Part shown: piece after piece, positions 1 to 42,591 of the stretch
How the letters are laid out: every line of letters begins with the position of its first letter
Position numbering within the stretch: the stretch's first letter is position 1
Source of the DNA: a virus
Strand: one strand, 5' to 3'
IMG/VR virus record: IMGVR_UViG_3300033153_006443
Location: 1 to 42,591 of that record
DNA: 42,591 nucleotides
The notes under the pieces: model-generated
What the model was told of the DNA's origin: nothing
The model's database searches: none
Seen by the model: only the letters and a program-made list of their open reading frames with translations
Translations under genes and position numbers: made by a program

Positions 1-114
1 ACCCTGGAGCGGAGAAAACAGGAAATAGCCCACGACGGCAAAAAGACGAACCATTTTATCCTACATATCAACATGGATTTTCGTCTTTCGGACCTCCAGA
101 AACTTGCTAATATC
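1..114. repeat. Terminal direct repeat, copy 1 (circular contig overlap)
   Basis: These 114 bases are identical, base for base by eye, to 42478-42591. A gene reads through the junction in one frame, so the repeat is best explained as the overlap of a circular or circularly permuted assembly, not as a biological repeat inside the genome. Confidence 0.95.
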
Positions 115-420
115 GACCCGGAGAGGATTGCCCTGGAGCTGCCGGAACCAAAGACGGAGACGAATGACATCCATTTTCAGGAAAACCAGGATATTGAGAC
201 AGCACAACCGGCGACGGAAGGCGAAGAAAAGGAAAGCGAAGAGGACGCTTTGTTGTCTTCGTGGCGGGTCTGGATCGACAACTGGTTCAAGTCGAACAAA
301 AACGCGGACGAAGAGACTATTACTTCCGCCCGAACCTTCGTTATGGGGAAAGTAGACAATAACGTAGATATTATGGGCTACTTTGATGCCGTAGTGGACA
401 CGATCAATTCACTGAAATAA
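1..420 (+). CDS. C-terminal part of the wrap-around Cas4-like/RDF-like protein
   Basis: This is the 3' end of the gene that starts at 41005 (or at an internal ATG, 41896) and crosses the contig junction. Codons run in frame from base 4 to the TAA at 418-420. The part after the ATG at 73 is acidic (many Glu/Asp around residues 25-60 from that Met) and ends in a helical segment rich in charged and aromatic residues. The ATG at 73 has no Shine-Dalgarno site and lies inside the conserved RDF-like domain, so it is not a separate start. Joined to the other end, the whole protein would be about 630 residues, or 333 residues from 41896. Confidence 0.85.
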   Translation, partial: TLERRKQEIAHDGKKTNHFILHINMDFRLSDLQKLANIDPERIALELPEPKTETNDIHFQENQDIETAQPATEGEEKESEEDALLSSWRVWIDNWFKSNKNADEETITSARTFVMGKVDNNVDIMGYFDAVVDTINSLK

Positions 421-456
421 CAGAAATGCCCCATTCAATAGAACCAAAAAGATTTA

Positions 457-477
457 GCCGGGTACGGGGCACCCGGC
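457..477. other. Hairpin in the 421-495 intergenic gap
   Basis: A 7-bp perfect stem (GCCGGGT at 457-463 with ACCCGGC at 471-477) closes a 7-nt loop, 18 nt upstream of the next ATG. There is no T-run after it, so it is unlikely to be a terminator. It could protect or regulate the mRNA leader of the small gene at 496. Confidence 0.5.
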
Positions 478-495
478 GACAAATAGGGATTAATT

Positions 496-666
496 ATGAA
501 CGCATTAGATAATGATTATACTTTAAAAGACGGCTCAACTCACAAAGGACTGATTGAACTTGTCCGCTATCTTGTAAGAAAGGAAGTTGACGATCAGTTA
601 GACGATGTATACAGGAAAATTAACGAAAATCGTCCTTCAAGGGATGATTTTACATCAATGGGATAA
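496..666 (+). CDS. Small hypothetical protein (56 aa)
   Basis: ATG at 496 is preceded by an AGGGA Shine-Dalgarno-like site (485-489). The product is a 56-residue acidic protein with a predicted central helix (LIELVRYLVRKEVDD). It has no family that I recognise. It sits between the RDF-like gene and a DUF1353-like gene in a tightly packed plus-strand run, and the next gene begins 9 nt after its stop. The coding call rests on the start signal, the spacing and a helical, charged composition that looks like a real protein. Confidence 0.6.
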   Translation: MNALDNDYTLKDGSTHKGLIELVRYLVRKEVDDQLDDVYRKINENRPSRDDFTSMG

Positions 667-675
667 AGGGCGACA

Positions 676-990
676 ATGAGGGATATTAAACTTATTACCG
701 ATGTGAAAAATAACCGGATGCTGACCGGGGAAATTTTGAAATATAAAGACATAGCCGTTCCGTTTAAATATGGAAGTGATGGGATGACAAAGGGGATTAA
801 CAAATATTCCCCTCGCGCTTTATTCGGGGCAATCATTCATGATTATGCCTGTGAAACGGGGATTGTATCCTGGAAGGTGGGGGCGCAGTATGCCAGAGAA
901 CTTTGGAAACTGAACGGCTGCACTAAATTCCAGGTGTGGCGCTGGTATAATTCTGTCCGCGTTTACGGATTTGTTAAGAGAAAAAAATGA
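676..990 (+). CDS. DUF1353-like phage protein (104 aa)
   Basis: The central stretch with an aspartate-histidine motif (IIHDYAC near residues 53-59), preceded by a short run ending in proline and followed by a helix with regularly spaced aromatic residues, resembles the DUF1353 family of phage proteins. That family is about 100-150 residues long and its function is not established. The SD (AAAGGG, 665-670) lies 5 nt before the ATG. Its last codons overlap the start of the next small gene by ATGA (987-990), which suggests translational coupling. The family assignment is by eye and moderate. Confidence 0.55.
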   Translation: MRDIKLITDVKNNRMLTGEILKYKDIAVPFKYGSDGMTKGINKYSPRALFGAIIHDYACETGIVSWKVGAQYARELWKLNGCTKFQVWRWYNSVRVYGFVKRKK

Positions 991-1175
991 AATACCTCTT
1001 CGCTCTTTTTCTATTTTCCTGCTATCAACCGCCGCCGATAAATGAATTATGCAGGGCGCGTCTATTCTGGGGTACCGGCGGCTGTATTTGCTGGACAAGC
1101 GCCACGGAGTTCGGGACAGAAACCAAAACAGACACTTTAGATATACCAAGGAGGCATTGCAAAAATGGATATTAA
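987..1175 (+). CDS. Small putative lipoprotein
   Basis: A 62-residue product begins MKYLFALFLFSC, a basic/hydrophobic stretch ending in a lipobox-like LFSC with Cys12 as the possible lipidated residue, followed at once by a proline-rich start of the mature part (YQPPPIN). This pattern fits a small phage lipoprotein and could be an outer-membrane spanin (Rz1-like), although no partner lies next to it. It overlaps the upstream gene by 4 nt (ATGA) and the following glycosyltransferase start by 11 nt. The rest has no recognised domain. A chance frame is possible. Confidence 0.45.
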   Translation: MKYLFALFLFSCYQPPPINELCRARLFWGTGGCICWTSATEFGTETKTDTLDIPRRHCKNGY

Positions 1176-2124
1176 ATCAATTCGCATAGATTACGTCGGG
1201 GGAATGTCGGGGGGTGCCAAATGTCTCACCATGTTAGGACAGGGTTTACACGAACTTGGTTACGATGTAACAGGATTCAGTCCTTTTGAAAACAAACCCT
1301 ATTACCCTGTTGATTATCCATGCACCTTTAAGAAACCGACAAAGGAATCAGATTTAATTATCTGTTCGCTCGGTTATTATGCCGATGACATGCCCCCCGA
1401 AAAGACCGTTCCCTGGATAATGGGGCCGGTTGGATATAGCAAATTAGAGAGAAGACCGAAAAAGTTGATCGCCATTGCGCGGCATATCATAGAGAAATAC
1501 GCTCCGGATGATTTAAAGACTATTGATTATACCTTCATCCCGAGCCTTATTTTTAACCGTGATTTCTATCCGTATCGTGACCGGACAAATTACGACGTTG
1601 GTTTTTGTTTCTGGCCCCGCGGTATAAAATGGCAAAATAAAGCTATTGAGATTTTGACCGAACTGTCAAAGCGGTGCCGGGTTTGTGTTATCGGGAAGGA
1701 TCCAAAGGTTAGCGGGGTTTCCTACCTGGGAAAGATAATGGACCACAGAAAGCTAGTGGATATTTATAATGAAACCGATACATGGTTTATCGATAATCTT
1801 ATCGAGGGTGACAGCACTCTATTACACGAAGCCATAGCCTGCGGAACAAAGGTCGCAACGTTCCGAAGCTTCTGGACCGCCGAAATGGAAAAGAGATTTC
1901 CGATAGGGTTTTTTACTTTTCCCACAATTCCCCCAATGCGTCCCGATTTTTATTTTGAAGAGGAAGACCGCGAAAATAAACACAAAGACAGCTATTTGAA
2001 TGTTGATAAAACGGTCGATTTTGTCTTGTCTGTAGTGGGCAAACCGAGAAACGTAGACCGAACATTCATTTTAAAAAACGATTATTTAACTTGTGCTAAG
2101 CGGATCATGAAAGGATTATCATAA
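1165..2124 (+). CDS. GT-B glycosyltransferase (GT4-like)
   Basis: The 319-residue protein starts with a glycine-rich loop (YVGGMSGGAK, residues 10-19) as in GT-B N-terminal domains. It carries a C-terminal nucleotide-sugar-binding signature: VSYLGKI, then an acidic segment followed by EGDSTLLHEAIACGTKV, the E-x7-E-type region of GT4 enzymes. It probably transfers a sugar from a nucleotide donor to an unknown acceptor. A strong SD (AAGGAGG, just before 1156) precedes the ATG. It opens a cassette with a methyltransferase/GT-D fusion, a sulfotransferase-like gene and a double GT2 protein, and the next ATG follows its stop by 1 nt. Confidence 0.8.
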   Translation: MDIKSIRIDYVGGMSGGAKCLTMLGQGLHELGYDVTGFSPFENKPYYPVDYPCTFKKPTKESDLIICSLGYYADDMPPEKTVPWIMGPVGYSKLERRPKKLIAIARHIIEKYAPDDLKTIDYTFIPSLIFNRDFYPYRDRTNYDVGFCFWPRGIKWQNKAIEILTELSKRCRVCVIGKDPKVSGVSYLGKIMDHRKLVDIYNETDTWFIDNLIEGDSTLLHEAIACGTKVATFRSFWTAEMEKRFPIGFFTFPTIPPMRPDFYFEEEDRENKHKDSYLNVDKTVDFVLSVVGKPRNVDRTFILKNDYLTCAKRIMKGLS

Positions 2125-2125
2125 A

Positions 2126-3382
2126 ATGAGTATTTCGAAATTAGAAAAAAGGAAAGAAAGATTAGTATCCTATGAGCACGTCTTGAGGACGGCCTGCAGG
2201 GCAATCAATCCGAAAAGGGTGTTGGAATGGGGTCCGGGAGCGTCTACCCGGATGATAACGGAAGAATGCCCAGGGGCTCAAATTCTTTCCATGGAGCATG
2301 AAAAAAAATGGGCAAACAGGTTTAATCAAGATCCTTTGCCGAATGTTAAAATCGTACTCCGGAGCGTAGATTTACGAGGCGGAACGAGTCAGGGCTACGT
2401 TACCTGGCCGTTGTATCAATACAAAATGAATGACGGAAAAGGTTATGATTTAATTTTTATTGACGGACGGTTCCGGTTTGATTGTCTGGTGATAGCTTCA
2501 CAGCTTCTAAATTCTGGCGGCTGCGTAATCATCCACGATACGCACCGAAAGATATATCATCCGGCTTTTAATCTTTTTAAGTTCTGCCGAAACGATAAAG
2601 AAAACCGAACAGCAATAATGTCGGACTCTAATTTGGAACTTTTTGACGATTCAAAAAATATGTGGTGTAACGCACTCACAAGGGAAGAAACGCTTTCAAG
2701 GATTTCGAATTATATAGAAAATAGTTTGTCTTTCTTTCACGCTCGCTTCGGGGATGCTGAATTATATTGCACTGAAGATCCAATGTTCGCAAACAAGCGG
2801 CACCAACCCAAAGACGGCAAGTTAAGCGAAGAAATAATCGAGACTTTACAGATAGATGATCCCCGTTTTCAGATCGCCGCAACCATGGAAGGATGGAGGC
2901 GCGGAAAACTCCGGAGATTACGGCGAATACTGAGCAAATATTTTCATCGAAAAGTGTTTTACCATGTCACGTTTTTACACGAAACCTTTCTTTATGACTT
3001 CCCGGCGTTCCTGAAGTTTACGGAATTGTTTAAGGATAAAAAGGTCTTATATATCGGGGGGCCGACGACTTGCAATTCTATTGAGGTTATGAACGCATTT
3101 AACATATCACACATTGTCGAATTGTCGGATACAAACGCCTATTATGAATTAGACGACAATATGGAACCGATAACCCGCTATATTAAAGAATGTGGTATAG
3201 TGATTTCCGCCCTCGGTTGGGCCTCGACAGTCCTAGCCAAACGCCTTTGGAACCAGGGAATCAGAAATATACAGTTTATCGATATTGGAAGTGTGGTCGA
3301 TGCTCTGGCGGGAGCAAGCACCCGGAGCTGGATTCAGAAAAATGCGGAATATGTAGAAGAAAAAAGGAGGGTGTTTTCGTGA
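2126..3382 (+). CDS. Bifunctional methyltransferase-like / GT-D glycosyltransferase fusion
   Basis: The 418-residue protein has two visible parts. The N-terminal ~180 residues look like a class I SAM-dependent methyltransferase: VLEWGPGAST (motif I, near residues 33-42) and DLIFIDGRF (near 110) followed by GGCVIIHDTHR. The C-terminal half matches the GT-D fold: the RFGDAE signature after residue ~205 (Asp and Glu as in the family's DxE site) and a terminal region ALGWAST...FIDIGSVVDAL. GT-D domains transfer a hexose in glycan or glycoprotein assembly. An upstream AAAGGA lies inside the end of the preceding gene. Its stop overlaps the GTG start of the sulfotransferase-like gene by 4 nt. Both domain calls are by motif only. 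Confidence 0.75.
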   Translation: MSISKLEKRKERLVSYEHVLRTACRAINPKRVLEWGPGASTRMITEECPGAQILSMEHEKKWANRFNQDPLPNVKIVLRSVDLRGGTSQGYVTWPLYQYKMNDGKGYDLIFIDGRFRFDCLVIASQLLNSGGCVIIHDTHRKIYHPAFNLFKFCRNDKENRTAIMSDSNLELFDDSKNMWCNALTREETLSRISNYIENSLSFFHARFGDAELYCTEDPMFANKRHQPKDGKLSEEIIETLQIDDPRFQIAATMEGWRRGKLRRLRRILSKYFHRKVFYHVTFLHETFLYDFPAFLKFTELFKDKKVLYIGGPTTCNSIEVMNAFNISHIVELSDTNAYYELDDNMEPITRYIKECGIVISALGWASTVLAKRLWNQGIRNIQFIDIGSVVDALAGASTRSWIQKNAEYVEEKRRVFS

Positions 3383-3942
3383 TATTTATAACTGGACACG
3401 GACGGAGCGGGACGCTTTACACGGTAAAAGTGCTCCGAAAGCTGAGTCTTAACGTGGGCCACGAAACGTACAATATGAAAATGGACGCCGTTGTCTCCTG
3501 GTGGGATGTTAACAAAGACGTGGCGTTTCAAAAGGTCTTTCTTCAGCTCCGGAACCCCCTAAAAGTCATAGCGTCATCGGAGAAAATAAAAGGCAGTTCG
3601 TTCCGGTTGATGCTCGATACCTTAAAGCCCAAAACCAAATTTAAAAACCGCATTCACAAAGCAATGTATACGTGGTTATACTGGAATAAACATATAGAGG
3701 ATTGTTTCGATATAGACCATTATTACTGGATTGAGGATTTTGAAAAACAGATTTATGTAATCCTTAAACTATTGAATTTAGAACTTCCATATTTTAAGGT
3801 TTCCAATGCGGTAAAAAGCGTTAACACCAACACCCATACCAGAGGGAAAACGAAGGATCTCACATGGGATCTGTTAAGCGAAATTGATAGTCAATTAACT
3901 AAAGACATTCAGGAATATTCACGAAGGCATGGAAAGGAATAG
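3379..3942 (+). CDS. Sulfotransferase-like P-loop protein
   Basis: The start is placed at GTG 3379 because a perfect AAGGAGG (3364-3370) lies 8 nt upstream and the GTGA overlaps the previous stop. A longer in-frame start at 3190 would lie deep inside the preceding gene. The 187-residue product opens with IFITGHGRSGTLY, matching the 5'-phosphosulfate-binding loop of PAPS-dependent sulfotransferases, and has LRNPLKVIASS near residue 58, matching the 3'-phosphate-binding segment (RxP...S). It probably moves sulfate from PAPS to a sugar hydroxyl made by the neighbouring glycosyltransferases. It is shorter than typical 250-300-residue members. Confidence 0.75.
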   Translation: MIFITGHGRSGTLYTVKVLRKLSLNVGHETYNMKMDAVVSWWDVNKDVAFQKVFLQLRNPLKVIASSEKIKGSSFRLMLDTLKPKTKFKNRIHKAMYTWLYWNKHIEDCFDIDHYYWIEDFEKQIYVILKLLNLELPYFKVSNAVKSVNTNTHTRGKTKDLTWDLLSEIDSQLTKDIQEYSRRHGKE

Positions 3943-3944
3943 GA

Positions 3945-4070
3945 ATGAGGCATTGGCGAATAGGTGTTCCATGGCTTTTGTGTATTGAAAAATACGAAAG
4001 CGCAATGGTTTATAAATTCTTGTATATATTTGGAAAACGATTCACTTTAGAGGCAAAGGAGCCTTCATGA
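3945..4070 (+). CDS. Short hypothetical ORF between sulfotransferase and GT2 (41 aa)
   Basis: ATG at 3945 follows the previous stop by 2 nt with GGAAAGGAATAGG upstream. The frame ends in an ATGA overlap with the GT2 gene. The 41-residue product is basic and aromatic with a possible short membrane or amphipathic segment (MVYKFLYIFGKRF). The tight packing suggests it is translated, perhaps to couple translation into the GT2 gene. There is no family evidence. Confidence 0.4.
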   Translation: MRHWRIGVPWLLCIEKYESAMVYKFLYIFGKRFTLEAKEPS

Positions 4071-5458
4071 TGAGCAAACCCCGCGTATCAATAGTAATTC
4101 CCCATACCTGGACCCGTCCGCTCCGTTGTATCGGTTCAATCAAAGCCCAGACATACCGCAACCTTGAAATCATTATCGAGGTTGATGTCTTTCAGGTGGG
4201 ACCGGGACAGCCACGGAACCAAGGGGGGGCAGCGGCCCAGGGAAAATATATTTATTGGCTTGACGACGATTGCGAACTTCGGAGAGATGCGATTGAAAAA
4301 CTCGTTGACACCCTAGAGAGGAATCCGGACGCCTCTTTCGCCTATTCGGATTATGATAAAACCGGATCGAAATTAGGGACAGAAAGTTCCCTCCCCTGGA
4401 ATCCGGAGTTTCTACGCAAACGAAATTATATAGCAACCATGGCACTCGTCCGGCGTGATACTTTTCCGGGCTTTGACGAGACTTTAAAAAGATATGTCGA
4501 TTGGGATCTATGGTTGAAGTATGCCGAATTAAAACAGCATGGAATCTACATCCCTGAAAGTCTTTTCACCGCTCATTTTGAAGGAAAGGGAATATCGACC
4601 GCAGGACCGGTGAGCCGACTAAAACACACAAATATTTTAAAGCAAAAACACGGCATTTTGGAACGTACCTATTCGATCATTATTGCCGTTCATAATGAGC
4701 TGAATTATACAAAGAATTGCATTGAAAGCCTGCTCTGTAACACTTGTAACGATTTTGAGATTATCGTGGTGGATGACGCTTCGACAGACGGTACGGGGGA
4801 ATATTTAGACAGCCTGGGCGAAGCCGTTACCACTATCCATAATGAGACTCAGGAACACCATTCAAAATGCTGTAATAAGGGTGCCGCGATTGCCAACGGT
4901 GATTATTACATCTTCCTGAATAACGACACTATCGTTTCCTGGGAGTGGAACACAAAGTTGAAATCCGCCTTTGACCGGCTGAAAGATGCCTCCTGTGTTG
5001 GTCCTGTTACGAGTCATTCCGCAAGCTGTCAGGCTTTGGTACTTAAACAAAAAAACGGTGCTGGTGTTGATCTGACAAACATCAAGATTGTTCAGGATGA
5101 AATAACGAAATGCCTTTCCGGGGAGTGCGCAGCCGCTAAAATCACCGGATTCTGTTTCTTTACAAGTCGGGATGTCTGGGATCTGGTTGGTCCCTTTGAT
5201 GAGGAAATCCCGGCCGGCGGCAATGAAGGGGAATGGATTATCAGGGCGCGGGCGAAAGGATTATTCCCCTGGATTGACACCCGGACCTATGTTCACCATT
5301 ACGGCAACGCCTCGTATAAGAAGCTGGATTCTAAAGGGTTATGGGCCAAAGGCAAAGATGTAATTTTGAGAAAACACGGCCAGAAACAGCTGGATTGGTT
5401 AGAAAAAGAAATGTATCTGGATATTTACCAGGAAATCCGGCTGATTATAGAGCGATAG
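4067..5458 (+). CDS. Double-domain GT2 glycosyltransferase
   Basis: The 463-residue protein carries two GT-A/GT2 modules in tandem. Module 1 (about residues 5-180) has VSIVIPHT and a YWLDDDCEL metal-binding DDD. Module 2 (about 205-440) has YSIIIAVHNELNYTKNCIESLL, VVDDASTDGTGEY and FLNNDTI, with a NND in the DxD position. Tandem GT2 proteins usually build polysaccharide or glycoprotein chains from nucleotide sugars. Two start codons (4067 and 4070) are possible after GCAAAGGAG. It closes the glycan cassette and is followed by a small gap with a palindromic regulatory element. Confidence 0.85.
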   Translation: MMSKPRVSIVIPHTWTRPLRCIGSIKAQTYRNLEIIIEVDVFQVGPGQPRNQGGAAAQGKYIYWLDDDCELRRDAIEKLVDTLERNPDASFAYSDYDKTGSKLGTESSLPWNPEFLRKRNYIATMALVRRDTFPGFDETLKRYVDWDLWLKYAELKQHGIYIPESLFTAHFEGKGISTAGPVSRLKHTNILKQKHGILERTYSIIIAVHNELNYTKNCIESLLCNTCNDFEIIVVDDASTDGTGEYLDSLGEAVTTIHNETQEHHSKCCNKGAAIANGDYYIFLNNDTIVSWEWNTKLKSAFDRLKDASCVGPVTSHSASCQALVLKQKNGAGVDLTNIKIVQDEITKCLSGECAAAKITGFCFFTSRDVWDLVGPFDEEIPAGGNEGEWIIRARAKGLFPWIDTRTYVHHYGNASYKKLDSKGLWAKGKDVILRKHGQKQLDWLEKEMYLDIYQEIRLIIER

Positions 5459-5479
5459 TTTTGTCTTTTGTTGCTGTTC

Positions 5480-5505
5480 TAATTTAAAATAATTATATTG
5501 AATTA
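5480..5505. promoter_or_regulatory. AT-rich 26-bp palindromic element, copy A
   Basis: This site matches at 24 of 26 positions a perfect palindrome whose left half is TAATTTAAAATAA and whose right half is its reverse complement. Four related copies occur at 8438, 37397, 39021 and 40954. Here it ends 17 nt before an ATG and overlaps a possible promoter (TTGCTG 5471-5476, 17-nt spacer, TATATT 5494-5499). It is probably a phage operator/promoter. Confidence 0.7.
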
Positions 5506-5522
5506 AGCGAAAGGAGTGAATT

Positions 5523-5672
5523 ATGATCACATTAAAATTATTACTTACAGCCGGTTCGGTTGTGCTTTTGCCGTTCTTGGTGATTTTCAGTCTGGGGATA
5601 ATGCTTATCGATATACTTTTTGATAACTCTATGCCCCTTGAAGATATCCCCCCTCTTCGCTTTTTACGATAA
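5523..5672 (+). CDS. Small single-span membrane protein (49 aa)
   Basis: ATG 5523 has an excellent SD (AAGGAG at 5511-5516). The 49-residue product is almost entirely hydrophobic in residues 4-33, giving one transmembrane helix, followed by a short acidic/proline tail. It is the first gene behind palindrome copy A, so it heads a new transcription unit. A holin-like, superinfection-related or membrane-anchoring role is possible, but nothing in the sequence decides between them. Confidence 0.65.
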   Translation: MITLKLLLTAGSVVLLPFLVIFSLGIMLIDILFDNSMPLEDIPPLRFLR

Positions 5673-5693
5673 GATATGGGGGGAGGTGAAATG

Positions 5694-6305
5694 ATGGCAA
5701 CACGTGGAATAATATTCAACACAGAAATGGTAAAGGCAATACTGGACAGGAGGAAAACCCAGACGCGAAGAATTGTTAAAAGTAATCATTGGCCCGTTCC
5801 TATAGCTGACGGGTTTGAATGGTGCCTCCATGAAACAAAAGACGGAAGATGGGAAGTTGGGGCTTTAAATAAAGGGACTGGGGAGGGTTCATTTCATTCA
5901 TACATTAATTGCCCCTACGGCAAGCCCGGCGATATTATCTGGGTGCGGGAAACATTTTTAGCCGTTGGAGGTCTCGATTGCCCCAATCCCCGGATTATAT
6001 ATCGGGCATCAGATCATGATTGGGTCTCCCCTGCTTGGCAATCATCCACTCAACTACCGGAAAAATACGCCCGTCTATTCCTGAAAATCAAGGACATTCG
6101 GGTTGAAAGGGTGCAGGATATTACGGGGGAAGACGCAAAATCAGAAGGTGTCGCCGGTTCAGACCGAAAAGGTGTGCCTTACGGAAATTGTAAAATTGCA
6201 TTCATGGCACTATGGGATAAAATCAACTATAAGCGCGGATTCGGATGGTCAGTCAACCCATGGTGCTGGGTTATGGAATTTGAGAGGACGGAAAATGCAC
6301 AATAA
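5694..6305 (+). CDS. ASCH-like phage protein
   Basis: The start is set at ATG 5694 because GGAGGT (5682-5687) lies 6 nt upstream. An ATG at 5676 includes the SD in the coding sequence and is unlikely. The 203-residue product has IIFNTEMVKAILDRRKTQTRRIV, then CPYGKPGDIIWVRETF, KDIRVERVQDITGEDAKSEGV and a WSVNPWCWVMEFER end. This order is characteristic of a widespread phage family related to ASCH/PUA-like RNA- or nucleotide-binding domains. The function in phages is not settled. It is adjacent to DNA modification genes. Confidence 0.75.
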   Translation: MATRGIIFNTEMVKAILDRRKTQTRRIVKSNHWPVPIADGFEWCLHETKDGRWEVGALNKGTGEGSFHSYINCPYGKPGDIIWVRETFLAVGGLDCPNPRIIYRASDHDWVSPAWQSSTQLPEKYARLFLKIKDIRVERVQDITGEDAKSEGVAGSDRKGVPYGNCKIAFMALWDKINYKRGFGWSVNPWCWVMEFERTENAQ

Positions 6306-6600
6306 CAGCCTGGCAGCCGATAAACTAATCACCGACGATGGCACAAAAGACAAACGCCGGAAAGCTATCATAGAGATATTTGTCAGGGCGCAAAGACCCT
6401 TGTCAGATTGGGAAGTCCTTCAGAGATTTAAACCCGGGAGTGACAATCTGAATTTAGTACGGCCCAGAATTTCAGAAATGTACGGGGGTCCGAATCCGGT
6501 ACTTGAGGAAGGACCGCCCGCCCGGAGCCATTGCAAAAACTGTAATGTGCGGACTTCTCAGCTTGTTAGTATTAAGCGGCAAATGAAACTTACTTTATGA
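6295..6600 (+). CDS. Winged-helix-like small protein (101 aa)
   Basis: The start is taken at ATG 6295, which overlaps the preceding gene by 11 nt and follows GAGGACGG. Upstream in-frame codons from 6103 lie inside the preceding gene. Residues 20-70 (RRKAIIEIFVRAQRPLSDWE followed by LVRPRISEM) look like a winged-helix DNA-binding fold in which a recognition helix checks pairs of alternatives. A CKNC pair near the C-terminus may bind zinc. Its ATGA overlap with the methyltransferase gene suggests coupling. Confidence 0.6.
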   Translation: MHNNSLAADKLITDDGTKDKRRKAIIEIFVRAQRPLSDWEVLQRFKPGSDNLNLVRPRISEMYGGPNPVLEEGPPARSHCKNCNVRTSQLVSIKRQMKLTL

Positions 6601-7214
6601 TCGAATTACTCCATACCGATTGCATGGATTACATGGCCGGCGTTGAGGACAAGGCTTTCGATTTGGCTATTGTTGATCCGCCTTATGGGATTGGTGATTT
6701 CACCCGAAAAAGATCCCATGGTCAAGCAGTAAACAGGACCTACTCCGTCCCAACATGGAACGACTCAACACCCGAAAAAGAATATTTCCTTGAACTGGAG
6801 AGGGTTTCTAAAAGGCGCATAATATGGGGTGCTAATTATTTCAATTGTTTTAAACCTGGTGGTGCCCTTGTTTGGTATAAAAACATAGGGGCAGAAACAA
6901 TTTCGAGTTGCGAAATAGCATCTTTGTCATTTCAAAAAAAGGTTGATTATGTTAGAGTGCAATTACGAACCGGATTCTACGGTCCGGACCGTATCCACCC
7001 ATGTCAGAAACCCGTTAAGCTGTATAAATACCAACTGGAAAAGTATGCTAAACCCGGCGACAAGATTCTCGACACTCACCACGGCTCTGGCTCACTCGCT
7101 ATTGCCTGTCACTATATGGGGTTCGACATGGTGGCGTGCGAAATCGATAAGAAATATTATGAAGACGCAAAAAAGCGATTCAGGGAAGAAACTAAACAAG
7201 TGAGCTTTTTGTGA
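6597..7214 (+). CDS. DNA N4/N6 methyltransferase, beta class
   Basis: The 205-residue protein has the catalytic DPPY (residues 27-30) near the N-terminus and a SAM-binding motif I variant (ILDTHHGSGSLAIAC) near the C-terminus. This order is typical of beta-class amino-methyltransferases. It would methylate adenine N6 or cytosine N4 in a short DNA site. There is little room for a separate target-recognition domain, so specificity must come from the central segment. It overlaps the C5-methyltransferase start by GTGA, so the two modification enzymes are likely coupled. No restriction nuclease is nearby. Confidence 0.85.
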   Translation: MIELLHTDCMDYMAGVEDKAFDLAIVDPPYGIGDFTRKRSHGQAVNRTYSVPTWNDSTPEKEYFLELERVSKRRIIWGANYFNCFKPGGALVWYKNIGAETISSCEIASLSFQKKVDYVRVQLRTGFYGPDRIHPCQKPVKLYKYQLEKYAKPGDKILDTHHGSGSLAIACHYMGFDMVACEIDKKYYEDAKKRFREETKQVSFL

Positions 7215-8440
7215 GAGAACTTTCCCTTTTCTCTGGTGCCGGGGGTGGACTACTCGGAACCTATTTGCTCGGATTTAGTCCAGTTGGATATGTGGAATTT
7301 TCAGATTATTGCCAACGTGTTTTAAAACAAAGGATCAAAGATGGAGTCTTCCCAGAAGCCCCAATATTCGGCGATATCAAAGCATTCATCGGTGAAGGGT
7401 ACGCCGAAAGCTATACGGGAATGGTTGATGTCATCACAGCAGGGTTCCCCTGTCAAGAATTTAGCGTTGCGGGTGCCAGAGCCGGAAGTTCAGGGGAAAG
7501 AAATATGTGGCCTGAAACGTGGACAGCCATTCGCACAATCCGACCCCGGGCGGTCTTTCTCGAAAACGTGCCGGGGCTTCTTACTTCGGGCGTGGAAGCC
7601 GATCCAGACATCGATATTTCCTACTTCGGAAGCATCCTCGCTGACCTGGCCGAAATCGGGTATAGTGAAATCCGGTATTGCATACTCGGCGCAGATGACG
7701 TTGGTGCCCCACATCGGAGGAAAAGGCTCTGGATTTTGGGCTACTCCAAACGCAAATATGCAGGGGGAAATAACACCGGAAAGAGCTCGGGAATTGGGAT
7801 GGAAATGGAACGAAACTCATTGGATAAAAAAAGATGGAACGAAAGCGAATACGAGTCTCACACATCAAGCGATGTGGCCGACTCCAACGAAAAACGCAAA
7901 CCAGGATTGTCCCTCAGAGCGACGGAGAAACACTCCAGCCCTGGAGTCAGCAGTAAAGTGGCCGACTCCAAACGCGATAGGCGGGGCGGAAATTGCAGAA
8001 CATTGGGAGGGGGAGATAATTCACAGCCCTTCGGGAAACCCGAGAAGATTAGCAAAGACGGGCAGCGATTTCGGGATGAAACTTCCGGTTGCGGTAAAAT
8101 TACATGGTGGGACATCGACCCGGCAGACCTACCCGACACCGAGAACCCGCCATCTTTGCGGGGGAACGGGGAACTTTCAGCAGATTGCGGCCCTGGACTT
8201 ACCGGAGAAGGAAAAGAAAGCGATGGCCGGCGGGGGCTCGTTAAATCCAGACTGGGTTTGCTGGCTCCAAGGTTGGCCCATCGGTATGACCTCACTGGCA
8301 CCTTTATCAAAGGCCCGGTTCCTAGAGTGGCAACTGGCGTTCGGGATAGAGTTTCACGATTGAAAGCTATTGGAAATGGACAGGTAAGTTTGTGTGCTGC
8401 AACAGCATGGGAAATCCTGACTTTTAATCTTGACACCTAA
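7211..8440 (+). CDS. DNA (cytosine-5) methyltransferase
   Basis: The GTG start at 7211 overlaps the preceding stop. The 409-residue product has C5-methyltransferase motifs in order: LSLFSGAGG (I, residues 4-12), GFPCQEFSVAG with catalytic Cys81 (IV), LENVPG (VI, ENV 118-120), VGAPHRRKRLWILG (VIII, about 163-177) and RLKAIGNGQVSLCAA (X, near 382-396). The segment between VIII and X (about 178-350) is low-complexity and probably the target-recognition region. It contains repeated VADSN/VADSK/LPDTE motifs that become WPTP motifs in the +1 frame. It may protect phage DNA from host restriction. Confidence 0.9.
   Translation: MRELSLFSGAGGGLLGTYLLGFSPVGYVEFSDYCQRVLKQRIKDGVFPEAPIFGDIKAFIGEGYAESYTGMVDVITAGFPCQEFSVAGARAGSSGERNMWPETWTAIRTIRPRAVFLENVPGLLTSGVEADPDIDISYFGSILADLAEIGYSEIRYCILGADDVGAPHRRKRLWILGYSKRKYAGGNNTGKSSGIGMEMERNSLDKKRWNESEYESHTSSDVADSNEKRKPGLSLRATEKHSSPGVSSKVADSKRDRRGGNCRTLGGGDNSQPFGKPEKISKDGQRFRDETSGCGKITWWDIDPADLPDTENPPSLRGNGELSADCGPGLTGEGKESDGRRGLVKSRLGLLAPRLAHRYDLTGTFIKGPVPRVATGVRDRVSRLKAIGNGQVSLCAATAWEILTFNLDT
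7341..8363 (+). CDS. Overlapping +1-frame ORF inside the C5 methyltransferase
   Basis: A 340-codon open frame lies wholly within the methyltransferase gene. Its translation is not random: it contains LTWPKSGIVKSGIAY, then FWATPN, MWPTPT, KWPTPN and TYPTPR, and finally GGSLNPDWVCWLQGWPIG. These motifs are familiar from the C-terminal variable regions of other phage-encoded C5 methyltransferases. The ATG at 7341 has no good SD, so separate initiation is doubtful. It may be an overprinted gene, a frameshift product or a translation not used here. It is reported as a candidate because the motif content is hard to attribute to chance. Confidence 0.3.
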   Translation: MESSQKPQYSAISKHSSVKGTPKAIREWLMSSQQGSPVKNLALRVPEPEVQGKEICGLKRGQPFAQSDPGRSFSKTCRGFLLRAWKPIQTSIFPTSEASSLTWPKSGIVKSGIAYSAQMTLVPHIGGKGSGFWATPNANMQGEITPERARELGWKWNETHWIKKDGTKANTSLTHQAMWPTPTKNANQDCPSERRRNTPALESAVKWPTPNAIGGAEIAEHWEGEIIHSPSGNPRRLAKTGSDFGMKLPVAVKLHGGTSTRQTYPTPRTRHLCGGTGNFQQIAALDLPEKEKKAMAGGGSLNPDWVCWLQGWPIGMTSLAPLSKARFLEWQLAFGIEFHD

Positions 8441-8463
8441 CCTAAATTAATTATTTTAAATTA
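8438..8463. promoter_or_regulatory. AT-rich 26-bp palindromic element, copy C
   Basis: This site matches the palindromic consensus at 23 of 26 positions and ends 24 nt before the ATG at 8488. It overlaps a convincing sigma70-type promoter: TTGACA at 8430-8435, a 16-nt spacer and TATTTT at 8452-8457. Its right half is a perfect match. Confidence 0.7.
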
Positions 8464-8487
8464 CAAAACATTAAGGAGTGAATCAAC

Positions 8488-8688
8488 ATGGCAAAGACTA
8501 AAAAATCCGACAATTACCCGAAGATGTTACCGAATGGGAAATACCCGTTTTCCGGACAATTGGAGCCGGCCCTCGGGGAGCCGTTTTTCGATGCGGCCGC
8601 AAAGCTGGACGTTTCCGCGGTCGCCTTGTTCCGCCGGATGGTCAAAATTGAGAACGAAAGTCACCGGGCTTTTAATTCGTTGAGTTAA
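8488..8688 (+). CDS. Small hypothetical protein (66 aa)
   Basis: ATG 8488 has SD AAGGAG (8473-8478) and lies directly behind palindrome copy C. The product starts with a lysine-rich stretch, followed by an amphipathic C-terminal half (FFDAAAKLDVSAVALFRRMVKIE) that could be a helix-turn-helix-like or dimerisation segment. As the first gene of an early-looking transcription unit it could be regulatory, but no family is recognised. Confidence 0.65.
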   Translation: MAKTKKSDNYPKMLPNGKYPFSGQLEPALGEPFFDAAAKLDVSAVALFRRMVKIENESHRAFNSLS

Positions 8689-8727
8689 TGCTTGATCTTG
8701 GGATGTTGTTTTTTTATTCTTTAGATA

Positions 8728-8822
8728 GAAGTCGAGATAATTGAAATTCAAAGGGGTTAGGCGCACGCCGAGTCCAGGGGGTTACTCGACTTTCCCTTTG
8801 GAGCCCCGCCAAAAGTCGAGGT
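8728..8822 (+). ncRNA. Structured, switch-like mRNA leader of the replication gene
   Basis: Within the gap 8689-8851, AAGTCGAG (8729-8736) can pair with CTCGACTT (8785-8792), and CAAAGGG (8749-8755) with CCCTTTG (8794-8800). The crossed order gives an H-type pseudoknot with abutting stems. A second AAGTCGAG copy (8813-8820), extended to 9 bp with 8785-8793, competes for the same partner and contains part of the GAGGT SD (8818-8822) of the leader ORF at 8827. The two folds exclude each other, as in a riboswitch or attenuator. The direct copies could instead be protein-binding repeats. Confidence 0.45.
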
Positions 8823-8826
8823 AATA

Positions 8827-8859
8827 ATGAAATATTTAGAGAAATTGAAAAATGAGTAA
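8827..8859 (+). CDS. Leader peptide (10 aa) overlapping the replication gene start
   Basis: ATG 8827 is preceded by GAGGT (8818-8822), the best SD in this region. It encodes a 10-residue charged peptide whose stop (8857-8859) lies just after the ATG at 8852 of the next gene. The next gene has only a weak SD of its own, so translation of this mini-ORF could drive re-initiation there. The SD lies at the edge of the alternative hairpin described for the leader. Confidence 0.4.
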   Translation: MKYLEKLKNE

Positions 8860-9544
8860 AGACCTTCCTTATTTCCGTTTCACTTGTCAGGAGTGGGCTG
8901 CTGGAGACATTTCACTAGAAAATGATTCCACTAAAGGAGTTTTTACAGACATTTGCGCTTATTATTGGTTAAAAAATTGTTCAGTTTTATATCAAATTTT
9001 ACTCAAAAAGTTTCCAAAAAAGATCCAAAAAATTTCAGTTTTAATAAAAAATGGAATAATTAAGCAAGATGGGGATTATGTTCGTATTGGGTTTTTGGAT
9101 GAACAATGGGCCAAACTTAAAGTAAAAAGCAACAAGTTGTCGGAATCAGGTAAAAAAGGTGCTGCCGAAAGAGAGCGTAGAAAACAAGCCACCCTTAAGC
9201 CACCCTTAAGCATTAAAGATAAAGAGAAGGATAAGGATAAAGAAAAGGATAAAGAAAAGGATAATATAAAAAGAGAAATTCCCCTTTCCCTTGATAACCC
9301 AGGATTCAGAAAAGCCTGGAAGGATTGGGAGCAACACCGAAAAGAGAAAAAACAGAAATTAACCCCGTCAACGATTAAAAGGCAATTAAAAACGCTCGAA
9401 GAAATGGGCTTGGTTCGCGCCACCGCAGCAATTGAATGGTCAATCGAAAAAGGATATCAGGGCATTTTTGAAGAAAACAAACCGGAGGAAAGTCGTGGAG
9501 AAAAGAGACTCAAAGAGTTACAGCGGAAACATGGACAAATCTGA
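8852..9544 (+). CDS. Replication initiator-like protein (O-like / Lin1244-type N-terminus)
   Basis: The 230-residue protein begins DLPYFRFTCQEWAAGDI...STKGVFTDICAYYW, resembling the N-terminal domains of phage replication/primosome proteins that start with a short DLPYF-like segment and a winged-helix fold. The middle is a very lysine/aspartate-rich linker (repeated KDKEKDK near residues 122-140), and the C-terminal part (GFRKAWKDWEQHRKEK...TPSTIKRQL) looks like a helicase-loader or DNA-binding module. It probably binds an origin and brings host replication enzymes. The structured leader and direct repeats lie just upstream. No phage helicase or polymerase was seen. Confidence 0.6.
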   Translation: MSKDLPYFRFTCQEWAAGDISLENDSTKGVFTDICAYYWLKNCSVLYQILLKKFPKKIQKISVLIKNGIIKQDGDYVRIGFLDEQWAKLKVKSNKLSESGKKGAAERERRKQATLKPPLSIKDKEKDKDKEKDKEKDNIKREIPLSLDNPGFRKAWKDWEQHRKEKKQKLTPSTIKRQLKTLEEMGLVRATAAIEWSIEKGYQGIFEENKPEESRGEKRLKELQRKHGQI

Positions 9545-10061
9545 AATCATAGAAATCGAAGTCCTGCGGATTAATTCAAAGGCAACGCCCGACGAAATAG
9601 GGTTGTTTGTACAGGATTTAGCCGCAATCCCTTCGGGGCATGTTTCCGAATGTTTCCAGGCCGCCAGACAGGCTAACACCCGATTCAGGGTGCCAAACGC
9701 CGCCCAGATTCTTTTGGCCTGGCAGAGCATTAGAGGTCGCTTTAACCGTACTGATTGGGACCCGCACAAAGGCGCTGAAGGCGAAAATATCCGGAATCAC
9801 AGCTTTTGGACAATCGAGTCTCTTCCCTGGTGTTATGTCTCAAACCGCCATAGACACTTAATCCACGTAAAAAACGCCGGAACGATGACAAATGACGAGG
9901 CCCTGGAATGGTTGGAAGTGAAGAGGCTCCACTGGTTTCAAAAGAATTTAAGACTAAACGAAAATATTGCCGAAAAAATCAATTCTTTGGAAAATCCGGG
10001 CGAAATAGTCAATTTTTGCGATTTACCGAAAGACATAACGGATTGTGTCGCCTCAATCTAA
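9495..10061 (+). CDS. Hypothetical protein downstream of the initiator
   Basis: GTG 9495 is chosen because GGAGGA (9484-9489) lies 5 nt upstream. A further in-frame ATG at 9531 has no SD. The 188-residue product overlaps the initiator gene's end by 50 nt. It has an N-terminal helical region (IIEIEVLRINSKATPDEIGLF) and a Trp/His-rich middle. It has no recognised domain. Position after an O-like gene and before RusA makes a replication or helicase-loading accessory role plausible but unproven. Confidence 0.65.
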   Translation: MEKRDSKSYSGNMDKSEIIEIEVLRINSKATPDEIGLFVQDLAAIPSGHVSECFQAARQANTRFRVPNAAQILLAWQSIRGRFNRTDWDPHKGAEGENIRNHSFWTIESLPWCYVSNRHRHLIHVKNAGTMTNDEALEWLEVKRLHWFQKNLRLNENIAEKINSLENPGEIVNFCDLPKDITDCVASI

Positions 10062-10090
10062 CTTTGTTGAAACTAGGGAAATTTGAGAAT

Positions 10091-10462
10091 ATGTGGAAAA
10101 ACTTGATAATTGACCCGGTTGCAAAGCCCCGGATGACTCAGCGGGACAAGTGGATGGTACGGAAACCGGTTGCAAAATATCGCAAATATTGTGAAAATTT
10201 AAGGAAATTTGAGAATACACGGAAAATAATTGATTGGGATAAATTGGAAATCAAATTCTTTCTTCCCGTTCCGAGGTCCTGGTCAGGAAAGAAGAAATTC
10301 GAGAAATACGGAAACCCGCATACTCAGCGGCCCGATATCGACAATTTGTTAAAAGGATTTATGGATGCCCTGCTTCCGGAAGATTCCCAGATTTGGAATG
10401 TCAAGGTAACGAAATTATGGGGAACTGAGGGCTCAATTTATGTTAAATGCAAAGATGTGTAA
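10091..10462 (+). CDS. rusA: RusA-family Holliday junction resolvase
   Basis: The start is set at ATG 10091, giving 123 residues, the normal RusA size. A longer frame from 9908 overlaps the previous gene. KPRMTQRDKW near residue 11 and the catalytic-type segment RPDIDNLLKGFMDAL (near residues 77-91), with its acidic residues, match RusA nucleases, which cut four-way junctions as dimers using Asp residues and magnesium. It would resolve branched replication and recombination intermediates before packaging. The SD is weak (GAG at 10085-10087). Confidence 0.85.
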   Translation: MWKNLIIDPVAKPRMTQRDKWMVRKPVAKYRKYCENLRKFENTRKIIDWDKLEIKFFLPVPRSWSGKKKFEKYGNPHTQRPDIDNLLKGFMDALLPEDSQIWNVKVTKLWGTEGSIYVKCKDV

Positions 10463-10715
10463 ATCCTGCAGGCTTCCGCATGGTGCCCGGGGCGTACTGG
10501 AGGAAGGGGAATATATCTCGGATGTCCAGTTTTACAGCGGGCGCGGAACCATGGCAGCCAAGCCGGTTCAAGTTCAATTGGGCGAAGACGGGGTTTGCAA
10601 TATCTGTAATTTGAAGAAAGGATTTTTTAAGAACCTCGTGAATCCGAAAAAACACGACTATAAAGGACCATTAAAAATTGTAAACATCAGCCAACCACAA
10701 AGGAGTGAGTCATGA
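10440..10715 (+). CDS. Small zinc-ribbon-like protein (91 aa)
   Basis: The frame starts at ATG 10440, preceded by GAGG (10427-10430), and overlaps the RusA gene by 23 nt. An alternative ATG at 10455 is possible. Two cysteine pairs, CKSC (near residue 7) and CNIC (near 53), could make a four-cysteine zinc site. The C-terminal third is basic. The next gene overlaps by ATGA. It looks like a small nucleic-acid-binding or adaptor protein, but no family is recognised. Confidence 0.6.
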   Translation: MLNAKMCKSCRLPHGARGVLEEGEYISDVQFYSGRGTMAAKPVQVQLGEDGVCNICNLKKGFFKNLVNPKKHDYKGPLKIVNISQPQRSES

Positions 10716-11062
10716 AAAAAACAAAATTATTAAAAGTTGCCCTTAATCCCAACGAAGTGGAAGGAAAGCTTAAATCACTGAGCAAAGCTTCTATCGGTCT
10801 TCTGGAAGCGGAAATCGAAAGGAAGAAGGTGGCCGGGGAGTTCAACCAGGAAATTAAAGCCTTTAAGCAGGAAATCAAAAATATTTGTGGTTCCCTGGAA
10901 TCCGGCAGTGAAATGCGCGATATTGATTGTGATGTCCGGAAAAATAAAAAGGATAATGTTTTCGAACTGGTCCGGCTGGATACGAACGAGATTGTCGAAA
11001 CCACCCCTATGGAAGGGAACGAACTCAATGAGGATCTTTTCGACAGTGAGCCGGGGGAATAA
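10712..11062 (+). CDS. Coiled-coil phage early protein (116 aa)
   Basis: A strong AAGGAGTGA SD (10700-10708) precedes ATG 10712. Residues 15-60 form a charged helix rich in Lys and Glu (probable coiled coil). The second half has SGSEMRDIDCDV...LVRLDTNEIVETTPM, which resembles a common small phage protein family of unknown function that carries an ...VRxDTGEVV...-like strand pair. It sits in the recombination/modification run and its TAATG junction couples it to the Dam-type gene. Confidence 0.65.
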   Translation: MKKTKLLKVALNPNEVEGKLKSLSKASIGLLEAEIERKKVAGEFNQEIKAFKQEIKNICGSLESGSEMRDIDCDVRKNKKDNVFELVRLDTNEIVETTPMEGNELNEDLFDSEPGE

Positions 11063-11577
11063 TGGTCGCCACAACACCACGGGATAAGAACAAAACGAAA
11101 CAGTCATACGAAACGCCTGACAACTTCTTTGAGGCAGTTAATCGATCCCTACCCTTCGCCTGGGATTTGGCGGCAAGCGAATATAATCGGAAATGCCACA
11201 ACTTCATTGATGAGAGTTCCGACAGTTTAACGCACCCATGGCACACCCTAAACCACCGATCATGGCTATGGCTTAACCCCCCGTTTAAAAACATTGCTCC
11301 GTGGGCTCGGAAGTGTTACGAAGAAAGCCGACTCGGGGCAAATGTTGTAATGTTAACCCCCGCCTCTGTTGGATCAAACTGGTTCCGGGATCGTGTTTGG
11401 AAAAAGGCTCTGGTCGTATTCCTTAACGGACGGTTGACATTCAAGGGGGAAACAACTTGTTATCCAAAGGATTGTATGATTTCAATCTTCTCAAACAGCG
11501 TATCTCCCGGCTGCACTATCTGGGATTGGAGGAATAAGAAACCCTTATATCATAAACCTTTAGTTGTGGGGAAGTGA
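11062..11577 (+). CDS. Phage DNA N6-adenine methyltransferase (Dam family)
   Basis: The 171-residue protein starts with SYETPDNFFEAVNR and has FAWDLAASEYNRKCHNFI, the LNPPF catalytic motif (in WLWLNPPFKNIAPWARK) and NVVMLTPASVGSNWF. This order is typical of the compact phage N-6-adenine methyltransferase family (PF05869 type). It would methylate adenines in phage DNA, often to evade restriction. It is the third DNA methyltransferase in this genome and is followed directly by a radical SAM gene with overlapping GTGATG codons. Confidence 0.85.
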   Translation: MVATTPRDKNKTKQSYETPDNFFEAVNRSLPFAWDLAASEYNRKCHNFIDESSDSLTHPWHTLNHRSWLWLNPPFKNIAPWARKCYEESRLGANVVMLTPASVGSNWFRDRVWKKALVVFLNGRLTFKGETTCYPKDCMISIFSNSVSPGCTIWDWRNKKPLYHKPLVVGK

Positions 11578-12338
11578 TGGGAAAAGCAATCTATAATCCA
11601 TCGGGGAAAGCGGGGGAGTACGGTTATTGGGCGGCGAATTTTTACAACGGGTGTTCAAACGATTGCGAATACTGCTATTGTAAAGATTATCCAATGGGGC
11701 GATTTTGGTCAACGACTCCGACATTAAAAAAGAGCCTAGTAAATGAAAACAAAGCCCTAGAAATTTTCAACCGGGAAATGTGGGACGATATAGAAAGCCT
11801 CAGAAAACACGGCCTTTTCTTCAATTTTACTTCTGATCCATTCCTTAAAGAAACCATTGAGTTAAATATGCGCGCAATTAACCAATGTAACACAGCCGGG
11901 ATACCAGTAAAAACTTTAACAAAACAAACCTGTTTTGCTGATCGTCTCCCGGGAAACGTGTGCCCCGGCTTTACCTTAACCGGTCACGATGAATTGGAGT
12001 TACACGCCAAATCAAACGAGGCTCGGATTGAAGAAATGAAATATCTGCACGATAAGGACTTTAAAACTTGGGCCTCAATCGAACCTATTATCGATTTTGA
12101 GTCTAGCCGCGAAATGATATGGTTTGCAAAGGATTCGTGTTGTTTGTTTAAAATAGGATTAAAAAGTGGGAATAAATATCCGGCTTTGCAATTGAGGGAT
12201 TTTATAGAAGATATTTCGCGCATTCCTGGTGATTTTAAAATCTATTGGAAAGATGAATTGCTGAATCAGGCCGCTATGGGGAGAGAAGGGCTTCCGAAAA
12301 GCGTCGATAGAAATTATAAACTTTGGGAACAAAAATGA
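11577..12338 (+). CDS. Radical SAM enzyme
   Basis: The start is taken at ATG 11577; the GTG at 11574 is the other candidate and sits too near the GGGG SD. The 253-residue protein has the CxxxCxxC cluster motif (GCSNDCEYCYC, Cys26/30/33) that ligates a [4Fe-4S] cluster and SAM. A downstream FNFTSDPF and an IEPIIDFE strand fit a partial TIM barrel like that of spore-photoproduct-lyase-type radical SAM proteins. The substrate is unknown. Its position straight after a Dam-type methyltransferase suggests a nucleic-acid substrate. ATGA links it to the next gene. Confidence 0.8.
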   Translation: MGKAIYNPSGKAGEYGYWAANFYNGCSNDCEYCYCKDYPMGRFWSTTPTLKKSLVNENKALEIFNREMWDDIESLRKHGLFFNFTSDPFLKETIELNMRAINQCNTAGIPVKTLTKQTCFADRLPGNVCPGFTLTGHDELELHAKSNEARIEEMKYLHDKDFKTWASIEPIIDFESSREMIWFAKDSCCLFKIGLKSGNKYPALQLRDFIEDISRIPGDFKIYWKDELLNQAAMGREGLPKSVDRNYKLWEQK

Positions 12339-12517
12339 ATCCAATCAAAAAACTATTCCGCTACCTATTCCCCCCGACATATAAAACCGTCCAGTGTAAG
12401 GATTGCGGCTTCAAAACCCGGACTCAGTTCTGGAAGGATTTCCACGATTGCGGGGGGATTCAGATACATTTTGGACACTTTATCCATAGAAGCGAAAGCG
12501 AAATAAGTATACGATAA
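12335..12517 (+). CDS. Small zinc-ribbon-like protein (60 aa)
   Basis: ATG 12335 overlaps the radical SAM stop by ATGA. The 60-residue product has a basic, aromatic N-terminus and CKDCGFKT, with another Cys and several His further on (HDCGG, HFGHFIH), so a metal site is likely. It has no recognised family. Its coupling to the radical SAM gene hints at a shared task. Confidence 0.55.
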   Translation: MNPIKKLFRYLFPPTYKTVQCKDCGFKTRTQFWKDFHDCGGIQIHFGHFIHRSESEISIR

Positions 12518-12536
12518 AAAAAAGGGAGGAAAAACT

Positions 12537-12848
12537 ATGATTAAAACTAGACGGGAAATGCAGGGCAAAAAGCTGCCGTTTTTTTATGGCTTAACTTATT
12601 ACGATGTCTGTTGGGCTCAAATTCATATTCATTTGATCCCTCTGAATTTAATTATACGATACATCCGGCTTTTGTTTATTAAAATTAAATATTCCAAGCC
12701 AAGTAAATTCGAAGATAAACTTCTGGAAGCGTACTCGAAAGGCCGGAGGGACGGTCGGCGTTCATACAAAGAAGAATTTAGAAAGGATTTACGAAAACAC
12801 GTTTCCAGAATGCAAAAAGGAGTGAAAACCCATGAAAGTATGGATTGA
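12537..12848 (+). CDS. Small protein with one membrane segment (103 aa)
   Basis: A GGGAGG SD (12524-12529) precedes ATG 12537. Residues ~28-50 (IHIHLIPLNLIIRYIRLLFI) are hydrophobic enough for one membrane span or a membrane-surface helix. The C-terminal half is strongly basic and helical. It overlaps the endolysin-like gene by 17 nt, so a role in lysis (holin- or spanin-like) is possible, but the sequence does not show one clearly. Confidence 0.55.
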   Translation: MIKTRREMQGKKLPFFYGLTYYDVCWAQIHIHLIPLNLIIRYIRLLFIKIKYSKPSKFEDKLLEAYSKGRRDGRRSYKEEFRKDLRKHVSRMQKGVKTHESMD

Positions 12849-13110
12849 ACAGGGCGTCATTTGGGATCTACGCCCCGAAGCGGCGGCAGGATTCCGGAAA
12901 ATAATCAAGGCTGCCAAGTCCGATATTTTTGTTACATCCGGCCGGGAGGGGGATCACGCCCCTTGGAGCCTTCATTATTTGGGGCTTGCCTGGGATGCGC
13001 GTTCATGCGGGTTGACCAAAAAGGAAATGCAAAAAATCCTCGGTGCCGACTTCGATATCGTATATTATCCGAACTGGAAAGGCTATCACATTGAATACGA
13101 TCCGAAATAA
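12832..13110 (+). CDS. M15-like peptidase, candidate endolysin
   Basis: The 92-residue protein has FVTSGREGDH, then SLHYLGLAWDAR and a C-terminal YHIEYDP. The spaced His, Asp and His residues are as expected for the zinc site of M15 (VanY/D-Ala-D-Ala-carboxypeptidase-like) peptidases, in a compact form seen in phages. It would cut peptidoglycan cross-links at lysis. The AAGGAGTGA SD (12817-12825) lies inside the preceding gene. Its TAATG end overlaps the next small gene. It has no signal peptide, so it needs a holin. Confidence 0.7.
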   Translation: MKVWIEQGVIWDLRPEAAAGFRKIIKAAKSDIFVTSGREGDHAPWSLHYLGLAWDARSCGLTKKEMQKILGADFDIVYYPNWKGYHIEYDPK

Positions 13111-13286
13111 TGGAATATAACGAATACATAGCAACCGTGGAAACCAAAGTCCGGATTAAAGCCCAAAGCCGGGATCATGCTACTTTGATGGCTGAACGGT
13201 TCCAACCTTCCGTATTTATCAGCGCTCCGGGCCTTGAATTGACCTCCGAAGAGGGCGTGAAAGTGAAAAATATCAAACTTGCTTAA
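13110..13286 (+). CDS. Small hypothetical protein (58 aa)
   Basis: ATG 13110 shares its A with the preceding TAA. The 58-residue product alternates strand-like segments (YIATVETKVRIKAQS, GVKVKNIKLA) around one helix, suggesting a small beta-rich domain. No family is recognised. Its tight coupling to the endolysin-like gene supports a real gene. After it, 13287-13359 is a short AT-rich gap with no clear promoter. Confidence 0.6.
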   Translation: MEYNEYIATVETKVRIKAQSRDHATLMAERFQPSVFISAPGLELTSEEGVKVKNIKLA

Positions 13287-13359
13287 AATATTAGTACCAT
13301 CGAACCGTGAAAAATTATATTATCAATGAGGATTAACCATCAAATCAGGAGCGGTAAAA

Positions 13360-13635
13360 ATGGCAGGCAAACGGATTCCCCCGACACCAATGGAAAAAGA
13401 ATTATCAGCCCTGGCAGAAAAAAGGGTGAGGGACCTCGACGGAATGAGCCGGCGGGACCGCCCGAAGATGATCGCTTTAACCGAGCAATTCGAGAAGGAT
13501 TGTGCCGCTGTGAAAGCCAAATACAAAAAAACCGCCGCAGCGGGAGCAAAAAAGGCTGAAGAGGCTGCAAAAGCGAAAACCAAGAGTGACGCGGAAGCGG
13601 CCGACAATCTGGCTGCCAAGAAGCAGAAAGTATAA
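13360..13635 (+). CDS. Alanine/lysine-rich helical protein (91 aa)
   Basis: AGGAG stands 6-10 nt before ATG 13360. After a short proline-containing start the 91-residue product is a long charged helix; its last ~40 residues are an Ala/Lys/Glu repeat-like coiled coil (KKTAAAGAKKAEEAAKAKT). It resembles small DNA-associated or scaffold-like helical proteins, but composition bias makes any homology call unsafe. Confidence 0.6.
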   Translation: MAGKRIPPTPMEKELSALAEKRVRDLDGMSRRDRPKMIALTEQFEKDCAAVKAKYKKTAAAGAKKAEEAAKAKTKSDAEAADNLAAKKQKV

Positions 13636-13639
13636 ACCC

Positions 13640-13676
13640 AAAAAAGAGGGGAGTGCATTCGGCCGGATGCCTCCCC
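13640..13676 (-). terminator. Intrinsic terminator for the leftward head operon
   Basis: Read on the minus strand, a stem of GGGGAG + GCAT with their complements (one bulged base; plus-strand arms 13648-13658 and 13667-13676, 8-nt loop) is followed by TCTTTTTT (13647 down to 13640). On the plus strand the hairpin has no T-tract. It therefore probably ends the leftward transcript that begins near 19043, after passing antisense through the gene at 13699-13983. Confidence 0.7.
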
Positions 13677-13698
13677 GCAGATAAGGAGTGAAACAATC

Positions 13699-13983
13699 AT
13701 GATCGTAAATTACGGGGATATCCTCAAAGACCAGAGCGGTACCGCAATGAACCGCGGCGAAGGAGCCTGTTTTCTTGTTGTCAGTGACGGCAGAAAGCAG
13801 CCCGGAGTGCAGGACCCGGAAGCCGCCCGCACTCCAGAAGTAAAAGACGGCCGTTACATGATTATGGAAATTTCCGACACCAGAGCAACCCCCATGGGGC
13901 CCATGAGCGTAGTCGATGAGGACACCATAGGACAGATGAAAAACATTGGCAACCTTTGTAAAATGGTCTGGGAAGAAACTTAA
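13699..13983 (+). CDS. Hypothetical protein, last of the early run (94 aa)
   Basis: AAGGAGTGA (13683-13691) precedes ATG 13699. The 94-residue product has several beta-strand-like segments (ACFLVVSDGR, GRYMIMEISDT) and a C-terminal helix. No family is recognised. Its stop overlaps the end of the leftward Mor-like gene by 4 bp, and the leftward terminator lies upstream of it, so its mRNA faces an antisense transcript. Confidence 0.65.
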   Translation: MIVNYGDILKDQSGTAMNRGEGACFLVVSDGRKQPGVQDPEAARTPEVKDGRYMIMEISDTRATPMGPMSVVDEDTIGQMKNIGNLCKMVWEET

Positions 13984-14249
13984 ATCGTTATTGCCGTTCC
14001 GCGTTTCCGATAAACAGTCCGTACCGAACATCCCAATTCAACAGCCATTTTTCCGACCGGCATATCGGGATTTTTCCGGATGAAATTCATATCGCTTTGT
14101 TTGTAGAAATCTTTGGGGATGTGAATTGTCACGCCCGGCAACTTAACCATCATGGCTTTTACCTGGTTGATGCCGATGACGTCCGACAGTATCCGGAGCC
14201 CTTCATTCGGCAGGTCTACGCGCTTAAATCTTGATAAAACTGACTTCAT
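13980..14249 (-). CDS. Mor-like transcription regulator (89 aa)
   Basis: The protein has SDVIGINQVKAMMVKLPGVTIHIPKDF followed by a helix-turn-helix (VGKMAVELGCSVRTVYRKR, residues ~65-84). This matches the layout of the Mor/C family, which activates middle or late promoters in Mu-like phages: a dimerisation helix, a short strand with G..I.IP, then the HTH. At 89 residues it is shorter than Mu Mor. It is the distal gene of the leftward head operon (ATGA overlap with the gpG-like gene), so late transcription could feed back on itself. Its target promoter is unknown. Confidence 0.7.
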   Translation of the reverse strand: MKSVLSRFKRVDLPNEGLRILSDVIGINQVKAMMVKLPGVTIHIPKDFYKQSDMNFIRKNPDMPVGKMAVELGCSVRTVYRKRGTAITI

Positions 14250-14677
14250 GCGGGTTTTAGTAGATGTTTACTGAGGATGAAAAGGGATAGTTTTATTTGT
14301 GCCGGTCCGACGATTAGATAAGGGCGTTTTGGTATCCCCTGTTTAGGGCTTCCAAGTTGATGGGCTCTTGCATATTCCCGATTGCTTCCGACGGCTACCG
14401 TGTCTCGTCCGATAAGCTGAGCGGAAACGTCGCTCGATAGATCCCCTTCCCTTTCCAGAATCTTTTTTCCTGCTCCGAACTCTTTCGCTTTCCGGCTTTT
14501 ATATGGCTGTTTCAATGGTTTCCATCCTGGCCCCTGCCGTTCAAAAGCGTTTTGACTTGCCCGTTCCAGCATACCCCCGATCTTAATCAGTGGGCGGCGT
14601 AGGTTCTGGGCTTGTCCGTTCAAATCCTTAAACAGCTTTTTAAACTCTTTGTCGTTTATCGTGGCTTTGATTGTCAC
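14246..14677 (-). CDS. gpG-like virion morphogenesis / tail completion protein
   Basis: The start is set at GTG 14677, because GAGG lies 7 nt upstream and GTGA overlaps the gpF-like stop. A start further upstream, at 14716, lies inside that gene. The 143-residue product has GGMLERASQNAFERQGPGWKPLKQPYKSRK and a later YARAHQLGSPKQGIPKRPYLIVG, the hallmark of the Mu gpG / phage virion morphogenesis family (PF05069 type). That family acts in head-tail joining or tail completion. Confidence 0.85.
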   Translation of the reverse strand: MTIKATINDKEFKKLFKDLNGQAQNLRRPLIKIGGMLERASQNAFERQGPGWKPLKQPYKSRKAKEFGAGKKILEREGDLSSDVSAQLIGRDTVAVGSNREYARAHQLGSPKQGIPKRPYLIVGPAQIKLSLFILSKHLLKPA

Positions 14678-15420
14678 GAAAGATCCTCGGGTTTCATGTT
14701 CTCCCCGGCTTTCCATATGTCTTCGTCGAAATCTTCTCTTTTTGGCTGAAAAAGGTCAATCGCTGGATTGGTGCCGAATCCCGGATCCGGCTTCTGACTT
14801 GATTTAATCTTGATTCCCCTGCTTTTCGCTTCGGCGCGGGTAAGGGCAACGGTACGCCCGCGACAATTAAATCCATTCGGCGGGTACCAGGAATTAGGCG
14901 ATTTCCAGAATTTCGATGTTATCGGCTGGATTGACCCGGATTGTGCCCGGTGGCTTGTCCGGGTTTTGCTGTCCAGGACCTCGATTAACTCCAGGAACGG
15001 CCGATCCCCTACATTATCAACTTGCCTTTCGAACCGTCCAGCATTCAGTGAGTTTTGCATATTTGTTCGATAAATTGTCTTTAAACGCCATGGAGTAGTT
15101 AAAATCTCCTTAGTTTTCCCATTTTTCAGGGTTACGATTCTTTTCCCTGTCCAGCCCTTTTTGGCAAGGGTATTGGTAATGTTCTTTTGGAAGGTGCGGA
15201 ACGTCTGCCCTTCGGATAGTGATTTCGCTATTTCGTCCCTCATGTCCTGTAAAACAGCCATATTCACGGACCGGGTAACGGCGAATAATTGGGCTTTTAC
15301 GGCCGCTTCCGTCTCCGCAGCGGTAGCCGTAACCTTGATCCCTTTCTTCTCAAAGAGCTCAACGGCCTGTTTCGGCGCTAACTTCTGGGCCTCGATTAGA
15401 ATGTCTTTAGGAATTGCCAT
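14674..15420 (-). CDS. gpF-like minor head protein
   Basis: The 248-residue protein has TIYRTNMQNSLNAGRFERQV and the strongly conserved SPNSWYPPNGFNCRGRTVALT segment of the SPP1 gp7/Mu gpF head-morphogenesis family (PF04233 type). These minor head proteins associate with the portal. The ATG shares one base with the portal stop (TAATG), so it is translationally coupled to the portal gene as in other Mu-like phages. Confidence 0.88.
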   Translation of the reverse strand: MAIPKDILIEAQKLAPKQAVELFEKKGIKVTATAAETEAAVKAQLFAVTRSVNMAVLQDMRDEIAKSLSEGQTFRTFQKNITNTLAKKGWTGKRIVTLKNGKTKEILTTPWRLKTIYRTNMQNSLNAGRFERQVDNVGDRPFLELIEVLDSKTRTSHRAQSGSIQPITSKFWKSPNSWYPPNGFNCRGRTVALTRAEAKSRGIKIKSSQKPDPGFGTNPAIDLFQPKREDFDEDIWKAGENMKPEDLS

Positions 15421-16937
15421 TAATCTTCGTTGCCGCCCCTGCCTACGCTTCGGGTATTGAACAGGGTGCGCCCTAAATCTTTTTCCAGGGCTTCCGGCCG
15501 GACCTGGGCGAAAATCTTCAAAAGGCCCTCATTGGCTTCATCAAACGATTTCGCTTTCTGGATCATCTTAATTATCGGTTCGACAAATTCGGCTTGGTTC
15601 TGTAGATCCTCGTCGGAAAGCAGATTCAGGAAGCTATCGACGGCGCTTTGATCTTTGAACTTCGATTTCAGGATTTCGGCAAATTCCTTGAATTTCTTCT
15701 CTTTTTCCTTGTCTGGATCGTCGGGGTTATTGTCCAGGGGCTCCGGTTCTACCGGTTCAACAAGCTCGAAGTCGGTTTCTTTTAGGTTATAAGTCTCTTT
15801 GTAATAAGGCTTTAAGAATTTCACACCCTGCGATTTTAAATCCAAATCGCGCTTTGCCAAATCTGCTTTGATATCCTCTTCGTGCTCATATTTGAATTTG
15901 GGGGCGATAACGGTTTCCCCGAAGTTCAAATCAACCATCCATCGGATCAGCTGATCGAAACTGCCTTCGCACTTGATTTCGTCGGATTCAGCTAAATCGT
16001 GCCTGACATTATCGTGAACCTGTCCCAGTGCCCGCGCCCCCTTGTCTCCCGCTTCCGTAGTCAATGTCTGCCCTAATATCGCTTTTGAAATCTCAGCATT
16101 CGCGAAATCAACCAGGGCCTTGTACATTTCCCCGGTGCCTTTCGTTTTCAGATCATGGACTGTGATTTTCGCATCGGCAGGAGTTATAATTATGGTGCCT
16201 TTCGCTATTTTCTTTAATTTATCGAACAGTTTATCATATTCAGGTTCCCCCGCGCCCCTTGGCGGGCTTCCTTCAAGGAGTGGAAGGCCGTATCTTTCGG
16301 CACCCTCAACCCAGTATTTAAAACCGCCCTTTTTGAAATTGACGGACCAATAGACTTTGGAGAGCAGGGCTTCACCGTATGGATTATCATATTTTGGATT
16401 GTTTCGCGGGTTAATAAGGGAATAAGGCCTGATTTCGTCGCCGGGCCATGGGTTTGCCTTGCTCCGGAACCTTAAAATATTATCCCGGTCATATTGAAAC
16501 CACCAGGCCGGGCGGCCGATGAACTCAACACAAAAGATTTTGTTTTCCCCTTCGAATTTCTTGGGGCGTTGCCAAATCGGTTCCATGGGCTGCATACCGT
16601 ACAAAACAGAATCGAGAATTTCTTCCGTTGCCCGGTGAACATCGAACATTTTGAAAGCCTTTTCGATAAACTTCACGACGCGGGCCGGGGCACCGTCTTT
16701 CTCGATAAACCATTTTTTCGAAAGGGTGACAGACTTCCGGGAAGCAATGACGGCGGTTAAGTGCGGGTCCCAAAGGATTTCTTGATAGTTTGCCCAGGTG
16801 TTATTAACCTGTTTCAGTACCGGGTCCGGATTGGGTAACACGTCCACGGTGTTGTAAGCGTCTACCGAATTTGTCCGGGAATAAAAATCGTTTTTTACTG
16901 GGAAATTCCTGCTCCTGCTTTTCGCTGTTTCTTCCAT
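15420..16937 (-). CDS. Portal protein (DUF935, Mu gp29-like)
   Basis: The 505-residue protein has WANYQEILWDPHLTAVIASRK, DSVLYGMQPMEPIW, WWFQYDRDN, SLINPRNNPKYDNPYGEALL and GQTLTTEAGDKGARALGQVH, the typical motif order of DUF935/gp29-like portals. The portal is a dodecameric ring through which DNA enters and leaves the head. The C-terminal ~110 residues are charged and linker-like. It follows the large terminase with a 1-nt gap. Confidence 0.9.
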   Translation of the reverse strand: MEETAKSRSRNFPVKNDFYSRTNSVDAYNTVDVLPNPDPVLKQVNNTWANYQEILWDPHLTAVIASRKSVTLSKKWFIEKDGAPARVVKFIEKAFKMFDVHRATEEILDSVLYGMQPMEPIWQRPKKFEGENKIFCVEFIGRPAWWFQYDRDNILRFRSKANPWPGDEIRPYSLINPRNNPKYDNPYGEALLSKVYWSVNFKKGGFKYWVEGAERYGLPLLEGSPPRGAGEPEYDKLFDKLKKIAKGTIIITPADAKITVHDLKTKGTGEMYKALVDFANAEISKAILGQTLTTEAGDKGARALGQVHDNVRHDLAESDEIKCEGSFDQLIRWMVDLNFGETVIAPKFKYEHEEDIKADLAKRDLDLKSQGVKFLKPYYKETYNLKETDFELVEPVEPEPLDNNPDDPDKEKEKKFKEFAEILKSKFKDQSAVDSFLNLLSDEDLQNQAEFVEPIIKMIQKAKSFDEANEGLLKIFAQVRPEALEKDLGRTLFNTRSVGRGGNED

Positions 16938-16938
16938 A

Positions 16939-18456
16939 TCAATAACCCTCTGTTATACCTGAATCACTTCCCCCGCGCATCTTGCTCAAATCGCCTACCT
17001 GGTGGGATCTGATATAATTAATATACTGCGAAACCATATCCATTATATCTTTTATACGGCAATTAGGGAACATTGTTAACTGCTCAATTACTAATCTGCT
17101 CCATTCTGCATTTGTTCGAATATAAACATTTCCGGCTCTGAATGTTGAACTCGCGGCATGGGCCCGGGAAACCTTGTCTAATTCAGGCAGGATCTTCACA
17201 AAATTAATTCTGGTATCGATTTCTAATTCCTGAACTATAGGCGTTCCGGACGATTTGTCTTCGATAAGGGTTTCATGGGGTTTAAATTCAGCGTCAAGGG
17301 CTATAACCATTTGCTTTAATTCAGGATAGATTAATTTTTTCACGAATACGTGATCCAGGTAAAAGCCGTTTTGATATTCCTTCCATGTCCCGCAACATTG
17401 CCAAGCGTTTTGTTCCTGCTTCTTATATGCCGTATCCCAGGATTGGATTATTGATATCGGTTTTTCTTTCGGCAGCTCGGTGAAGCCTTTAATCCATTCT
17501 CTTTTGATGATATTCCCGCCTGGAGGCATGGGGGACTGAAGGACCTGGCCGGCATAGTCATCGTCACCCAGATCGATTTTCATATCATCCAGGACGCCGC
17601 GGTCCATGCGTTTCGTATCTAAAAGACCGCCTTTGTAATATTTTTTGAGTTCTATCGGTTTCGGCTGGATATTCTTTCCGATGATTTCGCCCGGCATACA
17701 GATGTGTTTTATCTTTTTGCCCTTGTCCTTCGCCTTTTGGAGTAGATGCCCGGTCGGGTCCAGTTCGTGAAGGCGCTGCATTACCAGGACCGTCGTAGCG
17801 ACAACCTTGTCAACCTTCCTAGTTGAAAATGTGCCGTCCATCCATACGACCGCCGCAAGCCGTATAGTGTCCGAATGGGATTGTTTGGGGTTTATCAGAT
17901 CATCACCGATTAAAACGTGAGCATGTTTCGATGTGATTGTCCCGCCGACCCCGCAACAAGTCCGGGTGCCCCCTTTGGTGTTTTCATATCTGGTTTTATT
18001 GTTCTGATCGGATTTGAAAGTTATTTCGTCGCCGTATAGTTCGGTAAATTTCAGGGATTGCAAAACATCCCGGGTCTTAACGGCATGTTCCATGGCAACG
18101 TCCTGGGAGTATGAGGCGTTGATTACCCGGATACTTGCGTCCCGTAGCCATAACCAGGCGGGCCACATTATCGTTACTATCGTACTCTTTGAGGTGCCGG
18201 GGGGAACGTTGAAGATGGTATCATGCGGGTTGCGCTCCCGGTTGATAACCCTTTCCCCGATCTCCTGAAGTTCGGTACACATTTTTCTGATATGAAAATT
18301 ATTAATTAGGGGATCCTGGACTATCGAATCCCAGAAGTAGAGGAAAAAACTATAAAAAGATGCCCGGCATTCTCTCCGGGTTATTTCAGCCTGGACCCGT
18401 ATTTGTTCGCGTAGGATTTCAGTTTTCGTCCGCTTCGGCGCTGTCTTCGTCGTCAT
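16939..18456 (-). CDS. Terminase large subunit
   Basis: The start is placed at ATG 18456, 7 nt after GAAGAG; a TTG at 18471 is the alternative. The ~505-residue protein has a Walker-A-like NVPPGTSKST loop (residues ~83-92), HVLIGDDLINP as Walker B, and a C-terminal nuclease half beginning ISIIQSWDTAYKK with a further acidic site (LIEDKSSGTPIV). It is the DNA-packaging motor with ATPase and RNase H-like nuclease. It overlaps the probable small terminase gene by 38 nt. Confidence 0.9.
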   Translation of the reverse strand: MTTKTAPKRTKTEILREQIRVQAEITRRECRASFYSFFLYFWDSIVQDPLINNFHIRKMCTELQEIGERVINRERNPHDTIFNVPPGTSKSTIVTIMWPAWLWLRDASIRVINASYSQDVAMEHAVKTRDVLQSLKFTELYGDEITFKSDQNNKTRYENTKGGTRTCCGVGGTITSKHAHVLIGDDLINPKQSHSDTIRLAAVVWMDGTFSTRKVDKVVATTVLVMQRLHELDPTGHLLQKAKDKGKKIKHICMPGEIIGKNIQPKPIELKKYYKGGLLDTKRMDRGVLDDMKIDLGDDDYAGQVLQSPMPPGGNIIKREWIKGFTELPKEKPISIIQSWDTAYKKQEQNAWQCCGTWKEYQNGFYLDHVFVKKLIYPELKQMVIALDAEFKPHETLIEDKSSGTPIVQELEIDTRINFVKILPELDKVSRAHAASSTFRAGNVYIRTNAEWSRLVIEQLTMFPNCRIKDIMDMVSQYINYIRSHQVGDLSKMRGGSDSGITEGY

Positions 18457-18853
18457 TTTCGGACTCTTCAATTGTGAGTTCGGCCATTTTAGCTTTTAGT
18501 TCTTCAGTATTTAACGCCTCCAGGCCTGGGATCTTATGTTCTTTCTTTTCCGTGAAGTCTTCAATAATCTGCAGGAATAGCTTGGCACATGACGCTTTTC
18601 CTTTCTTCCCCTCCCTATACATGGAGAGTAAAAGATCGCCGGTAAGGAATTTAAAGTGCTTATATCTGTCTTCAAGGTTCATTTTGGACATTTCGAGTAG
18701 ATGAGTCTCGATTGTCGCATGAGAAAGCTTTGTAGCCTTGACGAGTGCGGAAACCGTAGGCCGCTTCGTCCATTTCCGGGCAAGCTTGATATACTGCTCA
18801 CTAATCAGAATGTGATTGTCTTCCCAATCCCGGCGGCGGGTTTCTTCGCTCAT
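18419..18853 (-). CDS. Probable terminase small subunit
   Basis: The start is placed at ATG 18853 (MSEETRRR...); a start at 18946 would overlap the neighbouring small gene. The 144-residue product has an N-terminal HTH-like segment (PTVSALVKATKLSHATIETHLLEM) and an acidic C-terminal tail, and lies directly before the large terminase. It should recognise the phage DNA for packaging. A TATAAT hexamer on the minus strand (18865 to 18860) stands 6 nt before the start, where a promoter would give an almost leaderless mRNA. Confidence 0.7.
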   Translation of the reverse strand: MSEETRRRDWEDNHILISEQYIKLARKWTKRPTVSALVKATKLSHATIETHLLEMSKMNLEDRYKHFKFLTGDLLLSMYREGKKGKASCAKLFLQIIEDFTEKKEHKIPGLEALNTEELKAKMAELTIEESENDDEDSAEADEN

Positions 18854-18860
18854 ATAATGA

Positions 18861-19043
18861 TTATACCTTATTTTTGAATCTGATTTCGGATTCCCTTTTA
18901 TACCCCAAACATTGAGCGCAATTATAAATCCGGTGCATAACTTCAAATTCTATCAATACTGGATTTTCACACTTACATTCACTTCTCATAGATAAATAAT
19001 TGAGATTGAAGTCGATTTCTCTTTTAAAATCTGCTTTGTTCAT
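18861..19043 (-). CDS. Small cysteine-rich protein heading the leftward operon
   Basis: The 60-residue product has CKC (near residue 23) and CAQC (near 42), a possible zinc knuckle, between basic helical ends. There is only a weak SD (AAAGAA) before ATG 19043. It is first in the leftward block, facing the protease gene across a 116-bp gap. No family is recognised. A regulatory or packaging-accessory role is possible. Confidence 0.5.
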   Translation of the reverse strand: MNKADFKREIDFNLNYLSMRSECKCENPVLIEFEVMHRIYNCAQCLGYKRESEIRFKNKV

Positions 19044-19159
19044 TATTCTTTAAAAATAAAACAGCTCAAATTCATCTAAAAACAACATAAACTAATTTTG
19101 TGACAATCGCTAGTGTTTTGTCGTTTCAAATTGAATCAAATTGCTGTAAATTATGAAAT
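19044..19159. promoter_or_regulatory. Divergent control region between packaging and capsid operons
   Basis: This 116-bp AT-rich gap separates the only leftward block from the rightward structural genes, so it must serve both directions. It holds a direct repeat CAAATTG (19127-19133 and 19137-19143, exactly 10 bp apart) and a short inverted pair GACAA (19102-19106)/TTGTC (19118-19122). No canonical -35/-10 pair stands out, which would fit activator-dependent late promoters. Confidence 0.5.
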
Positions 19160-20281
19160 ATGGCTAAAACTGTAACAATGGAATTATTCCGAGCCGGTAC
19201 CCATACCGATTCGAGCGGCGAAACCCGAAAATGGACCACGGATGATATCGACAAGATGGTCAAATCATTTAACGAATTGGGCGAAGACGTCCCCGCTACA
19301 ATCGGCCACAATCCAAAGAATAAACCGGCCTTTGGGTGGTTCAAAAAGATGTTCCGCAAAGGCGATCTTTTAATGGGCGAAATGTCGGATGTTGTTTCCG
19401 AGTTCGGCGAAATGCTGAAAAAGAAGATGTTTAAAAAGCGGTCCATAGGGCTGCGTGGGGATTTATCCTTTCGTCACGTTGCCTTTTTAGGAGCCGAAGC
19501 GCCCGCAGTAAAGGGTCTTGAAGATTTTGCTTTCAAATCCGACGAAGATTTCGACACTATTGATTTTGATTTCGGCGAAGAGGAAACACCAGAGTCCTTT
19601 ACAGAAAAGATTTTAAATATTCTCAAATTGAAGAAAAAAGACTTTAACAACCCCGATCCAAATAACCAGGGGGATAACCCCGCCAACGGAGGCAATGCCA
19701 TGAATTTCGAAAAAGAGTTTAAAGCAGAACAGGCTAAAAACGAAAAATTAACGAAGGATCTGGAAACTTCCCAGGAAGAGGCCAAAGCCGGGATCGATGA
19801 GGACGGCAAATCCTTCAAGGAAAAGTTCGAAGCCTCCGAGAAAACTGCCAAGGATCTGCAGGCCGGGATTGATAAGGACAAAGCCGACGCGAAAACGAAG
19901 GAATTTTCTGATTTCGCAGAATCCCTCGCAAAAGAGGAAAAGATCCTTCCGTCCAGCAAGGATGCTATTATCGCCATGCAGAAAGCCCTTGACGGTCAAG
20001 AAGCTATTGATTTCGGCGAAGGCGACGACAAGAAGAAAATCACACCCCTTGATTTGTGGAAAGAACAGATCGAGAAAGGTGATATCAGCGGACTTTTCGG
20101 CGAGAAGTTCCAGGGAAGCAAAAGCCCCGCAGACGCCATAAGCGCTGAAATCAAGGCAGAAACCGACAAGCTTATGGAAGACGGTAAAAGGTCCTTCACG
20201 GAAGCAAGCGCAAAACTGAGGAAAGACAAACCGGAACTTTTCAAGAGCCTATCCTTTACCGAAGAACTGAAAGACGAGTAA
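19160..20281 (+). CDS. Prohead protease-scaffold (Mu gpI-like)
   Basis: The 373-residue protein starts with LFRAGTHTDSSGETRKWTTDDIDKMVKSFNE and has VPATIGHNPKNKPAFGWFK and SIGLRGDLSFRHVAFLGAEAPAVKG, the protease half of Mu gpI-like proteins (residues 1-125). The acidic, coiled-coil second half is the scaffold. It assembles the prohead and is then cleaved. No SD precedes ATG 19160, which is unusual among its neighbours. An internal in-frame start for the scaffold alone is described separately. Confidence 0.85.
   Translation: MAKTVTMELFRAGTHTDSSGETRKWTTDDIDKMVKSFNELGEDVPATIGHNPKNKPAFGWFKKMFRKGDLLMGEMSDVVSEFGEMLKKKMFKKRSIGLRGDLSFRHVAFLGAEAPAVKGLEDFAFKSDEDFDTIDFDFGEEETPESFTEKILNILKLKKKDFNNPDPNNQGDNPANGGNAMNFEKEFKAEQAKNEKLTKDLETSQEEAKAGIDEDGKSFKEKFEASEKTAKDLQAGIDKDKADAKTKEFSDFAESLAKEEKILPSSKDAIIAMQKALDGQEAIDFGEGDDKKKITPLDLWKEQIEKGDISGLFGEKFQGSKSPADAISAEIKAETDKLMEDGKRSFTEASAKLRKDKPELFKSLSFTEELKDE
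19700..20281 (+). CDS. Nested scaffold protein (Mu gpZ-like internal start)
   Basis: ATG 19700 lies in frame inside the protease gene (codon 181) with a perfect GGAGG (19688-19692) 7 nt upstream, whereas the full-length start has none. Initiation here gives a 193-residue protein made only of the scaffold half (lysine/glutamate coiled coil). In Mu and several other phages a separate scaffold is made from such an internal start. Here it is inferred from the SD and domain boundary. Confidence 0.65.
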   Translation: MNFEKEFKAEQAKNEKLTKDLETSQEEAKAGIDEDGKSFKEKFEASEKTAKDLQAGIDKDKADAKTKEFSDFAESLAKEEKILPSSKDAIIAMQKALDGQEAIDFGEGDDKKKITPLDLWKEQIEKGDISGLFGEKFQGSKSPADAISAEIKAETDKLMEDGKRSFTEASAKLRKDKPELFKSLSFTEELKDE

Positions 20282-20334
20282 ACACGCAAAAATCAAGGAA
20301 TTTTAACAAAAAACTTTAAAAACGAGGATCTATC

Positions 20335-20718
20335 ATGGGTTTAGGAAGACAAGAAGTAATCAAGGAAACGAAAACTTATGAAGCCGGGAGCGCCATTGAA
20401 GACCGGCGTTTTGTCTCTATTGACGTCAACGGGCGGGTAAACCATACCGGCGACGGTCTGGAAACCAAGGGCGTTTCCATGGAAGCCGTAGCCGTAACGG
20501 GTCAAGGCGTATCAGTTGCCCTCCAGAATGCCGGTAATATCGTCCGCGTTGAGGCTGCGGGCGCGGTTACCAGGGGCGGCCAGGTTGCTTCCGCTGCGAA
20601 CGGTTTTGTAAAAGATTCCGCTTCCGGTGATTTCGAAATGGGACAGGCCGACGAAGGCGCAACCGCTATAAATCAATTTGCGATTATCAACCTGACCAGA
20701 GGGCGCACAACTCCGTAA
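20335..20718 (+). CDS. DUF2190-like capsid decoration protein
   Basis: The 127-residue protein begins GRQEVIKETKTYEAGSAIEDRRFVSIDVNGRV and has GVSVALQNAGNIVRVEAAGAVTRGGQVASAANG, the pattern of DUF2190/capsid-cement proteins that stabilise phage heads as beta-tulip trimers. It lies between protease-scaffold and major capsid genes, as expected. A GAGGATC SD is 5-10 nt before the ATG. Confidence 0.85.
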   Translation: MGLGRQEVIKETKTYEAGSAIEDRRFVSIDVNGRVNHTGDGLETKGVSMEAVAVTGQGVSVALQNAGNIVRVEAAGAVTRGGQVASAANGFVKDSASGDFEMGQADEGATAINQFAIINLTRGRTTP

Positions 20719-20783
20719 ATAACGGAAAAAACAAGGTTTTATAGTAACTTTTTCAAAGGAAACATTAAACAAGAAGGTTTAAA

Positions 20784-21767
20784 ATGGGACGTCAAAACGT
20801 ACAAATCATCACCGGTTATGCTCAGGACATTTCGATCAAGTTCAGCGATCAGGATCTAAAAAATGCCGAGATCGCCCCAATTCTTGATATGATTTCCCCG
20901 AAAATGAAAATTACGCAGTATCAGCGGGGAGAGCAGTTTCAGAGTGGCAGGTCCAAAAGGCAGCCCGGGACAGAGATCCCGACGACTCTTGTTGAAAGAA
21001 CCCATGTACAGGCCCAAACCGAAGAGTACGCGGCTTCTGATTTCATTACCAAGGAAGACTTGCGGGATGCCGGGCTACCTGCGCACCTTGCCCCCCCAAT
21101 CGATTTGGCTTCCGATTCCCTGGAAAAGAACGCGAAGGATCTGGATCTGGGACGTGAAATCGACGTCGCCAACCATATTTTCGCCGCGACATTTGCCGAC
21201 GGTGTTGTCGGCGGCCTTGACGTTGCTGGTTCCTGGCTGAATCCCGCGACTTCGACCTTTCTTGCTGATTTTGATACCGCTATCCGGACACTGAAATTGA
21301 ATGGCGTTTCGACGAAAGACCTCAAATTTGCTACCGACTTCGGCACGTTCCAGGTATTGAAGAGGATCGACGATATTCGCGAACAGCTGAAATATACGTC
21401 GGATCGTTCTCTCACTCCTGAAATGCTTGCACGAATCCTTCAAATCAAGAAGGTGGAGGTTTGCGGCGCTATCCGGAACGATGCCCAGGCAATGAAGGGC
21501 GTTGATAATTTCAATGGTCGCTATATCTGGGAGCAGAGGGTAAATAGAGGCTGGGCTTTTCTCTATAACTTCGTGAAACCCACGAAAAAAAGCCTTAACG
21601 CTGTAATTCAGCCCCGTTCAAAGCTGGATAATAAGTCTTTCAGGTATACGGAAACGTATTACGATCCCAAAAAGAAAGCGACATTCTACGACTCCATGGA
21701 AGAAACCGACGTTCTGACTACGGCGGCCCCGGCCGCTTACCAGTGGAAAGATACGATTCTGACTTAA
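20784..21767 (+). CDS. Major capsid protein
   Basis: The 327-residue protein follows the decoration gene and precedes the DUF1320 connector, the standard place. It has EYAASDFITKEDLRDAG, a hydrophobic strand-rich core (WLNPATSTFLADFDTAIRTL) and a C-terminal RYTETYYDPKKKATFYDSMEE segment, resembling Mu-like/HK97-fold major capsid proteins. AGAAGG upstream acts as SD. It should be the most abundant virion protein. Confidence 0.85.
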   Translation: MGRQNVQIITGYAQDISIKFSDQDLKNAEIAPILDMISPKMKITQYQRGEQFQSGRSKRQPGTEIPTTLVERTHVQAQTEEYAASDFITKEDLRDAGLPAHLAPPIDLASDSLEKNAKDLDLGREIDVANHIFAATFADGVVGGLDVAGSWLNPATSTFLADFDTAIRTLKLNGVSTKDLKFATDFGTFQVLKRIDDIREQLKYTSDRSLTPEMLARILQIKKVEVCGAIRNDAQAMKGVDNFNGRYIWEQRVNRGWAFLYNFVKPTKKSLNAVIQPRSKLDNKSFRYTETYYDPKKKATFYDSMEETDVLTTAAPAAYQWKDTILT

Positions 21768-21785
21768 TCGAAGGAACGGTATTTT

Positions 21786-22265
21786 GTGGCTTATAGTCTT
21801 AAAGCGGATATCCTTGTCCAGTTACCGGAGACACGGCTCCTACAACTGACCGACGATTCGATCCCGCCCGTAGCGGTAAACGATGTCATCGTTACCGCAA
21901 TGATCGCCAAAGCCGACAACCAAATAAATTCATATTGCAGGGGGAAAAACAATCTCCCCTTCAATACTGCGAACACTCCGAGGGTAAAGGATTGGTCGGT
22001 TAGCCTTACAATCTGGAATCTGTATAAACGCCGGACAGATGTTGAAATGCCCGATCCCATTGATTCGGACCATGACGACGTAATTTCAGAGCTGAAGGGC
22101 GTCCGGGATGGTAAAATCATAGTCGCCGATCCCGAAAGTATTGCCAATACGGGCGGGATTTATAAAAGCAATGGAGCCGATACGGACGACGCGGGGGACC
22201 TCTTCACGGATAAACAGGACGGAACGGGCACAATTGACCAGTATTACAATGGACCAGCTGTATAA
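21786..22265 (+). CDS. DUF1320 head-tail connector protein (gp36-like)
   Basis: GTG 21786 follows GAAGGAA. The 159-residue product has AYSLKADILVQLPETRLLQLTDDS, AKADNQINSYCRGK and VKDWSVSLTIWNLYKRR, the DUF1320 (Mu gp36) signature: a helical connector that docks on the portal. It shares TAATG with the following gp37-like gene. Confidence 0.85.
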   Translation: MAYSLKADILVQLPETRLLQLTDDSIPPVAVNDVIVTAMIAKADNQINSYCRGKNNLPFNTANTPRVKDWSVSLTIWNLYKRRTDVEMPDPIDSDHDDVISELKGVRDGKIIVADPESIANTGGIYKSNGADTDDAGDLFTDKQDGTGTIDQYYNGPAV

Positions 22266-22705
22266 TGGACGTCGACAATTTCGAAGATAAGCTAATTGTA
22301 AAGTTAAATTCGGTTTTCCTGAATAGTATTGAAGTTCGATCATATCCGGATAGTTTTGATAATTATGTCTCGCAATTGACACACGCGGGCGGCGCGATCT
22401 TGGTTGCCTGGCAAGGTGCTGGATGGGAACTACCGGAAGGAAATAATCAAAGTGTTTTGGTTCAGGACGGCGTTTACACTTGGCAATTCACGACATTAAA
22501 ACAGAACCTTTCCAGGGGGAAAAATCAAACCAGTTCCTATAATACCATCATGACAATCAAGGATGCACTTTCCGGATTCACTCCGGCAGGCTTCGATGAC
22601 AGTTCGGTTTTGTTTCCTGTCGATGCTGGTTTCCTGGATAAAATAAAAGGCTTTTACGCTTATCAAATCACTATGGGGCACACGCTTGAAGAGTCCGAAG
22701 TATGA
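22265..22705 (+). CDS. gp37-like head-tail joining protein
   Basis: The 146-residue protein lies directly after DUF1320 and starts with FEDKLIVKLNSVF, then AILVAWQGAGW and a C-terminal GFYAYQITM, matching the layout of the Mu gp37/DUF1834-type connector family. It probably forms part of the neck. It overlaps the next gene by ATGA. The family call relies on order as much as on motifs. Confidence 0.65.
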   Translation: MDVDNFEDKLIVKLNSVFLNSIEVRSYPDSFDNYVSQLTHAGGAILVAWQGAGWELPEGNNQSVLVQDGVYTWQFTTLKQNLSRGKNQTSSYNTIMTIKDALSGFTPAGFDDSSVLFPVDAGFLDKIKGFYAYQITMGHTLEESEV

Positions 22706-23157
22706 CAATAAAAAACGATATAACCTCGGAGATCGACGCTTTGATCGATGCTATGACGGTCCTGGGCGGTTACAATTTTGATTATGATAATGTTAATCAG
22801 CTTAAACCGGCTTCCCGGACTTATCCCTTTGTTAAGACAGAATATCCGGAAGACGAATATCTTGATCCGGACGATCAAATGGTTGACTCCTACAGCTCAG
22901 GACTTCAGGCGATATTTACGGTTATGGTTGATGATACCGTTAGTCCTCCGGCCCTGGCACTATCCAGAGTATTGGAGGATTTCCAGCGGCTTATGGAAGC
23001 GGGTCACGCGACACTCCAGACAAAGGGCCAAATCGTCGGCGATCTTATATCGAACAATCGAAATTATACGCAAATTCGGAAACGACCAGGATTTATTGAA
23101 ATGGAATGGCGGCTTTTTTATCGCGTTAAGCGGTCTGATCCGTCGGTAACAATTTAA
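22702..23157 (+). CDS. Probable tail terminator / tail completion protein
   Basis: The 151-residue product sits between the gp37-like gene and the tail tube gene, where siphophages keep the tail terminator. It has an N-terminal helix, then strand-rich segments ending in EMEWRLFYRVKR, in keeping with the alpha/beta fold of tail terminators. No direct family motif is seen, so the role is from position and predicted fold. Confidence 0.5.
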   Translation: MTIKNDITSEIDALIDAMTVLGGYNFDYDNVNQLKPASRTYPFVKTEYPEDEYLDPDDQMVDSYSSGLQAIFTVMVDDTVSPPALALSRVLEDFQRLMEAGHATLQTKGQIVGDLISNNRNYTQIRKRPGFIEMEWRLFYRVKRSDPSVTI

Positions 23158-23171
23158 ACGGAGGTTTTACC

Positions 23172-24623
23172 ATGGGATGCTGTCCTTTACTTACAAGAAA
23201 ACTGAATGTTCTGGGAAGAAATGAGAGTGTTCCCGGTACCGCCGAAACCCTTGCCGCCGATCCGGACGGAAAAATTCGGGTTATTGCCGGGGCGCAGCCG
23301 GAATATGTAGCTCCCAGAGAAAAGCTGGACTATGCCCGGGCCTCCTTGACACCCCTGGGATCCCTGGAAGGAACAAAAGTTCTTAACCAGGCATTCCGCA
23401 CCCCCATGAACACCCCGGACACCATCACCAATCTGTCGGAAATGGATGTTGACACTATTTCCTATCAGAGTGCTATCGCTTGCGGTGCGGGCTCGATTCA
23501 AAGATACACTTTCAACGGTTCCCCTGATTTATCCTGTATTGTTGCCGGAATGTATCTCGATTCGAACTATGCCACAAACGCAAGTAACGTCGGTTGCTTT
23601 CAAATCATCACGGTTAATGATGTTGGCGATTGGCTTGACGTTATAAATCGGGTCCGCACCGATGCTACGGACGACGAAGCTACCGATTCCCCCTGTGTAG
23701 GCGATATCCAAAATAACCTGGAATTTGGATGGGCAATCAATTCCTGTTTGGCGAAGGTCGTCGGAATTACCCGGATACCTATTGGAGCAATTGCGGTTTC
23801 CTCATACGTGCGAAATGAAACGATAACAAGTGCCTCCGGGACCGGCCGCATAATTATCCCCGCAGAAACCGGCGACGCCTATCTATATTACAAACCCCTT
23901 ACCGGCAGGATAGACACCGCCGAACTTATAACGGGCGGGACCTCTGGATCTACTTCTACAAGTTCCGGTATTTCCGAGATTCACGGATATCGCGTAAATC
24001 CAATTTCAGGTGACAATTGCGCTGCCGAGGTTTCGACCATTAATTACCAGAATGACGGTTTTCACTGGGAAACCCGCTCCGCAATGGGAAATATGACTAT
24101 TGAAGCAGGCGCAAATAAGGCAATGTTTCTTGATTTTGCCATGGAAGGGCCCAGGGAATCGATTGGTGACGAAGCCCTTTTAAGCGTCGGCAGGGACGAC
24201 GAAGATCCTCCAATCGTCAAAACCGCTGAATTAATGCTGGACGCTTTTTCCCCTGTTTTCGCAACATTCGGCTTCGACATGGGAAACACTACAGCCCTTC
24301 GGGAAAACGGCAACGTCGGCGACGATACCGGAATCGAAGCTGCCCGGGTAACCGATAGAGGCTCCAAAGTCACAATCAATTTAGAACATGAACTTGCCGC
24401 AACCTTTGATTTCTTCGGGAAAATGGACGTAGGAACAAAAACAGCCCTACAGATGCACGTCGGGACCGTCCTGGATAAAATGGCCTGGTTCTTTGCCGAT
24501 GCCCTTGAATTTGATGCCCTTCCCCTGGGAGACAAGGACGGAATCCGGATGCTGGAATTAACCGGAACCTGTACCGGTGCCGCTGATGATACCAATGACG
24601 ATTGGGAATTTGCCATAGTTTGA
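23172..24623 (+). CDS. Major tail tube protein
   Basis: The 483-residue protein precedes the tail assembly chaperone-like genes and tape measure, the standard site of the tail tube gene. It contains a beta-rich N-terminal part (SLTPLGSLEGTKVLNQAFRTP), a Ser/Thr/Gly linker near 255-265 and a C-terminal region with LNLEHELAATFDFFGKMD-like strands. It is longer than most tube proteins (about 200-300), suggesting an added surface domain. A GGAGG SD is at 23160-23164. It is followed by an intrinsic terminator. Confidence 0.7.
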   Translation: MGCCPLLTRKLNVLGRNESVPGTAETLAADPDGKIRVIAGAQPEYVAPREKLDYARASLTPLGSLEGTKVLNQAFRTPMNTPDTITNLSEMDVDTISYQSAIACGAGSIQRYTFNGSPDLSCIVAGMYLDSNYATNASNVGCFQIITVNDVGDWLDVINRVRTDATDDEATDSPCVGDIQNNLEFGWAINSCLAKVVGITRIPIGAIAVSSYVRNETITSASGTGRIIIPAETGDAYLYYKPLTGRIDTAELITGGTSGSTSTSSGISEIHGYRVNPISGDNCAAEVSTINYQNDGFHWETRSAMGNMTIEAGANKAMFLDFAMEGPRESIGDEALLSVGRDDEDPPIVKTAELMLDAFSPVFATFGFDMGNTTALRENGNVGDDTGIEAARVTDRGSKVTINLEHELAATFDFFGKMDVGTKTALQMHVGTVLDKMAWFFADALEFDALPLGDKDGIRMLELTGTCTGAADDTNDDWEFAIV

Positions 24624-24662
24624 TTCACTCCTTTCTAGGGTCATTCCAAAATCGTGAAAGGG

Positions 24663-24687
24663 AAGGGGGGTTTTTACTCCCCTTTTC
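24663..24687 (+). terminator. Intrinsic terminator after the tail tube gene
   Basis: AAGGGG (24663-24668) pairs with CCCCTT (24679-24684) around a 10-nt loop, followed by TTTC-type pyrimidines. It lies 40 nt after the tail tube stop and just before the next gene, so it would give more tube mRNA than tape measure mRNA, as needed for a tail. Confidence 0.6.
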
Positions 24688-24697
24688 TTATGGAAAA

Positions 24698-25435
24698 ATG
24701 TTATTTTCGGCTGATATGCTTTCGGATCATAACTACATAACCCTTTGTGATCAAGAATTACCAGAAGACCAACAAACGATATTTATATTAAGTGATCTCA
24801 CGATAGGTCAATCAGAATATATCGAAAGGTCGTCCGGTCGGGGTAGTTTAACGCTCCGGACTCTCCATGTTGGATTGAAAGGCATAATTAATTTCAAATT
24901 AGATGAAAAACCTTTTTCTTTCCTTCGTGATGGAAATGGGCAAAGCCTCCCCGGCAATCTAAAACCGTGGAAATCAGATCATCTAAAAAAGATTCCAGCA
25001 CTAGAAAGGAATGAAATCGCAGACAAAATACTTGCGATAAACGAAATTACAGAGGAAGAAAAGAAAAACTTTGTTCTCCTTTGTGCAATAATGATGCAAG
25101 TGTTAAGCCCAAATCAAACCGGAAAATATGATGTTGTTTGTTGGGTTTGTGCTGGCTCGGGTTGTCAATTCTGTAATGAAAATGGCACAATTAAACTCAA
25201 AAAATCCCCGAATAAATTACTCACAACCGCCGGACATATATATTTTAAATGTTATGCCGCTTTTAAAAATTATGGAATATGGCCAATTAGGGGCGGCTAT
25301 TTAGATCAATCATCAAAGTTCGTGAAAGTCTTCGAATATTGTGATAAAATTATAAAAAGGCTCAATGATGAAAAATCAGAAATCGAAGCAGCGGAAGCGA
25401 AACTCAAAGCAGACCAGGCAAAATTACACAAATAA
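24698..25435 (+). CDS. Tail assembly chaperone-like protein 1, with zinc-finger insertion
   Basis: ATG 24698 is the first start after the terminator; ATG 24716 is also possible. The 245-residue product shares with the next gene the pattern YI.L.D..L...QTIF.L..LTI.Q...I, a central LHxGL/I segment and an L.PW...L region followed by ELAE/EIAD, so the two are paralogs. Their position between tube and tape measure is that of tail assembly chaperones. This one has an added CWVCAGSGCQFC segment, a DnaJ-like four-cysteine zinc finger, and a C-terminal coiled coil. Confidence 0.6.
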   Translation: MLFSADMLSDHNYITLCDQELPEDQQTIFILSDLTIGQSEYIERSSGRGSLTLRTLHVGLKGIINFKLDEKPFSFLRDGNGQSLPGNLKPWKSDHLKKIPALERNEIADKILAINEITEEEKKNFVLLCAIMMQVLSPNQTGKYDVVCWVCAGSGCQFCNENGTIKLKKSPNKLLTTAGHIYFKCYAAFKNYGIWPIRGGYLDQSSKFVKVFEYCDKIIKRLNDEKSEIEAAEAKLKADQAKLHK

Positions 25436-25456
25436 CAATAAAAAAGGAGTGAAATC

Positions 25457-25870
25457 ATGAAGGGTATATCAACAAAAGATACATACGAATATATTTGTTT
25501 GGAAGATCGCGATCTGGACAAAAAGGATCAGACAATATTTGTCTTAAATTATTTAACGATTGAGCAGGAGGCGCATATTGATGATAAATTGGGCTGTGTT
25601 ACCGACGACGGCTATCAGGTTTCAATTGGATCGACGGCTTTATTGGCACTTCATTACGGCATAAATGAGGTAAAAAACCTCCCCGTTGGCGTAAAAGAAT
25701 TGATTCTTGCTCGCGACCTTTCGAAAAAGAAGCTAAAAGGCGGTCTACGCCCCTGGCATTTGGATGGTCTATCCTGTATAAAAAAAGCAACCCGGACGGA
25801 ATTAGCGGAAATTATCCGGAATGGCGGCGAAACAGAAGATGAAGTGCGCCCAGAAGAGAAAAAAGAGTAA
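25457..25870 (+). CDS. Tail assembly chaperone-like protein 2 (137 aa)
   Basis: AAGGAGTGA (25444-25452) precedes ATG 25457. The 137-residue protein is the short paralog of the preceding gene and lacks the zinc finger and coiled-coil tail. It ends 9 nt before the tape measure GTG. In most siphophages a programmed frameshift makes a short and a long chaperone from one locus; here two separate genes may supply them. Confidence 0.6.
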   Translation: MKGISTKDTYEYICLEDRDLDKKDQTIFVLNYLTIEQEAHIDDKLGCVTDDGYQVSIGSTALLALHYGINEVKNLPVGVKELILARDLSKKKLKGGLRPWHLDGLSCIKKATRTELAEIIRNGGETEDEVRPEEKKE

Positions 25871-25879
25871 GGCTTATTT

Positions 25880-28270
25880 GTGGCAGTAAAAAAAGTTGAA
25901 ATTGGAATCCAAGTCAATAACCGCGGAGCGATCCGCGATTATAAACGCCTGAAAAATTCCGTAGTCAAAGACAATAAGAGGATCAGGGAGTCAATGAAAC
26001 AGCTGCGGGCCGACTCCCAAAATGCTGTCATTGGTGCCGCGAACGCCCTAAAGGGATTGAAAAGCGGGGTCACGGACGTCTTTAAGAGGTTCGGCCCCGC
26101 GGCCCTGGTTATCGGTGCGGTAACGCTTGCGTTTACCTCAATGGGGAAGGCAATTGAATTTGTAAATCGGGTTTCAATTGCGTTTGAGCAATCATTATCT
26201 AAAATAAAAGCTATTGTGCAGCCAACTATCGAGGGGTTTGCATCCCTAACAAAGAAGGCCCGAGATCTCGGGGAATCCACCATTTTTACCGCTACTGAGG
26301 CCGCAAAGGCTTTTGTGGAAATGGGTAAATTGGGATTAAAAACGGCCGCTATAATTGCGAGTAGTACGGCGGTTTTGTCCTTGGCTGCTATTGCGCAAGC
26401 CGATATGGCTGTGTCGGCAGAAACCGTTATTAAGACCATGAACCAGTTTAATCTGGAGGCGGACGAATCTCAGCGCGTGGTCGATATTATGGCGTCCTCT
26501 TTTACGAACTCCGCCCTCGATATGAACAAGTTCAGCGAGTCAATGAAATTTGTTGGAACCACGGCCCGCCTAGTAGGTTTGACCGTTGAGGAAACGGCGG
26601 CGCTTTTGTCTGTAATGGCAAATAATGGAATAGAGGCATCAATGGCTGGCACCTCTCTGAACCAGGCCATGATCCAATTGACGGACAAATCTTCAAAAGC
26701 GAACAAAATGTTTAAGACCATGGGCTTGGAAACGGCCTCTTTCCAGGAAAAAATGCTAGCCTTGCGGGATGCAAATATAGATGTTGGGGACGCTTTCGGG
26801 TTGCTCGACGTTCGGGCCGCAAGGGCTTTAAATGTCCTCATTGAAAATCTGGACGGAACGGAAAAAAGCGTTTCAGCATTGACTGAAAAATATCGTGAAT
26901 CTACTGGCGTAGCCGATCAAATGGCTGCAACAATGCTCGACAATGTGGCCGGCGCATCTAAAATCTTAACTTCTGCACAGGAAGGCTTGGGACTTGCCAT
27001 AGGGGACGCTTTCGGTCCTGCAAAGAGAAAGCGGATTGAATTTTATACAAAACTTGTTCGCTTTGCTTCAGAGGCCGTGAAGGCGCATCAAAAGGATTTA
27101 CGAGCTCTTTCTAGCTTAATGACGGGGACTGTAATTGCTACTCTCAAGGTTTTGGCTAATTCATTCGCAATCGTTTCGGGGGTCATAGATACATTGAAAT
27201 CCGGTTTCTTTTCTTTGGTCCAGGGGATTCTAATAGGTGCGAAAGGAGCTGCACAAGGGATTAATTGGGTGAGAAAAGCCCTCGGGGCAACGGATGATGA
27301 ACTAGTAAACATCGAAGCTTTAACATTTGCAATTGAAGAGTTTGACGAGTCTTCAAACAAAGCGGCGGAGAATGCTATCAAGGCTTTTAGTTTTACAAGC
27401 AAAGCGGCTGAAGAGGGCGTGAACAGGCAGATCGCAGCCGAAAAACGGCTTGAAACGGCGAAAAGAAATGCAAGAAAAGCCGTTGCGGAAATTCCAAAGG
27501 GTATAGGAACTCCGTTACCTGGGGGTGGTGATGGAAAAAAGAAAAAAGAGGTTTTGATCGGTCCCACGATCCCGGATGCTTTTTTAGCGCAAGCAAAGCT
27601 GCAGGCGGAAGAAAGGAAAAGAATCGCCGAAGACGCTACGGCATTTGAAGAAATGCAAATAGACAACACCAATAAAATGAGGGATGAATCCTTGCAGCGG
27701 GAGGCCGACCGGCTTAAAGAAAGAAAGTCCATGCAAGCCGATGGAATGCGAAGTTTTGTTTCTAACCTCGGCACAATAGCGAACGCAAACAAAAAATTCG
27801 GGACGATCTTCAAAGCGGCCGCAATTGCTGAAACGACCGTCTCTACGATTGCCGCCGCTCAGAATCAATTTAAAGCCGGCTCACAGTTCCCCTATCCCGC
27901 AAATCTCGTTATGCCATGGGTATTATCAGCTGCAGCCATAGGGGCAGGGTTTGCCCGCGTAGCCGCTATTAAGGCCCAAAAGTTCGCAGGGGGCGGAGTA
28001 GTCCAGGGACAGCGATCAGGCGATAGGATCCCTATCCTGGCCAATGGCGGGGAACTGATGTCTAATCAAGCCCAGCAAAAACGATTACTCGATTTAATCG
28101 AAGGACGCGCCGGGGGCGGCAGAAGTAGTATCACATTCGGGGATATCAATATCAATTCTTCGGGCGGGGATGCCGACGAAATTGCCTCGGCTGTAAACCG
28201 GACCAGACAGGAGCAGATCCGAGCAGCCCAAAACCTATTAAACGAAAAGGGAGCCTTGCTCGTTACCTAA
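25880..28270 (+). CDS. Tail tape measure protein
   Basis: GTG 25880 starts a 796-residue protein. Residues ~125-300 (GESTIFTATEAAKAFVEMGKLG..., MNQFNLEADESQRVVDIMASS, MKFVGTTARLVGLTVEETAALLSVMANNGI) match the TP901-type tape measure domain. Hydrophobic segments follow near 65-80 and 420-470. The C-terminus has GGVVQGQRSGDRIPILANGGELMSNQ, common at tape measure ends. It fixes tail length, roughly 120 nm by the usual 0.15 nm per residue rule. Confidence 0.92.
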   Translation: MAVKKVEIGIQVNNRGAIRDYKRLKNSVVKDNKRIRESMKQLRADSQNAVIGAANALKGLKSGVTDVFKRFGPAALVIGAVTLAFTSMGKAIEFVNRVSIAFEQSLSKIKAIVQPTIEGFASLTKKARDLGESTIFTATEAAKAFVEMGKLGLKTAAIIASSTAVLSLAAIAQADMAVSAETVIKTMNQFNLEADESQRVVDIMASSFTNSALDMNKFSESMKFVGTTARLVGLTVEETAALLSVMANNGIEASMAGTSLNQAMIQLTDKSSKANKMFKTMGLETASFQEKMLALRDANIDVGDAFGLLDVRAARALNVLIENLDGTEKSVSALTEKYRESTGVADQMAATMLDNVAGASKILTSAQEGLGLAIGDAFGPAKRKRIEFYTKLVRFASEAVKAHQKDLRALSSLMTGTVIATLKVLANSFAIVSGVIDTLKSGFFSLVQGILIGAKGAAQGINWVRKALGATDDELVNIEALTFAIEEFDESSNKAAENAIKAFSFTSKAAEEGVNRQIAAEKRLETAKRNARKAVAEIPKGIGTPLPGGGDGKKKKEVLIGPTIPDAFLAQAKLQAEERKRIAEDATAFEEMQIDNTNKMRDESLQREADRLKERKSMQADGMRSFVSNLGTIANANKKFGTIFKAAAIAETTVSTIAAAQNQFKAGSQFPYPANLVMPWVLSAAAIGAGFARVAAIKAQKFAGGGVVQGQRSGDRIPILANGGELMSNQAQQKRLLDLIEGRAGGGRSSITFGDININSSGGDADEIASAVNRTRQEQIRAAQNLLNEKGALLVT

Positions 28271-28272
28271 TT

Positions 28273-29019
28273 ATGGATTTCGACGGAACCACAGTTTTAA
28301 CTGTTTTCGGATGGTCCCCGGACACCAGGGATGCGATTAAGTGGCAACAAATAGCCAATGGAAACTGGAGGGGAAGCGACCGCGGGGCCAACGAGGATAC
28401 TTTCGAGGCGAATGTAAATTTCATGGGGGACCGGACGGCGCTTGAAGACCTGGAAACCGAACTCGATTCAAACCGATATGAATTTAACGCTACATTCGGG
28501 GACGGGGAGGAAGTTTTTGGAGCGGACATCGACTACAGTTCTCCCATTGAAATTACTGTCATAGATTACGGGAAAATTCAGCAGCTCGGATTAGGTAAAT
28601 GGGGTATGCCTTTAAAACTCCGGGCATACCAACCGACATTCCTTGTTATTGCTGGTTCCCTTGCATGTATTCGCCTTTCCTCTTTTGTCTCTTCGCAGTT
28701 TTCGGAATTTGATGTAAAAAAACAATTTACCTATGATAATTTAACGTATTTCAATGATCACGTTGCGGACCCGGGAATCTTCGAGGGGAATTTCACGCAA
28801 ACGACTTTTGAAATGAAACAGATTCGCCGGTACATCCTGGATACTTTGCGCAACGGTTCAGATACCCCCTTCCCAACCTTCGGGGGTATAACAACGCCCT
28901 TCGGATCTCGGGAGGGGGCGGGACCGTTCACATTCAGGATCATTGATTGGCAGGATATGGGCCGTCCGAACCTGGTTGATTGGAATCTACGGATTAAATT
29001 TGCAAGGGAATTTACATGA
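28273..29019 (+). CDS. Distal tail protein-like
   Basis: The 248-residue product follows the tape measure by 2 nt, the place of the distal tail (Dit-like) protein. It is beta-rich throughout and ends in DWNLRIKFAREF, a strand typical of tail-tip proteins. No direct Dit motif is recognised, so the call is from position and composition. It overlaps the next gene by ATGA. Confidence 0.55.
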   Translation: MDFDGTTVLTVFGWSPDTRDAIKWQQIANGNWRGSDRGANEDTFEANVNFMGDRTALEDLETELDSNRYEFNATFGDGEEVFGADIDYSSPIEITVIDYGKIQQLGLGKWGMPLKLRAYQPTFLVIAGSLACIRLSSFVSSQFSEFDVKKQFTYDNLTYFNDHVADPGIFEGNFTQTTFEMKQIRRYILDTLRNGSDTPFPTFGGITTPFGSREGAGPFTFRIIDWQDMGRPNLVDWNLRIKFAREFT

Positions 29020-29225
29020 GCGAAGTAACAAAATCTGAATTTAATGGATTAGGCCAAAGAGTAACAAACACCGAGGTTGAAATGAGTGCTATTAAAACTA
29101 AAGTCGAAAGAACCGACGAAGATGTTCAAAAAATATTTGACGGTCTGGCAAGGCTTCCCTATTGGGTGATCTTCGCTGTCCTGGTCCCAATTGGGATTAG
29201 TGTCTATCAGATTTTAACGAAATAA
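29016..29225 (+). CDS. XhlA-like tail-anchored small membrane protein
   Basis: The 69-residue protein has a charged coiled-coil N-terminal part (residues 5-45, heptad-like TEVEMSAIKTKVERTDEDVQ) and a C-terminal membrane helix (WVIFAVLVPIGISVYQIL). This is the layout of haemolysin XhlA-type proteins, which act with a holin in lysis. It is embedded in the tail operon through an ATGA overlap. It is the best holin-related candidate in the genome, at moderate confidence. Confidence 0.55.
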   Translation: MSEVTKSEFNGLGQRVTNTEVEMSAIKTKVERTDEDVQKIFDGLARLPYWVIFAVLVPIGISVYQILTK

Positions 29226-29234
29226 AGGTCTATT

Positions 29235-31223
29235 ATGCCATTCGTAAAAACAAACCCGATTTTAATCGCTGACAATACCGCCGAGGCTTGGGCCGTTATA
29301 GAGAAAACCGGCGACGTTGATTATATAACCATCGACACGGTGAACACCGCAGAGAGAATCAACCTATTAAAAAATACTGTTATCGGTGCAGGTGCTCCCG
29401 ATTCAAATCAAAAACTTGGGTTGACTATTGACCAGGGCGCTGGTGATGATGATATCATCCTTGCTTTTCAGAGTTCAAATTGTACCCATAGTTTCACCGA
29501 TTTTGCTGATACGGACACTTATGGGAGTTTTCAAAAGACCTCAGATTTTTCTTCTGGACTAAAAATAAGAGGGTTCACGGACGGTGCTGGTGCCAACCCT
29601 GTTTTGATAGAAGGGTATAATGTTGACGCAACCGCCGCTCACTGTATAGGATTAGCTGGATGGAAGTCAGATGGAGGAACGGACAGAGCAGCGCTTGCCG
29701 CAGCGGAATTGCTTCTGGAAGTTCTTAATGGAACTACAACCGTAATAAGTGTCTTCGGCGACGCCGGAACGGCGATTAATACGGAAGCCGTAGATTCAAA
29801 GTCGGCTATTGGTTTAACCATAAATCAGGCCGGAAACGATGACATAATATTAGCCTTCCAATCCTCAGATATAACACACCCCTTCACAGATTTTGCAGAT
29901 GCCGACACTTACGGAAGTTTTCAGAAAGAACATGCAACTACAGGTGGGGCATTAATAAGAGGCTTTGCGAGCGGGGGAGAAACAAATATAGGACTAGTCC
30001 TTGAAGGACATGGCGACCAAGGGGTTGAAATTGTCGGATGGTATACGGACGGAGGCACAGGGCGACAGGCAATGGCTGCGAGTGATGATGTGCTTTCCGT
30101 TTACAATGGGGCCTCAAAGCTGTTTCTAATTGAAGGAAACGGTGAGGTGGGTATAGGCGTAACTCCCGCTCAAAAATTCGAAATCGGTTCCACGGATAAT
30201 AGTAATCGGATAAGCATTTATCACGATAATGCGGATGCCCATTTTAATTGGGATGATGGTGTATTAACTTTGAAATCGGTAGAAAATGCCAACGCTCAAG
30301 CTGACGTGCGAATAGCGGGAAACGGAACCGGACGCGCTGATTTATATCTTATGGACGGCGCAAGCAGTTTTACCAAATTCCGCCAAGATGCTGGACGGCT
30401 GGAAATTGGTAATTCCGATACGGGTGATATTTGGATTGATGCACTTAACGGCGATATTCAATTAAACCGGGGAGCCACCGGAGATATAGATATTTTTGGA
30501 GCATCAACTGAAGGTGAAACTAAGAGGGTATTGATAAGTGGCTTTCGTGCAGGCGGCGCGGCAGACACTTTAAATACCGCCGTCGGCATCCATGTCAATC
30601 AAGCGGCTTCGTTTTACGGCTGCGCGGGCGGCTATCTGATAGGTGACGGAACCAATTATACACATATCCAGGCAGACGGTGAAATACAACTTGTAGGTAC
30701 GGCAAAAGTTAAGACATACGATAAATTACAATTTAACGAAACCAGAATTACCGGGCAAGGCAAACCAACACAAGTTTTTCGAGGGGCGTTCGCCGCTTAT
30801 TCACTGCCTATTTATAACACAGATGACGAAGAACTGTTCAGCTGCGTCTGCACCCCCCCCGCATGGGACGGAACGACTGACCCCGTTCTCTATCTCGCGG
30901 GTTGGTTGACTGCGGCGGAAGATATAAACGATGACTTTAATTTACAGGTAAGCGTAGAAACTTATGATCCATCAAATAATGATGTTGTGCCGGTCACAAC
31001 TAACGATTACACGGTCGAAACAAATGTGACGGACGGCACCCAATTTGCGTCCTACGGGGTTTCTTTTACACTAGACGCTTCTGCCATTGTTATTGCGGCG
31101 GGGCAACCGCTTGGAGTACGAATCAGAAGATTAGCGGCGGCGGGAACGGAAATAGCCGGGGAGTTTGCGATTGAGGGCGCAGTTTTAATTTGGACTTGCA
31201 ATAAACTCGGACAAGCAACTTAA
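29235..31223 (+). CDS. Tail fibre / appendage protein with internal duplication
   Basis: The 662-residue protein contains two copies of a ~130-residue unit (DDIILAFQSS...TDFAD.DTYGSFQK at residues ~72-101 and ~202-231, each followed by a GGT.R-containing segment). A glycine-rich VGIGVTPAQKFEIGS region follows, as in many phage fibres, and a C-terminal beta-rich domain of ~160 residues. It is probably a trimeric fibre whose C-terminus binds the host. No chaperone motif is seen. Confidence 0.7.
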   Translation: MPFVKTNPILIADNTAEAWAVIEKTGDVDYITIDTVNTAERINLLKNTVIGAGAPDSNQKLGLTIDQGAGDDDIILAFQSSNCTHSFTDFADTDTYGSFQKTSDFSSGLKIRGFTDGAGANPVLIEGYNVDATAAHCIGLAGWKSDGGTDRAALAAAELLLEVLNGTTTVISVFGDAGTAINTEAVDSKSAIGLTINQAGNDDIILAFQSSDITHPFTDFADADTYGSFQKEHATTGGALIRGFASGGETNIGLVLEGHGDQGVEIVGWYTDGGTGRQAMAASDDVLSVYNGASKLFLIEGNGEVGIGVTPAQKFEIGSTDNSNRISIYHDNADAHFNWDDGVLTLKSVENANAQADVRIAGNGTGRADLYLMDGASSFTKFRQDAGRLEIGNSDTGDIWIDALNGDIQLNRGATGDIDIFGASTEGETKRVLISGFRAGGAADTLNTAVGIHVNQAASFYGCAGGYLIGDGTNYTHIQADGEIQLVGTAKVKTYDKLQFNETRITGQGKPTQVFRGAFAAYSLPIYNTDDEELFSCVCTPPAWDGTTDPVLYLAGWLTAAEDINDDFNLQVSVETYDPSNNDVVPVTTNDYTVETNVTDGTQFASYGVSFTLDASAIVIAAGQPLGVRIRRLAAAGTEIAGEFAIEGAVLIWTCNKLGQAT

Positions 31224-31251
31224 ACGATTAACAAAAGAGAGAGGCAAAATC

Positions 31252-31524
31252 ATGGCAAAGAAAATTACAGTAAACAAAATCGAGTTCGGCCCGGACAAAT
31301 GGGCGAAGGTTCAGGAATGGCTTTTTAGTGCCGAGTGTCGGAGTCTGACAAAGATGGTTCAGGAGGACGGACAGCCGGTCAAAAAACTTCTCGAAAAGGC
31401 TTCTGAAGTGACCCCTGCTCACCTGGAAAAACACATGATGGATAATATCCGGGTTAACACCAGAAGATTTTTCAACCAAAAAAACAATCAGGATTTCGCT
31501 AAGAATTTCAAAGACGTAGTGTAA
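31252..31524 (+). CDS. Small hypothetical protein in the tail operon (90 aa)
   Basis: GAGAGGC (about 31239) precedes ATG 31252. The 90-residue product is basic with an N-terminal strand pair and helical middle (LTKMVQEDGQPVKKLLEKA). No family is recognised. Position between the fibre and tip genes suggests a tail-assembly accessory. Confidence 0.6.
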   Translation: MAKKITVNKIEFGPDKWAKVQEWLFSAECRSLTKMVQEDGQPVKKLLEKASEVTPAHLEKHMMDNIRVNTRRFFNQKNNQDFAKNFKDVV

Positions 31525-31564
31525 TCAAAATCAATCAATCAATAAAAAAGGAGTGAAAATTATC

Positions 31565-32086
31565 ATGAGAAAATTTACCAGAGAATTGAGTTTAATCGAG
31601 GTCGGAAACCTGTTTAACATTTGCAAAATCGTTTGTGCAAAGAAAGAATCCTCTATTTCCCCTATTGATAAAATCAATATTGCGAAATTATCGAAAAAGG
31701 TAGATGCCCAATTCGAAGACGAACAGGAAAACTATAACTTTCGCGCTGAAAAAGCCAGAGAGGCGAAAAAGCCGTCTTTCCCTTTCGTCGATCAGGACAA
31801 GGGAAAGAAGATGGTCGAAATAAAGCACTCCGAACTGACAGCGATTGCACATTGCTTTCTGGAAGTGCTAAACGACAAAGAAAAATGTACCGTTGACGAT
31901 GTTGGGGACGTTTTGAATCTAGCGGACGATTCTTGCCTGAAACTGGAACGGTATCTCCTGGACAACTTCAAAGATGACGAAAATAAATTTATCAAAACCC
32001 CCGAGGATGATAATATTGCTCCGGAGGACGAGACTGTAGATCCTGAAGGCCCTATAGTTCCCGAAGATGTCGAAGAAACCGAATAA
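31565..32086 (+). CDS. Hypothetical tail-operon protein with acidic tail (173 aa)
   Basis: ATG 31565 is used because AAGGAGTGA (31548-31556) lies upstream; a GTG at 31553 would overlap that SD. The 173-residue product is helical and ends in a run of about 35 mostly acidic and proline residues (EDDNIAPEDETVDPEGP...). It has no recognised domain. Acidic tails like this can bind partner proteins during assembly. Confidence 0.65.
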   Translation: MRKFTRELSLIEVGNLFNICKIVCAKKESSISPIDKINIAKLSKKVDAQFEDEQENYNFRAEKAREAKKPSFPFVDQDKGKKMVEIKHSELTAIAHCFLEVLNDKEKCTVDDVGDVLNLADDSCLKLERYLLDNFKDDENKFIKTPEDDNIAPEDETVDPEGPIVPEDVEETE

Positions 32087-32098
32087 AAGAGGCTGATC

Positions 32099-32641
32099 AT
32101 GTATGTAGGTAAAATATTTAAAAGGGCGGCGGCACTTGTCGTCGATTTCTCGGTTGCCGATTCGGCCGGGGCCGGAGTAGCCGGGCTCACGGTAAAATTT
32201 TCAATCTTTGACGAAGATACCTCCCGCTATTGGGATAATGCGTCCAGTCAGTTCGATTCGGTTGCTGAAGTCCTGAACACCGGATCGGAAATCGGGGACG
32301 GCCTCTATGAATATGTTTTGGCGGGGGGCCTTGCTCTCGGTGGTACGGAGTTCACTGTTCACACCGAGGCAACGGACGTCGGGGCCGGGGACACCTACGA
32401 CACGGCTGAAATTTATATCCTGGATGGCAATGTTACCGGGACCGTTGACGCTAATCTTGTCGAAATTGCCGGATCCTCAACGATTGACGGAGTGAACATT
32501 GACACCTATTTCGAAAAATCCCAGGCGGTATTGTACGGCAAGGTTGTCCGGACCGGTAATCAGTATCAATTCAGGGATCAAGCCGATGGAGTCGATCTCG
32601 TCGATTATACAGTAACGGCGGCCGGCCGAACAGTGGTATAA
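32099..32641 (+). CDS. Beta-rich baseplate/tip accessory protein (180 aa)
   Basis: The N-terminal half (VDFSVADSAGAGVAGLTVKFSIFDED...DGLYEYVLAG) looks like an immunoglobulin-like or BppU-type beta domain found in phage baseplate and fibre proteins. The C-terminal half is low in complexity until a final strand pair. It ends 1 nt before the large tip gene ATG, so the two are coupled and probably assembled together. Confidence 0.5.
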   Translation: MYVGKIFKRAAALVVDFSVADSAGAGVAGLTVKFSIFDEDTSRYWDNASSQFDSVAEVLNTGSEIGDGLYEYVLAGGLALGGTEFTVHTEATDVGAGDTYDTAEIYILDGNVTGTVDANLVEIAGSSTIDGVNIDTYFEKSQAVLYGKVVRTGNQYQFRDQADGVDLVDYTVTAAGRTVV

Positions 32642-32642
32642 A

Positions 32643-35600
32643 ATGGCCGTTCTTCCCGGAGATTATGAAAGCGTAATGTCAAACGCCGTCGGGCATACCG
32701 GCGGAACGCTTCCAGACGCTACTGAAAGCCAGACCAGGGGTCACTGGGCGGGCGTTGTGGCGACCCTGGACCAGATAACCCATTATGCGGCACAAATAAA
32801 CATGTCGGACCTTTCGGGCGACACAGACGCCGCTATGGGCTTATATGCGGGCTTCTTTCGTTGGGTTACTGAAAGGCCGCTTTATGACGGCTTGACCGTG
32901 ATACCGACCGGAGACAACGAGGGGGACGTGTGGGGCGAAGGTATAATGATTGGGCGCAAACAGATTTCCCCAATCGACAGAATCGGCAATTTTAACAAGG
33001 GCGGCGATTATGCTTCCCTTTCCGGTTTTAACCTGGCTATTGACAATTCTTCCGATTATGGGGCGGTCGTCGTGGGATTTGATGACTATTTAGTCTCAAA
33101 TGGTTACGAAATCATCAACCGGCCCGTTAAAGTTTATTGCGTTATTGACGACGTTTTCTATCAAATTTGGGGCGGTGTTGTCTCAGAAACCCGTTATAAC
33201 GAGAAAGTTTTTGAATTTATCTGTAAAGACATTTTTGAGAATGCACACAAGCCGATCCCCCGCTCCGAAATTGTGCTGCAGAAGTTCCCGGATGCGGACC
33301 CGGACAGCCTGGGAAAACAGGTCCCCATTGTATTTGGAGACGTATTAAGGACAAAATTATTTAATGTTTCAGGGAAAAGTGATCCGGTTAATATTGGGGT
33401 TTCCGACCTTACACAGACGATTATTAACATCACGGCCGCCACGGAATACGATATCGACGGGGTGACGGATGGGCCTTATTTGATAATAAAAACGCCGGGA
33501 TTTGATTTCCAGGCCGATCATTTCGTCGATACCGGCGTCTATTATATCACGGTTTTTAAAGGTACAAGCCAAGGGATCCGGATAATAGGGAATGACGCCA
33601 CAACAGACCCGGGCGATCCGGATGCCACAACAAAAATCTTTCTAGGTAAAAAGCTGACTGAAACGGTTGCGGACTTTAATACAAACAACGCCTATCAGCT
33701 TGACGGGGCTGTTTTGGCTGCGGGCGTTTGGTTCTTCAGAATTTATCAATTTAATGCTACCTATCTTATTTCCGACAAAGCCGTCAATACGATTTTCAAG
33801 GATGATCTTAACAATGTCGATTTTCGCCGCTGGAATAAGGACCGATTGAGATATGATCCAATTCCCGAACTACTCGACTCTTTTGATAATTCAGAAAGCA
33901 ATCCATACGAAGCGCCAATCGTTTCAATAATAAATAATGACGTCGATATTGAGGGGGATTTCGTCCGGCTGATTCCTATTTTCCCGGAAAGCATAAAATA
34001 TAAAGGCATGTCCCACAGCCCTAGTGACGTAACCGTAACACATGACCTTGATCAAAATGAAAATACGATTTTAAGGGACAAGGATCGGACAACTTCGGTT
34101 GGCTTTGAAACGCCGCCATTAACTCCGATTAGACACGTTGCTATTTTCTATGAAATAAACTTTCCGCCGGACTTTGTTGTCGAAGACCTCGACGAACTTT
34201 ATTTATGCTTTGATATTGATATTGATTTTAGCGCGGCACCGGGCACCCCGATTTTTAACTGGGCAGTAACAAGTTATGATCAGTTTGAACAAAATTATTT
34301 TAGTGATAGCCATACCGGAAGCCTGGCACCGGCGGCCATAACCGATCCTCTAACATTTAACGGCTTGCCGAATGAATATTATAAACAGGGGGACGACGGC
34401 GGCGAAAATTCAAATTTTCAAGACGAAATAGTTGGGTCTTTCGTCTCGGACAACTTCAAATTACAAAATATTGAGAACTTTAAAGAGGCGCTTGTTTCGG
34501 GAAAAATGCTTTTAACGATTAGCATTTCGACAGGGACGTCTATTCAATTAGAATCCGCAGATATAAAACAAATCGGATTTTATGGCGGTCAAAAACTCAA
34601 TGTGATTAAGGATGACATGTTTATTAAGGTCAAGGGCGAAGAGGTCGGCGGCCTCCTGACAAATAACGTCCACCGGACCATTAAGCACATCCTGGAGACT
34701 TACGACGAAATCCCGGGCGGAGATATCGATTATGGAAACCTGGAGTCCCAGGGCACCCGAAACGAGTGGAGAGTCGGCCGGCAGCTGGAATCTAAAAAAC
34801 TTTCCTCAAAATACCTGAAAGAACTGGCTTCACAGAGTTTTGTCGGGATCTTCCCGGATCGGTATGGGAAACGGCACACAAAAAGCTTTCTGGATGACAC
34901 CGCGAACATCTGGACCCATGCAGACGATAACGGCACTATTCTTGAAGGCACAATCCGATCTTTCGTAGCAACGCCTATAAATGAGGTTTACAATGATTTT
35001 AAAATCGATTACGATTGGAATCCTGGTTTAAAACAGTTCAATAAATCGCTTTTTGTTACGAATACGGATGCCCGGACGGAAGTTGACCCCTATGCCGCGG
35101 TGTTCCCGACAGAATTTGAGTCAACGGGAGCGGATATTGATTACACGGTACCGGGAGGGCTTACAAACGTAGTAATCAGTACTACGGGGCTCGGTGGATA
35201 TGCGACGCTGGTTGTCGTCCCCGCATGGGCTGCGGTCGGCGGCAAAATCAGCTTTAAAGATGATTCGAGCAGCGCCTTTTCTTATGCAACAATTACAGCC
35301 AAAGTGGGGAGCCTTGTTTATTTTGACCTTCAAACGAAAGACGAAATTGCGCCGGATACCTATGTTGCTGGCACACTTACCAATCATGGCGGGGTTTCGA
35401 AGAAATGGACAACATGGGTCGGGGGGATTAATTCCTACAATACAGCTAAAAACTATTGGGAAATCTGTTATAATTCATGGCTGAAAACCCAGACGGTAAA
35501 TAAGCTACCGTCTACCCTGGGGAAATGTTTCTGGTTTATTGACGGCGGGGCCTTCGACGGTACCGGGAGCACAGACAACACCGCAGCCCATAAATATTTA

Positions 35601-35927
35601 GAGGCTCATATTTCATGGACGACCAGGCAAAAACACCGGGTAGCCTATTCAATACCGGTCACGCCTCAAAATATCGAGGTTGACGAACTGGATGTTGTGA
35701 AGTTCAAGGATCAGAAGTATACGAACGGGGATTTTCGTCTTGGATATATCGAAAAAGTAAAGGTAAATCCGAAATCCGATCAAATCGATCTGGAGGTTAT
35801 TCTGCAACCGGCAGGGTTTGAAAGTTATCCGCTTGACGGGAATCTAATAATAGAAACCGGGGACGCCCCGGACATAATAACGGAGAGTGGAAGCTTTCCG
35901 AATACCATCACGGAAACGGGGTTATAA
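32643..35927 (+). CDS. Large tail tip / hub protein (1094 aa)
   Basis: The longest gene encodes a 1094-residue mostly beta-rich protein. Residues ~105-230 (GRKQISPIDRIGNFNKGGDYASLSGFNLAIDNS ... FICKDIFENAHKPIP) resemble the start of phage tip/hub proteins, and the last ~150 residues (HRVAYSIPVTPQNIEVDELDVVKFKDQ...) resemble a hub-type region. It should sit at the tail end and contact the host. No enzymatic motif was seen. Confidence 0.65.
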   Translation: MAVLPGDYESVMSNAVGHTGGTLPDATESQTRGHWAGVVATLDQITHYAAQINMSDLSGDTDAAMGLYAGFFRWVTERPLYDGLTVIPTGDNEGDVWGEGIMIGRKQISPIDRIGNFNKGGDYASLSGFNLAIDNSSDYGAVVVGFDDYLVSNGYEIINRPVKVYCVIDDVFYQIWGGVVSETRYNEKVFEFICKDIFENAHKPIPRSEIVLQKFPDADPDSLGKQVPIVFGDVLRTKLFNVSGKSDPVNIGVSDLTQTIINITAATEYDIDGVTDGPYLIIKTPGFDFQADHFVDTGVYYITVFKGTSQGIRIIGNDATTDPGDPDATTKIFLGKKLTETVADFNTNNAYQLDGAVLAAGVWFFRIYQFNATYLISDKAVNTIFKDDLNNVDFRRWNKDRLRYDPIPELLDSFDNSESNPYEAPIVSIINNDVDIEGDFVRLIPIFPESIKYKGMSHSPSDVTVTHDLDQNENTILRDKDRTTSVGFETPPLTPIRHVAIFYEINFPPDFVVEDLDELYLCFDIDIDFSAAPGTPIFNWAVTSYDQFEQNYFSDSHTGSLAPAAITDPLTFNGLPNEYYKQGDDGGENSNFQDEIVGSFVSDNFKLQNIENFKEALVSGKMLLTISISTGTSIQLESADIKQIGFYGGQKLNVIKDDMFIKVKGEEVGGLLTNNVHRTIKHILETYDEIPGGDIDYGNLESQGTRNEWRVGRQLESKKLSSKYLKELASQSFVGIFPDRYGKRHTKSFLDDTANIWTHADDNGTILEGTIRSFVATPINEVYNDFKIDYDWNPGLKQFNKSLFVTNTDARTEVDPYAAVFPTEFESTGADIDYTVPGGLTNVVISTTGLGGYATLVVVPAWAAVGGKISFKDDSSSAFSYATITAKVGSLVYFDLQTKDEIAPDTYVAGTLTNHGGVSKKWTTWVGGINSYNTAKNYWEICYNSWLKTQTVNKLPSTLGKCFWFIDGGAFDGTGSTDNTAAHKYLEAHISWTTRQKHRVAYSIPVTPQNIEVDELDVVKFKDQKYTNGDFRLGYIEKVKVNPKSDQIDLEVILQPAGFESYPLDGNLIIETGDAPDIITESGSFPNTITETGL

Positions 35928-36529
35928 TGGCTAATGATAATATTGATATCATCCGAGTTCAGGTTTTAGAATCCGCAATTGTCGCAGCCCTTCGCACTGG
36001 TCAATTAGGATTTACTACAGACGGGAACCGGCTTTCCTATAAACGCCTTTCCGATTCTGTTATGAAATACTGGTCCGACGATTCAAAACAATGCTTGCTT
36101 GCATCAAACCAGACATTAACGGGTAATAAAACATATACCGGAAACACCACTTTTAATAATGGGGTTTCGGTGAATGCGACTCTCGCGGCTCAAAAAATGT
36201 TAAGCATGACGGCCCGCGTCGATCTGGGCTTGGGATCGGCGGATCTGGCCACGGCAAGGGCTGCCCAGGACAGCATGTTAGATAATTTGCGAGTCGAAGT
36301 AGAACCGACAGTATCGGGAGTCAATGACTATTATTCTTTCAGCGCACTTTCAGACGGACAACTCCTATGGGTTTTTAATTCAACCGGATGTGTTCCCGCA
36401 AAAATAGACGCGAATCCAACGGGCGGCGTGGGAACGCGAGTATATTCCGTCGCGGCAGGCGAACAGAGTATATTTATTTATGATTCTGATCTATTGGTGC
36501 CCGCTTTCGAAGCAACGGCGACAACTTGA
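35927..36529 (+). CDS. Appendage/adsorption protein (200 aa)
   Basis: TAATG couples it to the tip gene. The N-terminus contains LRTGQLGFTTDGNRLSYKRLSD, a pattern found at the start of phage tail appendage and head-fibre proteins. The middle has a repeat-like TLTGNKTYTGNTTFNNGV segment as in beta-helical fibres, and the C-terminal half is beta-rich. It probably forms part of a host-binding appendage. Confidence 0.6.
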   Translation: MANDNIDIIRVQVLESAIVAALRTGQLGFTTDGNRLSYKRLSDSVMKYWSDDSKQCLLASNQTLTGNKTYTGNTTFNNGVSVNATLAAQKMLSMTARVDLGLGSADLATARAAQDSMLDNLRVEVEPTVSGVNDYYSFSALSDGQLLWVFNSTGCVPAKIDANPTGGVGTRVYSVAAGEQSIFIYDSDLLVPAFEATATT

Positions 36530-36942
36530 TCAGCTACACCCCGATAGGATTTATAATCCCAGAGAACCGGCAGGATGATCGGAAACGGCAGGATATTTTT
36601 AAAAACAAATTGAAAATATTAAAAATAGCCGCCGCACAACCTAAAGAAAATTATTTCATTCTACGCGATTTAGATATAATATACGGTTGGGGTATCCCGG
36701 AAATGGAATCGTATTTAAACGAAAACCCTGATTACGGTGCCGTCGCCTTATGGCCTCATGATGGCCTAATCGGCAGAAGCACCCATGTTTCGACGTCCTT
36801 CATGATGATCCGCAGGGAGGCTATAATTAATATTGAATTGACGCAGGGGCGGGGCTGTTTTTGTTGGCATTTGTGTAATTATTTATGGGATCATGGGTAT
36901 AAAACTAGATATATTGAAGGCAAGATTTTACACAAACATTAA
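36526..36942 (+). CDS. GT-A-like glycosyltransferase, short (138 aa)
   Basis: A TTG at 36526 overlaps the preceding stop as TTGA and begins a 138-residue product. It contains NYFILRDLDIIYGWGIPEM, with a DLD motif that fits a GT-A DxD site, THVSTSFMMIRREAII, and a final ILHKH, all in the order of GT2-type enzymes. It lacks the N-terminal nucleotide-binding strand of a full GT-A fold, so it may be truncated or need a partner. It could glycosylate the appendage encoded beside it. Confidence 0.5.
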   Translation: MISYTPIGFIIPENRQDDRKRQDIFKNKLKILKIAAAQPKENYFILRDLDIIYGWGIPEMESYLNENPDYGAVALWPHDGLIGRSTHVSTSFMMIRREAIINIELTQGRGCFCWHLCNYLWDHGYKTRYIEGKILHKH

Positions 36943-36958
36943 AAAGGAGTGAATTATT

Positions 36959-37255
36959 ATGGATCAAAGCGATGTAGACATGGCAGACGTCCGGCCGGTC
37001 CCCAAAAATATAGACCCTATCGCCGTTGAGGCCGTCGCTATTTGGGCGCAAATTGCCCTGGATTATAAAAGTCTTAGCGCGACTTGCGGCCTTTTGAGGG
37101 ATAAAAATAATCAGCTATTGACTCAAGTTGACAATTTCGGCAAGGAAGTCGGGGAATTGCGGGAAACCAGCGCGATCCAAAAGGTTCAAATTGGCGACTT
37201 AAGGGGCATAATAGCCGAATTAAAGAAAAAAGTACCCAAGCCAATCGGAAAGTAA
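36959..37255 (+). CDS. Coiled-coil protein ending the tail operon (98 aa)
   Basis: AAGGAGTGA (36944-36952) precedes ATG 36959. Residues ~35-90 are a heptad-like coiled coil (LRDKNNQLLTQVDNFGKEVGELRET...). No membrane segment or enzyme motif is present. It may be an assembly or anti-host factor. A strong terminator follows. Confidence 0.6.
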   Translation: MDQSDVDMADVRPVPKNIDPIAVEAVAIWAQIALDYKSLSATCGLLRDKNNQLLTQVDNFGKEVGELRETSAIQKVQIGDLRGIIAELKKKVPKPIGK

Positions 37256-37304
37256 GTATATTATAGGCTCATTTTGTGCTCCTGTTCTCCTTTCGTTCAG
37301 GCTT

Positions 37305-37343
37305 GACCCCCGGAATCTGGCTACTTTCGGGGGTCTTTTTTTT
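37305..37343 (+). terminator. Strong intrinsic terminator of the structural operon
   Basis: GACCCCCG (37305-37312) pairs perfectly with CGGGGGTC (37328-37335) around a 15-nt loop, followed by eight T (37336-37343). It ends rightward transcription of the head-tail genes and insulates the next unit, whose palindrome copy D begins at 37397. Confidence 0.9.
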
Positions 37344-37396
37344 GGCTAAAATCGCCGATTCAAATAAACTTGTAAATATATTGCTTTTCAAGTTGT

Positions 37397-37422
37397 TAAT
37401 TTATTATAATTATTTTAAATTA
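37397..37422. promoter_or_regulatory. AT-rich 26-bp palindromic element, copy D
   Basis: It matches the palindromic consensus at 24 of 26 positions and ends 26 nt before ATG 37449, directly downstream of the strong terminator. A TATAAT (37405-37410) lies inside it, with TTGCTT (37381-37386) 18 nt upstream as a possible -35. Confidence 0.7.
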
Positions 37423-37448
37423 GAGTGAAACTTAACGAAAGGCCAGAA

Positions 37449-38096
37449 ATGAGTAAAATAAAGATTGGAATAAAAACATTCGGCGGACGTGTTCTTTTTG
37501 AATATGAATCCGAAAATAACACGGCAAAGAAAACGTTGACGGAGGCCGTGAATAAAAAGGCAGACCTCACAGGTGCATACCTCAGAGGGGCAGACCTCAC
37601 AGGGGCAGACCTCACAGGGGCATACCTCAGAGGGGCAGACCTCACAGGGGCATACCTCACAGGGGCAGACCTCACAGGGGCATACCTCAGAGGGGCAGAC
37701 CTCACAGGGGCAGACCTCAGAGGGGCATACCTCAGAGGGGCAGGCCTCAGAGGGGCAGACCTCAGAGGGGCAGACCTCAGAGGGGCAGACCTCACAGGGG
37801 CAGACCTCAGAGGGGCATACCTCAGAGGGGCAGGCCTCAGAGGGGCAGACCTCAGAGGGGCAGACCGTAACGGTTACAAATTAAAGAAGACCCCCATACA
37901 ACTATTAGGGCTCAGATATTTCATAATCATTTTTGACAAACACATGGAAATAGGTTGCGAATCCCATACATTTAAGGAGTGGGAAAAATTTAAACCCAAA
38001 GATATTACCAAAATGGACGGCGCGGACGCATCCAAATTTTGGAAAAAGAACAAACCGATCCTCATGGACTTGTGCAAACAAATGGGGTCAAAATGA
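37449..38096 (+). CDS. Pentapeptide-repeat protein
   Basis: The start is ATG 37449 with GAAAGG upstream; a GTG at 37425 lacks an SD. The 215-residue protein has a ~37-residue N-terminal region, then 20 perfect A(D/Y/G)L(T/R)G repeats plus one degenerate unit (residues ~38-142), which fold as a right-handed quadrilateral beta-helix, and a C-terminal ~73-residue domain. Such helices can mimic DNA and inhibit gyrase, as in Qnr/MfpA-type proteins. The C-terminal domain is unrecognised. A plausible role is protecting phage DNA or blocking a host DNA-binding protein. Confidence 0.85.
   Translation: MSKIKIGIKTFGGRVLFEYESENNTAKKTLTEAVNKKADLTGAYLRGADLTGADLTGAYLRGADLTGAYLTGADLTGAYLRGADLTGADLRGAYLRGAGLRGADLRGADLRGADLTGADLRGAYLRGAGLRGADLRGADRNGYKLKKTPIQLLGLRYFIIIFDKHMEIGCESHTFKEWEKFKPKDITKMDGADASKFWKKNKPILMDLCKQMGSK
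37560..37874 (+). repeat. In-frame 15-bp tandem repeat array (pentapeptide-coding)
   Basis: Twenty-one tandem 15-bp units encode the pentapeptides. Most copies differ only at two or three fixed positions (GCA-GAC/TAC/GGC-CTC-ACA/AGA-GGG), far more alike than protein function requires. Such DNA can gain or lose units by slippage or recombination, altering the helix length. All six frames stay open across it, which explains several artefact ORFs. Confidence 0.9.
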
Positions 38097-38419
38097 ACAA
38101 AGAAACCCAAATCACCGGAAGCCCCATAATGGATCAAGTCCTGAACGACTTCCAGAAAGTTCACGCCGCGGCATCCACTAAGGCTATGTCAGAGCCAAAT
38201 TATTTCAAGGAATTGGGGCTTCATATTTATTTCGACTTTGAGCCATACGAAGCGCCCATTACGGACCTGGCCAAGAACTGCGGTCCCGGCCGGGATGCCT
38301 CTGTCAGTATTAACCGCATTGAGTTCAGGGGAATTGATATCACATCAAAGTTCACCCTGGCTGAAATGTATGACATAGAAACCGAAATCATGGAAACTTT
38401 AGAGGAGGAGATAGGTTAA
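38093..38419 (+). CDS. Hypothetical protein (108 aa)
   Basis: ATG 38093 overlaps the pentapeptide gene stop by ATGA; an upstream in-frame start at 38039 lies inside that gene. The 108-residue product has FKELGLHIYFDFEPYEAPITDL and an acidic helical C-terminus. No family is recognised. Translational coupling suggests it acts with the pentapeptide protein or is simply co-expressed. Confidence 0.65.
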   Translation: MNKETQITGSPIMDQVLNDFQKVHAAASTKAMSEPNYFKELGLHIYFDFEPYEAPITDLAKNCGPGRDASVSINRIEFRGIDITSKFTLAEMYDIETEIMETLEEEIG

Positions 38420-38421
38420 TC

Positions 38422-38616
38422 ATGCCAAGAAAACAGAAAACAGAATTGTCGATACGGGTTGCCCAGGCTTGTCTTGCTGGCCCCGTTGATTACATTGCCC
38501 GGAAGATGGGGATCAACCCTGTTACCCTGAACCGCATCAAGAACCATAACCACTTACCGAAACAGAAAAGGATCATAGACAGTATTGAATCTTATTTAAG
38601 GGGGGCAGGAATATGA
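38422..38616 (+). CDS. Small helix-turn-helix regulator-like protein (64 aa)
   Basis: GAGGAGG (about 38403-38409) precedes ATG 38422. The 64-residue product is basic, with VDYIARKMGINPVTLNRIKNHNHLP forming a credible helix-turn-helix (residues ~23-47). It is the size of small phage Cro-like repressors and a candidate for binding the palindromic elements, although that is only inference. It overlaps the next gene by ATGA. Confidence 0.6.
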   Translation: MPRKQKTELSIRVAQACLAGPVDYIARKMGINPVTLNRIKNHNHLPKQKRIIDSIESYLRGAGI

Positions 38617-38822
38617 CTCTTTTCGCCCTTTGTATTATCATCCTGGTTTTAGTCCTCATTAATAAAGTCGGGAAACAGCAAAAACAGATCATTACACAAG
38701 CCCGATATATGAAGGGGCTCGAAACTGAATTGCGCCTGATTAAAGCTGAAAGGTTCCTGAATGAACCTCAGGACATCGACGATATTTGCAAAAATATAGA
38801 AAACAGATTGGAGGGGGAATGA
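38613..38822 (+). CDS. N-terminally anchored small membrane protein (69 aa)
   Basis: ATG 38613 begins a 69-residue protein with one N-terminal membrane helix (LFALCIIILVLVLI, residues 3-16) and a charged, helical rest. This is the layout of an inner-membrane spanin (Rz-like) or a small anchored regulator. It lies far from the lysis-like genes, so the role is uncertain. The next ATG overlaps its stop. Confidence 0.6.
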   Translation: MTLFALCIIILVLVLINKVGKQQKQIITQARYMKGLETELRLIKAERFLNEPQDIDDICKNIENRLEGE

Positions 38823-39004
38823 TGTTCCGAAAAATATTGAGGCGTTTATTTTGCCTTCATTTGAATTGGACTCGCGGCTTCCATCCCCTTCCCTGGTTGG
38901 GTGTGGGGGAAACCTGGCGGGCTGAATATTGGCATTGTACTAAATGCGGCAAAAACAAATTATTTAGTCGCTTCGGTCCGGGTCCGATGCGGTATATCGA
39001 GTAA
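38822..39004 (+). CDS. Small zinc-site protein (60 aa)
   Basis: ATG 38822 is chosen over 38819 because GGAGG (38810-38814) lies 7 nt upstream. The 60-residue basic, tryptophan-rich protein has HCTKCGKNK, half of a zinc ribbon, with another Cys and two His near the N-terminus (FCLHLNW, FH) that could complete it. No family is recognised. Confidence 0.55.
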   Translation: MFRKILRRLFCLHLNWTRGFHPLPWLGVGETWRAEYWHCTKCGKNKLFSRFGPGPMRYIE

Positions 39005-39020
39005 CTTTTCCCTTTACAAG

Positions 39021-39046
39021 TAATTCAGAATAATTAATTTAGATTA
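39021..39046. promoter_or_regulatory. AT-rich 26-bp palindromic element, copy E
   Basis: The weakest copy, matching at 22 of 26 positions, ends 25 nt before ATG 39072. Like copies B and D it is followed by a TTTAACnGAAAGG-type leader before the start codon, so the similarity extends beyond the palindrome. Confidence 0.6.
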
Positions 39047-39071
39047 CCACCATTTAACAGAAAGGGATCTT

Positions 39072-39278
39072 ATGGCACTAAATATAAAACGGATTGTTAT
39101 TGTAAGCCACCAGGGAGTATCAGTTTGTGAAGTCGGTTCCGAGGGTGTTGATCACATCGACGACAACTCTTTAGAATACGACAATCACATTTGCAATCAG
39201 TACGATGCTTATGATAATAAGGGCAATTTGTTAAGGCAAATAATAGACTGTCCTGTTGACATAACATATTTCAAATAA
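39072..39278 (+). CDS. Small hypothetical protein behind palindrome E (68 aa)
   Basis: AAAGGG (39061-39066) precedes ATG 39072. The 68-residue product is beta-rich at the N-terminus (IKRIVIVSHQGVSVCEV) and acidic and tyrosine-rich after that. No family is recognised. As the first gene behind a palindromic element it may be early expressed. Confidence 0.6.
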   Translation: MALNIKRIVIVSHQGVSVCEVGSEGVDHIDDNSLEYDNHICNQYDAYDNKGNLLRQIIDCPVDITYFK

Positions 39279-39306
39279 TATCCACAACCAAAAGGAGTGA
39301 AAACCA

Positions 39307-40434
39307 ATGAACACAGAGGTAAAAGCAAAAGTCGTAATCGGGACGGACTTAAAAAAGTACAAAGTCTCCGCCCCATTACTCAAAGAAATAGAAGCCGCTT
39401 TCAATGAGTATTCGGGGATAGCGATCAAAAAGATGGAAGATAAATTCCTTCCCCTGAAAATCAAGGATCACGAAGACAAAGAGGGCTATGCCAAAGTCCA
39501 TGCCGCCCGAATGAACGTCAAAAACAAACGTGTCGAAGTAAAGAAAATCAAGGCCAAATTGAAGGAAGAGTCAATCGCCTATAATCATGTTGTGGATGGG
39601 GTAACTAATCGCCTAATCAACCTACTTCAGCCGATTGAAGATACACTCAAAGAGCGGGAAAAAGTTGTTGACGATAAAAAGGCCGAAATCCTGGAAGCCA
39701 AAAAGCGGGCGCAAAAAGAAAAATTGCAACGCCGGGTGAATGCCCTGAATGTCGTTAAGGCTGCTTTCTTTGTGGCTGATATAGAAGGCCTTTCCGACGA
39801 GGATTTCGATGATACTCTGAGGGACGCTACGGAAGCGTTCGACGCTGAGAACCGCCGTATCGCTGAGCAGGAAGCTAAGGACAAGGAAGAGAAAGGACGC
39901 CTTGAGAAGCAACGTATTGAGCAGGAGCGGGTAGCCAAAGAACAGGCCGACCGGGAAGCTAAAATCAAAGCGGACCAGGAAGCCAGAGACGCGGAGTTCA
40001 AAGCCCAACAGGACGAAATCGCTAAGAAACAAGCGGATAAAGAGGCTGAATTGAAGGCCAAACAGGATAAAATTGACGCTGATAAAAAAGCCCTCGACGA
40101 TGCCAAAACCAAAGAGGAAGCGGACAAAAAACACGCTATAGAAATCGAGAAAGCGAAAAAAGAAGCCGCCGCCAAAGCTAAACGGGAGGAGAAAGAAGCC
40201 GCCGAACGCAAGGAAAAGAAACGGCTTGAAGACGAGAAAAAGGCGAAGGCGAAAGCTGAACGGATTGAAAGGCTGAAACCGGATAAGGAAAAGATTGTCG
40301 GTTTTGTTGAAGCAGTTTCCTCTTTGTCGGTTCCTGAATTAAAATCCGAAGAGGCCAAAGCCGTTATGGCTGATATTGCAATGACGCGGGCTCAATTCTG
40401 CCGGGATTCAAAAGAAGCTTGTGAGGATTTATAA
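39307..40434 (+). CDS. Long coiled-coil protein in recombination module (375 aa)
   Basis: AAGGAGTGA (39292-39300) precedes ATG 39307. Residues ~15-125 (LKEIEAAFNEYSGIAIKKMEDKFLPLKIKDHEDKEGYAKVHAARMNVKNKRVEVKKIKAKL) resemble the N-terminal part of DUF1351-like phage proteins encoded beside recombination genes. Residues ~140-330 are a very long charged coiled coil rich in Lys, Glu and Ala. It lies upstream of the Cas4-like nuclease. A role in recombination is by context only. Confidence 0.6.
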   Translation: MNTEVKAKVVIGTDLKKYKVSAPLLKEIEAAFNEYSGIAIKKMEDKFLPLKIKDHEDKEGYAKVHAARMNVKNKRVEVKKIKAKLKEESIAYNHVVDGVTNRLINLLQPIEDTLKEREKVVDDKKAEILEAKKRAQKEKLQRRVNALNVVKAAFFVADIEGLSDEDFDDTLRDATEAFDAENRRIAEQEAKDKEEKGRLEKQRIEQERVAKEQADREAKIKADQEARDAEFKAQQDEIAKKQADKEAELKAKQDKIDADKKALDDAKTKEEADKKHAIEIEKAKKEAAAKAKREEKEAAERKEKKRLEDEKKAKAKAERIERLKPDKEKIVGFVEAVSSLSVPELKSEEAKAVMADIAMTRAQFCRDSKEACEDL

Positions 40435-40476
40435 TCTAAACAAGTTAGGGGCACCAAAGAGAAATGACAAAAAATC

Positions 40477-40498
40477 GGGGAGAAAATGCCCCCTCCCC
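40477..40498. other. Weak hairpin in the 40435-40522 gap
   Basis: GGGGAG (40477-40482) can pair with CTCCCC (40493-40498), and a longer-range GGGGCA/TGCCCC pairing is also possible. No T-run follows. It may be an mRNA leader structure for the gene at 40523. Confidence 0.35.
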
Positions 40499-40522
40499 CC
40501 TCACTTTAAATAAGAGGATATT

Positions 40523-40939
40523 ATGACTTTAGATGTATCAATAGGGTTGATAAAATTCGGTAAACTAAAAAAAAATGACGTCGCTGATTATGAAAGCTGT
40601 AACGTAATGAGGGCTTTGGATATAAAGCGGTGCCCAGACTCCGAAGCAGATATTTGCGATCCCGAAAGGACATTGAGCGCGAAAGAGGCTTATCGTTCTG
40701 GATCAACTTCATTTTGGGATTTTTGGGATAATTGCACTTATGAACTTTATCATTCAATGCGGGACTATCCAAACTCAAACGATACGGATATTGCATTTTT
40801 GAAACCGGTAATTGATGATATAAACGCCCTTCCAGATCCTACCGATGAAGGCAATGCCGACCGAATGAAGTGGCTGAAATATTGGGCAAACAAAGCGGTT
40901 GAATTGTATGGCGACCGTGCCGGAATCAGATTCTCATAA
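40523..40939 (+). CDS. Hypothetical protein (138 aa)
   Basis: AGAGGA (about 40513) precedes ATG 40523. The 138-residue product has WDFWDNCTYELYHSMRDYPNSNDTDIAFLKPVI and MKWLKYWANKAVELYGDRAGIRFS, an acidic, aromatic, helical protein. It resembles small phage proteins of unknown function found in early regions. No motif points to a reaction. Confidence 0.65.
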   Translation: MTLDVSIGLIKFGKLKKNDVADYESCNVMRALDIKRCPDSEADICDPERTLSAKEAYRSGSTSFWDFWDNCTYELYHSMRDYPNSNDTDIAFLKPVIDDINALPDPTDEGNADRMKWLKYWANKAVELYGDRAGIRFS

Positions 40940-40953
40940 TTTTTCTCCATTCC

Positions 40954-40979
40954 TAATTTAAAATAATTATATTAAATCA
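40954..40979. promoter_or_regulatory. AT-rich 26-bp palindromic element, copy B
   Basis: It matches the palindromic consensus at 24 of 26 positions and shares an identical 21-base core (starting one base upstream) with copy A 7 kb away across the circular junction. It ends 25 nt before ATG 41005 and contains TATATT (40968-40973). It would control the Cas4-like/RDF-like gene. Confidence 0.7.
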
Positions 40980-41004
40980 AGCCATTTTAACGAAAGGATC
41001 AATT

Positions 41005-42591
41005 ATGCCATTAACACAATTAACGTGCCCGGACGGTGCCCGAATAAAAATAGCCGACTGCCTCAATGAAGGCGGTTGCAGGATGGGGGACCGTTGCGCA
41101 ACCCGTTCCTATCTCCGCATGGCGTCCTCTGGCCGCCCCTGGAAGGGCAAACCCTCGACAACCCAACTAATAGGCGGGACGAAACTTGCCTTCCTGAAGA
41201 TAACCGAGAATTACAGCACAAGCCCGGATGATAGGGCGTTCATGATTCACGGTTCCAAAGGCCATAGCAAGCTGGAGGGGTGCCTGGACAACCTATCAAC
41301 CCTTGAAGAGAAATTTACCGATGACAGCCATACCGGCATTGCCGACGTTATCGAAGTCGAGGACGGCAAAACAATCATGGTCGATTATAAAACGTCTGGT
41401 TCTTATAAGGTTGCGAAAGCCCTCGGATTTAAAGTCATTGAGGAAGACACTGGAGAGTTTTTCAAGTCCGGGAAGCGCAAGGGACAGCCAAAGACGCGAA
41501 AGATCCTTGTTCGTGATGATAAATACATTGATCGGGAGGATTGGGTCCTGCAGCTGAACGATTACCGCATGAAGTGGGAAGCAAAACACGGAAAGAAGAT
41601 TGACGAACTTCGGATCCAGTGTGTTACCAGGGACGGCGGGACATATATCGCCCGGTCCCGGGGCTGTTTCCGGAATGTCTATTATTTTAAGATTGAGATT
41701 GTTTCCGACGACGTCATCCGAAAGTATTTTGAAATAAAACGAGCCCAGTTAATGTTGGCTTTGGATCAAGGTTTTTGGAAAGACGCCTGCTCAAAGGAAG
41801 AGAATTGGGACGGCCTGCGGTGTGAAAGATATTGCGACGTTGCCGAATTTTGCCACTACGGGAAATATTTACTTAAACAAAAGGAGAAAGAAACCATGGC
41901 CATAAAAGGATTATCAGAAACGAGAAGACTTCCGAGACTTGGGAAAATCAGGCTCGGAATTAAAATCAAACCCGCAGGGAAAAAGGAGTATCCGAAAGAA
42001 GTGGACTATTTCATTTTGGACCCGCAGACGCCAAGCGATTTGGAAAACAAGAAGCTGATTGACGAGTTTGCAACCCTTTACGGGGATCAGCCGAAACAGA
42101 TTAAAATCATGTTCCCGGTTGCCGATGCGAATATGTTTTTCCCGCAGGATTACAAGCGGTATGGGCGCACCACATCCCTGCAATGTAAGGGCGATGGTGT
42201 ACAGGCTGTTTGTGCTACCCCCGATTTTGCCGAAGGGCTGGAGGTCATCGAGGCCGGCGAAATGGGCAATCCGATTGTCAAGTGCGAAGGGCGGCTCTGT
42301 TCGTATTACAAGAAAAAAGCATGTTCAGAGGTCGGAGTTCTTCAGGTCCTATTACCCGAACTTCCCGGTGCTGGCGTCTGGCAGATTTCAACCGGTTCGA
42401 TTAATTCGATAATCAATGTCAATTCCTGCATTGACTATATCAAAGCTGTTTGCGGCCGGGCTCACATGATACCCCTTACCCTGGAGCGGAGAAAACAGGA
42501 AATAGCCCACGACGGCAAAAAGACGAACCATTTTATCCTACATATCAACATGGATTTTCGTCTTTCGGACCTCCAGAAACTTGCTAATATC
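41005..42591 (+). CDS. Cas4-like PD-(D/E)XK nuclease fused in frame to RDF-like protein (continues at base 1)
   Basis: ATG 41005 follows AAAGGA. Residues 1-297 are a RecB/Cas4-like nuclease: four Cys in the first 32 residues, GIADVIEVEDGKTIMVDYKTSG with the D...DxK active-site pattern (near residues 112-134) and a C-terminal cysteine cluster (GLRCERYCDVAEFC) that could bind Fe-S. Without a stop codon the frame continues into an RDF-like domain starting MAIKGLSETRRLPRLGKIRLGIK, with YGDQPKQIKIMFP, CKGDG, a Cys pair in EGRLCSYYKKKAC, and PGAGVWQISTGSINSI. The gene runs off the right end and finishes at 420. It is probably involved in phage recombination. Confidence 0.85.
   Translation, partial: MPLTQLTCPDGARIKIADCLNEGGCRMGDRCATRSYLRMASSGRPWKGKPSTTQLIGGTKLAFLKITENYSTSPDDRAFMIHGSKGHSKLEGCLDNLSTLEEKFTDDSHTGIADVIEVEDGKTIMVDYKTSGSYKVAKALGFKVIEEDTGEFFKSGKRKGQPKTRKILVRDDKYIDREDWVLQLNDYRMKWEAKHGKKIDELRIQCVTRDGGTYIARSRGCFRNVYYFKIEIVSDDVIRKYFEIKRAQLMLALDQGFWKDACSKEENWDGLRCERYCDVAEFCHYGKYLLKQKEKETMAIKGLSETRRLPRLGKIRLGIKIKPAGKKEYPKEVDYFILDPQTPSDLENKKLIDEFATLYGDQPKQIKIMFPVADANMFFPQDYKRYGRTTSLQCKGDGVQAVCATPDFAEGLEVIEAGEMGNPIVKCEGRLCSYYKKKACSEVGVLQVLLPELPGAGVWQISTGSINSIINVNSCIDYIKAVCGRAHMIPLTLERRKQEIAHDGKKTNHFILHINMDFRLSDLQKLANI
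41896..42591 (+). CDS. Possible internal start for a separate RDF-like protein
   Basis: ATG 41896 begins the RDF-like domain and has AAGGAG (41881-41886) 9 nt upstream, so ribosomes may start here and produce a 333-residue RDF-like protein in addition to the 630-residue fusion. Related proteins in other phages usually start at just this point (MxIKGL...RxPRxGKI). Both readings use the same frame; the sequence itself cannot tell which product is made. Confidence 0.55.
   Translation, partial: MAIKGLSETRRLPRLGKIRLGIKIKPAGKKEYPKEVDYFILDPQTPSDLENKKLIDEFATLYGDQPKQIKIMFPVADANMFFPQDYKRYGRTTSLQCKGDGVQAVCATPDFAEGLEVIEAGEMGNPIVKCEGRLCSYYKKKACSEVGVLQVLLPELPGAGVWQISTGSINSIINVNSCIDYIKAVCGRAHMIPLTLERRKQEIAHDGKKTNHFILHINMDFRLSDLQKLANI
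42478..42591. repeat. Terminal direct repeat, copy 2 (circular contig overlap)
   Basis: Exact second copy of bases 1-114. The reading frame from 41005 enters this copy in frame (codon start at 42481 equals codon start at base 4), so joining the ends restores a full gene. The non-redundant genome is 42,477 bp. Confidence 0.95.

Follow-up and report, generated by a model that had tools for sequence, protein, structure and literature searches.

The viral DNA analyzed here, a stretch of 42,591 nucleotides (IMG/VR record IMGVR_UViG_3300033153_006443; hereafter, the window), probably encodes a split C5-cytosine methyltransferase (MTase) that would act as an alpha/beta heterodimer, with the beta subunit nested in the alpha gene. 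We assign this reading a probability of about 0.85. Frame 0 would be translated into alpha, the catalytic domain with motifs I–VIII plus the C-terminal motif X. Translation starting independently at a second site, shortly before the motif IV codons, would yield beta in the +1 frame, and beta would supply the variable target-recognition region, an array of PTP units, together with motif IX. Alpha and beta would then assemble into one active enzyme, in which the alpha segment between motifs VIII and X (VADSN...) would serve largely as a linker, its letters being set by the beta frame. Since alpha lacks motif IX and beta lacks motifs I–VIII and X, a heterodimer would be the simplest working enzyme. 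C5 MTases split artificially or naturally can assemble from fragments (PMC3404938), which makes such a mechanism plausible by analogy. Heterodimer formation, the expression of beta, and its role in target choice are what we infer from the DNA sequence.

The MTase open reading frame (ORF) occupies positions 7211–8440 of the window on the plus strand, as do all features described below. It starts with GTG and encodes 409 amino acids. The protein matched PF00145 (E = 9e-34), with the match confined to residues 1–232, and phrog_363 (2.8e-52). Motifs I–VIII, including PCQ and ENV, were present in alpha and could be aligned to motifs I–VIII of M.HhaI. Motif IV (GFPCQ, 7442–7456) served as a landmark in the stop counts below, and was followed by motif VI (ENV, 7562–7570), the motif VIII region (HRRKR, 7712–7726), and motif X (GNGQV, 8372–8386). 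Inside this gene, the +1 frame contains an ORF of 340 amino acids (7341–8363), which is open from ATG 7341, ends with ...GGSLNPDWVCWLQGWPIGMTSLAPLSKARFLEWQLAFGIEFHD*, and matched PHROG_1008 (E = 7e-12, residues 3–316) and PHROG_26627 (8e-10). Stop depletion, a start-codon and Shine-Dalgarno (SD) pattern, and the phrog_1008 match together point to a beta of 311 amino acids at 7428–8363, with ATG 7428 (or TTG 7425) as the likeliest start. Between motif VIII and motif IX lies a dual-frame variable region (7727–8243), in which constraint acts mainly on the +1 frame and the VADSN-type alpha segment behaves as a weakly constrained linker. Motif IX of beta, LNPDWVCWLQGWPIGM / LNPDWVCWLQGWPIG, was located at 8241–8288, where the alpha frame is unconserved. 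Upstream lies the gene for an N4/N6-type DNA MTase (6597–7214; PF01555). Its stop and the GTG start of alpha share the 4 nt GTGA, an arrangement that suggests translational coupling. Another MTase (phrog_111) was found at 11062–11577; thus, the phage encodes at least three MTases.

Both frames are under protein-level selection, each in different segments. When the window gene was shuffled synonymously, holding the MTase protein and codon usage constant, 7341–8360 stayed open in the +1 frame in only 5 of 20,000 shuffles (mean 6.0 stops). The same type of expectation was calculated for 166 non-redundant homologous genes with recognizable landmarks. From motif IV to the LNPxWVEWLMG segment (motif IX), these genes contained 3 stops in the +1 frame against ~516 expected, and the frame was fully open in 163 of them against 9.4 expected, whereas stops in the +2 frame occurred as expected, with no depletion. 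The suggestion of the first-pass annotation that an overprinted gene lies here was thereby borne out: coding in the +1 frame is genuine, old, and conserved. Thirty genes that had been found only through their N-terminal MTase motifs contained no +1 stops versus 134 expected, although upstream of motif IV their count was as expected (69 vs. 67). Past motif IX, +1 stops were in excess (163 vs. 105 expected), indicating that beta ends there.

The distribution of selection along the gene was analyzed by comparing pairwise similarity in each frame with 20 MTase-preserving shuffles. Selection between motifs I and IV acted on alpha, the signal of beta being weak or absent; between IV and VIII, it acted mostly on alpha with some beta signal; and between VIII and IX, it acted mainly on beta. 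In the last segment, the +1 protein exceeded all 20 shuffles in 90% of the pairs involving the window, compared to 24% for the MTase frame, and at motif IX the corresponding values were 100% and 0%. Motif IX is generally selected in both frames, but in the window, where motifs IX and X no longer overlap, only in beta. Substitution classes gave the same direction. Between motifs VIII and IX, 52% of substitutions were replacing in alpha and silent in beta (neutral, 28%), and 19% were the reverse (neutral, 27%). The ratio of the two classes, as counted among related-gene pairs that are not independent and against a simple neutral model, was 2.79 in this segment (neutral, 1.04) versus 0.27 between motifs I and IV. 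The comparison of synonymous constraint proposed in the first-pass annotation therefore favored the +1 frame in the variable region.

The same annotation had listed eight peptides as paired readings of the same bases, and all of them were found in the respective frames: GYSK (7739–7750) in alpha under WATPN (7737–7751), the first PTP unit of beta; VADSN (7874–7888) under WPTPT (7875–7889); VADSK (7958–7972) under WPTPN (7959–7973); and LPDTE (8129–8143) under YPTPR (8130–8144). Its idea that VADSN-type and WPTPT-type regions are two readings of one DNA also held among homologs, since 61 of the 65 VAD[STN] sites in alpha read WPT in the +1 frame. Under the 365 xPTx sites of the +1 frame, the MTase residue varied freely among D, N, H, and Y, as the third position of the proline codon is unconstrained. 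The WPTPT array of beta thus gives alpha its VADSN look, and "VAD(S/T)" is a passive shadow of "WPT". Betas contained one to seven PTP-like units. A near-identical unit, SPNENRQTK(P/L)TPSQxAGKHG, recurred in otherwise diverged variable regions of beta (L001, L008–L010, L012, and L014–L018), as if PTP units had been swapped, with a frequency that is biased because part of this unit served as a scan query.

The division of motifs between the frames was then compared across loci. In 216 of 231 classified loci, among which some contigs are represented more than once, motif IX was in the +1 frame and motif X in frame 0. The spacing between the two was exactly 65 nt at codon resolution in 209 of these 216 loci, and in the window and a few others it was 43 codons instead of the usual 21. 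Motifs IX and X in one chain, as in a single-chain enzyme, were not seen in the window, where X lies in alpha, and the +1 protein alone has an IX-like motif. The most conserved segment of beta, LNPxWVEWLMG(W/F)PxGW, was found in the MTase frame of the single-chain enzyme of a Ca. Megaera plasmid (L005), directly before motif X. In a HMMER alignment, LNPDWVEWLMGYPISW of this protein aligned with motif IX of M.HhaI, KLHPRECARVMGYPDSY, followed by motif X (a weak second domain of 5.5 bits, but co-linear). Similarly, the single-chain MTase of Mycobacterium phage Yorick (L260) matched phrog_363 over residues 1–404 and phrog_1008 (4e-49) over 249–407. These results indicate that the +1 protein carries motif IX together with the variable region, the putative target-recognition domain (TRD). 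Prediction of beta alone by AlphaFold was poor (pLDDT 59 for the window member and 62 for the short member L192), and a Foldseek search with the second of two beta models returned no fold match.

The frame of motifs IX and X has changed in some lineages. Motif IX was in the MTase frame in L005 and L260, and motif X was in the +1 frame at five loci on four contigs (L014, L032/L103, L203, and L210). Repeated frame switching, as envisaged by the first-pass annotation, thus does occur in evolution, but it is rare. L260 and L264 are single-chain, with IX in frame 0, yet carry PTP-type sequence in the +1 frame past motif VIII, and are possible intermediates of such switching. Several phage genes taken as single-chain controls were not clean: L266, L268, L270, and L271 contained an IX-like motif in the +1 frame, and the annotated coding sequence (CDS) of L269 was the beta frame. 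The gene of Lactobacillus phage SAC12B (L265, 1129–2277) encodes a canonical single-chain MTase with a long open +1 stretch reading SGMMSNG...SSLSDILEDEVPEKYFLSSKVTEKLLKG, which may represent another +1 family.

An internal start is the most likely source of beta, because the +1 frame is stop-free from just upstream of motif IV. At one position there, 114 of the 166 genes had TTG or GTG (47 expected), and SD-like cores a few nucleotides before it were in moderate excess (49 vs. 28 at the better position). In the window, an SD-like GGGA (7417–7420) precedes the candidates ATG 7428 and TTG 7425. This pattern is suggestive only of an internal start used by beta, and the TTG excess could reflect selection for leucine in beta instead of a start.

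A programmed frameshift giving two specificities was another option raised in the first-pass annotation. In one form, a +1 shift near motif VIII could produce, beside the annotated protein, one chain of motifs I–VIII, the variable region, and IX, namely an alternative C-terminus with a second specificity. Such a shift would agree with both frames being open and selected, and at the five loci with motif X in the +1 frame a single shift would even give a complete enzyme. Nevertheless, it explains neither the openness of the +1 frame from motif IV, ~90 codons before the variable region and not required by a shift at motif VIII, nor how motif X would be included, because 216 of 231 loci keep X in frame 0 and the shifted product would lack it. 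Together with the start-codon and SD pattern at motif IV, this makes a frameshift unlikely. Two alternative specificities were likewise not what the frames offered; instead, they are complementary, with motifs I–VIII and X in one and the variable region and IX in the other.

Beta could also be a protein of independent function, such as an out-of-frame homing endonuclease or a regulator, whose overlap with the MTase is incidental, but this is very unlikely. Out-of-frame genes within phage methylases are documented, as the ShiLan insertion in mycobacteriophage methylases is an out-of-frame homing endonuclease (PMC11855218), and a search of solved structures with the beta alignment gave no matches except spurious ones to apolipoprotein E. 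However, beta provides exactly motif IX, which is missing in alpha, is collinear rather than an insertion, and is fused in frame in Yorick. A ShiLan-type endonuclease was ruled out, as beta matched neither HNH nor any other nuclease family. The idea that the +1 frame is open and conserved-looking merely through conserved MTase codons and base composition has some basis between motifs I and IV, where +1 similarity was near the level of MTase-preserving shuffles, so part of the resemblance is a by-product. As an account of the whole frame, its probability is negligible: against it stand the stop depletion, the bias of the substitution classes between motifs VIII and IX in the opposite direction, and the choice of VAD codons such that WPT is kept. 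An origin by chance or composition was therefore ruled out by the synonymous shuffles and substitution classes. The heterodimer with a nested beta is the reading that we retain.

Homologs of the +1 protein, the existence of which the first-pass annotation had left to database searches, were found in hundreds of loci. Neither of the two outcomes named in that annotation as refuting was thus obtained. The IMG/VR relative L001 shares 38% identity in the MTase frame and has a +1 ORF of equal length, ending ...GGQLNPTWVEWLMGWPLGWTDLRPLEMGKFQQWQQQHGIY. A scan of viral contigs with the window +1 protein alone gave no match, and the better-preserved L001 was required as a query. The +1 family and the MTase family were each used for alignment-based scans of viral contigs, and the +1 family also for a scan of genomes, with the best 80 of a larger number of loci taken from each. 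In all 260 sequences collected under this limit, the +1-family match overlapped the MTase at +1, and none of these 260 loci had a separately encoded beta. Double-coding was common to more than 200 related virus and microbial genes. The genome loci listed included Pseudomonadota, Nitrospirota, Verrucomicrobiota, Planctomycetota, Spirochaetota, and Patescibacteria, as well as two Poseidoniaceae archaeon bins. In GenBank, both overlapping CDSs are annotated for phages K1H and K1G, with beta beginning 88 nt into alpha. For Klebsiella phage VLCpiM12a (L269, 1217–2089), the label 'DNA methyltransferase' was given to the beta frame, and the complete alpha frame is unannotated. Two loci, L067 and L241, each contained a tandem pair of +1-family matches, and an Escherichia coli PCP07014 homolog (L276, 601–1362) is marked as a pseudogene containing an internal stop.

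In prokaryotic DNA, few overlaps of ~700–900 nt have been documented in which both frames are selected. The present overlap is found repeatedly in sequences from viruses, bacteria, and archaea and assigns to each frame a defined part of a known enzyme; the co-evolution of two proteins sharing one DNA can be tested on it. A nested beta would explain why many phage C5 MTases seemingly lack motif IX and have odd VADSN-rich regions. It would also matter for cloning and the assignment of specificity, as alpha cloned without an intact beta frame should fail. We further consider it somewhat probable that PHROG_363 and PHROG_1008 are wholly the two frames of one widespread, dual-coded, and obligately two-subunit C5 MTase family, in which specificity would evolve in beta by gain, loss, and swap of PTP units, with the alpha segment following passively. 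If true, hundreds of phage and bacterial C5 MTases annotated as single-subunit enzymes would be half-annotated. In a search of open-licence papers, no description of this overlap in phages was found, and one may exist elsewhere, for instance in REBASE. Within the literature covered, the commonness of the overlap, the selection of the variable region in the beta frame, and the possibility for a pair of PHROG families to be two frames of one DNA appear to be undescribed.

Among known systems, a division into motifs I–VIII plus X and motif IX is already known from M.EcoHK31I. In this enzyme, the coding sequence of beta reportedly lies within that of alpha, in a different frame. By motif division, the window resembles it, with I–VIII and X but not IX in alpha, and IX in beta. 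In M.EcoHK31I, a two-subunit C5 MTase (YGGCCR), the large subunit has motifs I–VIII and X and the small subunit motif IX, and the predicted TRD was assigned to the large subunit alpha (PMC3404938). That assignment is a prediction and not settled, whereas selection on the variable region here acts in the beta frame. M.AquI, another two-subunit C5 MTase, is also split within the variable region, and L014, L032/L103, L203, and L210 divide as it does, into motifs I–VIII and the rest of the variable region with IX and X; in contrast, motif X of the window remains with alpha, and beta is nested in alpha. Single-chain C5 MTases, such as those of Yorick and the Ca. Megaera plasmid, share the same catalytic domain and motif IX but have IX and X in the MTase frame. 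Finally, alpha matches PHROG_363 and beta PHROG_1008 ('DNA methyltransferase'), which are kept as separate families in PHROGs, although in the window, L001, K1H, and L269 the same DNA encodes both, in two frames.
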